From: Salarchaeum japonicum
Lineage (GTDB): Archaea > Halobacteriota > Halobacteria > Halobacteriales > Halobacteriaceae
Assembly (NCBI RefSeq): GCF_020614395.1
Contig: NZ_CP085324.1
Span: 873,564-937,563, forward strand
Direction of reading: 5' to 3'
Length of the DNA: 64,000 bases
Part shown: positions 1 to 64,000 of the stretch, piece after piece
How positions within the stretch are numbered: position 1 is the first letter of the stretch
Layout: the number at the start of each line of letters is the position of its first letter
Made by a program: the position numbers and the translations under genes
The notes under the pieces: generated by a model
The model's database searches: none
Told to the model about the DNA's origin: nothing
Seen by the model: only the letters and a program-made list of their open reading frames with translations

Positions 1-318
1 CAGTTCGGTGGACTGCGCGGATTCACCAACTACGTCCGTCACGACCTGCGCGTAGTAGTGCGCGTCCGCGGGGTCTGCGTTCGCGCGCTCCGCGACGCGT
101 TGCGTGAACTCCTGGTAGTCGAATAGCTGTCCCGAGTCCGCGTTGTGGAGGAAGTAGTCGATTTCGAGCGGGAGTTCGGCGGCGAGGTCGCTCGCCTCGT
201 TCGGCTGGAGGCGCTCGCCGAGCGTCGTCAACACCGCCCGGGTCGCCCGGATGGCGCGCCCGCGGGACGGGAGTTCCGCTCGATGCTGGACTTCGCCCAC
301 GAACTCGTCGTGCTTCAT
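1..318 (-). CDS. DUF2267 family protein (partial, runs off left edge)
   Basis: The reading frame is open from an ATG at 316-318 down to base 1, giving 106 residues without a stop, so the C-terminus lies outside the window. It begins MKHDEFVGEVQHRA, the usual opening of DUF2267 proteins. These are small all-helical proteins built from two repeats: here residues about 5-55 and a second repeat from about 66 onward (DYQEFTQRVAERA). The family has no established biochemical function, and haloarchaeal members are often described as stress- or envelope-associated. It is transcribed away from the DUF357 gene to its right, 46 bp away. The start is chosen because the FVGEVQ motif follows it directly. 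Confidence 0.8.
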   Translation of the reverse strand, partial: MKHDEFVGEVQHRAELPSRGRAIRATRAVLTTLGERLQPNEASDLAAELPLEIDYFLHNADSGQLFDYQEFTQRVAERANADPADAHYYAQVVTDVVGESAQSTEL

Positions 319-364
319 GACAGCCGTTCGTTTCCGCCCTCGACCGAAAGAAGTGGTGGCCGGA

Positions 365-649
365 CTACTGCGTGAACAGGTGGCCGTCGGTGGGAACGTC
401 GAACACGCCGATGCGCGCGCCGGCGTCCATCCAGCCGTGGCCGTACGAGAAGGACGCGAGCGCGTTCACGAGGTCGTCCTGTTCGCGGAAGTGCCGGCCG
501 TCTTCGAGGTAGGACTGCGCCATCTCCTCGAACTCCAGCGCGGCCTCCCCGAGCGGCGTGTCCGCGGGCGGCGCGACCTCCGCCGCGTCGAGCGCCTCCG
601 CGAGCAGTCGCTCGTACCGGTTCGTCTTCTCTTCGAGGTCTGCGGGCAT
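365..649 (-). CDS. DUF357 domain protein
   Basis: This 94-residue protein begins MPADLEEKTNRYERLL. I place the start at 649 because the 27 upstream in-frame codons (to 730) are Arg-rich, unlike the acidic haloarchaeal style, and would run to the TATA region of the next gene. The sequence is almost entirely helical and has the DUF357 pattern: a helix with a Glu-rich face (LEFEEMAQSYLEDGRHFREQ), then NALASFSYGHGWMDAGARIG, a characteristic alanine/serine turn with a YGxGWxDAG stretch. DUF357 is an archaea-specific family of unknown function. It is divergent to the glutaredoxin-TrxR gene; the starts lie 98 bp apart. Confidence 0.75.
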   Translation of the reverse strand: MPADLEEKTNRYERLLAEALDAAEVAPPADTPLGEAALEFEEMAQSYLEDGRHFREQDDLVNALASFSYGHGWMDAGARIGVFDVPTDGHLFTQ

Positions 650-716
650 ACGGGATACGCCGCGAGTGCGGCGGGTAAGCGCTTCGACTGTCGGCGGGAC
701 TCCGCGCCAGCGCAAC

Positions 717-724
717 CTACATAC
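717..724 (+). promoter_or_regulatory. TATA-like box for the Grx-TrxR fusion gene
   Basis: An AT-rich tract (ctacatac) sits about 28 nt before the ATG at 748 in otherwise very GC-rich sequence, the spacing expected for a leaderless haloarchaeal transcript. Confidence 0.45.
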
Positions 725-747
725 TTCCACGGGCCCGAATTCACGGT

Positions 748-2073
748 ATGAGCGAGCAGCCCCACGTGGAGATATACACGAAGACGGACTGTCCCTATTG
801 CGAGAAGGCGATGGATCTCTTCGACGCGAAGGGCGTCGAGTACGTGACGTACAACGTCACCGGCGACCCCGAGAAGTTCGAGGAGATGAAGGAACGCGCG
901 AACGGCCGGGAGACGGCTCCCGAGGTGTTCATCGACGACGAACTCATCGGCGGTTGGGACGACACGCACGAACTCGACCAGACCGGCGAACTCGACGAGA
1001 AACTCGGCATCGCGGACGACGCACCCGACGGCGTGGAAGAACACCGGAAGCTCGTCATCACGGGCACGGGCATCGCGGCGCTGACCGCGGCCATCTACGC
1101 GGCGCGTTCGAACAACGACCCGCTCCTGTTCGAGGGCGACGAACCGGGCGGCCAGCTCACCCTCACCACGGAGGTCGAGAACTATCCGGGGTTCCCGGAG
1201 GGCATCTCGGGGCCCGACCTCATCAACAACATGAAGGAGCAGGCCCAGCGCTTCGGCGCGGAACTGAAACACGGCGTCGTGGAGAACGTGGAGCGGGCCG
1301 AGCGGCTGTTCCGCGTCGAACTCGCGAACGGCGACGTGTACACGGCCGATTCGGTCATCGCGGCGTCGGGCGCGAGCGCGCGGACGCTCGGCATCCCGGG
1401 CGAGGACGAACTGATGGGGTACGGCGTCTCGACGTGCGCGACGTGCGACGGCGCGTTCTTCCGCGGCGAGGACATGGTCGTCGTCGGCGGCGGCGACGCG
1501 GCGGCCGAGGAGGCGTCGTTCCTGACGAAGTTCGCGGACACGGTCTACCTCGTGCACCGCCGCGACGAACTCCGCGCGGAGGACTACTGGCAGGAACGCA
1601 TCGAGGAGCACGTGGAAAACGGCGACATGGAAGTCCTCTGGAACACGGAAGCCACCGAAGTCCACGGGTCGCCCGAGGACGGCGTGGAGTCCGTGAGCCT
1701 CGTGCGGAACCCCGCCGGGCATCCGTCGGAGAAACCGGACGACCCCGAGACGGAGTCGTTCGACCTCGACGTGGGCGCGTTCTTCGTCGCCATCGGCCAC
1801 ACGCCGAACACGGACTACCTCGAAGGAACCGACGTGGAACTGGACGACGAGGGCTACATCGTCACGCAGGGCGGCGCGGGCGGCGGGCAGACCGCGACCG
1901 GCGTCCCCGGCCTGTTCGGCGCGGGCGACGTGGTGGACTACCACTACCAGCAGGCCGTCACCGCGGCCGGGATGGGGTGTAAGGCCGCGCTCGACTGCGA
2001 CGCGTGGCTCGAAACCGAGGCCGACCTCGCCGAGTCCGAACCGGCGAGCGGCGAAGCGCCCGCGGACGACTAA
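748..2073 (+). CDS. Glutaredoxin-thioredoxin reductase fusion flavoprotein
   Basis: A 441-residue two-domain redox protein. Residues 1-90 are a glutaredoxin fold with a CPYC active site (C15, C18), a TAPEVFID cis-Pro segment (about 57-63) and a GGWDD glutathione-site-like turn. Residues about 100-415 are a low-molecular-weight thioredoxin reductase: an N-terminal dinucleotide fingerprint (GTGIAALTAA, from 106), a GGQL segment, redox-active CATC (C230-C233), the NADPH fingerprint GGGDAAAEEA (247-256) and a C-terminal FAD motif GLFGAGDV. The predicted activity is NADPH-dependent reduction of the linked glutaredoxin and/or free thioredoxins in the cytosol. The FAD fingerprint reads GTGIAA where GSGPAG is usual. 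Haloarchaea use gamma-glutamylcysteine rather than glutathione, so the Grx partner could be that thiol; this is inference. Confidence 0.9.
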   Translation: MSEQPHVEIYTKTDCPYCEKAMDLFDAKGVEYVTYNVTGDPEKFEEMKERANGRETAPEVFIDDELIGGWDDTHELDQTGELDEKLGIADDAPDGVEEHRKLVITGTGIAALTAAIYAARSNNDPLLFEGDEPGGQLTLTTEVENYPGFPEGISGPDLINNMKEQAQRFGAELKHGVVENVERAERLFRVELANGDVYTADSVIAASGASARTLGIPGEDELMGYGVSTCATCDGAFFRGEDMVVVGGGDAAAEEASFLTKFADTVYLVHRRDELRAEDYWQERIEEHVENGDMEVLWNTEATEVHGSPEDGVESVSLVRNPAGHPSEKPDDPETESFDLDVGAFFVAIGHTPNTDYLEGTDVELDDEGYIVTQGGAGGGQTATGVPGLFGAGDVVDYHYQQAVTAAGMGCKAALDCDAWLETEADLAESEPASGEAPADD

Positions 2074-2118
2074 CGTCACCGAACTGCTTATTTTCCCTCG
2101 GTTCGTGGCGCTTCATTA

Positions 2119-2337
2119 ATGACGCCCGCCGACCCACGCGACCTTATTCGGCGGAGCGACTCGTTCACGCTCGCGGAGTTCCACGAGATGGTGGACGACG
2201 CGGAGACGATTCTCGAACTCCAGCAGACGGCGCGCATCGACCGCGTGCGAACGATCCGCCTCCTGAAGGCGTGCGGGCGGTACGACGAGTTCGACCGCGG
2301 GCCGGTCGAACGCTTCCGCGAACCGCAGGACTCGTAG
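2119..2337 (+). CDS. Small conserved haloarchaeal protein, helical
   Basis: 72 residues, with an AT-rich promoter-like tract (cttatttt, 2086-2093) about 30 nt before the ATG. The sequence is helix-rich and amphipathic (SFTLAEFHEMVDDAETILEL) with a basic middle (RIDRVRTIRLLKACGRYDEF). It has no membrane segment and no metal motif beyond a single Cys. It ends 22 bp before the next small gene on the same strand, so the two may be cotranscribed. I do not recognise a family. Coding status is supported by haloarchaeal codon usage and the well-placed promoter. Confidence 0.65.
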   Translation: MTPADPRDLIRRSDSFTLAEFHEMVDDAETILELQQTARIDRVRTIRLLKACGRYDEFDRGPVERFREPQDS

Positions 2338-2359
2338 TACTGGACGTACTCGATGGGGT

Positions 2360-2641
2360 ATGGATTCCGTTTCCTTCACCATCGAGGGTCCTGACGGTAG
2401 CGACGACGTCGAACTCCCCGCCGGTCTCATCGACCTCCTGAGCGAGGAAGAAGACGAGTCGTCGGCGCAGGTCGTCGGCGACATCGCCGTGATGGCGTTC
2501 ACGTCCCGCGCGCACGCCATCGCCCACCACTCCGACGGCGAACCGAGCGACGAGATTCAGTCGCTCGAATCCGAGATGCTCGACGCGTTCGAAGACCGCT
2601 TCGGCATGACGTACGGCGAAGCGACCGGCCACCAGCACTAA
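2360..2641 (+). CDS. Conserved haloarchaeal hypothetical protein
   Basis: 93 acidic residues. It opens with a beta-rich half (MDSVSFTIEGPDGSDDVELPAGL), followed by a helical segment with several Glu/Asp runs (LLSEEEDESSAQVVGD) and a His-rich C-terminus ending GHQH. The type is common in haloarchaea, but I cannot assign a function. It lies 22 bp downstream of the 72-residue gene on the same strand and is tail-to-tail with the PHP phosphoesterase (1 bp between the stops). Confidence 0.65.
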   Translation: MDSVSFTIEGPDGSDDVELPAGLIDLLSEEEDESSAQVVGDIAVMAFTSRAHAIAHHSDGEPSDEIQSLESEMLDAFEDRFGMTYGEATGHQH

Positions 2642-2642
2642 T

Positions 2643-3392
2643 CTAGAACTGCTGGGCGTACGACGACGGCACCGTCGGCACGAGCGGCGTGCGCGACGTG
2701 ACCTCGAACAGTCCTTTCTTCACGGCACCCATCGCGTACTGGCGAGCACTCCGGTGGATTGGCGTGCGGCGGCCGCGGACGCCCGTCGAACCGTCCCGGA
2801 TGGCGGCCACCACGTCGCTCGCCGTCACCGCGGACTTCTCGGGGGCGTCCACGTCGAGTTCGGTGTACGCGCGCCCGACGTTCATCACGTGGTGGGCGTC
2901 GCTCGACCCCATTCCGGGGTAGTTCCGGTTGCGCGCGTACCGGCGCGCGCGGCGGTTCCGGAACCCCGTGAACAGCATCGAATTGTAGACTTCGACGGCG
3001 TCCACGGCCGTGTCGTCGAGGTAGCGCTTCCGGACGCCGTGTCGGCTCCGCTGGAACGGATGGGGGACGACGGCCGCGCCGCCCAGTTCGCGGACGGCGG
3101 CGACGGTGTCCGCGAACGACTCGCCCTTCGGCGGGCGCTCGGTGACGCCGATGGCGAGCAGGTGGCCGTGCCGGGTGGACACTTCGACGCCCGGAATCCC
3201 GACGAGACCGTAATCGGGCGCGAGACGTGCGGCGCGCAGGGACGCCTCGATGGCGTCGTGGTCGGTGACGACAATCGCATCGAGACCGATGTCGCTCGCG
3301 TGTTCGAGCAGGAGTTCCACGGGCTCGTGCCCGTCGTACGACCCCTCTGAGTGCACGTGCGGGTCGACGCGGAGCGTCACGCGGTCGTCCAT
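2643..3392 (-). CDS. PHP domain metal-dependent phosphoesterase
   Basis: 249 residues, matching the usual size of stand-alone archaeal PHP phosphoesterases. PHP metal-binding motifs appear in order: HVHSEGSYDG near residue 12 (H-x-H plus Ser), VVTDHDAI near 40-48, a VEVSTRHGHLL segment near 70, HPFQ near 112, and SSDAHH near 164. The fold is a TIM-barrel-like trinuclear metal site, and relatives hydrolyse small phosphoesters or nucleotide derivatives; the substrate here is unknown. A basic C-terminal tail (GRRTPIHRSARQY) follows the domain. The start at 3392 gives the conserved DDRVTLRVDPHVHSE opening. It is upstream of, and on the same strand as, nothing obvious; the ArfC-like gene follows it by position 40 bp to the right. 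Confidence 0.85.
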   Translation of the reverse strand: MDDRVTLRVDPHVHSEGSYDGHEPVELLLEHASDIGLDAIVVTDHDAIEASLRAARLAPDYGLVGIPGVEVSTRHGHLLAIGVTERPPKGESFADTVAAVRELGGAAVVPHPFQRSRHGVRKRYLDDTAVDAVEVYNSMLFTGFRNRRARRYARNRNYPGMGSSDAHHVMNVGRAYTELDVDAPEKSAVTASDVVAAIRDGSTGVRGRRTPIHRSARQYAMGAVKKGLFEVTSRTPLVPTVPSSYAQQF

Positions 3393-3431
3393 TTGCTCCT
3401 CGTACGTTCCGCTCCGTGAAAGGCGTACAGG

Positions 3432-4112
3432 CTAGTCCCCGCCGTTCCGACCGAGCACGTCGTACGTGAGGAGGACGCCGTCGTCCAGCCGTTCCACGTC
3501 CGTGAGGTCGAGGCGGGGGAAGTCGTCGGTGAATCCCTCGCCGTCCACGAGCGTGGGGGCGTCCCGGCCGCCGACGACCATCGACCCGACGAAGATGGAG
3601 AGGGCGTCCACGAGGTTGTCCGCGAACAGCGAGAAGAGGAGTTCGCCGCCGCCCTCGACCATCACGCGCTCCACGCCCTGAGATTCGAGTTTCGCGAGCG
3701 CGTCGGGGAGGGCGACGCGGTTGTTCCCGGCCACGACGCAGTGCGCGCCCGCGCGCTCCAACTCTCGAACCCGCGAGTCGGGGGCGTTCTCGGAGACGAG
3801 GACGTACGTGTCGGCGTCCGGGCCGAGGACGCTCGCGTCCGTCGGCGTGCGCGCCTGGGAGTCCGCGACGACGCGCGCCGGGTGCGGGGACTCCTCGCGT
3901 TCCGCTCGGGCGGCCGCGAGGTCGGCGTCCTTCAGAGTGAGTGAGGGGTCGTCCGCGAGGACGGTGCCGACGCCGACCATCACCGCGTCGAAGTCGGCGC
4001 GGAGTTCGTCCACGCGTTCGAAGTCCTCCGCGCCGCTTATCGCGAACTGCGTGCGTTCCCGCGTGGAGAGCTTTCCGTCGACGCTCGTCGCGGCGTTCAC
4101 GCGGACGTGCAT
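3432..4112 (-). CDS. arfC: 2,5-diamino-6-(ribosylamino)-pyrimidinone 5'-phosphate reductase
   Basis: 226 residues with the RibD C-terminal (DHFR-like) reductase fold. Visible features are the opening VRVNAATSVDGKLSTRERTQFAISGAED (broken here: VNAATSVDGK then the T/S-rich segment), the VGVGTVLADDPSLT NADPH-binding block near residues 47-60, and VEGGGELLFSLF near 150, the conserved glycine-rich substrate loop. In archaea this enzyme reduces the ribosyl group of the diaminopyrimidinone intermediate, a step shared by riboflavin and coenzyme F420 synthesis. It is divergent from the rpa1 operon. An ArfB-like deformylase of the same pathway is 3.7 kb away at 7771-8538. Confidence 0.85.
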   Translation of the reverse strand: MHVRVNAATSVDGKLSTRERTQFAISGAEDFERVDELRADFDAVMVGVGTVLADDPSLTLKDADLAAARAEREESPHPARVVADSQARTPTDASVLGPDADTYVLVSENAPDSRVRELERAGAHCVVAGNNRVALPDALAKLESQGVERVMVEGGGELLFSLFADNLVDALSIFVGSMVVGGRDAPTLVDGEGFTDDFPRLDLTDVERLDDGVLLTYDVLGRNGGD

Positions 4113-4161
4113 GCTCCGGGGTTGCGGGGGGCGGGAGAAACGGATTTCGGTCCGCGAACGC

Positions 4162-4169
4162 TTTTTATT
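4162..4169 (+). promoter_or_regulatory. TATA box of the rpa1 operon
   Basis: A run of Ts and As (tttttatt) stands about 27-31 nt before the ATG at 4193 between GC-rich flanks, the canonical position for archaeal TBP binding upstream of a short-leader or leaderless message. Confidence 0.55.
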
Positions 4170-4192
4170 CGCGCCGTCCGAACCGTCGAGTG

Positions 4193-5464
4193 ATGAACAT
4201 CGACGACCATGCTGAGGATCTCGCCTCCGACCTCGGCGTTGACAAACAGGAGGTCAAGGAAGGACTCGAAAACTTAGTCGAGTACAGCGTCCCCATCGAC
4301 GAGGCGAAGCAGAGCCTCCGACGCAAGTACGGCGGCGGAGGCGGCGGCGAGAGCACCGGGCCGTCCGCCGCGGACATCGCCGATATCGACACGGAGAGCG
4401 GGAGCGTCACCGTGACCGCCGTCGTACTCACGGTCGGCACGCGCTCGATTCGCTACCAGGGCGACGACCACACGATTCTGGAGGGCGAACTCGCCGACGA
4501 ATCCGGGACGATCTCGTACACCGCGTGGGAGGAGTTCGACCTCGAACCCGGAAAGACGGTCACCATCGGGAACGCGAGCGTCCGCGAGTACGAGGGCCGT
4601 CCCGAACTCAACTTCGGGGAGTCCTCGACCGTCGAACCGGCGGACGAACCGCTTGACGTGCCGTACGAGGTCGGCGGCGACCGCGACCTCGCGGAGCTGC
4701 GCGCGGGCGACCGCGGGCGGAACGTCGAAGTCCAGGTGGTGGAAGTCGAGACCCGAACCATCGACGGCCGGGACGGCGAGACCGAAATCCTCTCCGGCGT
4801 GCTCGGCGACGAGTCCGCGCGCCTCCCCTTCACGGACTGGAATCCACACGAGGAACTCAGCGAGGGCGCGTCCGTCCGCATCGAGGACGTGTACGTCCGC
4901 GAGTTCCGCGGCGTCCCCTCCGTGAACGTCTCCGAGTTCTCCACCGTCACCGAACTTCCCGACCCCATCGAACTCGGCGGCCCGACCCGGATGGCGCTTC
5001 GGGACGCCGTCGGCCGCGGCGGCGCGTACGACGTGGAACTCCAGGGGAACGTGCTCGAAGTCCGGGACGGAAGCGGTCTCATCCAGCGCTGTCCCGAGTG
5101 CGGGCGCGTCACCCAGAAGGGCCAGTGCCGCCAGCACGGTGAGGTGGACGGCGAGGACGACCTCCGCGTGAAAGCCATTCTCGACGACGGCACCGCCACC
5201 GTCACGGCGATTCTCGGCCGCGACCTCACCGAACAGGTGTACGGCGGCGGCCTCGAAGACGCACGCCAGCAGGCCCGGGACGCGATGGATCAGGAGGTCG
5301 TCGCGGACAGCATCCGGGAGGAGGTCGTCGGCGGCGAGTACGTCGTGCGCGGCCACCTCTCCGTGGACGAGTACGGCGCGAACCTCGAAGCGACCGCGTT
5401 CCGGCCCGCGGACGACGACCCGGCCGCGCGTGCCGAGGCCTTCCTCGCGGAGGTGGACGCATGA
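4193..5464 (+). CDS. rpa1: Replication protein A (RPA1-type single-stranded DNA-binding protein)
   Basis: 423 residues. After an N-terminal helical stretch (1-45) and a Gly-rich linker (47-52), three OB-fold modules can be made out at about 70-145, 175-255 and 280-355. The third carries a zinc motif C300-x2-C303-x8-C312-x2-H315. This multi-OB plus zinc layout matches haloarchaeal RPA1, which coats ssDNA in replication, repair and recombination. The start at 4193 is preferred over the longer in-frame ORF because it follows the TATA box and gives the conserved MNIDDHAEDLAS opening. The stop overlaps the start of the next gene by 4 nt (ATGA), so the two are translationally coupled. Confidence 0.95.
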   Translation: MNIDDHAEDLASDLGVDKQEVKEGLENLVEYSVPIDEAKQSLRRKYGGGGGGESTGPSAADIADIDTESGSVTVTAVVLTVGTRSIRYQGDDHTILEGELADESGTISYTAWEEFDLEPGKTVTIGNASVREYEGRPELNFGESSTVEPADEPLDVPYEVGGDRDLAELRAGDRGRNVEVQVVEVETRTIDGRDGETEILSGVLGDESARLPFTDWNPHEELSEGASVRIEDVYVREFRGVPSVNVSEFSTVTELPDPIELGGPTRMALRDAVGRGGAYDVELQGNVLEVRDGSGLIQRCPECGRVTQKGQCRQHGEVDGEDDLRVKAILDDGTATVTAILGRDLTEQVYGGGLEDARQQARDAMDQEVVADSIREEVVGGEYVVRGHLSVDEYGANLEATAFRPADDDPAARAEAFLAEVDA

Positions 5465-6897
5465 GTTCGAACTCGACCCCCGACGACCGACCGAGCCGGG
5501 AGGTCGCGTGGCGGGTGTTCGCGGCGGAGTTCGACGACGCGGACTTCAGTTACGCCGAGTCGGACGAGGAGCGCGCGCCGAACTACGTCGTCACGCCGAC
5601 GGGAGCGCGCGTGAACCGGCTGTTCGTCGTCGGCGTGCTCACCGAAGTGGAGCAGGTGAGCGACGACGTGCTCCGCGCGCGCATCGTCGACCCGACGGGC
5701 GCGTTCGTGGTGTACGCCGGGCAGTACCAGCCGGACGCGCTCGCGTCGCTCGAACGCCTCGACGCGCCCGCGTTCGTCGCCATCACCGGAAAAGCGCGGA
5801 CGTTCGAACCCGAGGACGCCGACACCGTCTACACGTCCGTCCGCCCCGAGTCCATCAGCGAGGTGGACGCGGACACCCGCGACCGCTGGGTCGTCCGCAC
5901 CGCCGAACAGACCGCCGAACGCGTCGGCGTGTTCGCGGACGCGCTCGGCCGCGAGGAACGCGGCACCGACCTCCGGAACGCCCTGAGCGAGGCGGGCGTC
6001 CGCCCCGACCTCGCCGCGGGCGTTCCGCTCGCCATCGACCACTACGGCACCACCGAGACCTACCTCGACGACCTCTGCACGGTTGCCCGACAGGCCGCCG
6101 AAGTCGTCGCCGGCGACCGCGACGAAGTCGCCGCCACCACGCCCGCCCCCGACGCGGGCGGCGCGGTCGACACTGACCTCTCCGCCGACCTCGACGACGA
6201 GACCGAGACCACGGCCGAAACGGAACCGGCGGAACCAGCGACGGAGAGCGAATCCGCGCCCGAATCCGAACCAGTCTCCGAACCGACGACTACCGAATCC
6301 GAACCCGAGTCGGACGCCGCGTCCGAACCGGTCGCGGAGCAGGACTCCGAGTCGGAGACGGTGTCGGCGGTCGAAGCGGAACCCGACGCCGCGGACGCCG
6401 GGGACGTCGGGACGACCGAGGAGCTCGCGGAGTCCACCGCGCCGGAACCCGAGGCCGTCGAACCCGAACCCGAGGAGTCCGAGAGCCTCGGCGACTTCGA
6501 GACGGGGACGGACGAGATGTACGAGTTCGACGAGGAGGAACGCGAGGAGATAGAGGAGGAGTTCGACATGGACTTCTCCACGGGCGACGACATCCCCGAG
6601 GCCGGCGAGGCCGGCATCGAACCCGAGGCCGCCGACCCGGACGAGTCCGAGGATTCCTTCGAATCCGAGGCGGCAGACGAGGAAGAGTCGGACGCGTTCG
6701 AGGGCGACCTGGAGGACTTCGTCGTGGACACGATGGACGACCTCGACGACGGCGACGGCGTCGACCGCGACGAGGTGATTCGGACGGTCGTGGAAGCGAC
6801 CGACGAAGACCCCGGTGACGTGGAGGACGCCATCCAGAGCGCGCTGATGAGCGGGCGGTGCTACGAGTCCGGGGAGGACACGCTCAAGGCCATCTGA
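5461..6897 (+). CDS. rpap1: RPA-associated protein (COG3390, OB fold with long acidic region)
   Basis: 478 residues. The N-terminal ~135 hold an OB-fold core (NYVVTPTGARVNRLFVVGVL, ARIVDPTGAFVVYAGQY) typical of COG3390, the partner encoded beside rpa genes in euryarchaea. Residues about 225-400 are a highly acidic Glu/Ser/Pro repeat region (many EPE, ESE, SEP units). The last ~60 residues look like a small helical or winged-helix domain (DEVIRTVVEATDEDPGDVED). Work in Haloferax showed such proteins bind their cognate RPA specifically; that is family knowledge. Here it overlaps rpa1 by 4 nt and the phosphoesterase start by 1 nt. The acidic repeat is probably disordered. Confidence 0.9.
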   Translation: MSSNSTPDDRPSREVAWRVFAAEFDDADFSYAESDEERAPNYVVTPTGARVNRLFVVGVLTEVEQVSDDVLRARIVDPTGAFVVYAGQYQPDALASLERLDAPAFVAITGKARTFEPEDADTVYTSVRPESISEVDADTRDRWVVRTAEQTAERVGVFADALGREERGTDLRNALSEAGVRPDLAAGVPLAIDHYGTTETYLDDLCTVARQAAEVVAGDRDEVAATTPAPDAGGAVDTDLSADLDDETETTAETEPAEPATESESAPESEPVSEPTTTESEPESDAASEPVAEQDSESETVSAVEAEPDAADAGDVGTTEELAESTAPEPEAVEPEPEESESLGDFETGTDEMYEFDEEEREEIEEEFDMDFSTGDDIPEAGEAGIEPEAADPDESEDSFESEAADEEESDAFEGDLEDFVVDTMDDLDDGDGVDRDEVIRTVVEATDEDPGDVEDAIQSALMSGRCYESGEDTLKAI

Positions 6898-7634
6898 TGG
6901 CGCGCGTCGAACCCGTGCCGGACGCGCCCGCGGCGGTCGCGGACGTCGGCGGGGAGTCGGCGCTCGTGGTCGCGGACTACCACGCGGGCATCGAGCGGTC
7001 GCTCCGCCGCGAGGGCCTGGAAGTGGATTCGCAGGCGGACGCGCGCCGGGAGCGACTGCTGTCGCTGGTCGTTCGGGAGGGCGTGGAGCGCGTGGTGTTC
7101 CTCGGCGACCTCGGCCACCAGATCGGGACGCCGGAGGGCGCGGAGCGCGAGGAACTCGAAGCGCTCGTCCGGGAGTGTCCGGTGCCGGTGACGCTCGTGC
7201 GCGGGAACCACGACGGCAACCTCGACGACGTACTCGGCGTCGAGGTGACGCCCGGCGAGGGTGCGCGGTTCGGCGACGTGGGATTCGTGCACGGGCACAC
7301 GTGGCCGTCGCGGGAGGTGCTCGACGCGGACGTGGTCTGCATGGGCCACGAACACCCGGCCGTGCGGCTGGAGGACGAGGTCGGGGGGTCGCGGGTGGAG
7401 CGCGCGTGGCTCCGCGGCCCGCTCGACCCGGGGCCGTTCCGCGAGCACCTCGGGGAGCGCGTCGAGGTGGACGCGGAGCTCGTGGTGTGCCCGGCGTTCA
7501 ACGACCTCTGCGGGGGGACGTGGGTGAACGTCGAGGGACAGGGGTTCCTCGCGCCGTTCCTCCCGGAGGCGCTGCCGTCGGCGGACGCCTACCTCCTCGA
7601 TGGCACGCGGCTGGGTGACTACCGCTACCTGTAG
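6897..7634 (+). CDS. Calcineurin-like metallophosphoesterase of the rpa1 operon
   Basis: 245 residues. Metallophosphoesterase motifs appear in order: VVADYHAGIE (D-x-H, near residue 24), VVFLGDLGHQIG (GD near 68), RGNHDGN (GNHD near 102), VHGHTWPS (near 129) and MGHEHP (GHxH near 150). Archaeal members of this branch are phosphoesterases of uncertain substrate. Its ATG at 6897 shares the A of the preceding TGA, so translation is coupled to rpap1. The rpa-rpap-phosphoesterase order is conserved in haloarchaea and suggests a DNA-repair role. The ORF extending upstream to 6858 lies inside rpap1 and is not used. Confidence 0.9.
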   Translation: MARVEPVPDAPAAVADVGGESALVVADYHAGIERSLRREGLEVDSQADARRERLLSLVVREGVERVVFLGDLGHQIGTPEGAEREELEALVRECPVPVTLVRGNHDGNLDDVLGVEVTPGEGARFGDVGFVHGHTWPSREVLDADVVCMGHEHPAVRLEDEVGGSRVERAWLRGPLDPGPFREHLGERVEVDAELVVCPAFNDLCGGTWVNVEGQGFLAPFLPEALPSADAYLLDGTRLGDYRYL

Positions 7635-7658
7635 GGCGTGCGGCCGACGCGTTCGCGT

Positions 7659-7729
7659 CCGCGGGCCGTGCGTCGCCAGTACCCGAACGGGTGTCGTCGG
7701 GGGACGAGAGTCGAGTCGGCGGCCCGCGG
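7659..7729. repeat. Inverted repeat between convergent genes
   Basis: A perfect 10-bp inverted repeat (ccgcgggccg at 7659-7668 and its complement at 7720-7729) encloses 51 bp holding a smaller perfect hairpin (acccg-aa-cgggt, 7681-7692). It fills the 136-bp gap between the convergent phosphoesterase and ArfB genes. It could be a bidirectional terminator or part of an unannotated RNA. No poly-T tract follows. Confidence 0.4.
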
Positions 7730-7770
7730 GCAATCGCTAGAACACGCCCGGAGTGGCCGCGGCTTCCTAC

Positions 7771-8538
7771 TTAGACTCTCTCCGGCGGGAGGAGCGCCTC
7801 GAACGGCTGGTCGTCGAGCCAGGTGGCGAGCTGGCAGAGTTCGTCGAGCGCGGCGTCGAACAGTTCTTCGCCCTTCTCGGGGGTGGCGTCGGTCTGGTCG
7901 CCGAACACGCCGTTCTCGCTGTTCTCGACGGCGTCGTAGAACGTGCGCGCGCCGTTCCGGACGGTGTCGAGGTCGGCGAGCGATTCGACGCCGCCCTCGT
8001 GGGCGTCCTGGAGGCGGTCGTCGTGCACGAGTTCCTCGTGGAGGTACTGGATGAGCGCGGTCTCCTTCGGGCCGCCGTGCGGGCCGTTGTGTTCGAACGC
8101 GTCGTCCACGAGGTCGGGGATGGAGTTGTCCCACATCCACTCGACGGCGTAGGCGTCCTCGGTGTCGCGGACGCGGCGGCCGACCTCGCGGAGGTGTTGG
8201 ACGTTCCCGCCGTGCGCGTTCACGAACACGACTTTCCGGACGCCGTGGTAGGCGAGGTTTCGCGTGAAGGACGCGACGTACTGGCGGAACGCGGGCGCGT
8301 CCACCCACATCGTTCCCGGGAACTGGCGGTGGTGGGGGCTGACGCCGATGTTGACGGTGGGCGTGCAGAGGAAGCCGGTTCGGTCGGCGGCCCGTCGCGC
8401 GAACGCCTCCGCGATGAGGTGGTCGGTGCCTTCGGGGAGGTGGGGGCCGTGTTGTTCGGTGGAGCCGAGCGGGACGAGCGCGACGGTGCCGTCGAGTTCG
8501 CCCGCGAGGTCGGGCCAGGCTTCGTCTGCGAGGTACAT
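7771..8538 (-). CDS. arfB: Creatininase family protein, probable ArfB formamide hydrolase
   Basis: 255 residues of the creatininase/ArfB fold. Metal-site motifs: VPLGSTEQHGPHLPEGTD near residues 22-40 (E and H ligands), VNAHGGN near 106-112, and EWMWDN, then HGGPKETALIQY near 152-165 where a conserved His and Glu complete the site. In archaea ArfB removes formate from 2-amino-5-formylamino-6-ribosylaminopyrimidinone 5'-phosphate, the step before ArfC in riboflavin/F420 synthesis. The start at 8538 is chosen over 8598 because the 20 extra residues are non-conserved and the next gene's promoter lies there. Other creatininase relatives such as mycofactocin peptidases are possible but less likely, given the ArfC gene nearby. 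Confidence 0.8.
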   Translation of the reverse strand: MYLADEAWPDLAGELDGTVALVPLGSTEQHGPHLPEGTDHLIAEAFARRAADRTGFLCTPTVNIGVSPHHRQFPGTMWVDAPAFRQYVASFTRNLAYHGVRKVVFVNAHGGNVQHLREVGRRVRDTEDAYAVEWMWDNSIPDLVDDAFEHNGPHGGPKETALIQYLHEELVHDDRLQDAHEGGVESLADLDTVRNGARTFYDAVENSENGVFGDQTDATPEKGEELFDAALDELCQLATWLDDQPFEALLPPERV

Positions 8539-8633
8539 ACTCGGGGGTCGTCCGCCCGCCCCAAGTAGCCCGCGGATGCGGCACGGTAGCACGTTCACGG
8601 TGTGCTTATCCGGCCGCCGGCCCTGGTACGCGT

Positions 8634-11465
8634 ATGAGCGACGCGGGCGTCGTCGATGCGTTCAGCCGGCTCTCGCGGCCGGTGCGGGACGCGCTCTCCG
8701 AGCGCGGGTTCAGCACGCCGACGGAGCCACAGCAGCGCGCGATTCCGCCGCTGGTCGCGGGCCACGACGGCCTCGTCATCGCGCCGACGGGGACGGGGAA
8801 GACGGAGACGGCGATGCTTCCCGTGCTGTCGGCCATCGCGGAGGCCGACCACCGGTTCGGCATCAGCGCGCTGTACGTCACGCCCCTGCGGGCGTTGAAC
8901 CGCGACATGCGCGAGCGCCTCGACTGGTGGGGCGAGGAACTGGACATCGAGGTGGACGTTCGCCACGGGGATACGACGCAGTACCGGCGCACCCAGCAGG
9001 CGGACGACCCGCCGGACGTGCTGGTGACGACGCCGGAGACCTTGCAGGCGATGTTGACGGGCGAGAAGTTGCGGCGCGCGCTCTCGGACGTGCACCACGT
9101 CGTCGTGGACGAGGTGCACGAACTCGCGGGCGCGAAGCGCGGCGCGCAGCTCACCATCGGCCTCGAACGCCTGCGCGAACTCGCGGGCGACTTCCAGCGC
9201 ATCGGCCTGTCCGCGACGGTGGGCGACCCGCGGGAGGTCGCGAACTTCCTCACGGGCGGCCGGGAGTGCGACATCGTGGAGGTGGACGTGACCTCGCAGG
9301 TGGAGTTCACGGTGCGCGAACCGCGGGTGCGGGAGTCGGACGAGCGGCTGTCGAACGAACTCTTGACGAGTCCCGAGGTCGCGAGCCACGTCCGCGCGAT
9401 ACGAGAAATCGTGGACGACCACGACTCGACGCTGGTGTTCGTGAACACGCGACAGACGGCGGAGGCGCTGGGGTCGCGGTTCAAGGAACTCGACGCGAAC
9501 ATCGGCGTCCACCACGGAAGCCTCTCGAAGGAGGCCCGCATCGAGGTCGAAGACCAGTTCAAGGCCGGGGAGTTGGACGGACTGCTGTGTACGAGTTCGA
9601 TGGAACTCGGCATCGACGTGGGCCGCATCGACCACGTCGTCCAGTATTCGAGTCCGCGGGAGGTCGCGCGCCTCCTCCAGCGCGTCGGGCGCGCCGGCCA
9701 CCGCCGCGACGAAGTCTCCCACGGCACCATCGTCACCGGCCATCCCGACGACACCCTGGAGGCGCTCGCCATCGCCCGCCGGGCCGCCGAGGGTGACGTG
9801 GAGGAGACGCCGATTCACCACGGGAGCCTCGACACCGTCGCGAACCAAATCGTGGGCCTGCTGATGGACTTCGGCGAACTCAAGGCGTATCGCGCGTACC
9901 AGATCGTGACCCGAGCGTACCCGTTCCGCCACCTCGACGAGGAGACGTTCAAGGCGGTCGTGGAGGAACTCAGCCGGAACCGCGTGCTGTGGCTGGACGA
10001 GGAGTCGGACACCATCGAGAAGTCCGGGGGGACGTGGCAGTACTACTACGCGAACCTCTCGATGATACCCGACGAGGAGACGTACGAGGTGTACGACGTG
10101 GCCTCGGGGCGACAGGTCGGGACGCTCGACGAGCGGTTCGTCGTGAACTTCGCGGAACCGGGCGCGTCGTTCATCCAGCGCGGCGAGATGTGGCGCATCG
10201 CGGAGGTGGACGAGGAGGAGGGCCGGGTCGAGGTCAGCCCCATCGAAGACCCCTCGGGCGAAGTGCCGTCGTGGACGGGGTCGGAGATTCCGGTGCCGTA
10301 CGACGTGGCGCAGGAGGTCGGGGAGATTCGGGACGTCGTCGGCCCGCAGTTCGAATCGGGCGCTGGCGTCGAGTCGGTGGCGCGCGACCTCACCGCCCCG
10401 TACCCGACGGACGCCTACACGGCCGAGCGGGCGCTCGACCCCGTGGAACGAACGGTCGAGGCGGACGCGCCCGTCCCGACCGACGACCGCGTCGTCGTGG
10501 AGTCACAGGGCCGCGACATCGTGGTGAACGCCGCGTTCGGCCACCGCGCGAACGAGACGCTCGGACGACTGCTCTCCGCCCTGCTCGGCCAGCGAACCGG
10601 CTCCTCGGTCGGACTCGACGTGGGGCCGTACCGAATCTCCCTGGAGGTTCCGCAGGGAATCCGCGCGAGCGACGTGCTCGACGTGCTGGAGGACACCGAC
10701 CCCGACCACATCCGTCCGCTGCTCGAACTCTCGCTGAAGAAGTCGGACGCGCTCAAATTCACGCTGAGTCACGTCGCGGCGAAGTTCGGCGCGCTCAAGC
10801 GCTGGAAGGGCCGGGACGGCGTCGGCCTGAACCGCGTGATGGCCGCTCTGGAGGACACGCCCGTGTACGACGAGGCGATGCGGGAGGTCTTCCACACCGA
10901 CCTCGACGTGGAGCGCGCGCGGGACGTGCTCGCCCGGATTCAGTCCGGCGACCTCGACCTCGTCGTGCACGGCCGCCGCACCGCCATCGGCGTCGGCGGC
11001 CGGTCGTCCGGCCAGGAGCTCCTCACGCCCGAGAACGCGGACGCGAGCGTCATCAACACGGTCAAAGACCGCATCGAGGACGACCGCGTGCGGCTGTTCT
11101 GCGTGCACTGCCAGGACTGGGAGCACGAGACGAAGGTCTCCCGGGTGCAAGACCAGCCGGAGTGTCCGCGCTGCGGGTCGACGATGATAGCCGCGCTGAG
11201 CCCGTGGGCGGACGACGCCGTGACGGCGGTGCGGGCCGAGGAGAAGGACGACGAGCAGGAAAAACGAACCGAGCGCGTGTACCGGAACGCGAGCCTCGTG
11301 CAGGGCCACGGGACGAAGGCGGTGAAGGCGCTCGTCGCGCGGGGCGTGGGGCCGCAAACGGCCGCGCGCATCATCAACAACCACCGGGAGAACGAGGCCG
11401 ACTTCTACCGGGACATCCTCGAACGGGAACGCGAGTACGCCCGGACGAAGGCGTTCTGGGACTAG
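8634..11465 (+). CDS. lhr: Lhr-type superfamily 2 DEAD/DEAH helicase
   Basis: 943 residues. RecA-like domain 1 has a Q-motif region (STPTEPQQRAI), Walker A PTGTGKTE (51-58), TPLRALNRD and motif II DEVHE (159-163). Domain 2 has LVFVNTRQTAE, GLLCTSSMELGIDVG and QRVGRAGHR. These are followed by the winged helix and the long Lhr-specific beta-barrel/helical region. A Cys cluster near the C-terminus (CVHCQDWEHE...CPRCGS, about 824-847) could bind zinc. Lhr-core proteins are 3'-to-5' DNA helicases implicated in replication-coupled repair. The stop overlaps the stop of the convergent response regulator by 4 nt. Length is at the upper end of archaeal Lhr proteins. Confidence 0.93.
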   Translation: MSDAGVVDAFSRLSRPVRDALSERGFSTPTEPQQRAIPPLVAGHDGLVIAPTGTGKTETAMLPVLSAIAEADHRFGISALYVTPLRALNRDMRERLDWWGEELDIEVDVRHGDTTQYRRTQQADDPPDVLVTTPETLQAMLTGEKLRRALSDVHHVVVDEVHELAGAKRGAQLTIGLERLRELAGDFQRIGLSATVGDPREVANFLTGGRECDIVEVDVTSQVEFTVREPRVRESDERLSNELLTSPEVASHVRAIREIVDDHDSTLVFVNTRQTAEALGSRFKELDANIGVHHGSLSKEARIEVEDQFKAGELDGLLCTSSMELGIDVGRIDHVVQYSSPREVARLLQRVGRAGHRRDEVSHGTIVTGHPDDTLEALAIARRAAEGDVEETPIHHGSLDTVANQIVGLLMDFGELKAYRAYQIVTRAYPFRHLDEETFKAVVEELSRNRVLWLDEESDTIEKSGGTWQYYYANLSMIPDEETYEVYDVASGRQVGTLDERFVVNFAEPGASFIQRGEMWRIAEVDEEEGRVEVSPIEDPSGEVPSWTGSEIPVPYDVAQEVGEIRDVVGPQFESGAGVESVARDLTAPYPTDAYTAERALDPVERTVEADAPVPTDDRVVVESQGRDIVVNAAFGHRANETLGRLLSALLGQRTGSSVGLDVGPYRISLEVPQGIRASDVLDVLEDTDPDHIRPLLELSLKKSDALKFTLSHVAAKFGALKRWKGRDGVGLNRVMAALEDTPVYDEAMREVFHTDLDVERARDVLARIQSGDLDLVVHGRRTAIGVGGRSSGQELLTPENADASVINTVKDRIEDDRVRLFCVHCQDWEHETKVSRVQDQPECPRCGSTMIAALSPWADDAVTAVRAEEKDDEQEKRTERVYRNASLVQGHGTKAVKALVARGVGPQTAARIINNHRENEADFYRDILEREREYARTKAFWD

Positions 11466-12028
11466 ATGTCGCGGTAGCTCGCCTGCACGCCCTCCTCGTC
11501 CATCGCCGCGAACGTCTCGTCCAGTTCCTCCCGGAGCCGCTCGACCTCCCGCGTGAGCTCCTGGTACTCCTCGCTCTCTTCGAGTTCGCCGTGGGAGCGT
11601 TCGGTTTCGAGCGTGGACTGCTTCGCCACGAGCGCGAAAAAGCGCTGGGAGCGCGAGTCGAACGTCGCCCGCGACAGCAAGTCCTCCACGACCTCCCGGA
11701 GGTCTTCGCCCGTCACGGGCTTCGTGAGGTAGGTGTCAAACCCCATCTCGATGATGTCCACGTCGGGTTCGACGCCCGTCACCATCGCCACCCGGCAGTC
11801 GTAGCCCTCCTCGCGGATGCGGTCGAGCGCCTCGTCGCCGCGCATGTTCGGCATCTCGCGGTCGAGCAACACCACGTCCACGGACGAATCCATCATCGAC
11901 AGCGCCTCACGGCCGTCGACCGCGGTGAGCACGGTGTACTCGTCGGGGAGCCAGAGCGAGTACGCCTCGGTGACGCGCTCCTCGTCGTCCACCGCGAGCA
12001 CCACCGGGTTGCCGTCGTCGTCCGTCAT
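11462..12028 (-). CDS. Response regulator with HalX domain
   Basis: 188 residues. The receiver domain (about 8-125) has the acidic pair DDEE near 14-17, phospho-acceptor D56 within VVLLDREMPN, and the conserved Lys in LTKPV near 112. The C-terminal ~60 residues form a Glu/Arg-rich coiled coil (EYQELTREVERLREELDETF), the HalX output domain found in haloarchaeal regulators. There is no DNA-binding motif. Its ATG overlaps the TGA of the sensor kinase gene by 4 nt, so it is the cognate partner of that kinase. Confidence 0.93.
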   Translation of the reverse strand: MTDDDGNPVVLAVDDEERVTEAYSLWLPDEYTVLTAVDGREALSMMDSSVDVVLLDREMPNMRGDEALDRIREEGYDCRVAMVTGVEPDVDIIEMGFDTYLTKPVTGEDLREVVEDLLSRATFDSRSQRFFALVAKQSTLETERSHGELEESEEYQELTREVERLREELDETFAAMDEEGVQASYRDI

Positions 12029-13119
12029 TCTATCGCCGGCGAACGGAATTCGAAGCGAGCGCCGTCCGCTTCGCTCTCGGTTATCTCCACGTTCCAGCCG
12101 TGCGCGTCAGCGATGGATTTCACGATGTTCAGCCCGAACCCGGTGCCGTTCTCGGAGTCCGTGTACCCGTACTCGAAGACGTCCTCGCGTTTCTCCGCCG
12201 GAATCCCGGGGCCGTCGTCCGAGACGAAAAAGCCGTTCCCCTCGTCGAGCTGGCCGACGCGGACGTGCGCGTCCTCGCCGGCGTACCGGACGGCGTTCCC
12301 GAACAGGTTCTCGAACACGGTGCGCATGCGTTCGGGGTCGGCCTCCACGTGGTTCGGGTCGTCGATTTCGAGCGACGCGGTCTCGGTTCCCGCGGTCTGC
12401 CAGGCGTCCCGCGCTATCGGTTCGAGCGCGATGTGTTCGGTTTCGCCGACCGCCCGCCCCTCCTTCGTGAGCGTGAGCACGTCGTCGATGAGCCGGCCCA
12501 TCCGGTCGTGTATCTCCTCGACCTCCCGGATGTACTCCTCGCCGCCCTCCGCGTGCGCTTTCGCGAGCGACAACCGCGCCTGCGCGGCGTTCAGGGGGTC
12601 GCGGAGGTCGTGGCTGACGATGCTCGCGAACTTCTCCAGCTGCTCGTTCTTCCGTTCGAGCTGGCGTTCGCGCTCGATGCGCTCGGAGATGTCGCGGATG
12701 ATGCCGGAGAACACCCGGCGGTTCTCGTAGGGGTGTTCCTCGAACGTCACCGAGAGGTGAACCTCGTGGCCCTCTTTGTGCTGGCCGGGAATCTCGATGT
12801 CGTTCCAGTTCATCGTCCGCTCTCCGGACTCCACGTAGTCGCTGAGCGCGTTGTAGTGGGCTTGCTGGAGGCGGTCGGGCATCACCTTCGTCAGGTCGCT
12901 CCCGATGAGTTCGCCTGGCTCGTAGCCGAACACTCGCTCGACGCTCTCGTTCGCGTACAGAATCGTCGAGGACTCGTCGATGGTGATGATGGCGTCCGAC
13001 CCGTTCTCGACGAGCGTCTCGAAGAAGTCCTCCCCGTGAATCATGTGGTCGTAGTCGGTGTCCGCTCCCGCGTTCACCGCGGACTCACCGTCCTCGACTG
13101 AGTGGTCTGATGTGTCCAT
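12025..13119 (-). CDS. PAS domain sensor histidine kinase
   Basis: 364 residues, no membrane segment, so a cytosolic sensor. A PAS domain spans about 33-145 (ENGSDAIITIDESSTILYAN). A short coiled linker follows, then HisKA with H170 in FASIVSHDLRDPLNAAQ and HATPase with N box ENLFGNAVRYAG, G1 DDGPGIP and G2 GTGFGLNIV. It should phosphorylate the overlapping HalX response regulator. The PAS ligand (redox, light or a small molecule) cannot be read from sequence. The start at 13119 is the first Met after the Arg-rich, out-of-style extension belonging to a shadow frame. Confidence 0.93.
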   Translation of the reverse strand: MDTSDHSVEDGESAVNAGADTDYDHMIHGEDFFETLVENGSDAIITIDESSTILYANESVERVFGYEPGELIGSDLTKVMPDRLQQAHYNALSDYVESGERTMNWNDIEIPGQHKEGHEVHLSVTFEEHPYENRRVFSGIIRDISERIERERQLERKNEQLEKFASIVSHDLRDPLNAAQARLSLAKAHAEGGEEYIREVEEIHDRMGRLIDDVLTLTKEGRAVGETEHIALEPIARDAWQTAGTETASLEIDDPNHVEADPERMRTVFENLFGNAVRYAGEDAHVRVGQLDEGNGFFVSDDGPGIPAEKREDVFEYGYTDSENGTGFGLNIVKSIADAHGWNVEITESEADGARFEFRSPAIE

Positions 13120-13160
13120 GAGCGGGCGTCTGTTGCGTACAGACACTCGACTCGGCCCTA

Positions 13161-13841
13161 TCAACGTGACGGCCCGCGGTCGATGTTGTCCAGCGCGGCG
13201 AGCAGGCGTTCGCGGAGGTCGCTCGCGGACGCGGCGACCTCGTCCGCGGCGGACGTGTCCATCTCCCCGGCCTCGTCGGCCTCGTACGCGACGACGTACG
13301 CGCCCGCGCGGTCGGCCGCCCGGATGCCGTTCTCGGAGTCCTCCACCACCACGGTCTCCTCCGCGGTGACGCCGAGGCGGGACATCGTCACCTCGTAGAT
13401 GTCGGGGTCGGGCTTCCCCGGGATGTCGAGGTCGGCGGCGGACACCACCACGTCGAAGCGGCCGTTGAGGTCGAAGCGGTCGAACGCCATCTCCACCCAG
13501 CGCGGGTACGAGGACGTGCAGACGGCGAGCGGCACGCCGTACTCGTCGAGGGCGTCGAGGAGGTCGTGAAAGCCCGGCATCAGGTCGGCGTGTTCGGTGT
13601 AGACGGCGTCCGCGTGGTCGTCGTAGAACTCGAAGTACTCGTCCGCGGAGTCCACGGTGAGGTCGTAGCCCGCGTCGCGGAGGCGGTCGTACTGGTCGTG
13701 GACGTTGATGCCGATGAGGTCGGTGGGTTCGAGGTCGTCCCCGTCCACGACGAGTTCGTCGATGACTCGCTCGATGACGTCCTTCCAGTAGCGTTCCGTG
13801 TCCACGATGACGCCGTCCATGTCGAAGATGACCGCGGCCAT
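13161..13841 (-). CDS. HAD superfamily phosphatase (beta-phosphoglucomutase-like)
   Basis: 226 residues. HAD motifs: I, FDMDGVIVDTE with nucleophile D7 and acid D9; II, VCTSSYP near 105; III, GKPDPDIY near 140; IV, VVVEDSENGIRAA near 158-170. An alpha-helical cap lies between motifs I and II. This arrangement is that of subfamily IA sugar-phosphate phosphatases and beta-phosphoglucomutases; the precise substrate is not readable. The start at 13841 places the Asp motif six residues from the N-terminus. It sits 41 bp upstream of the histidine kinase on the same strand and may share a message with it. Confidence 0.9.
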   Translation of the reverse strand: MAAVIFDMDGVIVDTERYWKDVIERVIDELVVDGDDLEPTDLIGINVHDQYDRLRDAGYDLTVDSADEYFEFYDDHADAVYTEHADLMPGFHDLLDALDEYGVPLAVCTSSYPRWVEMAFDRFDLNGRFDVVVSAADLDIPGKPDPDIYEVTMSRLGVTAEETVVVEDSENGIRAADRAGAYVVAYEADEAGEMDTSAADEVAASASDLRERLLAALDNIDRGPSR

Positions 13842-13926
13842 ACCCGCGGTAGGGGCGGCCTGGGGAAAACACGTGCGGCGGTTCGGGCCGGCGACTCGGG
13901 GTGTCGGCGAGCGTGTTGGAAAACCG

Positions 13927-13932
13927 TTATAC
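13927..13932 (+). promoter_or_regulatory. TATA box for the lipoprotein-ABC exporter cluster
   Basis: ttatac lies 24-29 nt before the ATG at 13956, flanked by an AT-rich aaaccg stretch; this fits a leaderless promoter. Confidence 0.5.
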
Positions 13933-13955
13933 GAATCCCGACAGAACTCGCGTCC

Positions 13956-15026
13956 ATGAGAGTGCCCTCCCTCCGCGGTGGCGCGAGCGCGCGGTCGGTT
14001 CTCGCCGTGCTCGCCGTCGCGATGCTCGTTTCGACCGCCGGCTGCGCCGGACTCCTCGCCGACGACGGCGGGAGTGCGAGCGAGGCCGCGAAACTGGATA
14101 GCGTGCCCGCGAACGTCGATTCGCTCGCGTTCGTGGACGCCGAGTCGATGCTCGCGGACGACACGCTCCGCGGCGTGCTGAACACGTACTACGCCGAGCT
14201 GAACGAGTCGTCGCCCTACTACTCCGGGCCCACGTCCGTCGCCGAGGCCATCAACGACACCGAGTCCGCGAGCGGGGTGTCCGCGAGTCAGTTCGGGACG
14301 ATGACGGTGTTCTCGAACGCGAGCGAGCAGGCGGACGGCGAGTCCGGGTCGTTCAACGGCGCGCTCGTCACGTCCTCGCTCTCGAAGGCCGAACTGAAGG
14401 CCGCGGTGACGAACCAGACGGGCATGGAGTTCTCGACGGAGACGTACGGGAACGCGACGCTCTGGGTTCCCGACTCCGAGTTCGCGAGCGGGAGCGTGGT
14501 CGGCTGGCTCGGTGACGGGACGTTCGTCACCGGCACCGAATCCGCCGCGAAAGCCGTCGTGGACGTGCGCGCCGGGGACGCGCCCGCGGTGAGCGGCGAC
14601 CTCCGAGAGACGTTCGCGGACACCCGCGCGGGCTACGTGAAGTTCGCGATGACCGTCCCCCAGCAGGAACTCGACGCCGGCCCGTACGCCTCCGAGACCC
14701 GGTTCGCCACCGAGAGCCTGAACTCCGTCCAGGTCGTGTCGGGCGCGTTCTACGTCGAGGACACCGACGTCGGGAGCGTGACGAACGTCGTGACGAACAC
14801 GAGCAGCGCCGCGACGAACATCATGCAGGTGATGCAGGGCGGGATAGCCGCGTACGAACTCGCGTCCGAGGAGGCCGCCGCCGAAACCATCGACAAGATC
14901 GAGGTGACGAGCGAGGGGACGACGGTCACGCTCTCCTACGAGAACGCCGCGTCCGACATCGAGGACGCGATAGCGAGCGCGTACAACGAGTCGGAAACGC
15001 AGTCTACGACGACCGCGACCGCGTAG
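13956..15026 (+). CDS. Predicted lipoprotein of an ABC-2 export cluster
   Basis: 356 residues. A signal peptide (basic MRVPSLRGGASARS, then a hydrophobic core) ends in a lipobox STAGC with C30 as the lipidated residue. The mature part is rich in Ser, Thr and Ala, with many N-x-S/T sites, and has no motif I recognise. Segments such as VDSLAFVDAESML and GTFVTGTESAAKAVVDV suggest a duplicated alpha/beta fold similar to DUF-type surface lipoproteins of haloarchaea. Its stop (TAG) abuts the ATG of the ABC-2 permease, so it probably works with that exporter, either as a surface partner or as a component of an envelope-modifying system. Confidence 0.75.
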   Translation: MRVPSLRGGASARSVLAVLAVAMLVSTAGCAGLLADDGGSASEAAKLDSVPANVDSLAFVDAESMLADDTLRGVLNTYYAELNESSPYYSGPTSVAEAINDTESASGVSASQFGTMTVFSNASEQADGESGSFNGALVTSSLSKAELKAAVTNQTGMEFSTETYGNATLWVPDSEFASGSVVGWLGDGTFVTGTESAAKAVVDVRAGDAPAVSGDLRETFADTRAGYVKFAMTVPQQELDAGPYASETRFATESLNSVQVVSGAFYVEDTDVGSVTNVVTNTSSAATNIMQVMQGGIAAYELASEEAAAETIDKIEVTSEGTTVTLSYENAASDIEDAIASAYNESETQSTTTATA

Positions 15027-16094
15027 ATGGGCGTCCCGCCGCTCCTCGCGAAGGAACTCCGCTGGGGCTGGCGGAAGAAACTCCCGTTGTTCGTCCTGTT
15101 CGTTCTCGTTCCGGGTCTGTTCGTGTACGGCACGCTCGCGTTCGAGCACGTCCTCCCGACCTCGGTGCCGGTCGCCGTCGCGCCCGCCGGCCCGGGCGTC
15201 ACCCACGACGACCTCTCCGTCGTCCGGGGTGCGGTGGCGCTGTTCAGCGACCCCGCCATCTACGAGTCGCGGACGGCGGCGATGCGGGCGCTCGCCCACG
15301 AGCGCGTGTACGCGGTCGTCACCGCGCCCGCGAACCTCACGACGGGGTCGGGGCGCGCGACGGTCGAACTGTTCGTCTCCGGGAGCGTCGTCCCCTACCT
15401 GGAGCCCGCGCAGGTTCTGGCGAACGTCGCGGAACGCGGCGTCGCCTCGCTCACCGACCGCCCCGTTTCGACCGCGTACACGGTCGTCGGCCGCGAGCGC
15501 TCGCTCTCCGCGTACCTCCTGCCGACGTTCCTGTTCGTGCTCGTGTTGCTCGTCGCGTTCGCCTACCTCCCGTACAACCTCGCGTCGGAGGAGGCCGCCA
15601 TCGACCGCCTCCGCCTCGAATCCTCGCTCCACCGCGTGGTCGCGACGAAACTCGCGGCGTTCACCGTCCTGCTCGTCGCGCCCGTCGCGGTGTTCGACCT
15701 CGCGAGCCGCGTCCTCGGCACCCCTGTCGGGTTTCTCCGACCGAGCGTCCTCGCCGTGTACGTCCTCTGTTTCCTCGCCGCGGGCACGCTCGCCGCCGCC
15801 GTCACCGTCGCCCTGCGGTTCTCCGCGTGGGGACGCCTCGCGAACCTCGCCGTCCTCCTGTTCTGCCTCGCGTTCTCCGGGCTCGCCTACCCCCGCGGGT
15901 TCTTCTCCGTCGCGCGCCGCGACTTCGTCACGTCGCTCCCGACCTATCACGCGATGGTCGCCGCGCGCGGGTTCACGCTCCGCGGCCAGGAACTCGCCGC
16001 GTACGCGGACACCGTCCTTCTCCTGCTCGGGACGCTCGCCGCCTGTTGCGTCCTGTTCGCGGGGAGCGTGCGGTACTACGAACGAGGTGCCTGA
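15027..16094 (+). CDS. ABC-2 type transporter permease
   Basis: 355 residues with an ABC-2 layout: a cytosolic basic start (LLAKELRWGWRKK), TM1 about 19-40, a large extracytosolic domain about 45-165, then five hydrophobic segments at about 168-190, 212-232, 243-265, 272-290 and 328-346. It has no ATP-binding motif. It starts on the base after the lipoprotein stop and ends 1 nt before the ATPase ATG at 16096, so the three genes form one operon. Such pairs export lipids, polysaccharides or drugs, or supply envelope-modifying functions; nothing here fixes the substrate. Confidence 0.88.
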   Translation: MGVPPLLAKELRWGWRKKLPLFVLFVLVPGLFVYGTLAFEHVLPTSVPVAVAPAGPGVTHDDLSVVRGAVALFSDPAIYESRTAAMRALAHERVYAVVTAPANLTTGSGRATVELFVSGSVVPYLEPAQVLANVAERGVASLTDRPVSTAYTVVGRERSLSAYLLPTFLFVLVLLVAFAYLPYNLASEEAAIDRLRLESSLHRVVATKLAAFTVLLVAPVAVFDLASRVLGTPVGFLRPSVLAVYVLCFLAAGTLAAAVTVALRFSAWGRLANLAVLLFCLAFSGLAYPRGFFSVARRDFVTSLPTYHAMVAARGFTLRGQELAAYADTVLLLLGTLAACCVLFAGSVRYYERGA

Positions 16095-16095
16095 G

Positions 16096-16752
16096 ATGCG
16101 CGTCGAAACCCTCACCAAACGCTACGGGGACGTGGTCGCCGTGGACGACGTGACGCTCGACTTCGCGCCCGGCGTCCACTGCGTCGCCGGCCCGAACGGC
16201 AGCGGGAAGACCACCCTGTTGCGGTGTCTCGCCGGCCTCACGCGGCCCACGTCCGGCGCGGTGGAGCGAACCGGGCGCGTGAACTACGCGTTCCAGACGC
16301 CGAGCGTCTACCACGACCTCACCGTCGCCGACAACCTCGCCGTCTTCGCCGGGTTCGCGGACGAACCCCGGGAGTGGCGCGCGACCCTCGAAGACCGCCT
16401 CGGCCTCGCGCCGATGCGCGACCGCCCGGCGAGCGCGCTCTCGGACGGCTACCGCAAGCGCCTCGACCTCGCGCTCGCCCTCCTCGACCGCCCGGACGTA
16501 CTCGTCCTCGACGAACCGCTCGCCGACCTCGACCCCGCCACCCGGGACGCCATCGTGGACACCATCGAGGCGTACGCGACCGACGACCGGTACGTGCTCG
16601 CGTCCACGCACAACCTCGACCGGTTCGACGGCCTCGCCGACCGCCTCACCGTCATGTCGCTCGGGCGCGTCGTCGCCGACCTCGAACGCGACGACTGGAG
16701 CGACCCCGAGACGGCGTACGAGCGCGCCCTGCGAGAACACGGGTGGGGGTAA
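16096..16752 (+). CDS. ABC transporter ATP-binding protein
   Basis: 218 residues, short for an ABC ATPase. Walker A is GPNGSGKTTLL (about 35-45), the Q-loop is YAFQTPSVYHDLTV, the signature is SALSDGYRKRLDLALAL (SDGYRKR replaces the usual SGGQ), Walker B is VLVLDEPLADLDP and the H-loop is ASTHNLDR. It energises the adjacent ABC-2 permease. The start at 16096 is the first ATG after the permease stop and yields the standard MRVETLTKRYGDVVAVDDV opening. The signature replacement SDG for SGG is tolerated in ABC-2 ATPases. Confidence 0.92.
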   Translation: MRVETLTKRYGDVVAVDDVTLDFAPGVHCVAGPNGSGKTTLLRCLAGLTRPTSGAVERTGRVNYAFQTPSVYHDLTVADNLAVFAGFADEPREWRATLEDRLGLAPMRDRPASALSDGYRKRLDLALALLDRPDVLVLDEPLADLDPATRDAIVDTIEAYATDDRYVLASTHNLDRFDGLADRLTVMSLGRVVADLERDDWSDPETAYERALREHGWG

Positions 16753-16784
16753 CGGTTTTGGGGATAGCGAGCGGAACCACGAGT

Positions 16785-16919
16785 ATGGTCGAAGAGACGA
16801 CGCGCGACGACATGACGTGGTACGCCTGCGAGAAGTGCGGGCTGATGTTCGACGACCCGGACGACGCCGCACAACACGAGGAGAACTGCGATGCCGAAGA
16901 CCCCTCCTACCTCCAGTAA
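16785..16919 (+). CDS. Small zinc-finger protein
   Basis: 44 residues with a single compact finger: CEKC near residues 15-18 and H30 and C35 downstream (C-x2-C-x11-H-x4-C). It starts at an ATG 32 nt after the ABC ATPase and ends at the base before the stop of the convergent DUF5796 gene. Very similar 40-50 residue one-finger proteins are widespread in haloarchaea (I recall them as a DUF7128-type family). They are probably structural or protein-binding fingers; the function is unknown. Confidence 0.7.
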   Translation: MVEETTRDDMTWYACEKCGLMFDDPDDAAQHEENCDAEDPSYLQ

Positions 16920-17339
16920 TCAGGCGAACTCGTAGCTGTACTCGCTCAGTTCGTCCTCCTCAAAGACGAACACTCGCCCGCCCGCCGCCTCGGGGTCGGC
17001 CTCGACCTCGATGGCGTACCCGTCCCGGCGCACCGTCACCCCCGGGAACACCGTCTTCTCCCCGTCGGCGTCGAGGAGGACGCGCCCAACACCGGTCTCC
17101 TCCAGGATTTCGTCGCTCGTCATCCGGTCGTTCACGTACGTCAGCGCGCCCTCCGTCCCGTCCGGGTCGGTGACGAGCACGTGCACGTCCCGTCCGGGCT
17201 GTGCGCGCAGCGTTCCTTCGACTTTCTCCGGGACGCCGTGGTAGAACGTGCGGCGGCCGTCCGCGTACTCCACGGCGACGCCGTCCGCCGCGAGTTCCAC
17301 GTCCAGCGTGTCCGGAGCCACGTCGCTACGTCCGCTCAT
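16920..17339 (-). CDS. DUF5796 family haloarchaeal protein
   Basis: 139 residues. The pattern MSGRSDVAPDTLDVEL, then VEYADGRRTFYHGVP, HVLVTDPDGTEGALTYVND, ETGVGRVLLDADGE and RVFVFEEDEL is that of DUF5796, a haloarchaea-specific family of unknown role; it is all-beta and cytosolic. I start it at 17339 rather than 17423 because the extra 28 residues are Gly/Arg-rich and the ATG at 17339 gives the conserved opening. It is divergent from the shikimate kinase gene, sharing a 92-bp promoter region. Confidence 0.8.
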   Translation of the reverse strand: MSGRSDVAPDTLDVELAADGVAVEYADGRRTFYHGVPEKVEGTLRAQPGRDVHVLVTDPDGTEGALTYVNDRMTSDEILEETGVGRVLLDADGEKTVFPGVTVRRDGYAIEVEADPEAAGGRVFVFEEDELSEYSYEFA

Positions 17340-17431
17340 ACCCGTTCTCGACGCCACGCCGGGAAAAGGCCCGCGGGTCGAGGGTTTGACGCCACCGCCA
17401 CCTTGAAGCCTCGACTCGCCCACTCTCCCGT

Positions 17432-18295
17432 ATGGACGGCCGCGCCGAAGCGCCCGCCGCGGGCACCGTACTCAACGCGCTCGCCACCGGCCGCGGCTCC
17501 GCGTTCGCCATCGACCTCACCGTCACCGCCGAGGTCTCGCTCGACCCCGACGCGGAGTCCGTGACGGGGACGGTCGCGGAGGACGCGGACGCCGACACCG
17601 CGCTCATCGAGCGTTGCGTCGAACTCGCGTGCGAGGAGTACGGCGACCCCGCGCTCGGCGGGACTGTGGAGACCGAGAGCGAGATTCCGATGGCGTCGGG
17701 GTTGAAGAGTTCGAGCGCCGCCGCGAACGCCACCGTGCTCGCGACGCTCTCCGCGCTCGGCGTCGCGGACGACGTGACGCTGGAGGACGCCGCGCTGCTC
17801 GGCGTGCGGGCGGCCCGCGAGACTGGCGTGACGGTGACGGGCGCGTTCGACGACGCGAGCGCGAGCATGCTCGGCGGCCTCACCGTCACCGACAACACCG
17901 AGGACGCGCTGCTCGCGCGCGACGACGTGGACTGGGACGTGCTCGTCTGGACGCCGCCGGAGCGCGCGTACAGCGCGGACGCCGACGCCGACCGGTGCGC
18001 GCGCATCGCGCCGGTCGCAGAACTCGTGGCGGAACTCGCGCTCGCCGGGCGCTACGAACTCGCGATGACCGTCAACGGCTTCGCCTTTTGCGCCGCGCTC
18101 GACCAACCGACCGCCCCCGCCGTGGACGCCCTCCCGCTCGCCGACGGCGTCAGCCTCTCCGGCACCGGCCCGAGCCACGTCGCCGTCGGCCCCGAGGACG
18201 CCCTCAAAGAGGTACGAGAACTATGGAACGAGAGACCCGGAACGACGCTACTGACGACGACACGAACGACCGGCGGCCGCGTGCTGACGACATGA
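17432..18295 (+). CDS. aroK: Shikimate kinase, archaeal GHMP type
   Basis: 287 residues. It belongs to the GHMP kinase superfamily, not the P-loop shikimate kinases of bacteria. The ATP loop is PMASGLKSSSAAANA near residues 86-100, and other GHMP blocks are GTVLNALATGRGSAFAIDL near the N-terminus and SLSGTGPSHVAVG near the C-terminus. It phosphorylates shikimate in aromatic amino acid synthesis. The TGA overlaps the ATG of the chorismate mutase gene by 4 nt (ATGA at 18292-18295), coupling two steps of the same pathway. Confidence 0.95.
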   Translation: MDGRAEAPAAGTVLNALATGRGSAFAIDLTVTAEVSLDPDAESVTGTVAEDADADTALIERCVELACEEYGDPALGGTVETESEIPMASGLKSSSAAANATVLATLSALGVADDVTLEDAALLGVRAARETGVTVTGAFDDASASMLGGLTVTDNTEDALLARDDVDWDVLVWTPPERAYSADADADRCARIAPVAELVAELALAGRYELAMTVNGFAFCAALDQPTAPAVDALPLADGVSLSGTGPSHVAVGPEDALKEVRELWNERPGTTLLTTTRTTGGRVLTT

Positions 18296-18558
18296 CCCTC
18301 GACGAACTCCGCGAGGAGATCGAGGACATCGACCACGACCTCGTCGAACTCATCGCGCGCCGCACCTACGTCGCGGACAGCGTCGCCCAAGTCAAGGAAG
18401 AACAGGGCCTCGCCACCACCGACGAGGAACAGGAAGACGCCGTCATGGAACGCGCCGGCCGCTACGCCGACACCTACGACGTGGACGAGAACATGGTGAA
18501 AGCCATCTTCCGGTTGCTCATCGAACTGAACAAGATAGAACAGCGCGAGAAACGGTAG
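18292..18558 (+). CDS. Chorismate mutase, AroQ type
   Basis: 88 residues, the normal size for a stand-alone AroQ domain. It begins MTLDELREEIEDIDHDLVEL with the conserved Arg/Asp first helix, then IARRTYVADSVAQVK and a C-terminal helix AIFRLLIELNKIEQ. It converts chorismate to prephenate in Phe/Tyr synthesis. I choose the ATG at 18292 because it overlaps the shikimate kinase stop in the usual coupled manner. An in-frame ATG at 18223 would add 23 polar residues (MERETRND...), so the longer form is possible. Confidence 0.92.
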   Translation: MTLDELREEIEDIDHDLVELIARRTYVADSVAQVKEEQGLATTDEEQEDAVMERAGRYADTYDVDENMVKAIFRLLIELNKIEQREKR

Positions 18559-18602
18559 CCTCCGACACTCGGGTACTGGATTCGTATGAAGGGAGAAAGC
18601 AT

Positions 18603-18611
18603 CATATATTT
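18603..18611 (+). promoter_or_regulatory. TATA box for the beta-propeller gene at 18631
   Basis: catatattt lies about 26 nt before the GTG start in an AT-rich stretch that contrasts with the flanking genes. Confidence 0.5.
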
Positions 18612-18630
18612 GTAGAGTAGGGTTCTATGT

Positions 18631-19899
18631 GTGCCTGAACGTCCCTCCAGGAGAACACTGCTCAAGTCGGTCGGTACGCTTTCTCTCCCGGCGGTCAGCG
18701 CGTCTCCAACGCGTGCACGTACCGGTGATCCTGCCTCTGATTGGTCCGAGTTCGGATATGATTCGGGTAATTCGAGCCACAAACCGGCAGCTACTGCTCC
18801 GACCGCTCTCTCGACGCGCTGGACTGCAGCGGTCGATGGCCGAATCGACGCACCGCTCGTCACCGGGGATTCGCTGGTGTTCGTCGCGACGCGGGCGAAC
18901 ACGCTGTACGCGCTCGATACGGCCGATGGAACGGTAGAATGGACGGCCGCTACCAGTGGCGGGCTGATGGCGGCACCGCTCGTCGCGGATGGAACCGTGT
19001 TCGCGAGCGCGACGGACGGCTCCGTCTATGCGTTCGACGCGGAAACCGGCTCCCAGGAGTGGCGCGTCCAACCGTGGGAGAAGGGAACCGCCAATACGTC
19101 CGGAATCAAAACGGACGGACACTCGCTGTACCTCACGCTCGCGAACAGTGGTGTGTACGCCATTGACCCGGCTGACGGCGGCGTCCGCTGGACGCAACCG
19201 GCGATACCCACTACCGAAACGACGCCGGCACTCAGCGATGGAACGGGATACGTCGGTGCGCGCGACGACAGGCTGTACGCGTTTTCGACGAATGACGGGA
19301 CTATCGACTGGTCATTCGAGGCGGATGGCCGCGTCGAATCCGCACCCGCAGTCGCCGACGGAACGGTCTACTTCGGGACGATAGCGGGAACCGTCTACGC
19401 CCTCGACGCCGAGAGCGGGGAGCCACAGTGGTCGTCCAAGACCGGCCACTGGGTCACGGGCTCGCCGGCAGTGACCGACGACACGGTGTTCGTCGGAAGC
19501 TACGACCATCACGTGTACGCGCTCTCCCGAACCGACGGCTCCGAACAGTGGTCGTACCGGACTGGAATGTACGTCTCAGCCGGCCCCACCGTCTCGGCCG
19601 ACAGCGTCTACGTTGGCAGTGAAGACGGACGCCTCTACTCGCTGGACGCGATCGACGGCACGGCGTTCTCGACGACGGACATCGGTTTCCGCGTCCGAAC
19701 ACCGCCCGCGATAGCGAATAACTCGATTTACGTCGGTGATACCGAAGGGAACGTCGCCGCACTAGAGCCAAGACAGACCGAGGAAACCACGTCTCTCGAG
19801 AAGTGGCTGCTTCCCGGACTCCTCACGAGTAGCGGGTTGGTCGCGGGAGCCTATCTCTGGCTGCGCCGCGAGCGCTCGCCCGCCGACTCACGTGAGTGA
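18631..19899 (+). CDS. Exported PQQ-type beta-propeller repeat protein
   Basis: 422 residues from a GTG start. The N-terminus PSRRTLLKSVGTLSLPAVSA is a Tat-like signal (twin Arg, hydrophobic stretch). The body has about seven PQQ/Trp-docking repeats with GTVYALDAESGEPQW-type blades (for example SVYAFDAETGSQEW and TLYALDTADGTVEW). A hydrophobic segment near the C-terminus (KWLLPGLLTSSGLVAGAYLW) followed by basic residues is a membrane anchor, so the propeller faces outside. There are no PQQ-dehydrogenase catalytic residues. These proteins are probably binding or scaffold proteins. Codon use is less GC-biased than its neighbours, which suggests acquisition. The second copy-type gene is at 30745-31947. 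Confidence 0.85.
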   Translation: MPERPSRRTLLKSVGTLSLPAVSASPTRARTGDPASDWSEFGYDSGNSSHKPAATAPTALSTRWTAAVDGRIDAPLVTGDSLVFVATRANTLYALDTADGTVEWTAATSGGLMAAPLVADGTVFASATDGSVYAFDAETGSQEWRVQPWEKGTANTSGIKTDGHSLYLTLANSGVYAIDPADGGVRWTQPAIPTTETTPALSDGTGYVGARDDRLYAFSTNDGTIDWSFEADGRVESAPAVADGTVYFGTIAGTVYALDAESGEPQWSSKTGHWVTGSPAVTDDTVFVGSYDHHVYALSRTDGSEQWSYRTGMYVSAGPTVSADSVYVGSEDGRLYSLDAIDGTAFSTTDIGFRVRTPPAIANNSIYVGDTEGNVAALEPRQTEETTSLEKWLLPGLLTSSGLVAGAYLWLRRERSPADSRE

Positions 19900-19914
19900 G
19901 TTCGCTCTCGCGTT

Positions 19915-22341
19915 CTAGTCCGCGTCGGCGGACACCGTCTGCCGGGGCGGGTCGGCCACGGGTTCGTCTTCTGCGTCCCATTCGAGGTCGCCCTGGTAGT
20001 GGAGCGGCGCGTTCTCCTGTTCTGGGTCGAGGACGGTGAGGTGTATCCAGCCGTTGTCGAGGAGCCGGGTGAGTTCGTCGTGGTCGCGGAGGAGGTCGGT
20101 GACGCGGCCGACGGGCGCGTGAACGACGGCGGTGAGGCGGAGCGGCTGGTGGTAGGGGGTGTCGGCGTCGGCGTACAGCGACTGGAGGGGGAGGCCGGTC
20201 ATGAGGTCGCCGCCGTTCCCCTGGAACACGCCGACGTTCCCGACGGGGTTCTGGGTCACCTTCGACCCGCTCCCGTACACCGCGTTGTCCACGGTGGCGA
20301 AGTAGTACTGGTTGTTAATCCACTGCGTGACGACGAGCGGGCCGGTGAGGATGGCTTCGAGGGCGTCGCCGTCCGCGTCCGCGCGCCAGTCGTAGGAGTG
20401 GAGGAACGTGCGGCCGTCGAGGTCGGCGTCCGCGGTTAGCTCGCGCGGCCCGACGACGAACGAGGCGTTCCCGGCCAGCCCCCACTCGGGCCGGGTCTCC
20501 GCCCAGTCGGCGGCCCGGCGCTCGGTCTCCCGAACGCCGTCCGCGGCGTCGCCGGCCATCGCGTCCGCCCGCTCCGCGGCCGCGCGCTCCCGGGCGTCCG
20601 CGAGGTCGCTCCGCACCCGTTCGAGGTCGTCTGCGTGCGTCTCGGGCACGCGCTCGTCGAAGAGCGTGATGTCGTCGGTGGTGGTGTCGTGTTCGGCGGC
20701 GACGAAGACGGTGTCCGTCGGGATGTCGAACCCGCGCTCGCGGAGTTCCGCCCTGACGTCGGTGTCGTTGCAGATGACGGCGAGGACGCGGGCGTTCGGG
20801 CCGCCGGGGTTTCCGGCGCACGCGCCGCAGTCGAGGCTCGAATCGAACGGGTTGTTCGTCGTCTGGCTCGCGTGGCCCGTGAACACGACGAGGCGAGCGA
20901 ACTCCTCCCAGCCCATCAACTCGAACGCGTTCTGGGCGTACTCGACCTGCTCCTCGAACGACAGGCCCTCGCGGAGCGCGTACACCCCGTCCGGGTTGTA
21001 GTCGATGGATGGCTCGCAGAACTCGCGCTCGTCGGGCGCGTAGTCGGTGTCGTGGAGCGCGTCGTACACTCTGCCGGGGAGGAGCGTGCGCGCGGCGAGC
21101 GCCGCGCCGTACCACGGGCCGGCGCTCTCCACGAAACTGAACGCGGTCGCCGCGTTCGACTTCAGGCTCTTGAGCACGCTTTGGCCCGCGTCGAGGAGGC
21201 CCCGCCGGTGGTCGTGGCGCTCCCGCGCCGCCCCGGCGTCCGGGACGGGCCGGTCGGTGATGCGGTGCTGGGCGTCCACAATGGGCGGACACGCGTCCCC
21301 GGCGGCGTCCGCGTCGTACCCCTGGTAGCGCATCGGAATCCCGAAGAACCCCGCGTAGCCGTAGGTGTCGTACGCGCCCACGGCTTCGACGTGCCGCCGG
21401 ATGATTTCGGAGCGCGTGTCGATGCAGAACACGAACTGCGCGTCCGGCCGCCCGCGCTCGCCGGATTCGCCGTCCGCGGATTCGTCGGGGTCGGACACCG
21501 CGCTGAGGAGGCGCTCGCGGTGGCTTTCCTCCCACGCGGTCAGCCAGAGTTCGGGGAGCGGAACCCCCGCATCCGCGCCGGTGTCTTCGGTGTCGTCGGG
21601 GCGGAGCGGGGCGTCGAGGCGTTCCGCGAGCAGGAGGCGCACCGCGAGGTACTCGGTCAGCGAGATTGGGTGGGTGGCCTGCCAGGGGTCTGCGTCGTCG
21701 CCCGCGCGTTGCTTGATGAAGCCCGTCCAGCCGGGGAGCGCGGCGAGCTGGTGTTCGAATATCGTCTCCCACTCTCCCTGCGGATACGCGGAGAGCACGC
21801 TCTCAAGCGCGTCTACGGGGGTCTCCGGGAGGTCGGACGGCCGGTCGCAGTCCGGTATCTCGGAGTCGTGGGGAGCCATCTCGCGCCACGCCGCGTAGAA
21901 CCCGGCGTCCCGGTTCGGCATCGACCACTTCGCCTGCCCCTGGTCGAGGAAGGCGGTCAGCCACTTCGACAGCACGCGGTCGACCGCGTCCGCGGCGTCC
22001 GTCTCGGAGCGCGCGCCGGCGTCCGCGGTACCGTCCGCGTCCGCTGCCATCTCGTCGAGCAGGGCGTCCGGCTCCCGAGTGATACCGTGGTCGTCGAGCA
22101 CGCTCGCCAGCACGCCGGGGTCGATTCGGTCGGCCTCCCAGGCCCGCCGGAATATCTCGGGCGCGGGGTAGCCGCGGCCGCCGAACAACTGTTCGGCCTC
22201 CGCGACGGCCTCGTGGAACGGCCGGTCTTCGAACCCGGAGAGGGGGTTCGCGGTGACGAACGAGTGGAGCGGCCAGACCGCACCGACGTTCTCCGCCGCG
22301 CGCTCGATACTGCTCGCGAGGTAGTGGGATTCACGCGTCAT
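19915..22341 (-). CDS. dabA: Inorganic carbon transporter subunit DabA
   Basis: 808 residues, the full family length (DUF2309/UPF0753). The metal site resembles a beta-carbonic anhydrase: C306 and D308 in FCIDTRSE, H490 in FTGHAS and C505 in SSLDCGACAG, matching the zinc ligands of the Halothiobacillus protein. Other conserved blocks are WPLHSFVTANPL near 23 and the C-terminal QSLYADADTPYHQPLRL. DabA is thought to hydrate CO2 vectorially using energy from its membrane partner DabB. The ATG lies 11 nt inside the dabB gene (22331-22341), a typical coupled overlap. Confidence 0.93.
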   Translation of the reverse strand: MTRESHYLASSIERAAENVGAVWPLHSFVTANPLSGFEDRPFHEAVAEAEQLFGGRGYPAPEIFRRAWEADRIDPGVLASVLDDHGITREPDALLDEMAADADGTADAGARSETDAADAVDRVLSKWLTAFLDQGQAKWSMPNRDAGFYAAWREMAPHDSEIPDCDRPSDLPETPVDALESVLSAYPQGEWETIFEHQLAALPGWTGFIKQRAGDDADPWQATHPISLTEYLAVRLLLAERLDAPLRPDDTEDTGADAGVPLPELWLTAWEESHRERLLSAVSDPDESADGESGERGRPDAQFVFCIDTRSEIIRRHVEAVGAYDTYGYAGFFGIPMRYQGYDADAAGDACPPIVDAQHRITDRPVPDAGAARERHDHRRGLLDAGQSVLKSLKSNAATAFSFVESAGPWYGAALAARTLLPGRVYDALHDTDYAPDEREFCEPSIDYNPDGVYALREGLSFEEQVEYAQNAFELMGWEEFARLVVFTGHASQTTNNPFDSSLDCGACAGNPGGPNARVLAVICNDTDVRAELRERGFDIPTDTVFVAAEHDTTTDDITLFDERVPETHADDLERVRSDLADARERAAAERADAMAGDAADGVRETERRAADWAETRPEWGLAGNASFVVGPRELTADADLDGRTFLHSYDWRADADGDALEAILTGPLVVTQWINNQYYFATVDNAVYGSGSKVTQNPVGNVGVFQGNGGDLMTGLPLQSLYADADTPYHQPLRLTAVVHAPVGRVTDLLRDHDELTRLLDNGWIHLTVLDPEQENAPLHYQGDLEWDAEDEPVADPPRQTVSADAD

Positions 22342-23815
22342 TGTAGTTCTCCGCGGTGGTGAGTTCGGTTTCGGGGGCCGGCTGTGAGAGGTTCAGGAGG
22401 GCGACGTAGAGCCGCGTGCTCGATTCGTGCCAGCCGCGTTCGACCGCGAGGTACGCGGCGAGGAAGGCGGCGGCGACGATGCCGTGCACGGCCGAGAGGT
22501 CGGTGGGCGCGTGCGTCATCGGCACGCCCGCGAGTACGGTCGCGACGGCGGTGAACAGCACGCCGTAGACGGCGACGGGGACGACGACGATGACAGGGAG
22601 GACGACGAGCGCCGCGCCCGGGGAGAGGTTCGCGCGTTCGAGCGCGTCGCGGGCCGCGTGGAGCGCCGTCAGGGCGACGAGGCCGGCGAGGACGAGCCCG
22701 GAGTCCGGTTCCGTCCCCTTCCCGGTGAGCGCGACGAACACCGCGCCGCCGACCACCGCGGCCCCGAGGCCGACGACGAGCGACGGGAGCGACGCGCCGC
22801 TCCGGGAGTGCTCGACGGGCGCGGTCTGTTCGACCGCGCTCCCGGAGGAGAGGAACAGGTAGGCCTTGTAGAAGCCGTGGAGGATGAGGTGGGTGATGGC
22901 GGCGGCGAAGAACCCGAGGCCGCACTGAAGTATCATAAAGCCCATCTGGGCGACGGTGGAGCCGCCGAGCCGGCGCTTCACGTCCGGGCGGACGAGCAGG
23001 AGCGCCTGTCCGACGAGGGCGCTCGCGGCCCCGACGACGACGAGCACCGCCATCGCGGTCGGGATGTCGGCGAACACGGGCGCGAAGCGCGCGAGGAGGA
23101 TGCCGCCGGCGTTGACGAACCCGGCGTGCATCAGCGCGGACGCGGGCGTCGGCGCGGTCATCGAGGACAGCAGCCAGTCGTGGAAGGGGAACAGCGCGGA
23201 CTGAATCATCGCCGCGAGGAAGAGGCCCAGGATGGCGAGCCAGGCGACTTCGGGCGAGAGCGTGCCGGCGTGTGCGAGAATCCCCGAAATCGTGGTCGTT
23301 CCGGTCGCCCACGCGAGGAGCGCGAGCGCGCCGGCGAGCGCGCCGCCGCTCGCGAGGAAGTACCGCCGCGTGAGCGTCTCGGCGGCCTGCGCCTGCTCCC
23401 AGCCGCGGGCGTGCCCGATGAGTTCGGCCATCGTCAGTCCCATCGCGACCCACGCGGCGGCGAACAGCGCGACGTGGTCGGCGGCGGCGACGACCATCAC
23501 CGCGAGCGTGAAGCCGAACGTCAGCGCGAAGAGCCGGTCGATGGCGGCGTCCCCGGCCATGTACCGCCGGGAGTAGGAGTGAACGATGCCGCTGAAGAAC
23601 GCGACGGCGACCCAGACAACCGCGGTCAGGCCGTCCACGGCGACGACTCCCGGAACCCGCCACGCGGCACCGTTCGCGACCGAGATGGCGGCCGTCGCCA
23701 GGCTGAGCGCGAACAGCGTCCAGACGGCGGCGGTCGTCGCTCGCGCCACCCCCGAAGCGGACGGCGTCGTCTCCGGGAGCTGTACCGAGTCGTTCGCGCG
23801 TGAGTGTCCGGTCAT
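22331..23815 (-). CDS. dabB: Inorganic carbon transporter membrane subunit DabB (NuoL-like)
   Basis: 494 residues, mostly hydrophobic, with about 13-14 predicted membrane segments. It belongs to the proton-conducting NADH-quinone oxidoreductase/Mrp antiporter superfamily (Proton_antipo_M). Recognisable pieces are FHDWLLSSMTAPTPASALMH, a conserved charged loop carrying the proton-channel Lys/His region, and ITHLILHGFYKAYLFLSSG. With DabA it forms the Dab inorganic-carbon pump driven by ion motive force. The start at 23815 (MTGHSRANDSVQLPE) is preferred over 23893, because the extra 26 residues are low-complexity and the 23815 version gives a normal cytosolic N-terminus. Confidence 0.9.
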   Translation of the reverse strand: MTGHSRANDSVQLPETTPSASGVARATTAAVWTLFALSLATAAISVANGAAWRVPGVVAVDGLTAVVWVAVAFFSGIVHSYSRRYMAGDAAIDRLFALTFGFTLAVMVVAAADHVALFAAAWVAMGLTMAELIGHARGWEQAQAAETLTRRYFLASGGALAGALALLAWATGTTTISGILAHAGTLSPEVAWLAILGLFLAAMIQSALFPFHDWLLSSMTAPTPASALMHAGFVNAGGILLARFAPVFADIPTAMAVLVVVGAASALVGQALLLVRPDVKRRLGGSTVAQMGFMILQCGLGFFAAAITHLILHGFYKAYLFLSSGSAVEQTAPVEHSRSGASLPSLVVGLGAAVVGGAVFVALTGKGTEPDSGLVLAGLVALTALHAARDALERANLSPGAALVVLPVIVVVPVAVYGVLFTAVATVLAGVPMTHAPTDLSAVHGIVAAAFLAAYLAVERGWHESSTRLYVALLNLSQPAPETELTTAENYNDA

Positions 23816-23910
23816 CGTTCGAGTTCCCGCCGCACGGGCCGACACCCCCGCAATTCCAGGTGAGTCGTGAGCGAACTGGCCCGCCTTACCCAACTATACG
23901 AACAGACTGG

Positions 23911-23918
23911 TTATTATA
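23911..23918 (-). promoter_or_regulatory. Possible dabBA promoter
   Basis: On the minus strand cctataataa lies about 95 nt before the dabB ATG in the 175-bp gap between the Lrp gene and dabB, within a markedly AT-rich patch. If used, the leader is about 70 nt, long for a haloarchaeon. Confidence 0.35.
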
Positions 23919-23990
23919 GGCTTTGGTACGACCAAATTGTTCCCTTGGGATTGGGGCGATAACAGGATGTTCGATAATGAAGGAGTGGGG

Positions 23991-24473
23991 TTACTCGTCG
24001 CTCGCCGCGCGCTCCCGGGTGAGGTCGTCGAACGGCGTCGTCTCGTGACTCCGCACGAGCACCTCGTCCGAGACGGTCAACTCCATGTCGAGGAGGGCGT
24101 TCGCGACCGTCGTGATGTCCTCGTCGGTCTCCCCGACGACCGTCACGAGCAGGTTCTCCTCGCCCGTGACCAACTCCTGCACCGACACGACGCCCGGAAT
24201 GTCGAGAATGTCCTGGATGCGCTCGCCGCGCTTCGGAATCGGGGCCGTGCAGAACAGGAGCATCCGGAGCGGATACCCCGACTTCTGGTAGTCCACGTTC
24301 GCGCTGTACCCCTTGATGACGCCCTCGGATTCGAGGCGCTGGATGCGCTTTCGCACCGTGCTCGACGACGCGTCAGTACGGTCGGCGATTTCGGCGGACG
24401 AGAGGTTGCGAGCGTCCTCCTGGAGCGCGTAGATGATCTCTCGGTCGATATCGTCGAGCTCGTACTCGGTCAT
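23991..24473 (-). CDS. Lrp/AsnC family transcription regulator
   Basis: 160 residues. It has an N-terminal winged HTH (YELDDIDREIIYALQEDARN, SSSTVRKRIQRLESEGVIKGY, about 4-58) and a C-terminal RAM/AsnC_trans_reg domain (about 68-140, with VQELVTGEENLLVTVVGETD). These regulators usually respond to amino acids or small metabolites and bind palindromic sites. It lies between the carbonic anhydrase gene (69 bp upstream) and dabB (175 bp downstream) on the same strand, which makes regulation of CO2/bicarbonate uptake a reasonable guess. Confidence 0.92.
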   Translation of the reverse strand: MTEYELDDIDREIIYALQEDARNLSSAEIADRTDASSSTVRKRIQRLESEGVIKGYSANVDYQKSGYPLRMLLFCTAPIPKRGERIQDILDIPGVVSVQELVTGEENLLVTVVGETDEDITTVANALLDMELTVSDEVLVRSHETTPFDDLTRERAASDE

Positions 24474-24542
24474 GCGCTCCGTTTACCCCCGCGCGCATAA
24501 GGCGCTTCGCCTGCCCACGGCCGTCCCGGTCGCGCGGCCGTC

Positions 24543-25223
24543 TCAGTGCGTGACGCGGCGCTGGACGCGCCCCGCGAGGTCGGGATGTCGCTCGCGGAGC
24601 ACCGATGGGTCGCGCTCGCCGTCCACGTTGACCACGTGCAGTTCGCCGCGCTCGCCGTCGTAGGCGTCCTGGAAGTCGTAGACGACGCCCGCGACGGTCG
24701 TGCCGTCCGGCACGTCCTCGCTCTCGCGGAGCGCGCGCACCTGCCGGTCGACGTTGCACTCCACGAGGTCGTTCACCGTGTCCGCGCGCCCGCGGCCGTC
24801 CGGCAGGCGCTCGATGCAGGGTTCGAGTTCGGGCCGCAGGAGGCCGATGCAGTGTCGGATACCGGGCGGTTCGCTGACGACATCGGTCGTGATGGCGTCG
24901 TAGGTGGCGGTGACCGCGCCGCACCCCGAGTGCCCGACGACGACGGCGAGATCGGTGCCGGCGTGTTCGAGCGGGTAGAGCACGTCCCCGGAGACGACCG
25001 TGCCCGCGCCGGTGCGCTGGACGACCCGGTTCCCGATGTTCGAACACGTGAACACGCGGCCCGGTCGGTCGTTCCCCCACATGTGGTCTTGGAGGACGCG
25101 GGAGTCCGAACAACAGACCGTCACCGCCTCGGGACGCTGCACGTCCTGCACGTCGTCGAACCGGTCGCGGAACGCGGCGACGTGCCCGTCGTTCCCGGCG
25201 AGCAGCGCGGCGAGCGTGTCCAT
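24543..25223 (-). CDS. Beta-class carbonic anhydrase
   Basis: 226 residues. Zinc and catalytic motifs: C38-S-D40-S-R42 (CCSDSR), H98 and C101 in GHSGCGAV, and FTCSNIGNRV near 58-67. The Asp/Arg dyad is intact, so an active enzyme is predicted. It interconverts CO2 and bicarbonate in the cytosol. The start at 25223 is chosen within a much longer shadow frame because it directly follows a TATA-like tract and gives a family-length protein. It is first in the CA-Lrp-DabB-DabA cluster, all on the minus strand. Confidence 0.93.
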   Translation of the reverse strand: MDTLAALLAGNDGHVAAFRDRFDDVQDVQRPEAVTVCCSDSRVLQDHMWGNDRPGRVFTCSNIGNRVVQRTGAGTVVSGDVLYPLEHAGTDLAVVVGHSGCGAVTATYDAITTDVVSEPPGIRHCIGLLRPELEPCIERLPDGRGRADTVNDLVECNVDRQVRALRESEDVPDGTTVAGVVYDFQDAYDGERGELHVVNVDGERDPSVLRERHPDLAGRVQRRVTH

Positions 25224-25245
25224 ACGACAGGAAGGGGACGCCCCG

Positions 25246-25252
25246 GTTAGAA
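25246..25252 (-). promoter_or_regulatory. TATA-like box for the carbonic anhydrase gene
   Basis: tttctaa (minus strand) lies about 25 nt before the ATG at 25223, flanked by GC-rich sequence. Confidence 0.4.
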
Positions 25253-25320
25253 ACCTCGCCCTCCCGCGTCCCGGCTCCGTTCGCGCGCCGTGGGCCGTGG
25301 TACACGTACCCTCGGAAGTG

Positions 25321-25326
25321 TTATAC
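25321..25326 (+). promoter_or_regulatory. TATA box of the cold-shock gene
   Basis: ttatac lies about 27-32 nt before the ATG at 25353. A gtac-ac-gtac palindrome lies just upstream. Confidence 0.5.
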
Positions 25327-25352
25327 GTAAACGGGGCGTACGAATGCTTGTA

Positions 25353-25547
25353 ATGGCAAGCGGAAAAGTTGATTTCTTCAACGACACTGGCGGCTACGGA
25401 TTCATCGAGACTGAGGACGAGGACGAGGACGTGTTCTTCCACATGGAAGACGTCGGCGGCCCGGACCTCGAAGAAGGCACTGAGGTCGAGTTCGAGATCG
25501 AGGACGCCCCCAAGGGCCCCCGCGCGAAGAACGTCACCCGCCTCTAA
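25353..25547 (+). CDS. cspA: Cold-shock domain protein
   Basis: 64 residues forming one cold-shock (OB) domain: [19 protein letters not shown] contains the RNP1-like GYGFI block and VFFHMEDV the RNP2-like FFH block. Such haloarchaeal proteins are acidic RNA/ssDNA chaperones. The start at 25353 gives the standard [11 protein letters not shown] opening. Upstream in-frame codons to 25290 are Arg/Gly-rich and not conserved. It is divergent from the carbonic anhydrase gene. Confidence 0.95.
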
Positions 25548-25636
25548 GGCGAGTTCTTCCGGACTTCTACTAACCGACTTTTCGAACGCCAGCGACGGCG
25601 TTCGCGTCTCGACTCGCGTCGAGACGACTGTTTTAT

Positions 25637-25650
25637 ACTCACTGGTGAGT
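25637..25650 (+). promoter_or_regulatory. Palindrome between TATA box and start of the prenyltransferase gene
   Basis: The TATA-like ttttata at 25631-25637 is followed immediately by ACTCAC-TG-GTGAGT, a perfect 6-bp inverted repeat with a 2-bp centre, ending 11 bp before the ATG at 25662. The position suits a repressor operator. No match to a known regulator motif is recognised. Confidence 0.4.
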
Positions 25651-25661
25651 GACGACGTTGT

Positions 25662-26495
25662 ATGTCGAGCACGGTTCGTGGCGCCGTCGAACTGACGCGT
25701 CCCGGGAACGTCGTCGCCGCGGGCGTGCTGACGTTCGTCGGCGCGTTCGTCGCGGGCGGCGCGGCCGACTACCCCCTCCACACGGCGGCCGCCGTCGCGG
25801 CGACGATGCTCGCTATCGCGGCGGGGAACGCCATCAACGACTACTTCGACCGCGACATCGACGCCATCAATCAGCCCGACCGCCCGATCCCCCGGGGCGC
25901 GGTGTCGCCGCGGGGCGCGCTCGCGTTCAGCCTCGCGCTGTTCGGCGGCGCAATCGTGTGCGCGCTCGTCCTCCCCGTCCTCGCCATCGCCATCGCGGGC
26001 GTGAACCTCGTCGCGCTCCTCGTCTACACGGAGTACCTGAAGGGCCTCCCGGGCGCGGGGAACTTCGTCGTCGCCTACCTCGTCGGGAGCACGTTCCTCT
26101 TCGGCGCGGCCGCCGTCGGCGACGTGGCCGCCGGAGCCGTCCTGTGCGCGCTCGCCGCGCTCTCCACGTTCACGCGCGAGGTCGTGAAGGACGTGGAGGA
26201 CATCGCGGGCGACCGCGAGGAAGGCCTGAACACGCTCCCGATAGCCGTCGGGGAGCGCCGCGCGCTCGTCGTCGCCGCGCTCTCGCTCGTCGTCGCCGTC
26301 CTCGCAAGCCCCCTCCCCTACCTCTGGGAGGTCTTCGGCGCGCCCTACCTCGCCGTCGTCGCCGTCGCCGACCTCGTGATGCTGTACGCCGCCTACGAGT
26401 CCTTCAGCGACCCGACACGCGGTCAGTTCCTCCTCAAGTACGGGATGTTCCTCGCCGTCGTCGCCTTCCTCGTCGGCCGCGCCGCCGCCCTCTGA
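25662..26495 (+). CDS. UbiA prenyltransferase, digeranylgeranylglyceryl phosphate synthase
   Basis: 277 residues with about eight membrane helices. The first Asp-rich motif NDYFDRDIDAIN (59-70) and second motif DVEDIAGDREEG near 180-190 bind prenyl diphosphate and Mg. Archaeal members with this pattern (geranylgeranylglycerol-phosphate geranylgeranyltransferase) add the second isoprenoid chain in ether-lipid synthesis. The GxGNxIND-like start of the motif and single-copy context agree. A palindrome near the promoter may be a control site. It ends 31 bp before the CoA-binding gene. Confidence 0.9.
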   Translation: MSSTVRGAVELTRPGNVVAAGVLTFVGAFVAGGAADYPLHTAAAVAATMLAIAAGNAINDYFDRDIDAINQPDRPIPRGAVSPRGALAFSLALFGGAIVCALVLPVLAIAIAGVNLVALLVYTEYLKGLPGAGNFVVAYLVGSTFLFGAAAVGDVAAGAVLCALAALSTFTREVVKDVEDIAGDREEGLNTLPIAVGERRALVVAALSLVVAVLASPLPYLWEVFGAPYLAVVAVADLVMLYAAYESFSDPTRGQFLLKYGMFLAVVAFLVGRAAAL

Positions 26496-26526
26496 ACTTA
26501 TCCCGCTCGCGCCCCACTTCTCTAGT

Positions 26527-26937
26527 ATGCCCGTCGAGAGCGACGACGAACTCCGCGAGATACTCCAGGCAGAGACCATCGCCGTCGTCGGGTGTTCGAG
26601 CACGCCCGGCAAGGCCGCCCACGACATCCCGAAATACCTCGCAGACCACGGGTACGAGGTCATCCCGGTCAACCCCTACGCCGACGAAATCCTCGGCAAA
26701 CCGGCCTACGACTCCCTCGACGACGTGGCGGAAGACATCGACCTCGTGGACGTGTTCCGCCCCGGCGACGAAGCTCCCGGAATCGTCGAGCGAGCGATCG
26801 CCCGCGACGACGTGACAACCGTCTGGCTCCAGCTCGACATCACCAGCGACGAGGCGGCCGAGATGGCGGAAGACGCCGGCCTCCGCTTCGTCCAGGACAA
26901 GTGCATGAAAGTCGAACACCGGCGGCTCCTCGGCTAG
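26527..26937 (+). CDS. CoA-binding domain protein
   Basis: 136 residues, the single CoA-binding (Rossmann) domain resembling the N-terminal part of succinyl-CoA synthetase alpha: AETIAVVGCSSTPGKAAHDIP near 15-35 (nucleotide loop), GYEVIPVNPYADEILG near 42-58 and DLVDVFRPGDEAP. It ends with the typical VQDKCMKVEHRRL. The role is unknown. It follows the prenyltransferase gene by 31 bp on the same strand. Confidence 0.88.
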   Translation: MPVESDDELREILQAETIAVVGCSSTPGKAAHDIPKYLADHGYEVIPVNPYADEILGKPAYDSLDDVAEDIDLVDVFRPGDEAPGIVERAIARDDVTTVWLQLDITSDEAAEMAEDAGLRFVQDKCMKVEHRRLLG

Positions 26938-26975
26938 CGAACAAGCGATAAACGAGCGAAATCGGAGTTTTCCGG

Positions 26976-27956
26976 TCAGCCTTCCCACTCGGCGTAGGTT
27001 CCGTAGATGTCCTTGGAGAGGTAGCGCTCGCTGGAGTCGGGGAAGATGGTGGCGACGGTGTCGTGGGGGGCGTCAATGACGCCGTCGGCGATGTCGTCGG
27101 CGACCTGGCAGGCGGCGACGCTGGCCGCGCCGGCGCTGGACGCGACGAGGTGGCCTTCCTCGCTAGCGAGGCGTTTGAGTTCGTGGTGGGCGGCCTCGTC
27201 GGAGACCTGAATCACGTCGTCCACGAACTCGGGGTCGAACAGTTCGTTCGTCGCGGGGTTGTGCGTGCCGATGCCCTCGGTCTTGTACTCGTCCTCCTCG
27301 ACGTGGTCGCCTTCGAGGCGCGCGTAGAGCGAGCCCTCGGGTTCGACGGCGACGACGTACGTGTCGGAGTTCTGGTCGCGGAGGTAGCGCGCGGTTCCCA
27401 TGAGGGTGCCCGCGGTGCCGCAGCCGGCGACGATTGCGCCGACCTCGCCGTCGAGCGCGTCGTGAATCTCGGGGCCGGTCGTCTCGTAGTGCGCCTCCGC
27501 GTTCAATGGGTTGGAGAACTGCTGGGGGACGGCGGCGTTTTCGAGTTCGCCCGCGAGTTCGTGCGCGCGCTCGATGGCGCGCTCCATCCCGTCCTCGGTG
27601 GGCGTGTTGATGACCTCAGCGCCGAGCGCGCGCATCAACGTCTGTTTCTCCACGCTGAACCGCTCGGGCACGACGAACACCGCGTCCAGATCGAGCTGGC
27701 GGGCGGCGACCGCGAACCCGATACCGGTGTTCCCGGCCGTGGGTTCGATGACCGTGCCGCCGGGCGCGAGGTCGCCGCGTTCGAGCATCTGTTCGAGCAT
27801 GTACTTCCCGATGCGGTCTTTCACGCTCGCGCCGGGATTGAACGACTCCAGTTTCGCGTACACGGGCGCCTCGTCGGGCGACTCGTGCACGCGAACCAGC
27901 GGTGTCTCCCCCACCGTGTCGAGAACCGAATCGAGGGGTTCGCGGTGCGTCGTCAT
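26976..27956 (-). CDS. PLP-dependent cysteine synthase / cystathionine beta-synthase family
   Basis: 326 residues. The fold-type II PLP enzyme motifs are NPGASVKDRIG with the Schiff-base Lys K46, the asparagine/phosphate loop PTAGNTGIG (73-80), GCGTAGTLMG near 180, and a C-terminal SSAGAA that contacts PLP nitrogen. Its relatives use O-acetylserine, O-phosphoserine or homocysteine as substrate; the exact one is not determined. No CBS domain is fused. The reading frame begins at 27956 with MTTHREPLDSVLDTVGETPL, a standard opening. Confidence 0.9.
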   Translation of the reverse strand: MTTHREPLDSVLDTVGETPLVRVHESPDEAPVYAKLESFNPGASVKDRIGKYMLEQMLERGDLAPGGTVIEPTAGNTGIGFAVAARQLDLDAVFVVPERFSVEKQTLMRALGAEVINTPTEDGMERAIERAHELAGELENAAVPQQFSNPLNAEAHYETTGPEIHDALDGEVGAIVAGCGTAGTLMGTARYLRDQNSDTYVVAVEPEGSLYARLEGDHVEEDEYKTEGIGTHNPATNELFDPEFVDDVIQVSDEAAHHELKRLASEEGHLVASSAGAASVAACQVADDIADGVIDAPHDTVATIFPDSSERYLSKDIYGTYAEWEG

Positions 27957-27983
27957 CTACTCCCTCCTATCGCCGCGCGTTCT

Positions 27984-28223
27984 TTAGGCGTTGTCATCGC
28001 CGTCCGACTCGCCCGTATCCACGTCGAGTTCGGTGGCGATGGCGTCGAGGACTTCGCCCTGTCGCGCGACCTCGCGTTCGAGCGCCTCCACGCGTTCGTT
28101 CGTGTCGATGACGGTCTCCTGGGTCTGTTCGACGTCCTCGCGGATGGACTTGACGCGCGCCTGCAGCGAGTCGGCCACGTCCGCGAGCTTCTGCACCTTC
28201 TTCGCCGTTCCTCCGAGTCCCAT
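27984..28223 (-). CDS. Small coiled-coil protein (DUF5798-like)
   Basis: 79 residues. It opens MGLGGTAKKVQKLADVADS, then has a long amphipathic coiled coil (LQARVKSIREDVEQTQET, VIDTNERVEALEREVARQ) and an acidic disordered tail. The GLGxTAKKxQKxAD opening is that of a haloarchaeal family I recall as DUF5798. It is a probable cytosolic oligomer of unknown function. It lies 27 bp from the cysteine synthase start, same strand. Confidence 0.75.
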   Translation of the reverse strand: MGLGGTAKKVQKLADVADSLQARVKSIREDVEQTQETVIDTNERVEALEREVARQGEVLDAIATELDVDTGESDGDDNA

Positions 28224-28287
28224 ACTCGCCCAAGCGAACGGGACGTTGAAGGGTCTTCCGCCACCAATCCGGGGGAGACGAAAGGCC

Positions 28288-28293
28288 CTTATG
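28288..28293 (+). promoter_or_regulatory. TATA box of the SRP RNA gene
   Basis: cttatg lies about 27-32 nt before the predicted RNA 5' end near 28320. Confidence 0.4.
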
Positions 28294-28319
28294 GGGGAGT
28301 CGACTATCGTGAACTGGAC

Positions 28320-28622
28320 TAGGCCGGGCGGTTTGGCCCCGCCCCACCCACCCGCACTACGGTCATCAGCGGGGGCCGAACGCCGGGCGAGTCCGGGCTA
28401 ACCCGCCCGGGCCCCGGAAGCCGACAGAGAAGCCTCGTCCTTCGGGGACGGCGGTCCGCGACGCGCGCCTGCAGGGGCGTCGTCGCCGCGGTTCGCCGAT
28501 GGGACCCCGTCAGGCACGGAAGTGAGCAGCGGACCATCGGACGTTCGCCGCTCGAAGGGTCGCGGGGCGGAGGAGGCGACCGGGACTACCCGGGCGGGAC
28601 GGCTCGGGCGACCCCGGCACGT
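28320..28622 (+). ncRNA. ffs: Signal recognition particle RNA (7S RNA)
   Basis: About 303 nt. The 5' gccggg (28323-28328) pairs with cccggc (28613-28618), closing helix 1 as in archaeal SRP RNA. The helix 8 hallmark of universally conserved loops is present at 28506-28533: gtcaggcacggaagtgagca. GGCCGGGCGG is the usual haloarchaeal 5' sequence. There is no protein-coding ORF in style here. Ends are estimated to within a few bases. It guides SRP54/SRP19 in membrane targeting. Confidence 0.92.
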
Positions 28623-28665
28623 CCACCATTCATACCGGATTTCGCGCTCGTAGCCAGTGCCTCGT

Positions 28666-28851
28666 TTAGAACCGCCGTTTTCCGCGTCGATGGTAGACGA
28701 CCCAGTAGGCTATCGGCCAGCAGACCAGCATCGCGGCGAGGTTCACGGGGAGCGTGCTGGTCGAGTCGGGTGGCAGAACGAGCGCTGTGGCACCGGCCAG
28801 GACGGCGAATATCGCGCACGCGACGACGATGAATCGCTGGGACGCCTTCAC
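28666..28851 (-). CDS. Small two-helix membrane protein
   Basis: 61 residues: a basic start (MKASQRF), a hydrophobic helix (IVVACAIFAVLAGATALVL), a polar loop, a second helix (VNLAAMLVCWPIAYWVVYH) and a basic end (RRGKRRF), a two-TM hairpin with both ends cytosolic. It sits just after SRP RNA and 31 bp from the MscS gene on the same strand. There is no homologue I recognise, but the two-helix topology and charge pattern argue for a real gene. Confidence 0.55.
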   Translation of the reverse strand: MKASQRFIVVACAIFAVLAGATALVLPPDSTSTLPVNLAAMLVCWPIAYWVVYHRRGKRRF

Positions 28852-28882
28852 GGTCGAACGTGGAAAGAGCGCGGAAAAAGTG

Positions 28883-29758
28883 TTACTCGTCGCCGAACCC
28901 GGCGATTTCGTCGCCCTGCACCTGGAGTTCGCCGTCGAGGGTGCGGGTCGGGTAGGGGATGTCGATGCCTTCCTCGTCGAAGCGCTCCTTCACGGCGGTG
29001 ACGTACTCGCCGCGGGTCTTCACGAAGTCGGCGCGCGAGGGGTTCTGAATCCAGAACCGGCTCTTGAGGCCGACGTAGGAGTCGCCGAGTTCGGTGAGGC
29101 GGACGGTGACGCCGGGGTCGTCCATGATGCCGTCGTGTTTCTCGGCTTCCTCGACGATGATGTCCGTGGCTTTCTCGATGTCGTCGTCGTAGCCGATGCC
29201 GAAGAGGAACTGGAGGCGGAGTTTATTCTTCGCGACGGGGTTCTTGATGACGCCGTCGGTCAACTGGGAGTTCGGGACGGTGAGGAGTTCGTTGTCGAAC
29301 GTGCGCACGCGAGTGACGCGGAGGCTGATGTCCTCCACGACGCCGGAGTACGTGCCGTTGTCCCACTCGATCCAGTCGTCGATGCGGAACGGCTTGTCCG
29401 TGTAGATGAAGACGCCGGCGACGAAGTTCTGGAGGACGTCCTGCATCGCGAGGCCGATGGCGAGCGTCGCGGCGGCGGCGATGGTCGCGAGGCTGGTGAG
29501 GAAGTTCCCGTAGCCCGCGAACCCGAACGCGACGCCGAACCCGACGAACACGATGACGATGCGCACGAGGCGCTTCAGGGGTTTCCGGGAGTGCGCGTCG
29601 AGGTCGCGGGCTTTGAGCGCGCGGTCGACGAGCGGGACGACGGTGAGGCGGCCGACGAGGTAGACCGCGAGGAAGGCCACCACGAAGTAGAGGAGTTGGG
29701 TGACGGCGAGCGCGTACTGGGGGATGGCGTCGTCGAGGAACGGGAGCGGTTCGACCAT
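28883..29758 (-). CDS. mscS: MscS-family mechanosensitive channel
   Basis: 291 residues. Three N-terminal membrane helices (about 17-38, 64-84 and 86-110) are followed by the MscS beta domain (about 112-175; TDKPFRIDDWIEW and VEDISLRVTRVRTFDNE are typical) and a cytosolic alpha/beta domain ending near 275. It acts as an osmotic safety valve. Its ATG shares one base with the stop of the YhbY-like gene (TGATG at 29756-29760). Confidence 0.92.
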   Translation of the reverse strand: MVEPLPFLDDAIPQYALAVTQLLYFVVAFLAVYLVGRLTVVPLVDRALKARDLDAHSRKPLKRLVRIVIVFVGFGVAFGFAGYGNFLTSLATIAAAATLAIGLAMQDVLQNFVAGVFIYTDKPFRIDDWIEWDNGTYSGVVEDISLRVTRVRTFDNELLTVPNSQLTDGVIKNPVAKNKLRLQFLFGIGYDDDIEKATDIIVEEAEKHDGIMDDPGVTVRLTELGDSYVGLKSRFWIQNPSRADFVKTRGEYVTAVKERFDEEGIDIPYPTRTLDGELQVQGDEIAGFGDE

Positions 29759-30003
29759 CAGTGGTACACCGCCGTGTTCCCGCGAGTCCTGACGAGGTCG
29801 GCGCTCGCGCGGTCAGCGAGGTCGTCGGCGAGTTCCTCGGTGTCGGTGCCGCCGCGCGACGAGCGGAGGAACTTCACCTTCACCACGTCGCGGGTGTCGA
29901 GCTGGTTTTTGAGTTCGTCCACGACCGACTCCACACCCTCCTTTCCGACCCACACCGTCACGTCGGCGTTGTGCGCCTTCGTCTTGAGTTCCTCTGTGGT
30001 CAT
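29758..30003 (-). CDS. YhbY/CRS1-YhbY domain RNA-binding protein
   Basis: 81 residues, one CRM (YhbY) domain: an N-terminal helix ELKTKAHNADVTVWVGKEG, VVKVKFLRSSRGG and a C-terminal TRGNTAVYH resembling the GNVLVLYR end of YhbY. Family members bind rRNA and aid ribosome assembly. The start at 30003 (MTTEELKTKA) removes a long Arg/Gly-rich shadow extension. Translation is coupled with the MscS gene. Confidence 0.85.
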   Translation of the reverse strand: MTTEELKTKAHNADVTVWVGKEGVESVVDELKNQLDTRDVVKVKFLRSSRGGTDTEELADDLADRASADLVRTRGNTAVYH

Positions 30004-30074
30004 GTCTACGCACCCGTTCGGGCGCGTCTTAAAAGAATCGTACGGCTCTCCCGGCACAGACCCGAACCTTTTTC

Positions 30075-30092
30075 GTTTAGGCTCGCCTAAAC
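30075..30092. promoter_or_regulatory. DtxR/IdeR-like palindromic operator
   Basis: GTTTAGGC-TC-GCCTAAAC is a perfect 8-bp inverted repeat with a 2-bp centre, in the style of DtxR-family iron or manganese repressor sites (TTAGG...CCTAA half-sites). It lies 25 to 8 nt before the ATG at 30100, between TATA and start codon, so a bound repressor could block transcription initiation. Confidence 0.55.
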
Positions 30093-30099
30093 CAGCGTG

Positions 30100-30264
30100 A
30101 TGGCTCCGCCACCGGCCACCACAGACCCGCCACGCCGCGCGGACGAACCGGACATCCCGCTCGTCACCGCGCGCACCGTGGGCGACGACCGAACCGTCTT
30201 CACCGAGGACGACAACACCGACGGCTGGATAGCCACCGACATCACCGTCGTCCCCCTCCGATAA
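30100..30264 (+). CDS. Short acidic haloarchaeal protein under DtxR-like control
   Basis: 54 residues: MAPPPATTDPPRRADEPDIP, then LVTARTVGDDRTVFTED and DNTDGWIATDITVVPLR. This pattern of a short acidic protein ending in a Trp-containing beta hairpin occurs in haloarchaea with no known function. Too short for the ORF limit used elsewhere, it is supported by the operator placement, the ATG spacing and a TAA stop. It is divergent from the YhbY gene; the starts lie 97 bp apart. Confidence 0.55.
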   Translation: MAPPPATTDPPRRADEPDIPLVTARTVGDDRTVFTEDDNTDGWIATDITVVPLR

Positions 30265-30331
30265 CTCCCGTCTCCCGACGGACGCACCGCCTCGTGCATG
30301 CCACGGTGCGTCCCTCATGCCACCACGCCCG

Positions 30332-30607
30332 TCAGTCGTACGGATACCGCGCGTGCGCCCCGCAGTCACACGTCACCACCACGTGCCCGTCCTGCGTGCG
30401 AACCCGCGCGTTCCGCCCCGGAATCAGGTAGGAATCACAGGAATCACAGGAAAAACGCTTGAGCTTCCGCGGGAGCGAGAGGCGGTGGCGCTCCGCGATG
30501 CGACGCGCCCGCCGCACGTACGTCCGCGCGCGCTCCGCGTCGCCCGCCGCGGCCGCCTCCTTCGCGAGCAGCCCCAGGCGCTCGATTCGCTCCGCCGCTA
30601 TCTTCAT
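30332..30607 (-). CDS. rnp4: Ribonuclease P protein component 4
   Basis: 91 residues. Two N-terminal helices (IAAERIERLGLLAKEAAAAG, ARTYVRRARRIAERHRLS) precede a zinc ribbon: CDSC near residues 54-57 and CDC near 80-82 (C-x2-C...C-x-C). This is the archaeal Rpr2/Rnp21 subunit of RNase P, which pairs with Rpp29 in the tRNA 5'-processing enzyme. The full family length and start are clear. The gene lies 137 bp 3' of the AT-rich propeller gene, on the same strand. Confidence 0.92.
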   Translation of the reverse strand: MKIAAERIERLGLLAKEAAAAGDAERARTYVRRARRIAERHRLSLPRKLKRFSCDSCDSYLIPGRNARVRTQDGHVVVTCDCGAHARYPYD

Positions 30608-30744
30608 CGCCCGATGCTCGGGGGCCGCCGCCGAAAACGGTTCCGGTGATTATGCATAGGAGCACACTATTCTATTCAAATTATTGACGGCGGGGGTGGG
30701 AATACAATTGAGAGTATTTTTAACAGTCTCCCATTCCGTCTCTC

Positions 30745-31947
30745 CTAATTAGACGGGGTTCCCCATCGATATGCGATAAGTTCGGTTTGGTCTCCCGCGA
30801 GGAGGTGGTCTCCTGTTGCGGCGACGGGTGATTGAATCTCACCGAATCGTTTTTCGACACCCGATTCGGCGTTGACTAACTGGTGCGCATACGTTCCGCC
30901 TTTACGGAGGTCAGCGACGAAATCGCCTCCAAGCCCAATGCGAGTTATTGCGCCTCCGTCATAGACTGTACTCCACCGGATATCCTCTCCGTGATGGGGA
31001 ATCGAAATAATACTGTCCGCAGATTCAGACAAACTGTAGACGTTTAGTACGAGCGAAGAAGCCGTGACGATTGGATGCCACACTCGCCACTCGGTGATTT
31101 TCGGGTCGAGGCCTATCGTCCGTCTCAGTGTGCCATCGGCCGCATACGTCTGTACGCTCTTGTTCACTAATACGTGAATCCCGTACTCGGTGAGAACGGG
31201 TGGTATCCGCGTCGGGCCCATATCTACTGTCCATTCACGTTCTCCTGTCGCTGCATTAAGCGCGTCGAGTGTTCGGTCAGTTGTTGCCAGATAAACCGTA
31301 TCAGTGCTCGCCGTTGGGATTCGAGATATCTCCGAGCGCGACCAGCTCTTTCGCAGGGTGGCCGAATCGTATCTCCGAACTGCCACCGTTCCACGGTCGC
31401 GACAGCTGAGAATACCGTTCTGCGTGCGGAGTATCGGCCCGACACCAGCGTCGTCGACCGTTCGCGTTGCAACGATGGCTCCCGACTGCGCGTCCAGTGC
31501 GTAGAGTACGCCTGTGTCACCCGTTCGCGGCGCGGCGTTGACGAACACGCGATTCGCGTCGGGGGCGACGAGCGGCGTGCCGATTCGGTTCGCGTCGAGT
31601 GGCGTCCGCCAGTTCCGCCGGCCGGTTTCGAGGTCGAGTGCTTCGATGTAGCTGGTTTCCCGGTACTCGGAATCCGGGCCGTACGCGACGTAGGCCGTGT
31701 CGGTCGTCATCACCGGGTCTTCCAGGGTACTCTCCCGGTCGCCGTACTTCGACCAGAGCGGCGTCGACTCCGGCCGGTTTCCTTTCACGGGCGCGGTGTA
31801 CGTTCTGGCGGGGTCGCGGCCGTACATCCGCCAGCCGGGAACGGCGTCGCCCGTGCGCACTGGGGCCGGCTCCGTCGAACTCGCACAGCCCGCGGACGCC
31901 GCGACACCGGCTACGATTCCGGTCGTGAGGAACTCGCGCCGGTTCAT
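30745..31947 (-). CDS. Tat-exported beta-propeller lipoprotein
   Basis: 400 residues. The signal MNRREFLTTGIVAGVAASAGC has the twin-Arg (RREFL) and lipobox (SAGC), with C21 as the probable lipid anchor. The mature part has about six PQQ-like blades (GVLYALDAQSGAIVA, TLDALNAATGEREWTVD, TYIEALDLETGRRNWRT-type). There are no catalytic residues. It probably binds a ligand or partner outside the cell. Base composition is markedly AT-richer than the neighbours over about 30.6-31.5 kb, an acquisition signature. The blades are only loosely similar to those of the 18.6-kb gene. Confidence 0.85.
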   Translation of the reverse strand: MNRREFLTTGIVAGVAASAGCASSTEPAPVRTGDAVPGWRMYGRDPARTYTAPVKGNRPESTPLWSKYGDRESTLEDPVMTTDTAYVAYGPDSEYRETSYIEALDLETGRRNWRTPLDANRIGTPLVAPDANRVFVNAAPRTGDTGVLYALDAQSGAIVATRTVDDAGVGPILRTQNGILSCRDRGTVAVRRYDSATLRKSWSRSEISRIPTASTDTVYLATTDRTLDALNAATGEREWTVDMGPTRIPPVLTEYGIHVLVNKSVQTYAADGTLRRTIGLDPKITEWRVWHPIVTASSLVLNVYSLSESADSIISIPHHGEDIRWSTVYDGGAITRIGLGGDFVADLRKGGTYAHQLVNAESGVEKRFGEIQSPVAATGDHLLAGDQTELIAYRWGTPSN

Positions 31948-31970
31948 ACATTTTATACCATCATCTAGGT

Positions 31971-31977
31971 TAATAAA
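31971..31977 (-). promoter_or_regulatory. TATA box for the propeller lipoprotein gene
   Basis: ttattaa on the minus strand stands about 25-30 nt before the ATG at 31947 in an AT-rich tract. Confidence 0.45.
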
Positions 31978-32085
31978 GGCGGTTGGCGTTTCCGAGTGAC
32001 CAAGACTCCGGGGTCGGCCTTCCGTTCGCGCTCGCGAGTGAGGCGTTTCGGTGGGGTTTTTCGCCCGCCCCCGCGTTCTCGGTGT

Positions 32086-33147
32086 ATGCGCGTCCTCAAC
32101 TACCTCGAACTGGAAGACCGCCTCCGCGGCGGTATCGTCACCGCGACTCGCCAGCAGCGCGCGGCGCTCGCGGACACCGACGTCGAGGTCGTCACGACGC
32201 CCTGGCAGGGCGGCACGCCGTTCGCGGCGGGGAAAGCCCGACTCACGGGCGCGCCGTTCTTCCGCGAGTACGACGTGGCGCACTGCAACACCATCGGCCC
32301 GGGGTCGCTCGCGGTCGCGCGCCACGCGAAGCGCAACGACATCCCACTGATTCTGCACGCGCACACGACCGCCGAGGACTTCGCGGACTCCTTCCGCTTC
32401 TCGACGCAGGCCGCGCCCGCCCTCAAGCGCTACCTCAAGTGGTTCTACTCGCAGGCCGACCGCGTGCTCGTCCCGAGTCAGTACACGAAAGACCTCCTCG
32501 ACTCCTATCCCGTGGACGCGCCCATCCAGACCATCACGAACGGCGTGGACGCCGCGAGTCTGGAGGGGTATGAGTCGTTCCGTGAGGAGACCCGGGAGCG
32601 CTTCGACATCGACGACCTCGTCGTGTTTTCGGTGGGTGAGGTCATCGAGCGCAAGGGCCTCACCACCTTTTGCCGGGTCGCCCAGGACACCGACTTCGAC
32701 TTCGCGTGGTTCGGGCCCTACGAGTCCGGGCCGCAGGCGTCGAAGACGACGAAGCGCTGGGTCGAAGACCCGCCCGAGAACGTGACGTTCACGGGCTACA
32801 TGGACGACAAGCGCGCGGCGTTCGGCGCGGGCGACATCTACATGTTCCCCGCGAAGGTCGAGAACCAGGGTATCGCCGTCCTCGAAGCGATGGCGTGCGG
32901 GAAACCGGTCGTCCTCCGCGACATCGACGTGTTCGACGAGTTCTTCACGGACGGCGAGGACTGCCTGAAAGCCGAGACGGACGCCGAGTTCGCGGACGCG
33001 CTCGAACGCCTCCGCGACGACCCAGACCTCCGCGAGCGCCTCGGCGAGGGCGCGCGCGACACCGCGGCCGAGCACAGCCTCGACGTGGTCGGCGACCGCC
33101 TCACGGACGTGTACCGCGAGGTCGCGGGGAAAGGAGACGCCCTATAA
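32086..33147 (+). CDS. Glycosyltransferase family 4
   Basis: 353 residues, GT-B fold. It starts MRVLNYLELEDRLRGGIVTATRQQ with the GGI donor-facing loop. Later landmarks are HAHTTAEDFADSF, VLVPSQYTKDLL, the central GEVIERKGL (donor-binding R/K) and the ENQGIAVLEAMACGKPVV region with the conserved E-x7-E pair. GT4 enzymes add hexoses to lipids, polysaccharides or glycoproteins; the acceptor is unknown. The second GT4 follows in 24 bp on the same strand, so the two probably act in sequence on one glycan. Confidence 0.88.
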   Translation: MRVLNYLELEDRLRGGIVTATRQQRAALADTDVEVVTTPWQGGTPFAAGKARLTGAPFFREYDVAHCNTIGPGSLAVARHAKRNDIPLILHAHTTAEDFADSFRFSTQAAPALKRYLKWFYSQADRVLVPSQYTKDLLDSYPVDAPIQTITNGVDAASLEGYESFREETRERFDIDDLVVFSVGEVIERKGLTTFCRVAQDTDFDFAWFGPYESGPQASKTTKRWVEDPPENVTFTGYMDDKRAAFGAGDIYMFPAKVENQGIAVLEAMACGKPVVLRDIDVFDEFFTDGEDCLKAETDAEFADALERLRDDPDLRERLGEGARDTAAEHSLDVVGDRLTDVYREVAGKGDAL

Positions 33148-33171
33148 GGCGGGGGTGAGTACCGCCGCACA

Positions 33172-34269
33172 ATGGTTCCACGGGTCGCCGCCTTCACGGA
33201 CACCTACCTCCCGACGGTGAACGGCGTCACGTACACGATTCAGACGTGGCGCGACCGCTGGCGGCAGCGCGGCGGCCGGATGCCCGTCGTCTACCCCGGG
33301 TCGGACGAGTACGCGCCCGACGACGGCGAACACCCCGTTCGCAGCCTCCCGTTCCCGTTCTACGAGGGGTTCCGACTCGGAACGCCGACGATTCCGCGCG
33401 CGCTCGACGACGTGGACGTGGTGCACGCGCACACGCCGTTCGCGCTCGGCGTCGCGGGCTACCGGCTCGCCCGCCGGAACGACCTCCCGTTCGTCGCGCA
33501 CTACCACACGCCGACGAGCGAGTACGCCGAGTACATCGTCCCCGACGCCGTCACGGGGTTCACGGAGCGCGCGAGCGAGCGCTGGGAGCGCGTCTTCCTC
33601 GACCGCGCCGACCTCGTGCTCACGCCAAGCGAGGAGACGAAACGCCACGTTGAAACCGAAATCGGCGTGGACACGCCCGTCGAAGCCCTCCCGAACGGCA
33701 TCGACCTCCAGCAGTTCCGACCGACCGACCCCGCCGAGTTCCGGGAGCGTTTCGACCTCCCGGACGGCCCGCTCGTCGGGTACACGGGCCGGCACGGCTA
33801 CGAGAAACGCCTCCGCGACCTCGTGGACGCCGCCGCCGAAGTGGATGCAACGCTCGTCTTTGGCGGGGACGGCCCCGCGCGGAGCGACCTCGAAGCCCGC
33901 GCCCGCGAAAACGGGGTGGACGCGCGCTTCCTCGGCTTTCTCGACCGCGCCGACCTCCCCGCGTTCTACTCGTCGCTGGACGTCTTCGCGTTCCCGAGCC
34001 CCGTCGAAACCCAGGGACTGGTCGCGCTCGAAGCGAACGCCTGCGGCACCCCCGTCGTCGCCGCGGACGCCGGCGCGCTCGCCGAGACCGTCGTGGACGG
34101 CGAGACCGGCTACCACTACCCGCCCGGCGACACCGCCTCGTTCGCGCACGCCATCGAGCGCGCGCTCGCCGACCGCGACCGACTCGCGGAGACGTGTCTC
34201 GAACACAGAGAACGCGTCGGCGTCGAGAAAGCGGTCGACCGCCTCGAAGCGGTCTACGAACGCCTCTAG
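33172..34269 (+). CDS. Glycosyltransferase family 4 (glycolipid type)
   Basis: 365 residues, GT-B fold: the opening AFTDTYLPTVNGVTYTIQTW, HAHTPFALGVAGYRLARR, LTPSEETKRHVET, GYTGRHGYEKRLRDLVDAA with the K-R donor site and PVETQGLVALEANACGTPVV with the E-x7-E region. The NGVTYTI opening resembles diacylglycerol glucosyl- and mannosyltransferases that make glycolipids; that acceptor is an inference. It sits immediately after the first GT4. Confidence 0.88.
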   Translation: MVPRVAAFTDTYLPTVNGVTYTIQTWRDRWRQRGGRMPVVYPGSDEYAPDDGEHPVRSLPFPFYEGFRLGTPTIPRALDDVDVVHAHTPFALGVAGYRLARRNDLPFVAHYHTPTSEYAEYIVPDAVTGFTERASERWERVFLDRADLVLTPSEETKRHVETEIGVDTPVEALPNGIDLQQFRPTDPAEFRERFDLPDGPLVGYTGRHGYEKRLRDLVDAAAEVDATLVFGGDGPARSDLEARARENGVDARFLGFLDRADLPAFYSSLDVFAFPSPVETQGLVALEANACGTPVVAADAGALAETVVDGETGYHYPPGDTASFAHAIERALADRDRLAETCLEHRERVGVEKAVDRLEAVYERL

Positions 34270-34670
34270 TCTTCGAGCGCGTTCGCGATGCGGTCGAGCT
34301 TGTTGTTCGTGCGCTCGACTTCCTTCCGGAGCTGTTCGACCTCGCGCGCGAGCTTCTCGCTCGACTCGCTCCCGCCCTCGCCGCGACCGCCGCGACCGCC
34401 CGGCCCTGCGCCGCCGGGGCCGCCGCCCATGCCGCCGGGGCCGCCACCGCCCATCATGCCGCCCATCATCTGCGCGAACGGGTTCCCGCCGCCGCCCATG
34501 CCGCCGGGGCCGCCGCCGCCCATCATTTCCTCCATCTTCTCGCGGCGGTCTTCGGCGGACTCGTCGCCGCCCTCCTCGCGTTCCTCCGCTCGCTTCTCTC
34601 GAATCTCCTCGATTCGCTCGCGGAACGAGGACTCCTCTTCTCCGTCGTCTTCGGGTTCGTCTTCCGGCAT
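34266..34670 (-). CDS. Gly/Met-rich repeat protein flanked by coiled coils
   Basis: 134 residues. Residues 1-48 form an acidic helix (FRERIEEIREKRAEEREE), residues 50-100 a low-complexity GGGGPGGMGGGGN block with Met and Pro interspersed and a short NPFAQMMGGMMG core, and residues 101-134 a second coiled coil (EKLAREVEQLRKEVERTNNKL). It has no homology I recognise and no signal peptide. It is probably a multimeric scaffold. Start 34670 is used rather than 34814. It overlaps the GT4 stop by 4 nt tail-to-tail. Confidence 0.6.
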   Translation of the reverse strand: MPEDEPEDDGEEESSFRERIEEIREKRAEEREEGGDESAEDRREKMEEMMGGGGPGGMGGGGNPFAQMMGGMMGGGGPGGMGGGPGGAGPGGRGGRGEGGSESSEKLAREVEQLRKEVERTNNKLDRIANALED

Positions 34671-34772
34671 ACGCGGGGGTTCGACTGCCGGCGGGAAAAG
34701 CCCTTCCACGTCGCGACGGCGGATAGACCTATTACGGTTCTCGACAATCCCCGTGGTAACGCGACGAACTCC

Positions 34773-34943
34773 ATGAAGACAGACAGCGACCCGACGAGCG
34801 AGGAGGAGTTCCACGACGAACTACGGGCGTTGCTCGCGGCGGCCCACGAACGCGGCGTGGACGTTCGGGGCGGCTGGGACTGCCGGTTCGACGACGGTGG
34901 CCCCGACTTCGAGGTGGTGGTCGTGGAGGCGCAGAAACCCTAG
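34773..34943 (+). CDS. Small acidic haloarchaeal protein
   Basis: 56 residues: MKTDSDPTSEEEFHDELRAL, then LAAAHERGVDVRGGWDCRFD and DGGPDFEVVVVEAQKP. The C-terminal half (GGWDCR...FEVVVVE) is a compact beta motif found in small haloarchaeal proteins of unknown function. The stop overlaps the stop of the NDH-2-like gene (CTAG at 34940-34943) tail-to-tail. It is divergent from the coiled-coil gene at 34266. Confidence 0.6.
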   Translation: MKTDSDPTSEEEFHDELRALLAAAHERGVDVRGGWDCRFDDGGPDFEVVVVEAQKP

Positions 34944-36109
34944 TCGAGCGCGTCGAGGTCGGGGAGGGCGGGCGCGCCCTCGACGTCCTCGCGGACGACC
35001 TCGATGGCGTTCCGGAGTGAGCCGTGTTCCGCGAGGTAGGCGACGCCGACGCTCGACTTCACGACCTCCGCGGCTTTCCCGGTGAGGACTTCGGGGCCGA
35101 GCTGTGCGACCGCGCCGTCCCCGACGCTGACCAGCCAGCCCGGGCTCTCGAAGCGCCACTGCTCCAGCCGGGGGTCGAACCCGTCTGTCTCCTCCAGGGA
35201 CGCGAGGAGGTTGCGGGCGGCGACGTCCGTGGCGCGCACGGCGGCCTGCGCGCTCGCCGGGACGACCGCGCCGTCGGCGTCCACGACCCTGGCGGCGTCC
35301 CCGACCGCGAACGCGTTCTCCGCGAATTCGAGCGTCCCCCGGACGCCCCGGCGTTCGCCGTCGAGCGCGTCCGGCCCGCGGATGCCGCCCGTCCAGACGA
35401 ACTGGTCGTAGGCGATGGGGTCGCGTTCCGCGAACTCGACTTCGGCGTCGGTCGTGCCCGTCACGGCGGCGTTCGTGTGGACGGTGACGTCGAGGCGGTC
35501 GAGTTCGCGGCGGACGGCCCGCCGGAAGTTCTCCGGGAACCCGGTCGTCACGTCCGCGGAGCGGTCGACGAGCACCACGTCCACGTCGTCTTCGACGCCT
35601 TCCTCGCGCGCGAGCGCGGCGAACTCGCCCGCGACCTGCACGCCGGAGAGCCCCGCGCCGCCGACGACGACCGTGCCGCCGCCCGTGTCGAGAACGCCCT
35701 CGAAGTCGCGGCGGGCGCGCGCGGCGTGTTCGAGGCGCTTCATCGGCGTCGCGTGCTCCTCCACGCCGGGGAGGTCGTAGAACGCGGTCTGCGCGCCGAG
35801 ACAGACCGCGACCGCGTCGTACTCCAGGTCGCCGCCGTCGTCGAGACTCACGGTCTTCGCGTCGGTGTCGATGCCGCGCACGGTGTCCTCTCGAACCTCG
35901 GCGCGCTCCGTGAGGTCGGTGAGGGGGATGGTGATGGCGTCCGTGAGGCCGGGTTTCCGGATGACGCGGTGGAGTTCGTGCTGGACGAGGTGGTCGCCCG
36001 TGTCGTCCACCAGGAGTAGTTCCGCGTCCCTGGGGAGGCGGTCTTCCAGTTTCCGCGTGAGCAACAGTCCCGCGTATCCTCCGCCGAGCACGACGACTCG
36101 CATACGCAT
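34940..36109 (-). CDS. Type II NADH dehydrogenase-like flavoprotein
   Basis: 389 residues, pyridine nucleotide-disulfide oxidoreductase fold. The first dinucleotide site VVVLGGGYAGLLLTRKL binds FAD (about 4-20), the second VVVGGAGLSGVQVAGEFA binds NAD(P)H (about 147-163), and NAFAVGDAARV contacts the flavin. It has no CxxC, so it is not a disulfide reductase. It is NDH-2/sulfide:quinone-type in arrangement; NADH oxidation to the quinone pool is likely. Start is MRMRV; the inner M at 36103 is an alternative. It lies 33 bp from the phosphomevalonate decarboxylase stop. Confidence 0.85.
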   Translation of the reverse strand: MRMRVVVLGGGYAGLLLTRKLEDRLPRDAELLLVDDTGDHLVQHELHRVIRKPGLTDAITIPLTDLTERAEVREDTVRGIDTDAKTVSLDDGGDLEYDAVAVCLGAQTAFYDLPGVEEHATPMKRLEHAARARRDFEGVLDTGGGTVVVGGAGLSGVQVAGEFAALAREEGVEDDVDVVLVDRSADVTTGFPENFRRAVRRELDRLDVTVHTNAAVTGTTDAEVEFAERDPIAYDQFVWTGGIRGPDALDGERRGVRGTLEFAENAFAVGDAARVVDADGAVVPASAQAAVRATDVAARNLLASLEETDGFDPRLEQWRFESPGWLVSVGDGAVAQLGPEVLTGKAAEVVKSSVGVAYLAEHGSLRNAIEVVREDVEGAPALPDLDALD

Positions 36110-36142
36110 AGATGCCGCGCCGCCACCGAAAAGCCACCGGCC

Positions 36143-37120
36143 CTAGAACAGCGCCTCGCTCTCGTCCAGCACGCGCGCCGGCCCGCCGACCTCCCAGACG
36201 CGCGTGTCGACGCCCGTCGCCGCGATGGCGTCCTCGACGTCCTCGGCGTGTTCCGCGGTGGTGTTCACGTAGACGGTCGCGCCCGTGTCCGTCGAGAACC
36301 ACGCCGGCGTCCCGTCCGCTCGCAACTCCCGCACGGTCTCGAACACCTCCAGGGTGTCGGGCTTCCAGTACACCCAGCCGGCGGGACCGGTCATCGTGGT
36401 CGCGGCGAGCGAGAGCGAGTCGTGCTCCGCGGTCTCGAACACGCGCTCCGTGTCGCCGGCGCGGACGGCGTTCCGCATCTCCGCGAGCTGGTCTTCGACG
36501 TGGACGCGGCGCGCGTCGAACATGTGGCTGTCCTCGGCCTCGTCGTGCGCGGCCTGCGTCTCCTTGTACGCCGGAACCTCCGCGATGACGATGCGGATGT
36601 CCTCCTCAAGGCTGTCGGCGGCGTCGAGGCGGTGGCTCCGGCACTCGGCGTCGCTCATCCCGCCGCCGAGGTCGGAGTACCCGCCGGTGACGGCGCGCGC
36701 GGCCGACGCGGAACCGCGGCGGGCGATGGTGGACATCTCGGGGTGGCTGAGGTCGAGGCCCGCGGCCTCGCAGGCGGCGACGGCGGCCGCCGCGAACCCG
36801 GAAGCGGAGGAGCCGAGGCCGATGTTCGTCGGGAAGTCGTTCTCGCTCACGAGTCGCGCGCGGGTGTCGATGCCGGCGCGCTCGCGCACCTCGTCCAGCA
36901 CGCTCTCGATGCGGTCGGCCCCGCTCCCGGTCACGCGGTCGCCGCCGATGACGTACTCGTCCGCGTCCAGGTCGTCGTCGAACGCGACGGTCGTGGTGGT
37001 GTTGGCGGGCGCGGTGCAGACGCTGATGCTGTCGTGGTAGGGGTAGCGCGCGTCGTGGTCGCGCATCCCGTGGTACTTCACGAGCCCCTGAATCGGGTGG
37101 GCTTTCGCGGTGGCCTTCAT
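36143..37120 (-). CDS. mvaD: Phosphomevalonate decarboxylase (GHMP family)
   Basis: 325 residues. GHMP blocks: KAHPIQGLVKYHGMRDHDARYP split here (N-terminal substrate block), ATP loop PTNIGLGSSASG (97-108), and the C-terminal STDTGATVYVN. It differs from eukaryal mevalonate diphosphate decarboxylase in the way haloarchaeal enzymes do. Haloferax biochemistry assigned this branch to phosphomevalonate decarboxylation in the modified mevalonate route to isopentenyl phosphate. Start 37120 (MKATAKAHPIQG) is favoured; upstream in-frame codons are Arg-rich. Confidence 0.9.
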   Translation of the reverse strand: MKATAKAHPIQGLVKYHGMRDHDARYPYHDSISVCTAPANTTTTVAFDDDLDADEYVIGGDRVTGSGADRIESVLDEVRERAGIDTRARLVSENDFPTNIGLGSSASGFAAAAVAACEAAGLDLSHPEMSTIARRGSASAARAVTGGYSDLGGGMSDAECRSHRLDAADSLEEDIRIVIAEVPAYKETQAAHDEAEDSHMFDARRVHVEDQLAEMRNAVRAGDTERVFETAEHDSLSLAATTMTGPAGWVYWKPDTLEVFETVRELRADGTPAWFSTDTGATVYVNTTAEHAEDVEDAIAATGVDTRVWEVGGPARVLDESEALF

Positions 37121-37209
37121 ACGTCGTAGGCGTCGCGTCGCCGGCATAAACGCCCCGGAAGCCCCCGGGCGGCGCAAAAACCTTTGTCGTGGCATCTCGT
37201 GGCACGCGT

Positions 37210-38571
37210 ATGGAGAGCGTGAATCCAGCGACGGGAGAGCGAGTCGAGACGTACGACGAACACGACGACGGGGACGTGGAGGACGCGCTCGCCGCCGCTG
37301 ACGACGCGTTCCAGGACTGGCGGGAGGTGCCGATTCGGGAGCGCGAGAAACTGCTCGCGAACGCCGCGGACGTGCTCCGGGAGAACAAAGAGCGGTACGC
37401 GAAACTCATCACGCGCGAGATGGGGAAACCCATCGAGCAGGCGCGCGCGGAGGTCGAGAAGTGCGCGTGGGGCTGTGAGTACTACAGCGAGCACGCGAGC
37501 CAGCACCTCGGGGACGAACCGCGCGCGAGCCCCGCGGGCACGGAGGTGTTCACGTCGTACGAGCCGCTAGGGACGGTGCTCGCGGTGATGCCGTGGAACT
37601 ACCCGTTCTGGCAGGTGTTCCGGTTCGCCGCGCCCTACCTCACCGCGGGCAACACGGGGGTTCTGAAGCACGCGTCGAACGTCCCCGGGTGCGCGAAGGC
37701 CATCGAGGAGGTGTTCGTCGAGGCCGGGTATCCCGAGGACGTCTTCCAGACGCTCCTCGTCGGGTCGGGGAAGGTGGACGACATCCTCGCGGACGACCGC
37801 GTGAAGGCCGCGACGCTCACCGGGAGCGGGCCCGCCGGGCGCGCGGTCGCGGAGACCGCTGGACGCCACCTGAAGAAGACCGTGCTGGAACTCGGCGGGA
37901 GCGACCCCGTCGTCGTGCTGGACGACGCGGACATCGACGAGCACATCGAGACGATGGCGCAGGCGCGCTACCAGAACACCGGCCAGTCCTGCATCGCGGG
38001 CAAGCGCTTCATCGTTCACTCGGACGTGTACGACGAGTTCCTCGACGCCTTCCTCGACGAAGTCGATGGGTACTCGGTCGGCGACCCCGAGAACCCCGAG
38101 ACGGACGTGGGGTCGATGGCGAGCGAGGGCCTCATGGAGGAACTCCACGAGCAAGTCCGAGAGAGCGTCGAGGCGGGCGCGACCGTCGAACGCGGCGGCG
38201 AACCCCTGGATAGAGCGGGCGCGTTCTACCCGCCGACGGTGCTCACGGACGTGCCGAAGGGCAGTCCGGCGGACGAACAGGAGTTGTTCGGACCGGTCGC
38301 GTCCGTCTTCGAGGTCGATAGCGAGGCGGAGGCGGTGGAGAAGGCGAACGACACGGACTTCGGTCTCGGCGCGAGCGTCTGGACGGAAGACCGCGACCGC
38401 GGCGAGCGCGTCGCCCGCCAAATCGAGGCCGGCTGTACGTACGTGAACCAGCTCACGAAGTCCGACCCGCGCGTCCCCTTCGGCGGTATCGGCATCTCCG
38501 GGTACGGCCGCGAACTCGCGAGCGACGGCATCCGCGAGTTCGTGAACCGGAAGACGGTCTGGATTGAGTAG
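37210..38571 (+). CDS. NAD(P)-dependent aldehyde dehydrogenase (succinate-semialdehyde type)
   Basis: 453 residues. Family signatures: N130 in VMPWNYP, E227 in LELGGSDP and the catalytic Cys C261 in QNTGQSCIAGKRF. The VLKHASNVPGCA stretch and FGGIGISGYGRE near the C-terminus are those of the succinate-semialdehyde dehydrogenase branch. It probably converts succinic semialdehyde or a related aldehyde to the acid. The ATG at 37210 is used because the seven extra residues from 37189 are not conserved. Confidence 0.9.
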   Translation: MESVNPATGERVETYDEHDDGDVEDALAAADDAFQDWREVPIREREKLLANAADVLRENKERYAKLITREMGKPIEQARAEVEKCAWGCEYYSEHASQHLGDEPRASPAGTEVFTSYEPLGTVLAVMPWNYPFWQVFRFAAPYLTAGNTGVLKHASNVPGCAKAIEEVFVEAGYPEDVFQTLLVGSGKVDDILADDRVKAATLTGSGPAGRAVAETAGRHLKKTVLELGGSDPVVVLDDADIDEHIETMAQARYQNTGQSCIAGKRFIVHSDVYDEFLDAFLDEVDGYSVGDPENPETDVGSMASEGLMEELHEQVRESVEAGATVERGGEPLDRAGAFYPPTVLTDVPKGSPADEQELFGPVASVFEVDSEAEAVEKANDTDFGLGASVWTEDRDRGERVARQIEAGCTYVNQLTKSDPRVPFGGIGISGYGRELASDGIREFVNRKTVWIE

Positions 38572-38601
38572 GTCTAAGCGCCCGGCGCTCCCTCCCTCGG
38601 T

Positions 38602-39285
38602 ATGGGCGAACGTCCCGATTCTCGGAGCGCACACGTCGAGGAGGTCATCGACCGACTCAGCGACGAGTACCCGGAACCCGAAATCTCCCTGAACTTCTCG
38701 AACCGGCTCGAACTCCTCATCGCCGTCGTGCTGTCCGCGCAGTGCACGGACGAGCGCGTGAACAAAGTCACCGCCGACTTGTTCGAGAAGTACGACTCCG
38801 CCGAGGACTACGCGAACGCGGACGAGGACGACCTCGCAGAAGACATCAACTCTATCACGTACTACAACTCGAAGGCGGGCTACATCACGAACGCCTGCGC
38901 GAAAATCGTCGAGGAGCACGACGGCGAAGTGCCGGACTCGATGTCCGACCTCACCGACCTGCCCGGCGTCGGCCGGAAGACCGCGAACGTCGTGCTCCAG
39001 CACGGCCACGACATCACGGAAGGCATCGTCGTGGACACGCACGTCCAGCGCATCAGCCGGCGACTGGGCATCACCGAGGAAGAACGCCCCGAAGCCATCG
39101 AGGACGACCTGATGGACGTGGTTCCCCGCGAACACTGGAAGAACTACACGCACTGGCTCATCGCGCACGGCCGCGACACCTGCACCGCCCGCAATCCCGA
39201 CTGCGCGGACTGCCTCCTCGAAGACATCTGTCCCTCCTCAAAACTCGACAACAGCGTCGACCTCGCCAGCGGCGACGCGTGGTAG
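38602..39285 (+). CDS. nth: Endonuclease III
   Basis: 227 residues. The helix-hairpin-helix LPGVGRKTANVV carries the catalytic K126, D145 is in the VDTHVQR loop, and the iron-sulfur cluster is C194-x6-C201-x2-C204-x5-C210 (CTARNPDCADCLLEDIC). A DNA glycosylase/AP lyase for oxidised pyrimidines in base-excision repair. It follows the aldehyde dehydrogenase by 30 bp; functional linkage is not evident. Confidence 0.95.
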   Translation: MGERPDSRSAHVEEVIDRLSDEYPEPEISLNFSNRLELLIAVVLSAQCTDERVNKVTADLFEKYDSAEDYANADEDDLAEDINSITYYNSKAGYITNACAKIVEEHDGEVPDSMSDLTDLPGVGRKTANVVLQHGHDITEGIVVDTHVQRISRRLGITEEERPEAIEDDLMDVVPREHWKNYTHWLIAHGRDTCTARNPDCADCLLEDICPSSKLDNSVDLASGDAW

Positions 39286-39301
39286 GAAAACCCCGAACCG
39301 C

Positions 39302-39331
39302 TTACAGTCGGTAGTCGTTCTGCGCGGACCG
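39302..39331 (-). pseudogene. Possible remnant of an M42 peptidase C-terminus
   Basis: Reading the minus strand into a TAA at 39302-39304, the codons spell ...QNDYRL followed by stop, matching the EHDYRL end of the intact M42 gene 90 bp to the right (39393). Nucleotides cggtagtcgt are shared. The match is only six residues, so it could be chance; it may be the tip of a duplicated or recombined copy. Confidence 0.25.
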
Positions 39332-39392
39332 TTTTCTGCGGCGGGCACGGGCGGCCCGCCGCGAAAACCCTCCACGAAAAAACCGCGTCCGC

Positions 39393-40445
39393 CTAGAGCC
39401 GGTAGTCGTGTTCGCCGTCCTCGCTGTCGAGGAACGCGGTGACGAGGTCGATGGTTGCGTCGATGTCGTCGCCGTTGGCGGCTTCGACGGGCGTGTGGAG
39501 GTAGCGGGTGGGGATGGACACCGCGCCGACGGGTTTCGCGCCGTGCGTGTTCTGGAAGCCGGCGGTGTCCGTGCCGCCCGCGGGGAGGACTTCGAGCTGG
39601 TGGTCGATGTCCTCGGTTTCGGCGACGGTGCGGAGGCGCTTGTGGACGTTCGGGTTCGTGATGACGCTGCCGTCCTTGAGCTTTATCGCCGCGCCTTCGC
39701 CGAGCGTGGTGACGTAGTCGGCCTCGTCGCTCACCTGCGGAACGTCGTTCGCGACGGTCACGTCGAGCGCGAGCGCGAGGTCGGGGTCGAGGTCGACGCC
39801 GAGCGCCCGCGCGCCCCGCAGACCGACCTCCTCCTGCACGGTCGCGGCGAAGTGCACCGTCACGTCGGGGTCGATGCGCTTTGCGGCCTCCAGCATCGCG
39901 AACAGGCAGACGCGGTCGTCGAGGCTCTTTCCGGTGACGTTCTCGCCCACCCGTTCGGTGCGCTGGTCGAGCGTCACCTGGTCGCCGACGGAGACGAGGT
40001 CGTCGGCGTCGTCGCCGTCCAGTCCGAGGTCGACGTACACGTCGTGCACCTCGTCTTTCTTCCCCTGCTCGTCCTCGTCCTGGGTGTGCGGCGCGAGCGA
40101 CCCGATGATTCCGGGAACGTCCTTCTCATCGGTGTGGACGGTGACGCGCTGCGCGCGGAGGATGCGGGCGTCCCAGCCGCCGAGCGCGTCCAGCTGGAGG
40201 AAACCGTCGTCGGTGACGTGACGCACCATGAATCCGATTTCGTCCATGTGCGCGGCGACTGCGACCTCGTAGTCGGGGTTCTCCGCGCCCTCGATGGTCG
40301 CGACGACGTTCCCCATCGAGTCCGTGCGCAGTTCGTCCGCGACGCCGTCGAGTTCGCGGCGGACGATGTCCCGGATTCGGTCTTCGTAGCCGGGGACGCC
40401 CCGGGCTTCCGTGAGTTCCTTCAGCAGATCGAAGTCGAACGACAT
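39393..40445 (-). CDS. M42 family metallopeptidase
   Basis: 350 residues. Metal ligands include H66 and D68 in AAHMDEIGF, an EEVGLRGAR block (glutamates near 213-214), and a DDRVCLFAM segment near 182. These are dinuclear zinc aminopeptidases (TET/FrvX-like) that form dodecamers. Probable role: degradation of short peptides released by the proteasome. Start at 40445 (MSFDFDLLKELTEARGVPGY). Confidence 0.9.
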   Translation of the reverse strand: MSFDFDLLKELTEARGVPGYEDRIRDIVRRELDGVADELRTDSMGNVVATIEGAENPDYEVAVAAHMDEIGFMVRHVTDDGFLQLDALGGWDARILRAQRVTVHTDEKDVPGIIGSLAPHTQDEDEQGKKDEVHDVYVDLGLDGDDADDLVSVGDQVTLDQRTERVGENVTGKSLDDRVCLFAMLEAAKRIDPDVTVHFAATVQEEVGLRGARALGVDLDPDLALALDVTVANDVPQVSDEADYVTTLGEGAAIKLKDGSVITNPNVHKRLRTVAETEDIDHQLEVLPAGGTDTAGFQNTHGAKPVGAVSIPTRYLHTPVEAANGDDIDATIDLVTAFLDSEDGEHDYRL

Positions 40446-40490
40446 ACCGAGAAATCAGCCGACCACGCGTATAAAACGACGCGTTCCGGA

Positions 40491-41555
40491 CTATACGTCC
40501 CGTTCCACGACGAACCGCGTGAACTCCTCTAAATCCGCCTGCGCGTCCGGCGTCAGCGGCACGTCCACGAGGTGGTCGCGGGCGTCCGCCGCGAGGTCGA
40601 GCGCGCGCTCCCGGGCGTACGAGAGGCTGCCGGTCTCCTGGATGATGTCGATGGCGTCCAGCACCATCTCGTCCGTGGTGTCGTCGCTCGCGAGGATCGT
40701 TTCGAGGCGGCTGGCCGCGTCCGCCTCGGCGTTCTCGACGGCGTGCACGGTCATCAGGGTCTTCTTCCCCTCGTGGATGTCGTTCCCGAACGCCTTCCCG
40801 AAGTCGCCCGCGCGGTCGAGCGAGTGCTCGATGTCGAGGATGTCGTCCCCGATCTGGAACGCGATACACAGCGTCTCCATGTAGTCCGCGAGCGCGTCCT
40901 CTATCGCGGGCGGCTGGTGGGTGACGATGGCGGCGAGCCGGCCGACGATGCGGCCGAGACACCCGGTCTTGCACGCGCACATCTCCATGTACTCGGCCTC
41001 CGTGAGGTTCACGCCGTCCTCGTTGTGCCAGTGGATGTCCATTCCCTGCCCGAGGTGGGTGCGGTTCAGTTCGTACGTCAGCATCTCGTAGACCGCGAGC
41101 CGGGTCTCGTCGTCCAACTCGGCGGGGTTCCGGGACACCACTTTGAGCGGGATGAAGTAGAGCGCGTTCCCCGCGTTCAGCGCCACGTCCTCGCCGTAGC
41201 GGTGGTGGAGGGCTTCCTCGCCCCGGCGGAGGGTCGCGCCGTCCTCCACGTCGTCCACGATGATGGTGCCGTTGTGGAGGATTTCGGGCACCGTCGCGTA
41301 CGGCAGGAACCGCTCGGGGTCGCCCCCGAGTCCCTCGATGATGCGGAGGAACGCGACGGCGCGCCAGCGCTTCCCGCCGCGGTCGAGGAGATCCCAGACG
41401 GGGTCGTGCAGGCCCTCCGCGAGGGCGTCCGCGTCGTACTCGTACCGCGCGTCACCGAAGAACTCCGCGACGTACGCCTCGTCGGGGTCGCGGGGGAGGA
41501 CGCGCGCGATGGCTTCGTCCACGGCGGGCCGCCACTCGGCCAACGTCTCGCGCAT
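40491..41555 (-). CDS. Polyprenyl diphosphate synthase
   Basis: 354 residues. First Asp-rich motif DDVED (101-105) follows the LHNGTIIV helix. Second Asp-rich motif DDILD (237-241) is in IAFQIGDDILDIE. Both bind Mg and allylic diphosphate. It belongs to the trans-prenyltransferase family that makes GGPP or longer chains (geranylfarnesyl) for ether lipids; chain length cannot be read here. Start 41555 (MRETLAEWRPAVDE) is preferred over 41582. Confidence 0.88.
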   Translation of the reverse strand: MRETLAEWRPAVDEAIARVLPRDPDEAYVAEFFGDARYEYDADALAEGLHDPVWDLLDRGGKRWRAVAFLRIIEGLGGDPERFLPYATVPEILHNGTIIVDDVEDGATLRRGEEALHHRYGEDVALNAGNALYFIPLKVVSRNPAELDDETRLAVYEMLTYELNRTHLGQGMDIHWHNEDGVNLTEAEYMEMCACKTGCLGRIVGRLAAIVTHQPPAIEDALADYMETLCIAFQIGDDILDIEHSLDRAGDFGKAFGNDIHEGKKTLMTVHAVENAEADAASRLETILASDDTTDEMVLDAIDIIQETGSLSYARERALDLAADARDHLVDVPLTPDAQADLEEFTRFVVERDV

Positions 41556-41647
41556 ACCCCAGGAGAGGATGTCACCGCGCAAAAAACTTCAGTTCCCCCG
41601 CGCACCGTTCCACAATCCTTAACGTCGAACCGCGCACAGGTGTGTCC

Positions 41648-41914
41648 ATGAGTGACGAACTCGAAGCCGAACTCCGCGCAGAGCTCACGGACGCGTTCGA
41701 GAACGCCGACTACCCCGTGAAAAACCAGATGGGGCTCGTGCCCGCGCTCCCGAACGGCCCCGCGACGAAGTTCGAGGCCGGCGACGGCGAGGTCTCCTTC
41801 ACCGCGATGGAACTCGCGTCCAAACTCAGCGGGAACGCCGACTTCCCCTACGACGACGTCGAGAGCCTCGTCGACGACATCATCGAGGGCCTCAAGGACG
41901 ACGGCACCCTCTAA
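41648..41914 (+). CDS. MTH865-like family protein
   Basis: 88 residues. The LRAELTDAFENADYPVKNQM helix and the MELASKLSGNADFPYDDVES segment are characteristic of the MTH865-like small archaeal family, found in methanogens and haloarchaea. It is all-helical and has no known activity. A GTG six bases upstream (41642) could also serve as start. Confidence 0.85.
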   Translation: MSDELEAELRAELTDAFENADYPVKNQMGLVPALPNGPATKFEAGDGEVSFTAMELASKLSGNADFPYDDVESLVDDIIEGLKDDGTL

Positions 41915-41980
41915 CGTCGGCGTTCCAGCGGCTGAGAACCGCCCCCGTGTTTTTCGTGCGTTCGCGTCGAACAGTCGCGC

Positions 41981-42121
41981 ATGGAAGTGCGAGTCGACCG
42001 CCTCGGCGTCCTCGGCGTGCTGGGCGTCCTGGGTGTTGTGACGAACGAACCGGCGCTGTTCGGCCTGTTCGCGCTGTTCGCGTTCTTCGCGAGCGACCGC
42101 ACGATACCGGTCGGCGAGTAG
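41981..42121 (+). CDS. Small hydrophobic repeat protein
   Basis: 46 residues. The first half contains three Leu-Gly-Val repeats (RLGVLGVLGVLGVV), the second a Phe-rich hydrophobic stretch (LFGLFALFAFFA). Similar haloarchaeal mini-proteins repeat a LGLLG/FFGFF pattern. Probably a membrane-associated hairpin. Too short for common ORF limits. Supported by ATG, stop and haloarchaeal codons. Confidence 0.5.
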   Translation: MEVRVDRLGVLGVLGVLGVVTNEPALFGLFALFAFFASDRTIPVGE

Positions 42122-42185
42122 GCCGTACCGGCAACCCACTCGGTCTCCCGTAACCGTTAGGTGCGTCCTGCGTGGACTCTCGGGT

Positions 42186-43493
42186 ATGACCGAGTGGATC
42201 GGCGACACCTTCACTTCTGACACTGGCTGGAACCACCTCGAACGACTCGTGGACGTCGGCGACCGGATGGCCGGAAGCGACGGCGAGCGGGCGGCCGCGG
42301 AGGCGACGCGGGACGCGCTCGCGGAGTACGCAGACGACGCGTGGCTGGACGAGTTCGAGATTCAGGGCTGGGAGCGCGGACGTTCGGAAATCGAGGCGGG
42401 CGACACCGAACAGGACTGCATCGCGCTCCCGCGGTCGCCCGCCGGCGACGTGTCGGGCGAGTTCGTCGACCTCGGGTACGGGCTCCCGTCGGACTTCGAG
42501 GAGCACGACATCGAGGGGAAGGTCGTGATGGTCGCGTCGAACGTCCCCGACTACTTCGACCGCTTCATCCACCGCCGCGAGAAGTACTACTACGCCGTCG
42601 AGGGCGGCGCGGCCGCGTTCGTCTTCCGGAACCACGTCGAGGGCTGTCTGCCGCCGACGGGGAGCGTCGGGAACGCGGACGCCCCCATCGGCGACATCCC
42701 CGCCGTCGGCGTGTCGAAGGAGGTCGGTTCCCGGCTCTCCCGGCGCTTCGACGGCGACGACGTGTCCGTCTCGGTGGACGCGGAGACGCCCGACGCGACG
42801 AGCCAGAACGTGCACGCGACGCTCGGCCCCGACACGACCGAGGAACTCCTCGTCACGAGCCACGTGGACGCGCACGACATCGCGGAGGGCGCGATGGACA
42901 ACGGCGCGGGCACGGCGATGGTCGTGGAACTCGCGCGCACGCTCGCCGAGCGCGAGGAGGAACTCGACACGAAGGTGCACTTCGTCGCGTTCGGCGCTGA
43001 AGAGGTCGGGCTCGTCGGCTCCGAGTACGACGCCGCGAAGCGCGACCACGACGACATCGAGGCCGTGCTGAACTTCGACGGCGTCGTCCGCGGCCGCACG
43101 CTCTCCTTTACGACGCACGGGTTCGACGCGCTCGCGGACGCCGCTGAGCGGGTGGGCGAGCGGTTCGGCCACCCGGTGACGACGACGCCCGAACTCGGCC
43201 CGCACTCCGACCACTGGCCGTACACGCAGTGGGGCGTCCCCGGCTACCACGTGATGAGCGAGACCGGTGACGAGGGCCGCGGCTGGGGGCACACGTTCGC
43301 GGACACCCTCGACAAGCTCGAAGCCCGGGACTTCCGCGAGCAGGCCATCCTCCTCACCGACCTCGCCGTCGACCTGGCGAGCGACGAGTTCGCGGTCGCG
43401 CACGCCAGCCCCGCGGACATCGCGAGCCAGCTGGAGGACGAGGACAAGGCGAAGGGGATGAAGATAACGGGCGACTGGCCGTACGACGAGTGA
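42186..43493 (+). CDS. M28 family aminopeptidase
   Basis: 435 residues. Zinc ligands: H226 and D228 in TSHVDAHD, D238 in AMDNGAG, E272-E273 in AFGAEEVGLVG. A PA-like insert (about 80-205) precedes the catalytic core. There is no signal peptide, so it is cytosolic. It may remove N-terminal residues from peptides. The NAD kinase-like gene starts 4 nt after its stop, so they are likely cotranscribed. Confidence 0.9.
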   Translation: MTEWIGDTFTSDTGWNHLERLVDVGDRMAGSDGERAAAEATRDALAEYADDAWLDEFEIQGWERGRSEIEAGDTEQDCIALPRSPAGDVSGEFVDLGYGLPSDFEEHDIEGKVVMVASNVPDYFDRFIHRREKYYYAVEGGAAAFVFRNHVEGCLPPTGSVGNADAPIGDIPAVGVSKEVGSRLSRRFDGDDVSVSVDAETPDATSQNVHATLGPDTTEELLVTSHVDAHDIAEGAMDNGAGTAMVVELARTLAEREEELDTKVHFVAFGAEEVGLVGSEYDAAKRDHDDIEAVLNFDGVVRGRTLSFTTHGFDALADAAERVGERFGHPVTTTPELGPHSDHWPYTQWGVPGYHVMSETGDEGRGWGHTFADTLDKLEARDFREQAILLTDLAVDLASDEFAVAHASPADIASQLEDEDKAKGMKITGDWPYDE

Positions 43494-43497
43494 GTCG

Positions 43498-44235
43498 ATG
43501 ACGGGACTCTCGGACGTGGAGACGGTGGGCGTGCGCGGCGAGCGTGCGGACGCCCTCGCGGCGTTCGTCGCGGAGCACGACCGCGACCCCGTGACCGGCG
43601 ACCCCGGGGCCGTGGCGGACGCCGACCTCGTGGTGGCGGACGGCGAGGCCGCGCTGTACGACCTCGTGCGCGCCGGCGCGGACGCGCCCGTGCTCGTGCT
43701 CGGGGACGTGCCCGGCATTCCGTCCGCCCGCTGGGAGCGCCACGCGAACGCGATGACGCACGCGTTCGTCGGGAACGCGGGCGTTCACGCGACGCCGCTC
43801 CTGTCCGTCCGCGCGGACGGCGAGACGTACCGGGCGCTCGCGGACGCGATGGTCGTCACGGACGAACCCGCGCGCATCTCCGAGTACGGCGTCCACGCGG
43901 CGAACGAGACCGTGGACACGGTGCGCGCGGACGGCGTCACGGTCGCCACGGCGGCCGGTAGCAGGGGATACGGGAGCGCCGCTGACGGCCCCGTCGTCGC
44001 GCCCGGCGTGGACGCCGTCTCCGTCGTCCCCGTCGCGCCGTTCCGCGTCGACCAGTCGAACTGGGTGCTCCCGCTCCCGACCGACCTCACCGTCGAGCGC
44101 GAAACCGCCGACGTGGTGTTGCTCGTGGACGACCGCGAGGTCGCCACGCTCGACCACGACGCGACGGTTCGCATCGACCACGGCGGCACGCTCCCCGTCG
44201 TCACCACGCCCGAGACCACCGGCTTCTTCGACTGA
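43498..44235 (+). CDS. NAD kinase-like protein, degenerate at the ATP loop
   Basis: 245 residues. The C-terminal half matches the NAD kinase fold: ATAAGSRGYGSAADGPVVAP resembles the TPTGSTAYSxSAGGP nucleotide site, and VVPVAPFRV fits the following strand. The N-terminal GGDGT phosphate loop of true NAD kinases is absent: the region instead reads VVADGEAALYDLV. It may be a paralogue with altered activity or a regulatory protein. It is translated directly after the M28 peptidase gene. Confidence 0.75.
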   Translation: MTGLSDVETVGVRGERADALAAFVAEHDRDPVTGDPGAVADADLVVADGEAALYDLVRAGADAPVLVLGDVPGIPSARWERHANAMTHAFVGNAGVHATPLLSVRADGETYRALADAMVVTDEPARISEYGVHAANETVDTVRADGVTVATAAGSRGYGSAADGPVVAPGVDAVSVVPVAPFRVDQSNWVLPLPTDLTVERETADVVLLVDDREVATLDHDATVRIDHGGTLPVVTTPETTGFFD

Positions 44236-44247
44236 CGACGCCGCGCT

Positions 44248-44751
44248 TCACTCCGTAGACACGCGGAGCTCCACGTTCCGGCGTTCGCCTTCGAGGTCGG
44301 CGACGACGCGCTCGACGACGCGCTCGCCCTCCTCGACGACGCGTTCGGCCGCCTTCTCCACCACCCAGTCGAGGCTGACGAACGCCGGGAGCGACACCGC
44401 GTTGTCCGCCGACGCCGGGTCGTACTCGACTTCGAGCGTCACCCGCGACCCCGCGCCCGACTCGGTTTCCACGGGGTCGATTCGCCAGCGCCCGCTCGCG
44501 TCGAGGTCTTTCGTCACCTCCCACTCGATGCGGTGTGGCGGCTCGACCGCCGTCACCTCGGAGTGGACGGTGTAGGTGAGTTTCCACCACGAGAAGTGGA
44601 GGCGATAGCGGGTGCCGGGACCGCCGTCGCCGGACTGGTCGACGCCCGTGAGGTGTTTCGAGTACGCGGCGTACCCGGGGAAGTCCAGCAGGAACTCGTA
44701 CGCCTCGCTCGGCGGGATGCGGACGACGGTGCTGACCGAGAGCCTGTTCAC
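44248..44751 (-). CDS. SRPBCC (START-like) domain protein
   Basis: 167 residues from a GTG start. Opening VNRLSVSTVVRIPPSEAYEFL and the YSKHLTGVDQSG, YTVHSEVTAVEPPHRIEWE and VEYDPASAD segments follow the polyketide cyclase/START-like pattern with a helix-grip cavity. Substrate and role are unknown. I use the GTG because upstream codons belong to an Arg-rich shadow frame. It is divergent from the flavoprotein gene at 44833. Confidence 0.8.
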   Translation of the reverse strand: MNRLSVSTVVRIPPSEAYEFLLDFPGYAAYSKHLTGVDQSGDGGPGTRYRLHFSWWKLTYTVHSEVTAVEPPHRIEWEVTKDLDASGRWRIDPVETESGAGSRVTLEVEYDPASADNAVSLPAFVSLDWVVEKAAERVVEEGERVVERVVADLEGERRNVELRVSTE

Positions 44752-44832
44752 GGCCTGCCCTGGGTGCGCCCGGGGCTTAGTTCGCTCGCCGGAACCGGGA
44801 CGCTTCTCAATCCCCGCCGTCTTCTCTCGGGT

Positions 44833-45555
44833 ATGTCCGACACACCCACCGTTGGCATCGTCGGCGGCGGCGTCGCCGGCCTCACCGCGGCGACGTTCAC
44901 CGCGCGCGCCGACCTCGAAACGACCGTGTTCGACGCGGGCGAATCCATCTTCGCGCGGAACGCGCACGTCGAGAACCTCCCCGGGTTCCCGGCGGGCGTC
45001 AACCCCCGAACCTTCCTCGACCTGACGCGCGAGCAGGCGACCGAATCCGGCGCGAACGTCGTTGACGCCGAAGTCGCGGACGTGACCGCGACCGGCGGCG
45101 GCTTCGAGGTCACCGCGGACGAGACCCACGAGTTCGACTTCGTCGTCGTCTCCTCGTGGTCGGACGCGTCCTTCCTCGACGACCTCGGCCTCGACTTCAT
45201 CGAACAGGGGACGAAGACGTACCTCGACACGAACGGCCAGGGCCGGACCGGCGTTCCCGGGCTCTACGCGGCGGGCCGGGTCGCGGGCCGCTACCACCAG
45301 GCCGTCGTCTCCGCGGGGAGCGGCGCGGAGGCCGCGCTCAGCCTCATCGAGGACTCAGACGTGCCCTTCTACCACGACTGGGTCGCGCCCGAGGGCTACT
45401 TCACGGGCCGCGGTCGCGAGGTGCCGCCGGGCTGTGAGGAAATCGACGAGGCGGAACGCGAGCGCCGCGAGCGCGCGTCGATGGAGCGGATGCGGGAGGC
45501 GTTCAGCGAGCGCCACCCGGACACGCCGACGATGCATCCGTCCGTCGAGGAGTAA
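44833..45555 (+). CDS. Short thioredoxin reductase-like flavoprotein
   Basis: 240 residues. The FAD site is VGIVGGGVAGLTAATFTARA. The segment AHVENLPGFPAGV resembles the ENYPGFP block of TrxR. GVPGLYAAGRVAGRYHQAV matches its C-terminal FAD contact. The NADPH domain and the CxxC redox centre are missing, so it cannot work as a standard thioredoxin reductase. It may be an oxidase or an FAD-binding regulator. The C-terminal 60 residues are acidic and helical. Confidence 0.8.
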   Translation: MSDTPTVGIVGGGVAGLTAATFTARADLETTVFDAGESIFARNAHVENLPGFPAGVNPRTFLDLTREQATESGANVVDAEVADVTATGGGFEVTADETHEFDFVVVSSWSDASFLDDLGLDFIEQGTKTYLDTNGQGRTGVPGLYAAGRVAGRYHQAVVSAGSGAEAALSLIEDSDVPFYHDWVAPEGYFTGRGREVPPGCEEIDEAERERRERASMERMREAFSERHPDTPTMHPSVEE

Positions 45556-45641
45556 CCCCGTCGCACGCTACCACGCCACATTATTTCTACGGCTATTCCT
45601 GAATAACAAAACTCAAAAGGGCGGAACCAATATCCTCGCTT

Positions 45642-45722
45642 GCTCCTCGGTGGAGCGGTGGTCGGCACGACGGCGTTGGAAGTGGTTGGATGACAGACGC
45701 TGTCAGCGGCCGACCACCACTC
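45642..45722. repeat. Multi-hairpin intergenic element
   Basis: Three inverted repeats nest in 81 bp: gctcc/ggagc (45642-45656); a perfect 10-bp pair ggtggtcggc (45657-45666) with gccgaccacc (45709-45718), extendable to 14 bp with one mismatch; and tgacag-acg-ctgtca (45691-45705) inside it. It lies in the 221-bp gap between convergent genes. Consistent with a small structured RNA or a miniature transposable element. Confidence 0.45.
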
Positions 45723-45776
45723 GACTCATTGAAATAGCGCCACATAAAAGTGTGCTCTGGCTGGTATATTTGCGAG

Positions 45777-46268
45777 CTACGCGTGGTCTACGACGCGCAC
45801 CGCGTACGACGCGTCCAGCGCCGCAGTCCCGCGCCGCACGAACCAGACCTTCGTCGTCTCCGCGCCCGTGATGCTCGTGTCCACCGCGACGTGCGCGCGG
45901 AGCGTGCCGTCGTAGCGGTCGAACCCCGTGAGACACGCCGCGCGCGGACGCGCCCGGTTCCGCACGAACACCACCGCGAGCGCGCGCTCCCCGAAGTCCG
46001 TCCCCGCGACGAACGACGCCGCGTACTCCGGGAGGGCGTCGTGCCACTCCGGGCGCGACCGGTACACGTCCATCCCCCGCACGCGGCCTCCGACGAACCG
46101 GGGCGCGTCCGCGAACGTCACCTCCCGAACCTCGCCGCCGACGGGATTCGCGCACGCCTCCGGGAACGACTGGCTCGTCCGCGAGCGGAGCGTTGGCGTC
46201 GCGGAGCGCGCGCTACACCCAGCGAGCGCCGCGAGCGCGGCCGCCGACACGAACGCTCGTCGCTTCAC
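45777..46268 (-). CDS. Haloarchaeal lipoprotein, function unknown
   Basis: 163 residues. Signal MKRRAFVSAAALAALAGCSA has twin-Arg and lipobox (LAGC) with C18 lipidated. The mature region contains paired Cys and a beta-rich stretch (ALAVVFVRNRARPRAAC). It has no motif I recognise. It lies divergent from coaBC, with 90 bp between starts. Confidence 0.7.
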   Translation of the reverse strand: MKRRAFVSAAALAALAGCSARSATPTLRSRTSQSFPEACANPVGGEVREVTFADAPRFVGGRVRGMDVYRSRPEWHDALPEYAASFVAGTDFGERALAVVFVRNRARPRAACLTGFDRYDGTLRAHVAVDTSITGAETTKVWFVRRGTAALDASYAVRVVDHA

Positions 46269-46358
46269 ACTCCAGACCTGTCACGACACGAATTATATGT
46301 TGGGGTCGGGGCGCGTTCTCCAAACTACTTTGACGGTGCTCGCCCTCTCCTCGGACGA

Positions 46359-47525
46359 ATGCTGGAGGGAGTGAACGTCGCGCTCGGCGTCTCCGGGAGC
46401 ATCGCGGCGGTGAAGGTAGTCGAGTTGGCGCACGAACTCCGCCGCCGCGGCGCGTCCGTCCGCGCCGTGATGACGGAGAGCGCGCAGTCCATCGTCCACC
46501 CGTGGGCGGTCGAGTTCGCCACCGACGACGACGTCGTGACCGACATCACCGGCCGCGTCGAGCACGTCGAACTCTGCGGCCGCGACGGCTGGGCGGACGT
46601 GTTCCTCGTCGCGCCCGCCACCGCGAACACCGTCGGGAAAATCGCGAGCGCCGTGGACGACACGCCCGTCACGACCTGCGCGACCACCGCGCTCGGCGCG
46701 GACGTACCCGTGGTCGTCGCGCCCGCGATGCACGAGCCGATGTACGACCACCCCGGCGTCCTCGACGCAATCGACCGCGTGCAGTCCTGGGGCGTCTCCT
46801 TCGTCGACCCGCGCGTCGAGGAGGGGAAGGCCAAAATCGCGACCGAGGACGCCATCTGCCTCGACGTGGCGCGCGCCGCTGGCGACCGCCCCCTGGAGAA
46901 CCGCCATGTCGTCGTCACGTCGGGCGCGACGAGCGAACGCATCGACCCCGTGCGCGTGCTCACGAACCGCGCGTCCGGCAGGACGGGGCGGGCCGTCGCC
47001 CGCGCGTGCTACGTCCGCGGGGCCGACGTGACGCTCGTGCACGACGGCGACGACGCCCCCTACGCGACCGTCGAACGCGTCGAGTCCGCCGCGGAGATGC
47101 TGGACGCGACGCTCGACGCCTGCCGGGACGCCGACGCGCTCGTCTCCGCGGCCGCCATCAGCGACTACACTGTCGAACCCAGTCCCGAGAAGATTCGGAG
47201 CGGCCAGGAACTCACGCTCGACCTCGAACCCACGCCGAAACTCATCGACGAGGTTCGAGAGACCCACCCCGACCTCGCTATCGTCGGGTTCAAGGCCGAG
47301 ACCTCCGGCGAGGACGACGAGATGCTCGAACAGGCCTGCAAGACCCTGAAGCGCGCCCGACTCTCGTTCGTCGTGGCGAACGACGCGAGCGTCATGGGCG
47401 GCGAGGACACCCGCGCGCTCCTCGTGGACGCCGACGAACACACCGAGTTCACGGGAACGAAGACCGGACTCGGCCTGCGAATCGCGGACGAACTCGCGCG
47501 CGTCCTCGGCCGGCAGAACGACTAA
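46359..47525 (+). CDS. coaBC: Bifunctional phosphopantothenoylcysteine decarboxylase/synthetase
   Basis: 388 residues. CoaC domain (about 1-175): GVSGSIAAVKVVELAHEL and APAMHEPMYDHP. CoaB domain (about 185-388): VTSGATSERIDPVRVLTN, ASGRTGRAVA, KAETSG. It catalyses two steps from phosphopantothenate to phosphopantetheine in CoA synthesis. The ATG at 46359 is used rather than the long upstream frame, which reads through the divergent promoter of the lipoprotein gene. Confidence 0.93.
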   Translation: MLEGVNVALGVSGSIAAVKVVELAHELRRRGASVRAVMTESAQSIVHPWAVEFATDDDVVTDITGRVEHVELCGRDGWADVFLVAPATANTVGKIASAVDDTPVTTCATTALGADVPVVVAPAMHEPMYDHPGVLDAIDRVQSWGVSFVDPRVEEGKAKIATEDAICLDVARAAGDRPLENRHVVVTSGATSERIDPVRVLTNRASGRTGRAVARACYVRGADVTLVHDGDDAPYATVERVESAAEMLDATLDACRDADALVSAAAISDYTVEPSPEKIRSGQELTLDLEPTPKLIDEVRETHPDLAIVGFKAETSGEDDEMLEQACKTLKRARLSFVVANDASVMGGEDTRALLVDADEHTEFTGTKTGLGLRIADELARVLGRQND

Positions 47526-47550
47526 CACCCCGGCTTCGCTAGCGTCGGAC

Positions 47551-47805
47551 GTGCCCTCCCTCGACAGTGTGCGGACGCGCTGGAGCGAACTGACCGCGTT
47601 CGACTCGACGGGCGTCGCGGTCGTCGTGGCCGTCCTCACGGGCGCGCTCACGTTCGTGGTCGCGCTCGGCGCGCTCTCCGTTCTCGAACGCGTCGTCTCC
47701 TACTCGTCGCTCCTCGGCGTCGCGACGACGATAGTTTCGTTCGTCTGTTCGTACGCGGCCGTCTGTTACGCCGCGACCAGCGTCATGGAAAAGCGACGTG
47801 GTTAG
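47551..47805 (+). CDS. Small two-helix membrane protein
   Basis: 84 residues from a GTG start: a soluble N-terminus, then hydrophobic helices at about 22-43 (VAVVVAVLTGALTFVVALGAL) written here in part and about 52-75 (LLGVATTIVSFVCSYAAVCY), ending EKRRG. The stop overlaps the mnhG stop by 4 nt. There is no family I recognise. Confidence 0.6.
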   Translation: MPSLDSVRTRWSELTAFDSTGVAVVVAVLTGALTFVVALGALSVLERVVSYSSLLGVATTIVSFVCSYAAVCYAATSVMEKRRG

Positions 47806-48128
47806 TCGTCGTCCTCGGGCCAGTCGGCGTTCCCGAAGAACTCGACGCCCATCTTCTGCGCGGAGCGCGAAATCATGTGCGCGCCGGTCGGCGTGGTGAG
47901 GAAGAGGAAGACGATGCCGACGAGCGACGTGAGGCCCTCGCCGGACGGGCCGAAGTAGACGAACCCGGCGAGGAAGATGGACGCCGCGCCGAGCGTGGTC
48001 GCCTTCGACGTGGCGTGCATGCGGTTGTACACGTCGGGCAGGCGGAGCAGGCCGAGCGTGCCGATGGTGAGGAAGACGCTTCCGACGACGAGCAATGCGG
48101 TGACGACGGCGGCGGTGAGCGTGTTCAT
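47802..48128 (-). CDS. mnhG: Mrp antiporter subunit G
   Basis: 108 residues, three membrane helices: VVTALLVVGSVFLTIGTLGL, AASIFLAGFVYFGP and VGIVFLFLTTPTGAHMISRSA with the conserved TPTGAH signature of MnhG/MrpG. Forms part of the Na+/H+ antiporter complex. Its ATG overlaps the mnhF stop by 4 nt. Confidence 0.92.
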   Translation of the reverse strand: MNTLTAAVVTALLVVGSVFLTIGTLGLLRLPDVYNRMHATSKATTLGAASIFLAGFVYFGPSGEGLTSLVGIVFLFLTTPTGAHMISRSAQKMGVEFFGNADWPEDDD

Positions 48129-48430
48129 TGGATGATGTCCCCCTCGATGACGTACTTCGCGACGGTGACGGTGCTGACGAACCCGACGATAGCCAGGACG
48201 AGGCCGATGAGGACGAACAGGCCGCGGCCGGTCGCGAGCGCGAACAGGACGCCGATGGCGACGACGTTCGTGCCGATGGTGTCCAGCGCGACGACGCGGT
48301 CGGGGACGGTCGGCCCCTGAATCACGCGATAGCTACAGGCGAGCGTGAGGAGCGCGGCGACGACCAGCGAGGCATGAATCGCGTAGTCGAGGAACGCGGG
48401 GACGGCGGCCTCACTCGCCACCGGACTCAC
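48125..48430 (-). CDS. mnhF: Mrp antiporter subunit F
   Basis: 101 residues from a GTG. Three helices: ASLVVAALLTLACSYRVIQGP, TIGTNVVAIGVLFALATG and LFVLIGLVLAIVGFVSTVTVA, with the GPTVPDRVVALDT block typical of MrpF. The start at 48430 gives a 20-nt overlap with mnhE. A GTG at codon 4 (48421) would shorten it. Confidence 0.9.
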   Translation of the reverse strand: MSPVASEAAVPAFLDYAIHASLVVAALLTLACSYRVIQGPTVPDRVVALDTIGTNVVAIGVLFALATGRGLFVLIGLVLAIVGFVSTVTVAKYVIEGDIIQ

Positions 48431-48992
48431 CCCCGTTCTCCGCGTCCCGCTCGGGGACGGGGTCGCCGGGTTTCAGTTCCTCGTCGAAGATGACGAGCGC
48501 GTAGTCCTCCCACGTCCGGATGGGGTCGATGACCTCCTCGTCCGTCGTGGCGGCCATTGCGTGCACGTAGAGCGCGTTCTGGTCGTCGTCGTAGTCCATG
48601 GTGAGCGTGCCGGGTGTGAGCGTGATGCTGTTCGCGATGGTCGTGATGGCGATGTCGCGTTCGACCCGCAACGGAACCGTCACGACCCGGGGTTCGATTG
48701 GGAGTCGGGGGTCGACGACGCGGCGCGCCACGTCGAAGTTCGCGGTGAGGAGTTCCCAGAGGAACACCGCGATGTAGAGCACCGCGTAGGGGACGGTGCG
48801 CGCGAGGCGCACGAGGTTGACGCGGCCGGTGAAGAACTCGCGGAACACGTACGCGGTCGGGAGGCCGAGCGCGAGGCCGATGAGGGACTCCTGGGCGAGG
48901 TTCCGCGCGGTGAAGCGGACGCCCCTGACGAACAGCCAAAGGACGGCGAGCGCGACGCCGGTCGCCTGCCAGCGCTTCACGGGGAGTTTCAC
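48411..48992 (-). CDS. mnhE: Mrp antiporter subunit E
   Basis: 193 residues from a GTG. It begins MKLPVKRWQATGVALAVLWL, with membrane helices early, and contains VNSITLTPGTLTMDYD-like (NSITLTPGT) characteristic of MrpE and a cytosolic C-terminus rich in Glu. Role: assembly and stability of the Mrp complex. Its GTG overlaps the mnhD TGA. Confidence 0.9.
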   Translation of the reverse strand: MKLPVKRWQATGVALAVLWLFVRGVRFTARNLAQESLIGLALGLPTAYVFREFFTGRVNLVRLARTVPYAVLYIAVFLWELLTANFDVARRVVDPRLPIEPRVVTVPLRVERDIAITTIANSITLTPGTLTMDYDDDQNALYVHAMAATTDEEVIDPIRTWEDYALVIFDEELKPGDPVPERDAENGGESGGE

Positions 48993-50551
48993 GCGTGACC
49001 ACCTCCCTGTTCGAGGACGGACGTGATGTACGCGGTGCGGTCGAGCGCGGCGTCAGCGCCCGCGCGGGCGAACTCCAGAATCGGGTTGAAGCCGACGCCG
49101 GCGGCGACGACGCCGAGCGCGAGCGCGACGACGCACGCCACCTGCACGCTGTCGGCGTCCCAGCCCGCGACCGCGGCCGACTGTTCGCCCCAGAACCCGC
49201 GGTTCCAGGCGTTCGAGACGTAGGCGACGGTGAGTATCGCGCCCACCAGCGCGGCCGCGAGTCCGACGACCACGTCGGTCTGCGCGAGCGCGTCGAACAC
49301 GAGGAACTTCCCGAAGAATCCGACGAGCGGCGGGATGCCGACGAGGCCGAGGCCGCCGAGAAGGAACGCGCCGGCGACCACGGGCGACTGCCGTGCGAGG
49401 CCGCCGAGGTCGTCCAGCCGCCTCGTCCCCGCGGCGTCCTCGACGACGCCGGAGAGGAGGAAGAGCAGGCTCTTCGCAAGCGCGTGGGTGAGCGAGTAGA
49501 CGAGCGCGGCGGCGATACCGACGGCGGCGAGTTCCGGGCGGAGCGCGGCCGCGGCGAGCGCCGCGAAGATGAACCCGACCTGGCCGATGCTCGAATACGC
49601 GAGCAGGCGGTCGAGGTCGTGCTGGCCGACGGCGGCGATACCGCCGAACAGCATGCTCAGGACGGCGCTGGCGAGCAGGACGATGCCGAAGAAGCCCAGG
49701 ACGGTGTCGCCGGGCACGGCGAGGTCGGTGAGGGGTGCGGCGGCGAACACGGTGAAGTAGAGGCGGATGACGGCGTAGACGCCGACTTTCTTCACGACGC
49801 CCGCGAGCACGGCGGAGACGGGCGCGGGCGCGGCGGCGTACGCGTCCGGCACCCACCAGTGGAAGGGAACCGCGCCGGCCTTCACCATGAACACCGCGAA
49901 CAGGAGCGCGGTGAGGCCGAGGACGGGCGCGACGTGGACGCCGTACTGCTGGGCGTTCGCGAGGCGGTGCGCCATGTCCGCCATGTTGAGCGTGCCCGTG
50001 GTGGCGTACAGGCCGCCGATGGCGAGCAGCATGACGGCGCTCCCGACGAGGTTGAGCACGACGTACCGGAGGGTCGCGGTCGTCTGCTCCGGCCCCGAGT
50101 AGAAGACGACGAGGACGTAACTGGAGAGGAGCATCACTTCGAACCAGACGAAGAGGTTGAAGATGTCGCCGGTGAGGAAGGAGCCGGTGACGCCGACCAC
50201 CATCAGGTGGAAGAGCGGGTGGAAGGACACCTTCTGGCCGAACGCGGAGACGTGGCGGGTCGCGTACACGAGCGCGGGCAGGGTGACGACGGCGGAGATG
50301 GCGAGCATGAACGCCGACAGCGAGTCCGCGACGAGCACGATGCCGTAGGGTGCGACCCAGTCTCCGAGGTGGTAGACCGCGGGGCCGCCCGAGGGGTAGA
50401 CCGCGGTGACGAGCCACGCGACGGCGGCGACGTACCCGAGTCCGCCGAGCACGCTGAGCGCGCGCTGAACGCGGCCGAACCGCCGGGTGAGGAGCGTGAG
50501 GATGGCTGTGCAGAGTGCGACGAGTAACGGCGCGATGACGAACTGATTCAT
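48989..50551 (-). CDS. mnhD: Mrp antiporter subunit D (proton antiporter domain)
   Basis: 520 residues with about 14 membrane helices, homologous to complex I NuoM/N. Conserved pieces are LFVWFEVMLLSSYVLVV with the helix-5 Glu, VKAGAVPFHWWVPDAYAAAP with the charged Lys loop, and ALAKSLLFLLSG. It is a proton-conducting subunit. ATG at 50549-50551 overlaps the mnhC stop. Confidence 0.93.
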   Translation of the reverse strand: MNQFVIAPLLVALCTAILTLLTRRFGRVQRALSVLGGLGYVAAVAWLVTAVYPSGGPAVYHLGDWVAPYGIVLVADSLSAFMLAISAVVTLPALVYATRHVSAFGQKVSFHPLFHLMVVGVTGSFLTGDIFNLFVWFEVMLLSSYVLVVFYSGPEQTTATLRYVVLNLVGSAVMLLAIGGLYATTGTLNMADMAHRLANAQQYGVHVAPVLGLTALLFAVFMVKAGAVPFHWWVPDAYAAAPAPVSAVLAGVVKKVGVYAVIRLYFTVFAAAPLTDLAVPGDTVLGFFGIVLLASAVLSMLFGGIAAVGQHDLDRLLAYSSIGQVGFIFAALAAAALRPELAAVGIAAALVYSLTHALAKSLLFLLSGVVEDAAGTRRLDDLGGLARQSPVVAGAFLLGGLGLVGIPPLVGFFGKFLVFDALAQTDVVVGLAAALVGAILTVAYVSNAWNRGFWGEQSAAVAGWDADSVQVACVVALALGVVAAGVGFNPILEFARAGADAALDRTAYITSVLEQGGGHA

Positions 50552-50877
50552 AGTTCCTCCAGGTCGATAGTGCCGTGTTCTTCGTAGACGCGGTACGTCA
50601 GCGCGAGCGCGAACGCCGTCGTCCCGAACCCGATGACGATGGCGGTGAGGACGAGCGCCTGCACGAGCGGGTCGGTCGTCCCCGAGAACGGCGGGCCGTG
50701 GTGGCTCAGCACGGGGACGGAACCCGCGATGTCGCCCATCGTGATGAGGTAGGCGTTCGCGGCCTGACTGATGATGGTGACGCCCCAGACGACACGCACC
50801 ACGTCCCTGCGGAGGACGAGGTAGGTGCCGAACGCGAACAGCGCGCCGAGCACGACGGCGAGGGTCGTTTCAGTCAT
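50548..50877 (-). CDS. mnhC: Mrp antiporter subunit C
   Basis: 109 residues, three helices, NuoK-like: VLGALFAFGTYLVLRRDVVR, GVTIISQAANAYLITMGDI and LVQALVLTAIVIGFGTTAFA (LTAIVIGFG is the MrpC signature). Coupled by a 4-nt overlap to mnhB and mnhD. Confidence 0.93.
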   Translation of the reverse strand: MTETTLAVVLGALFAFGTYLVLRRDVVRVVWGVTIISQAANAYLITMGDIAGSVPVLSHHGPPFSGTTDPLVQALVLTAIVIGFGTTAFALALTYRVYEEHGTIDLEEL

Positions 50878-51335
50878 TCTTCACCCACCACCGAGAGAAT
50901 CGTGAGGAGGCTGCCGACGACGACGCAGTAGACGCCGAAGTCGAACACCACCGCGGACGCGAGTTCCATGTGGTCGTAGAGCGGGAAGGACGCGTACGTG
51001 TAGCCGTACGACATGAACGGCATGCCGAGCGCGACGAAGGCGAGGCCGCTCCCCGCGGCGACGGCGAGACCGACGGCGAACAGCCGGCGGTAGTCGGAGA
51101 CCAGTCCGTGCTGGATGTGTTCGACGCTCCCGCCGATGGAGCGCTGGAAGACGGTCTCTTCGAGGAAGTCGAGGCCGTACGCGATGTAGACCAGTGCGAG
51201 GCCGGTGGCGGTGAGGACGCCCGCGATGAACCCGCCGCCGGGGAGGTTGTGGCCCTGCAGGAACAGCGCGAACGACGTGATGAACACGATGGGAACCGCG
51301 AGCCGCGTGACCGTGCGGAGGATTATCGTGCTCAT
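50874..51335 (-). CDS. mnhB: Mrp antiporter subunit B
   Basis: 153 residues, four helices. The MnhB core GHNLPGGGFIAGVLTATGLAL is present near 28-47. In the Mrp complex it lies next to MrpA. Overlaps mnhA and mnhC by 4 nt. Confidence 0.93.
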   Translation of the reverse strand: MSTIILRTVTRLAVPIVFITSFALFLQGHNLPGGGFIAGVLTATGLALVYIAYGLDFLEETVFQRSIGGSVEHIQHGLVSDYRRLFAVGLAVAAGSGLAFVALGMPFMSYGYTYASFPLYDHMELASAVVFDFGVYCVVVGSLLTILSVVGEE

Positions 51336-53722
51336 TCCGCCTCACCTCCGCGTTCCCGCATCGCGATGAGGGTCACCACGGAGAGCGCGGCGATCGCGAC
51401 GACGGCGATTTCGCCCATCGTGTCGAACGCACGGAGGTCGACGAGGATGACGTTCACGATGTTCGTCCCGCCGCCCTCCTCCACCGCGAGTTCGACGATG
51501 TGTTCGGTGTCGATGCCGGAGACGGGGTTCATGCTCGCGGACGGGTCGCTCCCCGCGGTGGCGAGCAGGACGGTCACCGTGACCGTCGCGCCCACGAGCA
51601 CGGAGAGACCGGCGTCCCGGAGCTTCCGGGAGAGTCGGGTCTCGCCGTAGTAGGACGGCAGTCGGTCGAGCACGAGCAGGAAGATGACGAGCACGAGCGT
51701 CTCGACGACGAGCTGGGTGAGCGCGAGGTCGGGCGCGCTCGCGAGGATGTAGAAGATGGCGAGCATGAACCCGAGGATGGAGAGCGTGAGCACGCCCGTC
51801 GTGTGCGAGGGCGCGACGGTCACCGCGGCCGCGGCGACGACGGCGGTGACGAGGACGAGGAGGAGCGGAATCGACAGCGAGTACGAGAGCGGGGGCAGGG
51901 ACGCGCCGACGGCGGCGTACCCGGCGAGCGCGAGGCCCGCGGTGGCGGCGAGCGTCCAGGCGGCGTACGTGCGGAGCTGGCCGGTCTGGACGACGCGCGC
52001 CGCGCCCCGGGAGACGCCGTCGAGGCCGCCGACGGCGGTGTCGTACCACCAGTCGGCGCGAACCGGCGGAACCGCGCGGAAGAGCGCGTGGAGCGCGTCG
52101 TGGATGCGACCGTACGCCGGATAGGCGACGAGGCCGAGCGCGATGGTCGCGGCGCTCATCGCGAGCGCGGGACTGACGTACGTCGGAACGTAGTAGGAGA
52201 ACTCGTGGCCGCCGTGGCCGCCGACGGTCGTGCTGTTCACGATACCGGCGACGAACTCCGTGATTGGCGCGAAGCCCGCGTGGAATGACGCGAGCAGGCC
52301 GTTGAGGCCGATGGTGCCCGCGACCACGGCGAGCAGGACGGGCGGCGCGAGCATCGTCAGGGGCGGGCGGTGGACGTGCCCGAGGCCGCTCGGCTTCTCC
52401 CCGAAGAACAGCATCAGGAAGCGCACCGAGTAGAGGAACGTGAACACGCTCCCGAGCACGGCGACGGCGGGGACGACCCACGCGAGGCCGCCCGCGTGCG
52501 CGGCGAACTCGTACGTCGTCTCGAAGAGGAACTCCTTCGAGTAGAACCCGTTGAACGGCGGGACGCCCGCCATCCCGAGCGCCGCGACCACGGTGACGGC
52601 GGCCGTGATGGGGAGGTCGCGCCTGAGGCCGCCGAGTTCGCTGATGGTTCTCGTCCCGGCTTCGTGCGCGACGATGCCGGCGACGAGGAAGAGGGGCGCT
52701 TTGAACATCGCGTGGTTCAGGATGTGGAACGCGCCCGTCTCCGCGCCGAGGACGGACGCGAACCCGAACCCGGCGACGATGAGACCGAGGTGGCTCGCGG
52801 TGGAGTACGCGAGCAGTTGCTTGATGTCGGTCGCGGCGATGGCGAGGACGGCGGCGACGGTCATCGTGACGAGGCCGAGCGTCGCGAACAACAGCGTCCA
52901 CTCGTCGGTGGCGAGGACGGGGCGGAGGCGGCCGACGAGGTAGACGCCGGCTTTCACCATCGTCGCGGAGTGGAGGAACGCCGACACCGGCGTCGGGGCT
53001 TCCATCGCGTCCGGCAGCCAGATGTGGAGCGGAACCTGCGCGGACTTCGCCGCCGCGCCGATACCTACCAGAACGACGACGGGCAGGAGGACGCCCTGCG
53101 AGCGCAGGGCCTCCCGGACGAGTTCGGGCTGGTCGAGCATCGTCGCGATGCTGAACGTCCCGGTGGCGTTCGCGAGCAGGACGAACCCCACGAGCATGAA
53201 CAGGCCGCCGCCCACGGTGACGAACATGGACTTCCGGGCGGCGTACAGCGACGACTCCTGGCCGGAGTAGTGGCCGATGAGGACGAACGAGGCGATGCTG
53301 GTGAGCTCCCAGAACACGAAGAGCGCGACGAGGTCGGCGGCGAGCGCGACGCCGAGCATCGACCCCATGAACGCGAGCAGGGTCGCGTAGTACTTCGCGA
53401 GGCCGGGTTCGCCGTGCATGTAGCCCGCGGAGTACGTGAACACGAGCACGCCCACGCCCGACGCGAGGAACGCGACGAGCAGGGAGAGTCCGTCCACGTA
53501 CAGGCTCAGCGAGACGCCGAGCGCGGGAATCCACTCGACGGCGACGACACCCTCCGTTCCGTACTGGGACGCGGCGAGCCCGAAACAGGCGAGCGCCACG
53601 ACCGCCGCGAAGTACGCCGTGCGCTCGCCCAGCGCGCGATGGACGAGCGGCGTGACCGCGGCGGCGACGAACGGCAGTGCGAGGAGCGCGAGCACTACCG
53701 GTAGGTCGGGGGTTGGTTGCAC
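51332..53722 (-). CDS. mnhA: Mrp antiporter subunit A
   Basis: 796 residues from a GTG. Residues 1-500 are a NuoL-like antiporter domain: DLVALFVFWELTSIASFVLI, AQVPLHIWLPDAMEAPTPVS, HILNHAMFKAPLFLVAG. Residues about 640-710 form a MrpA C-terminal/DUF4040 (MbhD-like) part with ASAPDLALTQLVVETLVLV, and about 735-790 an MbhE-like part with VILVDLRAFDTMGEIAVVAI. It is the largest ion-channel subunit. First gene of the seven-gene operon. Confidence 0.95.
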   Translation of the reverse strand: MQPTPDLPVVLALLALPFVAAAVTPLVHRALGERTAYFAAVVALACFGLAASQYGTEGVVAVEWIPALGVSLSLYVDGLSLLVAFLASGVGVLVFTYSAGYMHGEPGLAKYYATLLAFMGSMLGVALAADLVALFVFWELTSIASFVLIGHYSGQESSLYAARKSMFVTVGGGLFMLVGFVLLANATGTFSIATMLDQPELVREALRSQGVLLPVVVLVGIGAAAKSAQVPLHIWLPDAMEAPTPVSAFLHSATMVKAGVYLVGRLRPVLATDEWTLLFATLGLVTMTVAAVLAIAATDIKQLLAYSTASHLGLIVAGFGFASVLGAETGAFHILNHAMFKAPLFLVAGIVAHEAGTRTISELGGLRRDLPITAAVTVVAALGMAGVPPFNGFYSKEFLFETTYEFAAHAGGLAWVVPAVAVLGSVFTFLYSVRFLMLFFGEKPSGLGHVHRPPLTMLAPPVLLAVVAGTIGLNGLLASFHAGFAPITEFVAGIVNSTTVGGHGGHEFSYYVPTYVSPALAMSAATIALGLVAYPAYGRIHDALHALFRAVPPVRADWWYDTAVGGLDGVSRGAARVVQTGQLRTYAAWTLAATAGLALAGYAAVGASLPPLSYSLSIPLLLVLVTAVVAAAAVTVAPSHTTGVLTLSILGFMLAIFYILASAPDLALTQLVVETLVLVIFLLVLDRLPSYYGETRLSRKLRDAGLSVLVGATVTVTVLLATAGSDPSASMNPVSGIDTEHIVELAVEEGGGTNIVNVILVDLRAFDTMGEIAVVAIAALSVVTLIAMRERGGEAE

Positions 53723-53744
53723 GGGCGTACGATGGGGTACTCGT

Positions 53745-53752
53745 AACTTAAT
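53745..53752 (-). promoter_or_regulatory. TATA-like box of the mnh operon
   Basis: ttaagtta on the minus strand lies about 23-30 nt before the GTG at 53722. Confidence 0.4.
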
Positions 53753-53776
53753 CGTTCGCTCTTGGCGATTCGTCAG

Positions 53777-53784
53777 TTTTTACT
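53777..53784 (+). promoter_or_regulatory. TATA box of hpt
   Basis: tttttact lies about 22-29 nt before the ATG at 53806, in the divergent promoter shared with mnhA. Confidence 0.45.
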
Positions 53785-53805
53785 CTCGGCGCACGTAGCG
53801 TCAGC

Positions 53806-54372
53806 ATGGATAGGCTCAAGCGGTCTCTCCTCGACGCGCCGATCATCGAGAAAGAGGGCTACCAGTACTTCGTTCACCCCATCAGCGACGGCGTTCCCGT
53901 CCTGGAACCCGAACTCCTCCGGGAGATAGTCATCAAAATCATCCGGAAGGCCGAAATCGAGGGTGTGGACAAAATCGTCACGCCCGCCGCCATGGGCATC
54001 CACATCTCCACCGCGGTCAGCCTGATGACGGACATTCCGCTCGTCGTCATCCGCAAGCGCTCCTACGGCCTCGAAGACGAGGTCTCCCTGACCCAGCAGA
54101 CGGGCTACTCGGAGTCCGAGATGTACATCAACGACGTGCACGCGGGCGAGAAGGTGCTCGTGCTCGACGACGTGCTCAGCACGGGCGGCACCCTGCGCGC
54201 CATCACGGACGCCCTCGACCACATCGGCGCGGACGTCAGCGACGTGGTCGCGGTCATCAAGAAGGAGGGGCCGAACGAGCTCGACGAGTCCGACATCGAC
54301 GTGAAGACGCTGATAAACGTGGACGTGGTGGACGGCGAAGTCGTTATTACGGACGCGGACGGCGACTACTGA
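53806..54372 (+). CDS. hpt: Hypoxanthine/guanine phosphoribosyltransferase (HGPRTase-like)
   Basis: 188 residues. The PRPP-binding motif [14 protein letters not shown] (117-130) and the [15 protein letters not shown] block identify the archaeal HGPRTase-like family, related to adenine phosphoribosyltransferase. It salvages purine bases. It is divergent from the mnh operon; the starts lie 84 bp apart. Confidence 0.93.
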
Positions 54373-54499
54373 CGAGACGCCGCCTCGCGCGCCCGTAACG
54401 TATTTTCATGATGGTTTAGGATTTTAGCCAACTTCTTTCAGCCCTTTGGAAATCGTAGAGAAGCGCCGGGTTCCCCAACACACCTTCTGCTATCGAAGA

Positions 54500-54507
54500 A
54501 TATTTAT
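54500..54507 (+). promoter_or_regulatory. TATA box of the dpp operon
   Basis: atatttat lies 24-31 nt before the ATG at 54531, within an AT-rich 158-bp spacer after hpt. Confidence 0.5.
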
Positions 54508-54530
54508 GCACATGTTTGTTTTTCCATAGC

Positions 54531-56489
54531 ATGCCATCCGGCAACAAGAGACGGAACCAACTGGCAGGCGACGAAGACGGCGGCGAGGGAGGCCTCGACC
54601 GGCGTCGCGTGATGCAATACATGGCCGCGACCGGCGTGGCCGCGAGCATCGCGGGTTGTAGCAGCGGCGACGACTCGACCTCCACCACCAGCGGAACGAC
54701 GACCTCCGGAACCTCGGTCTCCCAGGACGAGATCCCCTCCGGCGGCACGTTCATCTACGGAACCACCGGAAACACGAACGGCCTGAACGTCTTCCGCGTC
54801 GGTGACGGAGAGACTTCCGCGCGAGCGGAGATGGTCATGGACTTGGGGTACGTCCGCGAGAGCCCCGAGTACTCGGACTTCCTCCCGCTCTGGTTCGAGG
54901 ACATGACGGTCGAACAGCCGGTCAACCAGATCGACATCAAACTCCGCGAGAACCTCCAGTTCGGCGAAGGGTACGGCGAACTGACCGCGGAGGACTACCT
55001 CTGGTGCATCGACAACATCTGGACGGCCGACTGGGCGAACTTCACGTACGCTTCCGAGTTCACTGTCGGGAGTGACGAAGAGCCGATCCAGTTCGAGAAG
55101 GTGGACAAGTACACGATTCGGGAGACCATCCCGAACTCGCGGCCGTTCTTCCCGTACAACGAGCCGCTCTCCTACATGTTCCCGATTCCGAAGGAGATCG
55201 CGCAGCCCTACGTCGAAGACCAGAACGCGGAGGGCCTCGCGCAGGACAATGCGATTATGCGCGCGACCTTCAACGGGAACCTCGGACCGTGGGACCTCAA
55301 GCGCTGGTCGCAGCAGTCCATCATGGAGTTCGAACGTGGAGAGGACTACTACCTCCGCGAGGCGGCCGCGAACGACGACCGCGTCCCCGAAATCTTCACC
55401 GAAGCGCCGTACTTCGACGAGTACCACTTCCAGTACTTCGACAAGGCCCAGACGGCGCGGCAGGCGCTACAGGCCGGCGAAATCGACGCAACGTTCATCC
55501 CGTCGACGCAGGTCGGCTCGTACGAGAACAACGAGTCCGACGACCTCCAGCTTTACGAGAACCCCTACCGCGCCTGGTCGGGGTACCTCGGCATCAACCA
55601 CCGCGCGAACGGCTGGAGTCAGCTCCGGAACAAGGAGGTTCGCCACGCGCTGGCGCACATCTACAACAACAACTTCGTCGTCGAAAACATTGCCGACGGC
55701 CGCGCCGCGGCCCAGAACACGCTCCATCCGTCCTGGGGTCCGTACGCGCCCGACGACCCCGTGACGTTCGAGGGGTCGCTCGAAACCGCGCGCGAACTCC
55801 TCGAATCCGGGACGTCGAGCGACTACGGCTACAGCGGCGACACGTTCGTCGGCCCGGACGGAAACCAGGTCGAACTCACGGTCGTCTACCAGTCGGGTGA
55901 GACCGACGACCTGCGCGCCGCCTACCTCAAGCAGCGGCTGAACCAGGTCGGTATCGCGCTCAACCAGGAGACGACCTCCTGGACGAGCCTCCTCAGCAAC
56001 TTCTTCCAGCCGGGCCAGAAGGCGTCCGGGTTCTCCGGCACTATCGGGTACGGCGAGGACAACACCAGCGGCGGCCCGTACAACCCCGGTCCGTGGGACG
56101 AAGTTGTCTCCTCGAACTCCTGGGACTTCATGCTCACGCTCGGGTTCTCGTACGGCCCGCTCACGCCTGCCGGCACCATCGCGAGCCTGTTCGGCGAGCA
56201 GGGTAACTTCAACGCGTACGGCTACACGCCCGACCGCGACCTCGGAGCGATGCGTGACGAGGCGCAGACCGCGGAGAGCCGCGAAGCCGCTCAGAGTACA
56301 ATTCAGGAGATGCTGAGCTACCTCTCCGAGGAGCGCCCGGTCATCTTCGAGTACAACCCCTTCAACTTCTACGCGTACCGCAACCAGGTGCAGAACATCG
56401 GCGAGAGCCCGCCGGAAAGCTACTGGAACATGCTCCAGGACCGGTCTTCCACGCGGATGTACTTCTCCAACGGAAGTAGCGGCCGTTAA
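54531..56489 (+). CDS. dppA: Peptide ABC transporter substrate-binding lipoprotein
   Basis: 652 residues, family SBP_bac_5. The signal has twin-Arg (DRRRVMQYMAATG, R24-R26) and a lipobox SIAGC with C43, followed by a Ser/Thr linker. Landmarks: LRENLQFGEGYGELTAEDYL, AGEIDATFIPSTQ, NNNFVVENIADGRAAAQNT and YSEERPVIFEYNPF-like LSEERPVIFEY. Longer than bacterial DppA, as usual in haloarchaea. Binds oligopeptides outside the cell. The ATG at 54531 is used rather than a TTG at 54516. It is the first gene of dppABCDF. Confidence 0.92.
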   Translation: MPSGNKRRNQLAGDEDGGEGGLDRRRVMQYMAATGVAASIAGCSSGDDSTSTTSGTTTSGTSVSQDEIPSGGTFIYGTTGNTNGLNVFRVGDGETSARAEMVMDLGYVRESPEYSDFLPLWFEDMTVEQPVNQIDIKLRENLQFGEGYGELTAEDYLWCIDNIWTADWANFTYASEFTVGSDEEPIQFEKVDKYTIRETIPNSRPFFPYNEPLSYMFPIPKEIAQPYVEDQNAEGLAQDNAIMRATFNGNLGPWDLKRWSQQSIMEFERGEDYYLREAAANDDRVPEIFTEAPYFDEYHFQYFDKAQTARQALQAGEIDATFIPSTQVGSYENNESDDLQLYENPYRAWSGYLGINHRANGWSQLRNKEVRHALAHIYNNNFVVENIADGRAAAQNTLHPSWGPYAPDDPVTFEGSLETARELLESGTSSDYGYSGDTFVGPDGNQVELTVVYQSGETDDLRAAYLKQRLNQVGIALNQETTSWTSLLSNFFQPGQKASGFSGTIGYGEDNTSGGPYNPGPWDEVVSSNSWDFMLTLGFSYGPLTPAGTIASLFGEQGNFNAYGYTPDRDLGAMRDEAQTAESREAAQSTIQEMLSYLSEERPVIFEYNPFNFYAYRNQVQNIGESPPESYWNMLQDRSSTRMYFSNGSSGR

Positions 56490-56524
56490 CTGCCGCCTAT
56501 ACGCCCTCACCACGTCATATATTT

Positions 56525-57505
56525 ATGAAATGGTATATAGTGAAGCGCATTCTGTGGACGTTCGTCGCGGTGTGGATCGCGCTCACGTTCACGTTCGCGC
56601 TCGTCACTGCGTCCCCGAACCAGGGACAGATGCAGGCGATGATGAGTTGTGCGACGACCGGCGAAGACCCCGCCGAGTGTAGGGAGCAGTTCCGCGAACG
56701 GGAAGGGCTCGACACGCCCGTCACCGAGCGGTACGTGAACTACATGGTGAACATGGCGACCCTGAACTGGGGGTGGTCCGACTCCCGGTCGCAGATGGTG
56801 ATTCCAGCGATACTGTCCGCGTGGAAGTTCACCGCGCAGTACGCGATACCCGTCCTGATACTATCGACACTGATAGGGTACGGTATCGGACTGTACTCGG
56901 CGTACAAACCCTACACGGTCACTGACTACGCCGGGTCGTTCGTGGCGTTCTTCGGGATTAGCATCCCGAACTTCTGGTTCGCCATCGTCCTGATAATGTT
57001 ATTTGCCGTGAACATAGACGCCCTCCCGGTGTACTACCAGAGCGGCATACCACTGGAGTACGGGTGGTTATCAGTGAGGAACTTCCTCCAACTCGTACTC
57101 CCCATCACGGTACTGCTCACGGCGTCGCTCGCGTGGCAGATGCGGTACTCGCGCGCACAGGCGCTGGAGCAGATGAATCAGGAGTTCGTCAAGGTCGCGA
57201 AGGCGAAGGGCGCGAGCCAGTACCGCCTCATGATTCACCACGTCCTCCGGATGGCGGCGGTGCCGCTCTCGACGAGTTTCGTCGGGAGCCTCCTCGCCAT
57301 CTTCTGGTCGGGGTCCGTGATCATCGAACAGATATTCGCGATTCCGGGACTCGGCTACATGACGTACACCGCCATCGTCGAGCAGGACACGGCGCTCATC
57401 CTGGCGACCACCCTGCTCACGGTGTTCCTCGCCATCATCGGGAACCTCCTCGAAGACATCGCGTACGTCGTGCTCGACCCGCGGATCGACTACGGTAACA
57501 GATAA
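56525..57505 (+). CDS. dppB: Peptide ABC transporter permease, DppB type
   Basis: 326 residues, six membrane helices. The EAA loop with RAQALEQMNQEFVKVAKAKG and FLGSVVIEQIFAIPGLGY-like SGSVIIEQIFAIPGLGYM are DppB signatures. Starts MKWYIVKRILWTFVAVW. Base composition is slightly more AT-rich at its start than at its end. Confidence 0.93.
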   Translation: MKWYIVKRILWTFVAVWIALTFTFALVTASPNQGQMQAMMSCATTGEDPAECREQFREREGLDTPVTERYVNYMVNMATLNWGWSDSRSQMVIPAILSAWKFTAQYAIPVLILSTLIGYGIGLYSAYKPYTVTDYAGSFVAFFGISIPNFWFAIVLIMLFAVNIDALPVYYQSGIPLEYGWLSVRNFLQLVLPITVLLTASLAWQMRYSRAQALEQMNQEFVKVAKAKGASQYRLMIHHVLRMAAVPLSTSFVGSLLAIFWSGSVIIEQIFAIPGLGYMTYTAIVEQDTALILATTLLTVFLAIIGNLLEDIAYVVLDPRIDYGNR

Positions 57506-57508
57506 ACA

Positions 57509-58672
57509 ATGTCATCAGATTATAACGATATCTCGTTCGAGGACATCGAGTGGGACTCGCAGGACGTCTCGACGTTCGCCCTCACTCGCGCCGGGATTCT
57601 GGAGCTACTCTCGTACCTCGTTATCGGCGCGCTGTTCGTGTACGACCACTTCGTCATCGAGAACGCCCACCCGCTCATCTTCGGGTGGGACGTGCTCAGC
57701 GTCGAGTGGTTGTTCCTCGTGACGCTCGTCGCGATGTTCTTCCACGGGTTCTACCCGCTCTACAAGAACGAACGGATGCGGCAGTTCTACTGGAAGCGGT
57801 TCAAGAAGAACAAGATGGCGGTCGTCGCGCTCGCGTGGCTGGCCTTCATCTTCGTCGTCGGCATCTTCGGGCCGGTCGTCGTCGACCCGCCCCAGATCCG
57901 GTTCGACAACCGCATCCTCCCGCCCGCCGGCGTCACCGCGACCATCAACGGCGTCGAGAAGACGGGGACGATGCAGTACCCGTTCGGGACGTCCGCCGAG
58001 GGACGCGGCATCCTCGCGCTCGTCGTGTACGGGATGCGCGTCAGCATGGAAGTCGGCTTCATCGCGACCGTGTTCACGGTGCTCATCGGCTCGCTCGTCG
58101 GCGCGGTCGCCGCGCTCGCGACCGCGATGGACATCGGGTGGATGGACGAAGTCCTGATGCGGTACACGGACATCCAGTCCGTCTTCCCGACGTTCATGCT
58201 CCTGCTCCTGCTGACCTACCTGTTCGGCAGTAAACTCTGGATGATCATCCTCCTCTTCGGGTTCTTCAGCTGGGAGGGCGTCGCCCGGACGGTTCGCGGC
58301 GAGGCGCTCCAGCGCTCCGCGGAGGAGTACATCATGGCGGCGCAGGCGTCCGGCGCGAACATGCTGTACGTCGTCCGCCAGCACCTGATTCCGAACTCCG
58401 CGAACAGCATCATCATCAGCGCGACCGTCTCCGTCCCCGGGTTCATCCTCGGGGAGGCGTCGCTCGCGTTCCTCGGGTTCAGCGACCCGAACACGTTCTC
58501 GTGGGGTCGCACCATCGCCGCCGGGCAGGCGAACATCGAGCAGGCCTGGTGGATATCCACGATTCCGGGTATCTTCCTGTTCCTTACCGTGCTCGCGTTC
58601 TACTACGTCGGCGAGGCGATGCGTGACGCGATGGACCCCCGGCAGGAAGTCGGTGGAGGTGGTGGCCTGTGA
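57509..58672 (+). CDS. dppC: Peptide ABC transporter permease, DppC type
   Basis: 387 residues. An acidic N-terminus and two helices (about 30-50, 65-85) precede the OppC_N segment FYWKRFKKNKMAVVAL. The six-helix permease core has EEYIMAAQASGANMLYVVRQ (EAA loop) and GEASLAFLGFSDPNTFSWG. Starts 3 nt after dppB; the stop overlaps the dppD GTG. Confidence 0.93.
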   Translation: MSSDYNDISFEDIEWDSQDVSTFALTRAGILELLSYLVIGALFVYDHFVIENAHPLIFGWDVLSVEWLFLVTLVAMFFHGFYPLYKNERMRQFYWKRFKKNKMAVVALAWLAFIFVVGIFGPVVVDPPQIRFDNRILPPAGVTATINGVEKTGTMQYPFGTSAEGRGILALVVYGMRVSMEVGFIATVFTVLIGSLVGAVAALATAMDIGWMDEVLMRYTDIQSVFPTFMLLLLLTYLFGSKLWMIILLFGFFSWEGVARTVRGEALQRSAEEYIMAAQASGANMLYVVRQHLIPNSANSIIISATVSVPGFILGEASLAFLGFSDPNTFSWGRTIAAGQANIEQAWWISTIPGIFLFLTVLAFYYVGEAMRDAMDPRQEVGGGGGL

Positions 58673-59718
58673 GCGACCCCCTCCTCTCCGTCGAAGACCT
58701 GAAGACGCACTTCCACACTGAGGACGGCACCGCGTACGCCGTCGACGGCGTCTCGTTCGACGTGAAGCAGGGCGAGACCGTCGCTATCGTCGGCGAGTCC
58801 GGGAGCGGGAAGACGGTGACGAGCGAGTCCATCACGAAGATTCTGGACATGCCGCCCGGCGAAATCGTCGAGGGAACCGTCACGTTCGACGGGATGGATC
58901 TCACGTCGATGACCGGGAAGGAACTCCAGAAGATTCGCGGAAACCGCATCAGTCACATCTTCCAGAACCCCCAGAACGGCCTGAACCCCGTGTACAAGGT
59001 CGGCCGCCAGATCGGGGAGACGCTCCGCATCCACCGTAGCGACATGTCGAAGAAGGAGGTTCGTCGGCGCGTCATCGAACTGCTCGACGAGACCGGGATT
59101 CCGGAGGCGAGCGCGCGCGTGGACGACTACCCGCACGAGTTCTCGGGCGGGATGAAACAGCGCGTCCTCATCGCGATGGCGCTCGCGTGCGACCCCGACC
59201 TCCTCATCGCGGACGAGCCGACGACGGCGCTCGACGTGACGATTCAGGCGCAGATTCTCCGCCTCCTGGAGGACATCCAGGAGGAGATGGGGATGAGCAT
59301 CATCTTCGTCACGCACGACCTCGGCGTCGTCTCCGAAATCGCCGACCGCGTCGTGGTGATGTACTCCGGGAAGGTCATGGAGACCGGGACGGTCGAGGAG
59401 GTGTTCCAGAATCCCTCGCATCCGTACACGAACGCGCTCATCGAGTGCCTCCCGGGCCGCGGTCGGTCGATGAACCGCATCCCGGGCGCGCTCCCGAGCG
59501 TCACGAACCCGCCGGAGGGCTGTCGGTTCCATCCGCGGTGTGAGTTCGCGACCGAGGACTGCCGGACGGGCGACCAGCCGCCCCGGCACACCATCGAGGG
59601 GTCGCACGACGCCTCCTGTGTCTACTACGGACCGGGATACGACGCGTCCGACCTCACGTTCGACGGCGCGCAGAACGCGAACCAGCAGGACGTCACCACC
59701 GACGGAGGCGAACGATGA
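58669..59718 (+). CDS. dppD: Peptide ABC transporter ATP-binding protein, DppD type
   Basis: 349 residues from a GTG. Walker A GESGSGKTVTSESI, signature EFSGGMKQRVLIAMAL, Walker B DLLIADEPTTALDVT, H-loop FVTHDLGVV. The C-terminal oligopeptide domain has the PEGCRFHPRCEFATEDC Cys motif (three Cys). Its TGA overlaps the dppF ATG by 4 nt. Confidence 0.94.
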   Translation: MSDPLLSVEDLKTHFHTEDGTAYAVDGVSFDVKQGETVAIVGESGSGKTVTSESITKILDMPPGEIVEGTVTFDGMDLTSMTGKELQKIRGNRISHIFQNPQNGLNPVYKVGRQIGETLRIHRSDMSKKEVRRRVIELLDETGIPEASARVDDYPHEFSGGMKQRVLIAMALACDPDLLIADEPTTALDVTIQAQILRLLEDIQEEMGMSIIFVTHDLGVVSEIADRVVVMYSGKVMETGTVEEVFQNPSHPYTNALIECLPGRGRSMNRIPGALPSVTNPPEGCRFHPRCEFATEDCRTGDQPPRHTIEGSHDASCVYYGPGYDASDLTFDGAQNANQQDVTTDGGER

Positions 59719-61043
59719 GCCAGCAGCTATCCACATCCACGGCCCGCGAACCGCTTCTCGAAGTCCGGAACCTCAAGAAGCACTACCCGATAACGCAGGG
59801 GCTGTTGAACAAGGAGGTCGGCCGCGTGCGCGCGGTCGACGGCATCTCGTTCGACATCGCGCCCGGCGAAACCGTCGGACTCGTCGGCGAGTCCGGCTGC
59901 GGGAAGTCCACGGCGGCGGAGAGCATCCTCCGCCTCGAAGACCCGACCGAGGGGAGCGTGAACTTCGACGGCGAGGACATCACGACGTACAACGACACCG
60001 AACTGAAGCGGTTCCGCCGCGAGGCCCAGATGATCTTCCAGAACCCGGATTCGAGCTTCGACCCCCGGATGACGATGGGAGAGTCCATCTCGGAGCCGCT
60101 CCGGATTCACAACGTCGGGCCGCGCGAGCGCCGCCACGAAATCGCGCGGAACCTCCTGGAGCGCGTCGGTTTGAACGCCGACGACGCCGACCGCTACCCG
60201 CACGAACTCTCCGGCGGCCAGAAACAGCGGGTCGCGCTCGCCCGCGCGCTCGTCGTCAACCCACGCCTCATCGTGGCCGACGAGCCGGTGAGCGCGCTCG
60301 ACGTGTCCGTGCAGGCGGAAGTCCTCTCGCTCCTGCAGGACATCCAGGACGAGTTCGACCTCTCCATCCTCTTCATCAGTCACGACATGAGCGTCGTGCG
60401 GGAGGTCTGCGACCGCGTCGCCGTGATGTACCTCGGGAAGATCGTGGAGATCGGTGACACCGAGTCGCTCTTCGAAAACCCCCAGCATCCGTACACGCGG
60501 GCGCTCCTCCGTTCCATCCCGACCGTCGACCTCGATTCGCGCGGTATCGACGCCGGCCTGCACGGCGAGGTGCCGAACCCCTCGAACCCGCCGTCCGGGT
60601 GTAACTTCCACTCTCGGTGCCCGGAAGTCATCCAGCCCGAGGGCTACGAGTTCGAACAGGAGAACTGGCGGGGCGTGATGAACCTCCGCGTCTCGATGAA
60701 CGAACACGGCGTGGACGTCGACGGGCTCCGCGAGTTCGTCGGGGTCGAGGACGACGAGTCCGCGACCGCGGCGGAACGCGAGCGCATGAAGGACGAACTG
60801 CGCCGCGAGCACGACATCCCCGAGCAGCTCACGAGCAGCGCGGCGGAATCCGTGCTCGACGAGGCGCTCGACGACATCGTCCGCCGGAACCTCGACGACG
60901 CGCGGTCGCTGCTCGCCGACGAGTTCGAGACCGTGTGCGAGCAGTCCGAACCCGACCTGATGGACACCGGCACCGGCCACCCGGCCGCCTGCCACCTCCA
61001 CGCGGACGGCGTCGCGCAAACCATCGAACCCGCGGACGACTAA
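59715..61043 (+). CDS. dppF: Peptide ABC transporter ATP-binding protein, DppF type
   Basis: 442 residues. Walker A GESGCGKSTAAESIL, signature ELSGGQKQRVALARAL, Walker B LIVADEPVSALDVS, H-loop FISHDMSVV and PSGCNFHSRCPE. Residues after about 325 form a haloarchaeal-style acidic extension of about 110 residues ending HLHADGVAQTIEP, with a His/Cys cluster (GHPAACHLH). Confidence 0.94.
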   Translation: MSQQLSTSTAREPLLEVRNLKKHYPITQGLLNKEVGRVRAVDGISFDIAPGETVGLVGESGCGKSTAAESILRLEDPTEGSVNFDGEDITTYNDTELKRFRREAQMIFQNPDSSFDPRMTMGESISEPLRIHNVGPRERRHEIARNLLERVGLNADDADRYPHELSGGQKQRVALARALVVNPRLIVADEPVSALDVSVQAEVLSLLQDIQDEFDLSILFISHDMSVVREVCDRVAVMYLGKIVEIGDTESLFENPQHPYTRALLRSIPTVDLDSRGIDAGLHGEVPNPSNPPSGCNFHSRCPEVIQPEGYEFEQENWRGVMNLRVSMNEHGVDVDGLREFVGVEDDESATAAERERMKDELRREHDIPEQLTSSAAESVLDEALDDIVRRNLDDARSLLADEFETVCEQSEPDLMDTGTGHPAACHLHADGVAQTIEPADD

Positions 61044-61100
61044 CCGGCACTCGCCACCGCCGGCACACCGCTTTTCCTCGCGGCGGCCGTTCGTTCTCGT

Positions 61101-61835
61101 ATGTCTCGTGCGTTGTTCGTCGTGAGCGAGGAAGGCTACTGGGGCGAAGAGTGCGCGGAACCACTGACGACGCTCGACAGCGCAGGCTTCGATATCACGG
61201 TGGCGACGCCGTCCGGGTCGCCGCCCGTGCTGGACGAGCGCTCGGCCGACCCGGACGAGGTCGGCGAGGAGACGGCGGAGTTCGTGCGTGACGTGCACGA
61301 GAACGACGACCGACTGAACGACCCCGAGCCGCTCGCCGCGGTCGAGGCGGACGGGTACGACGCGGTCGTGTTCCCGGGCGGTCACGGCACCGCGTGGGAC
61401 GTGAATCAGGACAGGGACGCCCGTCGCCTCCTCCGGAACGCGGTCGCCGGGGACGACGGGAAAGCGCTCGTCGTCTGTCACGCGGTCGGTATCCTCGCGT
61501 TCACCTACGAAGCGCCACGCGCTTCGGAAGACGCGAGCGGTGGTGAACCGCGAGCGCGACGTGAGAACGACGGCGGCGAGTTCCTCGTGGACGGTCGCGA
61601 TGTCACCGGGTTCCCGAACGCGTGGGAGGAGGGCATCGTGGACGACTACGACCGGATGCCGGACGGCCGCAAACTCCCTTACTGGGTCGAGGACGAGGTC
61701 GAGGCGGCGGGCGGCGACTGGGACGCGGAACTCGACGCGGACACTTCCGTTACGGTGGACGGCGACCTCGTCACCGCCCGCGGCCCCGAGTCCTCCGCGG
61801 CCGCCGCGGACGCCCTCCTCGACGAACTCGACTGA
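61101..61835 (+). CDS. DJ-1/PfpI family protein with an in-frame palindromic insert
   Basis: 244 residues. Landmarks: EEGYWGEECAEPL with a conserved Glu near 16-17, VVFPGGHGTAWD (GGHG), catalytic VVCHAVGIL with C126 and H127. Relatives are Hsp31/PfpI-like glyoxalases, chaperones or peptidases. After the catalytic loop residues 136-158 (YEAPRASEDASGGEPRARRE) are low-complexity and absent from relatives; the family continues with EFLVDGRDVTGFPNAWEE. Usually the motif is CHG; here it is CHA. Activity is uncertain. Confidence 0.82.
   Translation: MSRALFVVSEEGYWGEECAEPLTTLDSAGFDITVATPSGSPPVLDERSADPDEVGEETAEFVRDVHENDDRLNDPEPLAAVEADGYDAVVFPGGHGTAWDVNQDRDARRLLRNAVAGDDGKALVVCHAVGILAFTYEAPRASEDASGGEPRARRENDGGEFLVDGRDVTGFPNAWEEGIVDDYDRMPDGRKLPYWVEDEVEAAGGDWDAELDADTSVTVDGDLVTARGPESSAAAADALLDELD
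61509..61552. repeat. Palindromic insert inside the DJ-1 gene
   Basis: CGAAGCGC-cac-GCGCTTCG (61509-61527) is a perfect 8-bp inverted repeat, followed by GCGGT-ggtga-ACCGC (61538-61552). Together they encode the extra residues 136-153. The segment is in-frame and has no stop. Confidence 0.55.
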
Positions 61836-61870
61836 GGGGAGAACTCCCACACGGCGACCGAATCACAACC

Positions 61871-61876
61871 CTTATT
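61871..61876 (+). promoter_or_regulatory. TATA box of tRNA-Met
   Basis: cttatt lies 25-30 nt before the tRNA 5' end. Confidence 0.4.
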
Positions 61877-61900
61877 CGTCGGACTCGACTACGAACTGGT

Positions 61901-61975
61901 AGCGGGATGGGATAGCCAGGAGATTCCGCCGGGCTCATAACCCGGAGATCGGTAGTTCAAATCTACCTCCCGCTA
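61901..61975 (+). tRNA. Initiator tRNA-Met (anticodon CAU)
   Basis: 75 nt ending at discriminator A (no encoded CCA). The acceptor stem agcggga pairs with tcccgct, with the A1-U72 pair typical of archaeal initiators. The anticodon arm ccggg-ctcataa-cccgg gives CAU flanked by three G-C pairs, the initiator hallmark. The T arm is ggtag-ttcaaat-ctacc. No intron. Confidence 0.95.
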
Positions 61976-61981
61976 CTTCTG
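61955..61981 (+). repeat. Attachment-like repeat, copy 1 (tRNA-Met 3' end)
   Basis: 27 bp (gttcaaatctacctcccgct then acttctg) covering the T-loop, acceptor 3' strand and 6 bp beyond. An identical copy is at 62082-62108. Such repeats of tRNA 3' ends are what integration of a mobile element leaves behind. Confidence 0.7.
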
Positions 61982-62038
61982 GCGTGAACACCGAACTCAC
62001 TTACAGGTGAGTTCGGTCGTGAACGAACTCGTACGCGA

Positions 62039-62049
62039 GTAGATTTGAA
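62039..62049 (-). repeat. Inverted copy of the repeat core
   Basis: gtagatttgaa is the exact reverse complement of ttcaaatctac, 11 bp of the duplicated tRNA 3' end, in the 100-bp spacer between the two direct copies. Confidence 0.5.
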
Positions 62050-62081
62050 TCAGGAAGTGGCGCGTACGCGGAACGACCGCG

Positions 62082-62108
62082 GTTCAAATCTACCTCCCGC
62101 TACTTCTG
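62082..62108 (+). repeat. Attachment-like repeat, copy 2
   Basis: Perfect 27-bp copy of 61955-61981. With one mismatch the identity extends 4 more bases (cgtg). It is not a functional tRNA: only the 3' portion is present. The spacer of 100 bp holds an 8-bp inverted repeat (gaactcac...gtgagttc at 61993-62014) but no ORF. Confidence 0.7.
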
Positions 62109-62205
62109 ACGTGCAGTACCTCGACCAGCGGCCGGTGTTCGAGGTTCCGGCTTCGCTTCTCGGATATCCCAAAGCGTATGCCGTCGGCCGCGGGTGTTCG
62201 TGGTG

Positions 62206-64000
62206 ATGGAGTACGGGGTCGTCGCCGCCTGGTGGGTGTTGTTGGTGGCGTTGCTCGGACTGGGGGTGCCGGCGGCGTCGCGGCTTCTCCCGGACGCGCG
62301 GGACGGCGGGGCGTTCGTCGCGCTCCCGCTCGTCGTCGTGTCCGTGACGGTGCCCGTCCTCTGGCTCGGACGGGTCTCGTTCGGTCTGCCGGTGGTTCTC
62401 GGCGTGCTCGCGGTGTTCGCGGGCGGGTCGCTGTGGCTCGCGCGCGACGGGCTCGACGTGGACGGGCGCGCGCTCGCGGCGACCCTCACGGTGTTCTCGG
62501 CGGCGTTCCTGTTCCTGATAGCGGTGCGTGCGGCCGACCCCGGCGTGTACGCGAGCGGCGGCGAGAAGTTCCTTGACTACGGACTCCTCCGGTCGCTCCT
62601 TCGCGGCGACAGCCTGCCGCCGGAGGACTTCTGGTTCGCGGGCGAGCACGTCGTCTACTACTACGGCGGCCACCTCGTCGCCGCGATTTTCACGACGCTC
62701 GCGGGAACCGACCCCCGGTTCGCGTACGGCCCGGCGCTCGCGTCGTTCTACGCGATGGCCGTCACCGCAGTCTTCGGGTTCGGGCGCGAACTCGCGCGCC
62801 GCCGCGGCTATCGGCCGCTCGCCGGTGGCGCGCTCGCGGCGCTCCTGTTCGGTCTCGCGAGTAACGTCCGCACGCCCGTTCGCGTCGTCGTCACGCTCCT
62901 CCCCGACGGCGTCGGGCGCTGGCTCGCGAACCTCGCCGGCGTCCCCTACGACGCGGCCGTCATCGACCCGGGGACGTTCTCGTATTGGCCGGCGAGCCGC
63001 GTCATCCCCGGAACAATCAACGAGTTCCCGCTGTTCGCGTACCTGAACGGCGACCTGCACGCGCACATGATGAGCGTCACCGTGCTCGTCGCCGCGCTCG
63101 CGGTGCTCTACGCGTACTGGCGCTCCGAGGGCGCGTGGCGTCGCCGCCTCCTCGTCTACGGCGCGTTCCCGCCCGTCCTCGGCCTCTTGCTCGCGACGAA
63201 CACGTGGAGCTTCCCCACCGGTGTCGGGCTGGCGTGGCTCGCGCTCGCGCTCTCCCCCCGTCCGCCGTGGACGCTCCTCCCCGAGCGCGTCCAGCCCTCG
63301 CTCGACGGCGTGCGCGCCGAGGTCGGGCGTCCCGTCGTCGCCCTCCTGCTCGTGCTTCCCGTCGTCCCGCTCGCGCTCGCGTGGACGTGGCCGTTCGTCT
63401 CCACGGTGCTCCTCGCCGGCGCGAGCAAGCAGACGCTCGCCGTCCTCCCCGAGCGCAGCCCGCTCGGGCCGTTCGTGCTCGTGCACGGCGCGTTCCTCGC
63501 CGTGTTCGCCGCGTTCCTCGCGCGGACGACCGCCCGCGACCGGGATACCCGAGCGCTCGCCGCCGGCGTCGCCGCTACAGTGCTGGCGCTCGCGGCGTTC
63601 GGCTGGCTGTTCGACCTCGTCGGCCTCGCGCTCGCCGGGCCGCTCGTCGCCGCCGGCTGGTACGCCCTCCGCCGCCGGGACGCGGGCTACGAGACGATGC
63701 TCGTCGTCGCGGGCGCGGGCCTCGTCGTGCTCGTGGAGTTCGCGTACCTGAACGACGCCGCGGGCGCGGGCCGGTTCAACACCGTGTTCAAGGTGTACGC
63801 GCAGGTCTGGGCGCTCTGGGCCATCGCCGCGGGCGTCGCGCTCGCCGGCGTCCTCCCCCACGCCCGCGACCGACTCCCCGCCCCTCGCGAACTCGACCGC
63901 GCGACCGCGCTCCGCGTCGCGCTCGTCGCCCTGCTCGTCTGCTCGCTCTGCGTGCCGTACGCGTCGCTCTCGCTCTCCCGGCACTTCGCGGACATGGGCG
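62206..64000 (+). CDS. DUF2298 (Chlor_Arch_YYY) membrane protein, partial
   Basis: 598 codons open to the end of the window, so the C-terminus is missing. Many hydrophobic helices (a dozen or more) begin at residue 8. The signature EHVVYYYGGHLVAA near 149-162 is the YYY motif that names the domain, and YLNGDLHAHMMSV near 284-296 is its conserved DLHAH loop. The family is found in archaea and Chloroflexi and resembles GT-C glycosyltransferases; lipid-linked sugar transfer is a reasonable inference. The ATG at 62206 follows two in-frame GTGs (62200, 62203) that could also start it. Confidence 0.88.
   Translation, partial: MEYGVVAAWWVLLVALLGLGVPAASRLLPDARDGGAFVALPLVVVSVTVPVLWLGRVSFGLPVVLGVLAVFAGGSLWLARDGLDVDGRALAATLTVFSAAFLFLIAVRAADPGVYASGGEKFLDYGLLRSLLRGDSLPPEDFWFAGEHVVYYYGGHLVAAIFTTLAGTDPRFAYGPALASFYAMAVTAVFGFGRELARRRGYRPLAGGALAALLFGLASNVRTPVRVVVTLLPDGVGRWLANLAGVPYDAAVIDPGTFSYWPASRVIPGTINEFPLFAYLNGDLHAHMMSVTVLVAALAVLYAYWRSEGAWRRRLLVYGAFPPVLGLLLATNTWSFPTGVGLAWLALALSPRPPWTLLPERVQPSLDGVRAEVGRPVVALLLVLPVVPLALAWTWPFVSTVLLAGASKQTLAVLPERSPLGPFVLVHGAFLAVFAAFLARTTARDRDTRALAAGVAATVLALAAFGWLFDLVGLALAGPLVAAGWYALRRRDAGYETMLVVAGAGLVVLVEFAYLNDAAGAGRFNTVFKVYAQVWALWAIAAGVALAGVLPHARDRLPAPRELDRATALRVALVALLVCSLCVPYASLSLSRHFADMG

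What the first reader, a model, noticed from the sequence alone, without database searches (positions are those of the whole stretch)
19915..25223. Four-gene inorganic-carbon cluster: beta-carbonic anhydrase, Lrp regulator, DabB, DabA
All four genes are on the minus strand in order, with dabA overlapping dabB by 11 nt. Both enzymes keep their zinc residues (DabA C306, D308, H490, C505; carbonic anhydrase C38, D40, H98, C101). DabAB is known as a CO2/bicarbonate pump in autotrophic bacteria. Beside a cytosolic carbonic anhydrase and a dedicated-looking Lrp regulator in a heterotrophic-looking haloarchaeon, it would more likely feed carboxylases or buffer pH in brine, where CO2 is poorly soluble. 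The Lrp link is the least described part.
Basis: partly seen in the sequence, partly recalled or inferred. Interest (0 to 1): 0.72.

Follow-up and report, generated by a model that had tools for sequence, protein, structure and literature searches.

The report
Haloarchaeal CO2-pump operon with dedicated regulator
A salt-loving archaeon carries genes for a membrane CO2-to-bicarbonate pump with a regulator gene next door; almost every relative that has the pump also has this same regulator and the same repeated DNA site in front of the pump genes, which points to an undescribed, dedicated control of inorganic-carbon uptake in archaea.

Summary
The four genes are real and in the stated order: beta-carbonic anhydrase (CA), Lrp/AsnC regulator, dabB, dabA, with metal-site residues intact. 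DabAB in haloarchaea was already predicted (HVO_2410/2411). The new part is regulatory. Of 242 haloarchaeal genomes, 162 have DabA; the Lrp ortholog occurs in 159 of those and 2 of the other 80. It lies codirectionally upstream of dabB in 79 of 80 loci fetched by dabA and 80 of 80 named loci fetched by Lrp. The dabB promoter carries a conserved block, nearly always one copy per genome: a TATA box flanked by 13-bp dyads spaced 30 bp (window 23900-23972), present in 157 of 162 DabA+ genomes and only weakly in 5 of 80 others. This fits a dedicated Lrp acting on one promoter. CA is not a fixed member: the exact four-gene order is rare, but CA recurs near dab in several arrangements (24 of 80 loci, far above chance), and 25 of 27 genomes lacking beta-CA have DabA. 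Best reading: a CO2-hydrating bicarbonate supply for carboxylases in a heterotroph, switched by a dedicated Lrp. Signal, sign of regulation and pump activity are untested.

The parts
19915..22341 (-). dabA, zinc-dependent beta-CA-like vectorial carbonic anhydrase subunit
   Evidence: PF10070 889 bits, full length; zinc site, Asp-Arg dyad, finger Glu405 and Leu622 conserved against DabA2 9rd0
22331..23815 (-). dabB, antiporter-like membrane subunit (494 aa, ATG start)
   Evidence: Proton_antipo_M; matches DabB2 9rd0_B at 131 bits; start by comparison with the congener L033
23900..23912 (-). operator-like dyad iii, AACCAGTCTGTTC (inverted copy), just downstream of the TATA box
23910..23919 (-). 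TATA box CTATAATAAC of the dabB promoter
   Evidence: conserved about 100 nt upstream of the dabB ATG across loci
23930..23942 (-). operator-like dyad ii, GAACAATTTGGTC, at the BRE side of the TATA box; overlaps the perfect palindrome TTTGGTCGTACCAAA (23922-23936), unique in the genome at up to 1 mismatch
23960..23972 (-). operator-like dyad i, GAACATCCTGTTA, upstream
   Evidence: offsets 18, 48, 78 in the intergenic region, i.e. the three dyads are exactly 30 bp apart
23897..23944 (-). 48-nt conserved promoter block (model R1)
   Evidence: one match in the own genome at E 1.5e-10; 157/162 DabA+ versus 5/80 DabA- genomes
23991..24473 (-). Lrp/AsnC-type regulator, dab-associated ortholog group
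   Evidence: HTH_AsnC-type; C-terminal beta-alpha-beta-beta-alpha-beta topology, Foldseek best hits are Lrp-fold proteins; co-occurrence with DabA
24496..24501 (-). TATA-like CTTATG about 27 nt upstream of the Lrp ATG (probable leaderless Lrp promoter)
   Evidence: similar element at the same position in other loci
24543..25223 (-). beta-class carbonic anhydrase, the only PF00484 match of the genome
   Evidence: Pro_CA 88 bits; own-genome search
25247..25253 (-). TATA-like TTTCTAA about 27 nt upstream of the CA ATG (probable own promoter)
   Evidence: read from the sequence; conservation not tested

Best explanation
This is a haloarchaeal DAB-type inorganic-carbon supply system under a dedicated local Lrp/AsnC regulator. 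DabA on DabB hydrates CO2 to bicarbonate at the inner membrane face, driven by the membrane potential, so bicarbonate is trapped inside for anaplerotic and biosynthetic carboxylases (inferred from homology). The neighbouring Lrp binds 13-bp dyads spaced 30 bp (three helical turns) that flank the TATA box of dabBA, wrapping the core promoter and switching it with inorganic-carbon or metabolic state. I favour repression when carbon is ample, because dyads ii and iii flank the TATA box. CA is an optional partner equilibrating CO2 and bicarbonate in the cytosol and has its own promoter. Shown: genes, catalytic residues, co-inheritance, dyad architecture and near single-copy specificity. Inferred: Lrp binding, sign, signal, transport. 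The confidence given is for DAB-type carbon supply plus a dedicated Lrp acting on the dabB promoter, not for the sign.
For: DabA family and residues. Lrp ortholog in 159/162 DabA+ and 2/80 DabA- genomes, Fisher p 4e-57 (genomes are related, so the p-value is nominal). Codirectional Lrp upstream of dabB in 79/80 loci fetched by dabA and 80/80 named loci fetched by Lrp. In the own genome the next Lrp paralogue scores 118 bits against 330. Promoter block at dabB in 157/162 DabA+ genomes, no DabA- genome below E 0.001; found in 80/80 named loci plus Haloarcula marismortui, absent from three bacterial dab loci. Spacing of 30 bp in 91 site pairs; at least one 29-32 bp pair in 74/80 loci against 0.15 in shuffles, triples in 41/80 against 0. 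Published Lrp operators are 13-15 bp imperfect palindromes in clusters with two- or three-turn spacing (PMC2995911; PMC10201364). L104 lacks a linked Lrp yet keeps a PWM hit, and its genome G037 keeps the Lrp about 55 kb away. 25 of 27 beta-CA-negative genomes have DabA, nominal p 0.002.
Against: No binding, expression or phenotype data. Another regulator could in principle use the same dyads. No such block was found before the Lrp gene itself, although many Lrps autoregulate. Only about half of loci show all three dyads at up to one mismatch. The 48-nt model was trained on loci of the same class, and part of its conservation is the TATA box; G037 and four other DabA+ genomes gave no R1 match. 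DabAB may be an Na+/HCO3- symporter, as argued for MpsAB, rather than a proton-coupled CO2 hydratase.
Confidence: 0.72

Rival explanations
1. The Lrp is an activator of dabBA, not a repressor: a dimer on dyad ii next to the BRE recruits TBP/TFB, with dyads i and iii helping cooperative wrapping, as for Ptr2, LysM and Ss-LrpB.
For: Archaeal Lrp activators have a constrained dimer site a few bp upstream of the BRE (PMC2995911); dyad ii has about that place and a fixed distance to TATA.
Against: Dyad iii lies immediately downstream of the TATA box, overlapping its edge, which fits RNA polymerase exclusion as for P. furiosus LrpA.
Confidence: 0.4
2. The complex is a sodium- or cation-coupled bicarbonate importer (MpsAB-like) or serves pH/ion homeostasis in brine rather than CO2 hydration for carboxylases.
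For: MpsAB has been argued to use sodium (discussed in PMC13144422); the DabB2 ion pair D185/K235 is replaced in the window DabB.
Against: DabA zinc site, Asp-Arg dyad, finger Glu and Leu are fully conserved with the CO2-hydrating DabA2; position 235 also varies among bacterial DabBs, so it does not diagnose sodium coupling.
Confidence: 0.2
3. The four genes are one dedicated carbon operon with CA as a core member co-regulated by the Lrp.
For: Same order in the window, L033, L093 and G039; CA near dab far above chance in several arrangements.
Against: CA is unlinked in most genomes; the operator block is found once in the window, at dabB only; CA and Lrp have their own TATA-like sequences.
Confidence: 0.12
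4. The regulator is not tied to carbon: it travels with dabBA but responds to an ordinary amino acid.
For: Most characterised Lrps bind amino acids; no ligand data here.
Against: Loss and gain track DabA across the class, and the regulator is retained when unlinked in G037. In DabA-less G129 the ortholog sits beside a CO dehydrogenase. An amino-acid effector reporting anaplerotic status remains possible.
Confidence: 0.25

Closest known systems
DAB2 (DabA2/DabB2) of Halothiobacillus neapolitanus, PDB 9rd0
   Same: Two-subunit architecture, full DabA length, zinc site, Asp-Arg dyad, finger Glu444 and Leu658 equivalents
   Different: Host is a heterotrophic-looking haloarchaeon; DabB lacks the D185/K235 pair (also variable in bacteria); adjacent regulator is Lrp, whereas two bacterial plasmid loci looked at have LysR
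HVO_2410/HVO_2411 of Haloferax volcanii, predicted dabAB (PMC8305020)
   Same: Same predicted transporter pair in the same class
   Different: The passages found concern the transporter only; a full-text search found no paper naming HVO_2412 or HVO_2409, and no description of the regulator or promoter was found
MpsAB of Staphylococcus aureus
   Same: DAC family in a heterotroph, interchangeable with CA (PMC8552792)
   Different: In Firmicutes MpsAB and CA rarely coexist; here 137 of 162 DabA+ genomes also have beta-CA
Ss-LrpB, Ah-BarR and FL11, archaeal Lrp-type regulators
   Same: Clusters of 13-15 bp imperfect palindromes with two- or three-turn spacing at promoters
   Different: Different motif (GAAC-N5-GTTC type), a different target pathway and apparently one promoter per genome

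Membership tests
DAB/DAC inorganic carbon transporter | Full-length DabA (PF10070) with partner DabB encoded next to it | tested here: met
DAB/DAC inorganic carbon transporter | Zinc ligands Cys, His, Cys plus Asp-Arg dyad and finger Glu | tested here: met
DAB/DAC inorganic carbon transporter | Membrane-potential-dependent CO2 hydration / DIC accumulation | not testable with these tools
   needs uptake or complementation assay
Beta-class carbonic anhydrase | C-x-D-x-R and H-x-x-C motifs, Pro_CA family | tested here: met
   C38, D40, R42, H98, C101; Pro_CA 88 bits
Beta-class carbonic anhydrase | CO2 hydration activity | not testable with these tools
   needs assay
Lrp/AsnC (FFRP) regulator | N-terminal AsnC-type HTH | tested here: met
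   PF13404 44 bits over cut-off 27
Lrp/AsnC (FFRP) regulator | C-terminal RAM (beta-alpha-beta-beta-alpha-beta) domain | tested here: inconclusive
   Topology seen in the model and the 42 Foldseek hits at E <= 0.001 are Lrp-fold proteins, but mean pLDDT is 63 and Pfam's RAM model did not match
Lrp/AsnC (FFRP) regulator | Helically phased 13-15 bp palindromic sites at the target | tested here: met
   sequence only, binding not shown:
   Lrp-dabB-dabA is conserved, the four-gene order was seen in four genomes

The most novel reading that the evidence does not exclude
The dab-associated Lrp is a dedicated inorganic-carbon regulator of haloarchaea that senses CO2/bicarbonate or a direct carboxylation product and wraps the dabBA promoter. 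It would be a CO2-responsive transcription factor of archaea with a one-promoter regulon, redeployed beside CO dehydrogenase in a lineage that lacks DabA.
Probability: 0.25. Interest if true: 0.8.

Novelty: new variant of a known kind. Interest (0 to 1): 0.56.

Why it matters
How heterotrophic archaea in brine obtain bicarbonate for carboxylases, and how they sense inorganic carbon, appears not to be described in the library searched. A class-wide regulator-operator-transporter unit with nearly always one operator block per genome gives a clean, genetically tractable test in Haloferax or Haloarcula, and an exact DNA sequence to test for binding.

Tried and rejected
Co-regulation of CA by the same operator: not supported, one hit only in the 64-kb window. 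DabB D185/K235 loss as a haloarchaeal hallmark of different coupling: rejected, bacterial DabBs vary there too. TTG start of dabB (520 aa): rejected on comparison with the congener. Known structured RNA in the dabB leader: no Rfam match. Many weak 'CA-like' ORFs are antisense to Lrp, picked up because one query ORF ran over the Lrp gene; only those with CA motifs were counted. PMC10184468 and PMC8570276, primary DAB papers, are not held. RNA-model E-values are rough by the tool's own statement.

Full report
OBSERVATION. The four minus-strand genes are present at the stated coordinates: CA 24543-25223, Lrp 23991-24473, dabB to 22331, dabA 19915-22341, with an 11-nt dabB/dabA overlap. Families are unambiguous. 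dabB probably starts at the ATG at 23815, as in the congener L033, where the same four genes occur in the same order. The window is G000:C1:873564-937563 of a 2.34-Mb haloarchaeal genome with one DabA and one beta-CA.

CATALYTIC PARTS. Aligned with the solved DabA2 (9rd0), the window DabA has all zinc ligands (C306, H490, C505), the Asp308-Arg310 dyad, the finger glutamate (E405, equivalent to Glu444) and the leucine (L622, equivalent to Leu658) discussed in PMC13144422. All seven positions are invariant in 81 haloarchaeal DabAs. The protein is therefore intact by every residue criterion I could test; activity is not shown.

THE CONSERVED UNIT IS LRP-DABB-DABA. PF10070 matches 162 of 242 class genomes. 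Around 80 dabA loci from 45 genera, an Lrp homologue lies upstream of dabB on the same strand in 79. The Lrp ortholog (E <= 1e-45) is in 159 of 162 DabA+ genomes and 2 of 80 DabA- genomes. The three DabA+ exceptions (G021, G196, G206) have fragmented assemblies of 120-160 contigs. Of the two reverse exceptions, G100 sits at the threshold and G129 is discussed below. Independently, 80 of 80 named loci fetched by an Lrp alignment show codirectional Lrp-dabB-dabA; some of these are the same genomes as the unnamed ones. The Fisher value of 4e-57 ignores phylogeny and is nominal, but 49 of 74 genera carry DabA and the same number carry the Lrp.

OPERATOR ARCHITECTURE. The 175-nt Lrp-dabB gap of the window contains a TATA box (23910-23919) and three 13-bp dyads of the type GAAC-N5-GTTC/GGT at 23960-23972, 23930-23942 and 23900-23912, exactly 30 bp apart. 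In 80 upstream regions there are 228 such sites (28 expected from shuffles). The favoured spacing is 30 bp (91 pairs) and then 60 bp (29 pairs); 74 of 80 loci have at least one 29-32 bp pair (0.15 in shuffles), and 41 have three in a row (0 in shuffles). A 48-nt sequence model of the TATA-flanking part finds, nearly always once per genome, the dabB promoter in 157 of 162 DabA+ genomes; the five matches in DabA- genomes are weak (E >= 0.002). It hits 80 of 80 named loci and Haloarcula marismortui, but none of three bacterial dab loci. The perfect palindrome TTTGGTCGTACCAAA at 23922-23936 is unique in the genome at up to one mismatch. Known archaeal Lrp operators have this form: 13-15 bp palindromes, clustered, two or three turns apart (PMC2995911; PMC10201364). 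The Lrp gene and CA have separate TATA-like sequences about 27 nt upstream of their ATGs, so CA, Lrp and dabBA are probably not one transcription unit.

REGULATOR IDENTITY. The HTH passes Pfam's cut-off. The RAM domain was not detected by Pfam, but a moderate-confidence AlphaFold model (mean pLDDT 63) has the right topology, and the 42 Foldseek hits at E <= 0.001 are Lrp-fold proteins, including a solved halophilic Lrp, 8q90.

CARBONIC ANHYDRASE. CA is an optional companion. CA with intact motifs lies within about 7 kb of dabA in 24 of 80 loci (18 of 45 genera) in several arrangements: convergent downstream, codirectional upstream, divergent upstream and same-strand downstream. Chance would give about 0.5% per genome, so the association is real although the order is not conserved. 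A further eight loci have a CA homologue between Lrp and dabB that lacks the C-x-D-x-R motif. 27 genomes lack any PF00484 protein; 25 of them have DabA. This fits DabAB being able to supply bicarbonate where CA is missing, as for MpsAB in Firmicutes, but unlike Firmicutes (PMC8552792) the two systems coexist in 137 of 162 haloarchaeal DabA+ genomes.

MECHANISM. Most likely DabAB hydrates CO2 vectorially and traps bicarbonate for heterotrophic carboxylases. The type III RuBisCO of this genome may also profit from CO2 but does not by itself imply autotrophy. The Lrp probably wraps the promoter; repression is my preferred sign because the dyads flank TATA on both sides, but activation from dyad ii is almost as likely. 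The ligand is unknown.

LITERATURE AND NOVELTY. DabAB in haloarchaea was predicted in 2021 (PMC8305020). Full-text searches of the held library found no description of the adjacent regulator or the operator; most subscription papers are not held, and the primary 2019 DAB paper was not available. I therefore call it a new variant of a known kind.

EXCEPTION OF INTEREST. G129 lacks DabA and beta-CA yet keeps the Lrp ortholog. There it follows a NarK-family MFS transporter and a Usp gene, beside a nickel CO dehydrogenase catalytic subunit (TIGR01702, 611 bits), and a related promoter element precedes the MFS gene. It is one case only, but it keeps the regulator in a one-carbon context.

Noticed in passing
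L041, L053, L065, L066, L070, L086, L092, L101 (between Lrp and dabB): A beta-CA homologue that keeps H-x-x-C but has lost the C-x-D-x-R motif sits between Lrp and dabB in eight loci of seven genera; it could be a non-catalytic sensor or partner protein. Weak operator-like sites precede it in L065 and L101.
   Followed up: partly
L220:2912-8461 (genome G129): DabA-less genome keeps the dab-type Lrp next to a NarK-family transporter, Usp, a P-loop ATPase and an anaerobic CO dehydrogenase; a related promoter element lies before the transporter gene.
   Followed up: partly
L042, L053, L058, L062, L075 and others, between Lrp and dabB on the opposite strand: An amidohydrolase (PRK07213-like chlorohydrolase family) is repeatedly found between Lrp and dabB in many genera; relation to carbon supply unknown.
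   Followed up: partly
L134 (G000:C1:1915048-1915878): The genome encodes a type III RuBisCO (TIGR03326, 620 bits), so it is not free of CO2-fixing enzymes.
   Followed up: yes
window 23816-23896: The dabB transcript is predicted to carry a leader of roughly 70-80 nt whose start is partly conserved in many loci (GGGTA..GACGACC-like), unusual for haloarchaea, where leaderless mRNAs are common. No Rfam match.
   Followed up: partly
window 18631-19899 and 25344-25547: Flanking genes: a PQQ-type beta-propeller protein (convergent to dabA) and a cold-shock protein (divergent from CA); a cold-shock gene also lies upstream of Lrp in many f3 (Natrialbaceae) loci.
   Followed up: no
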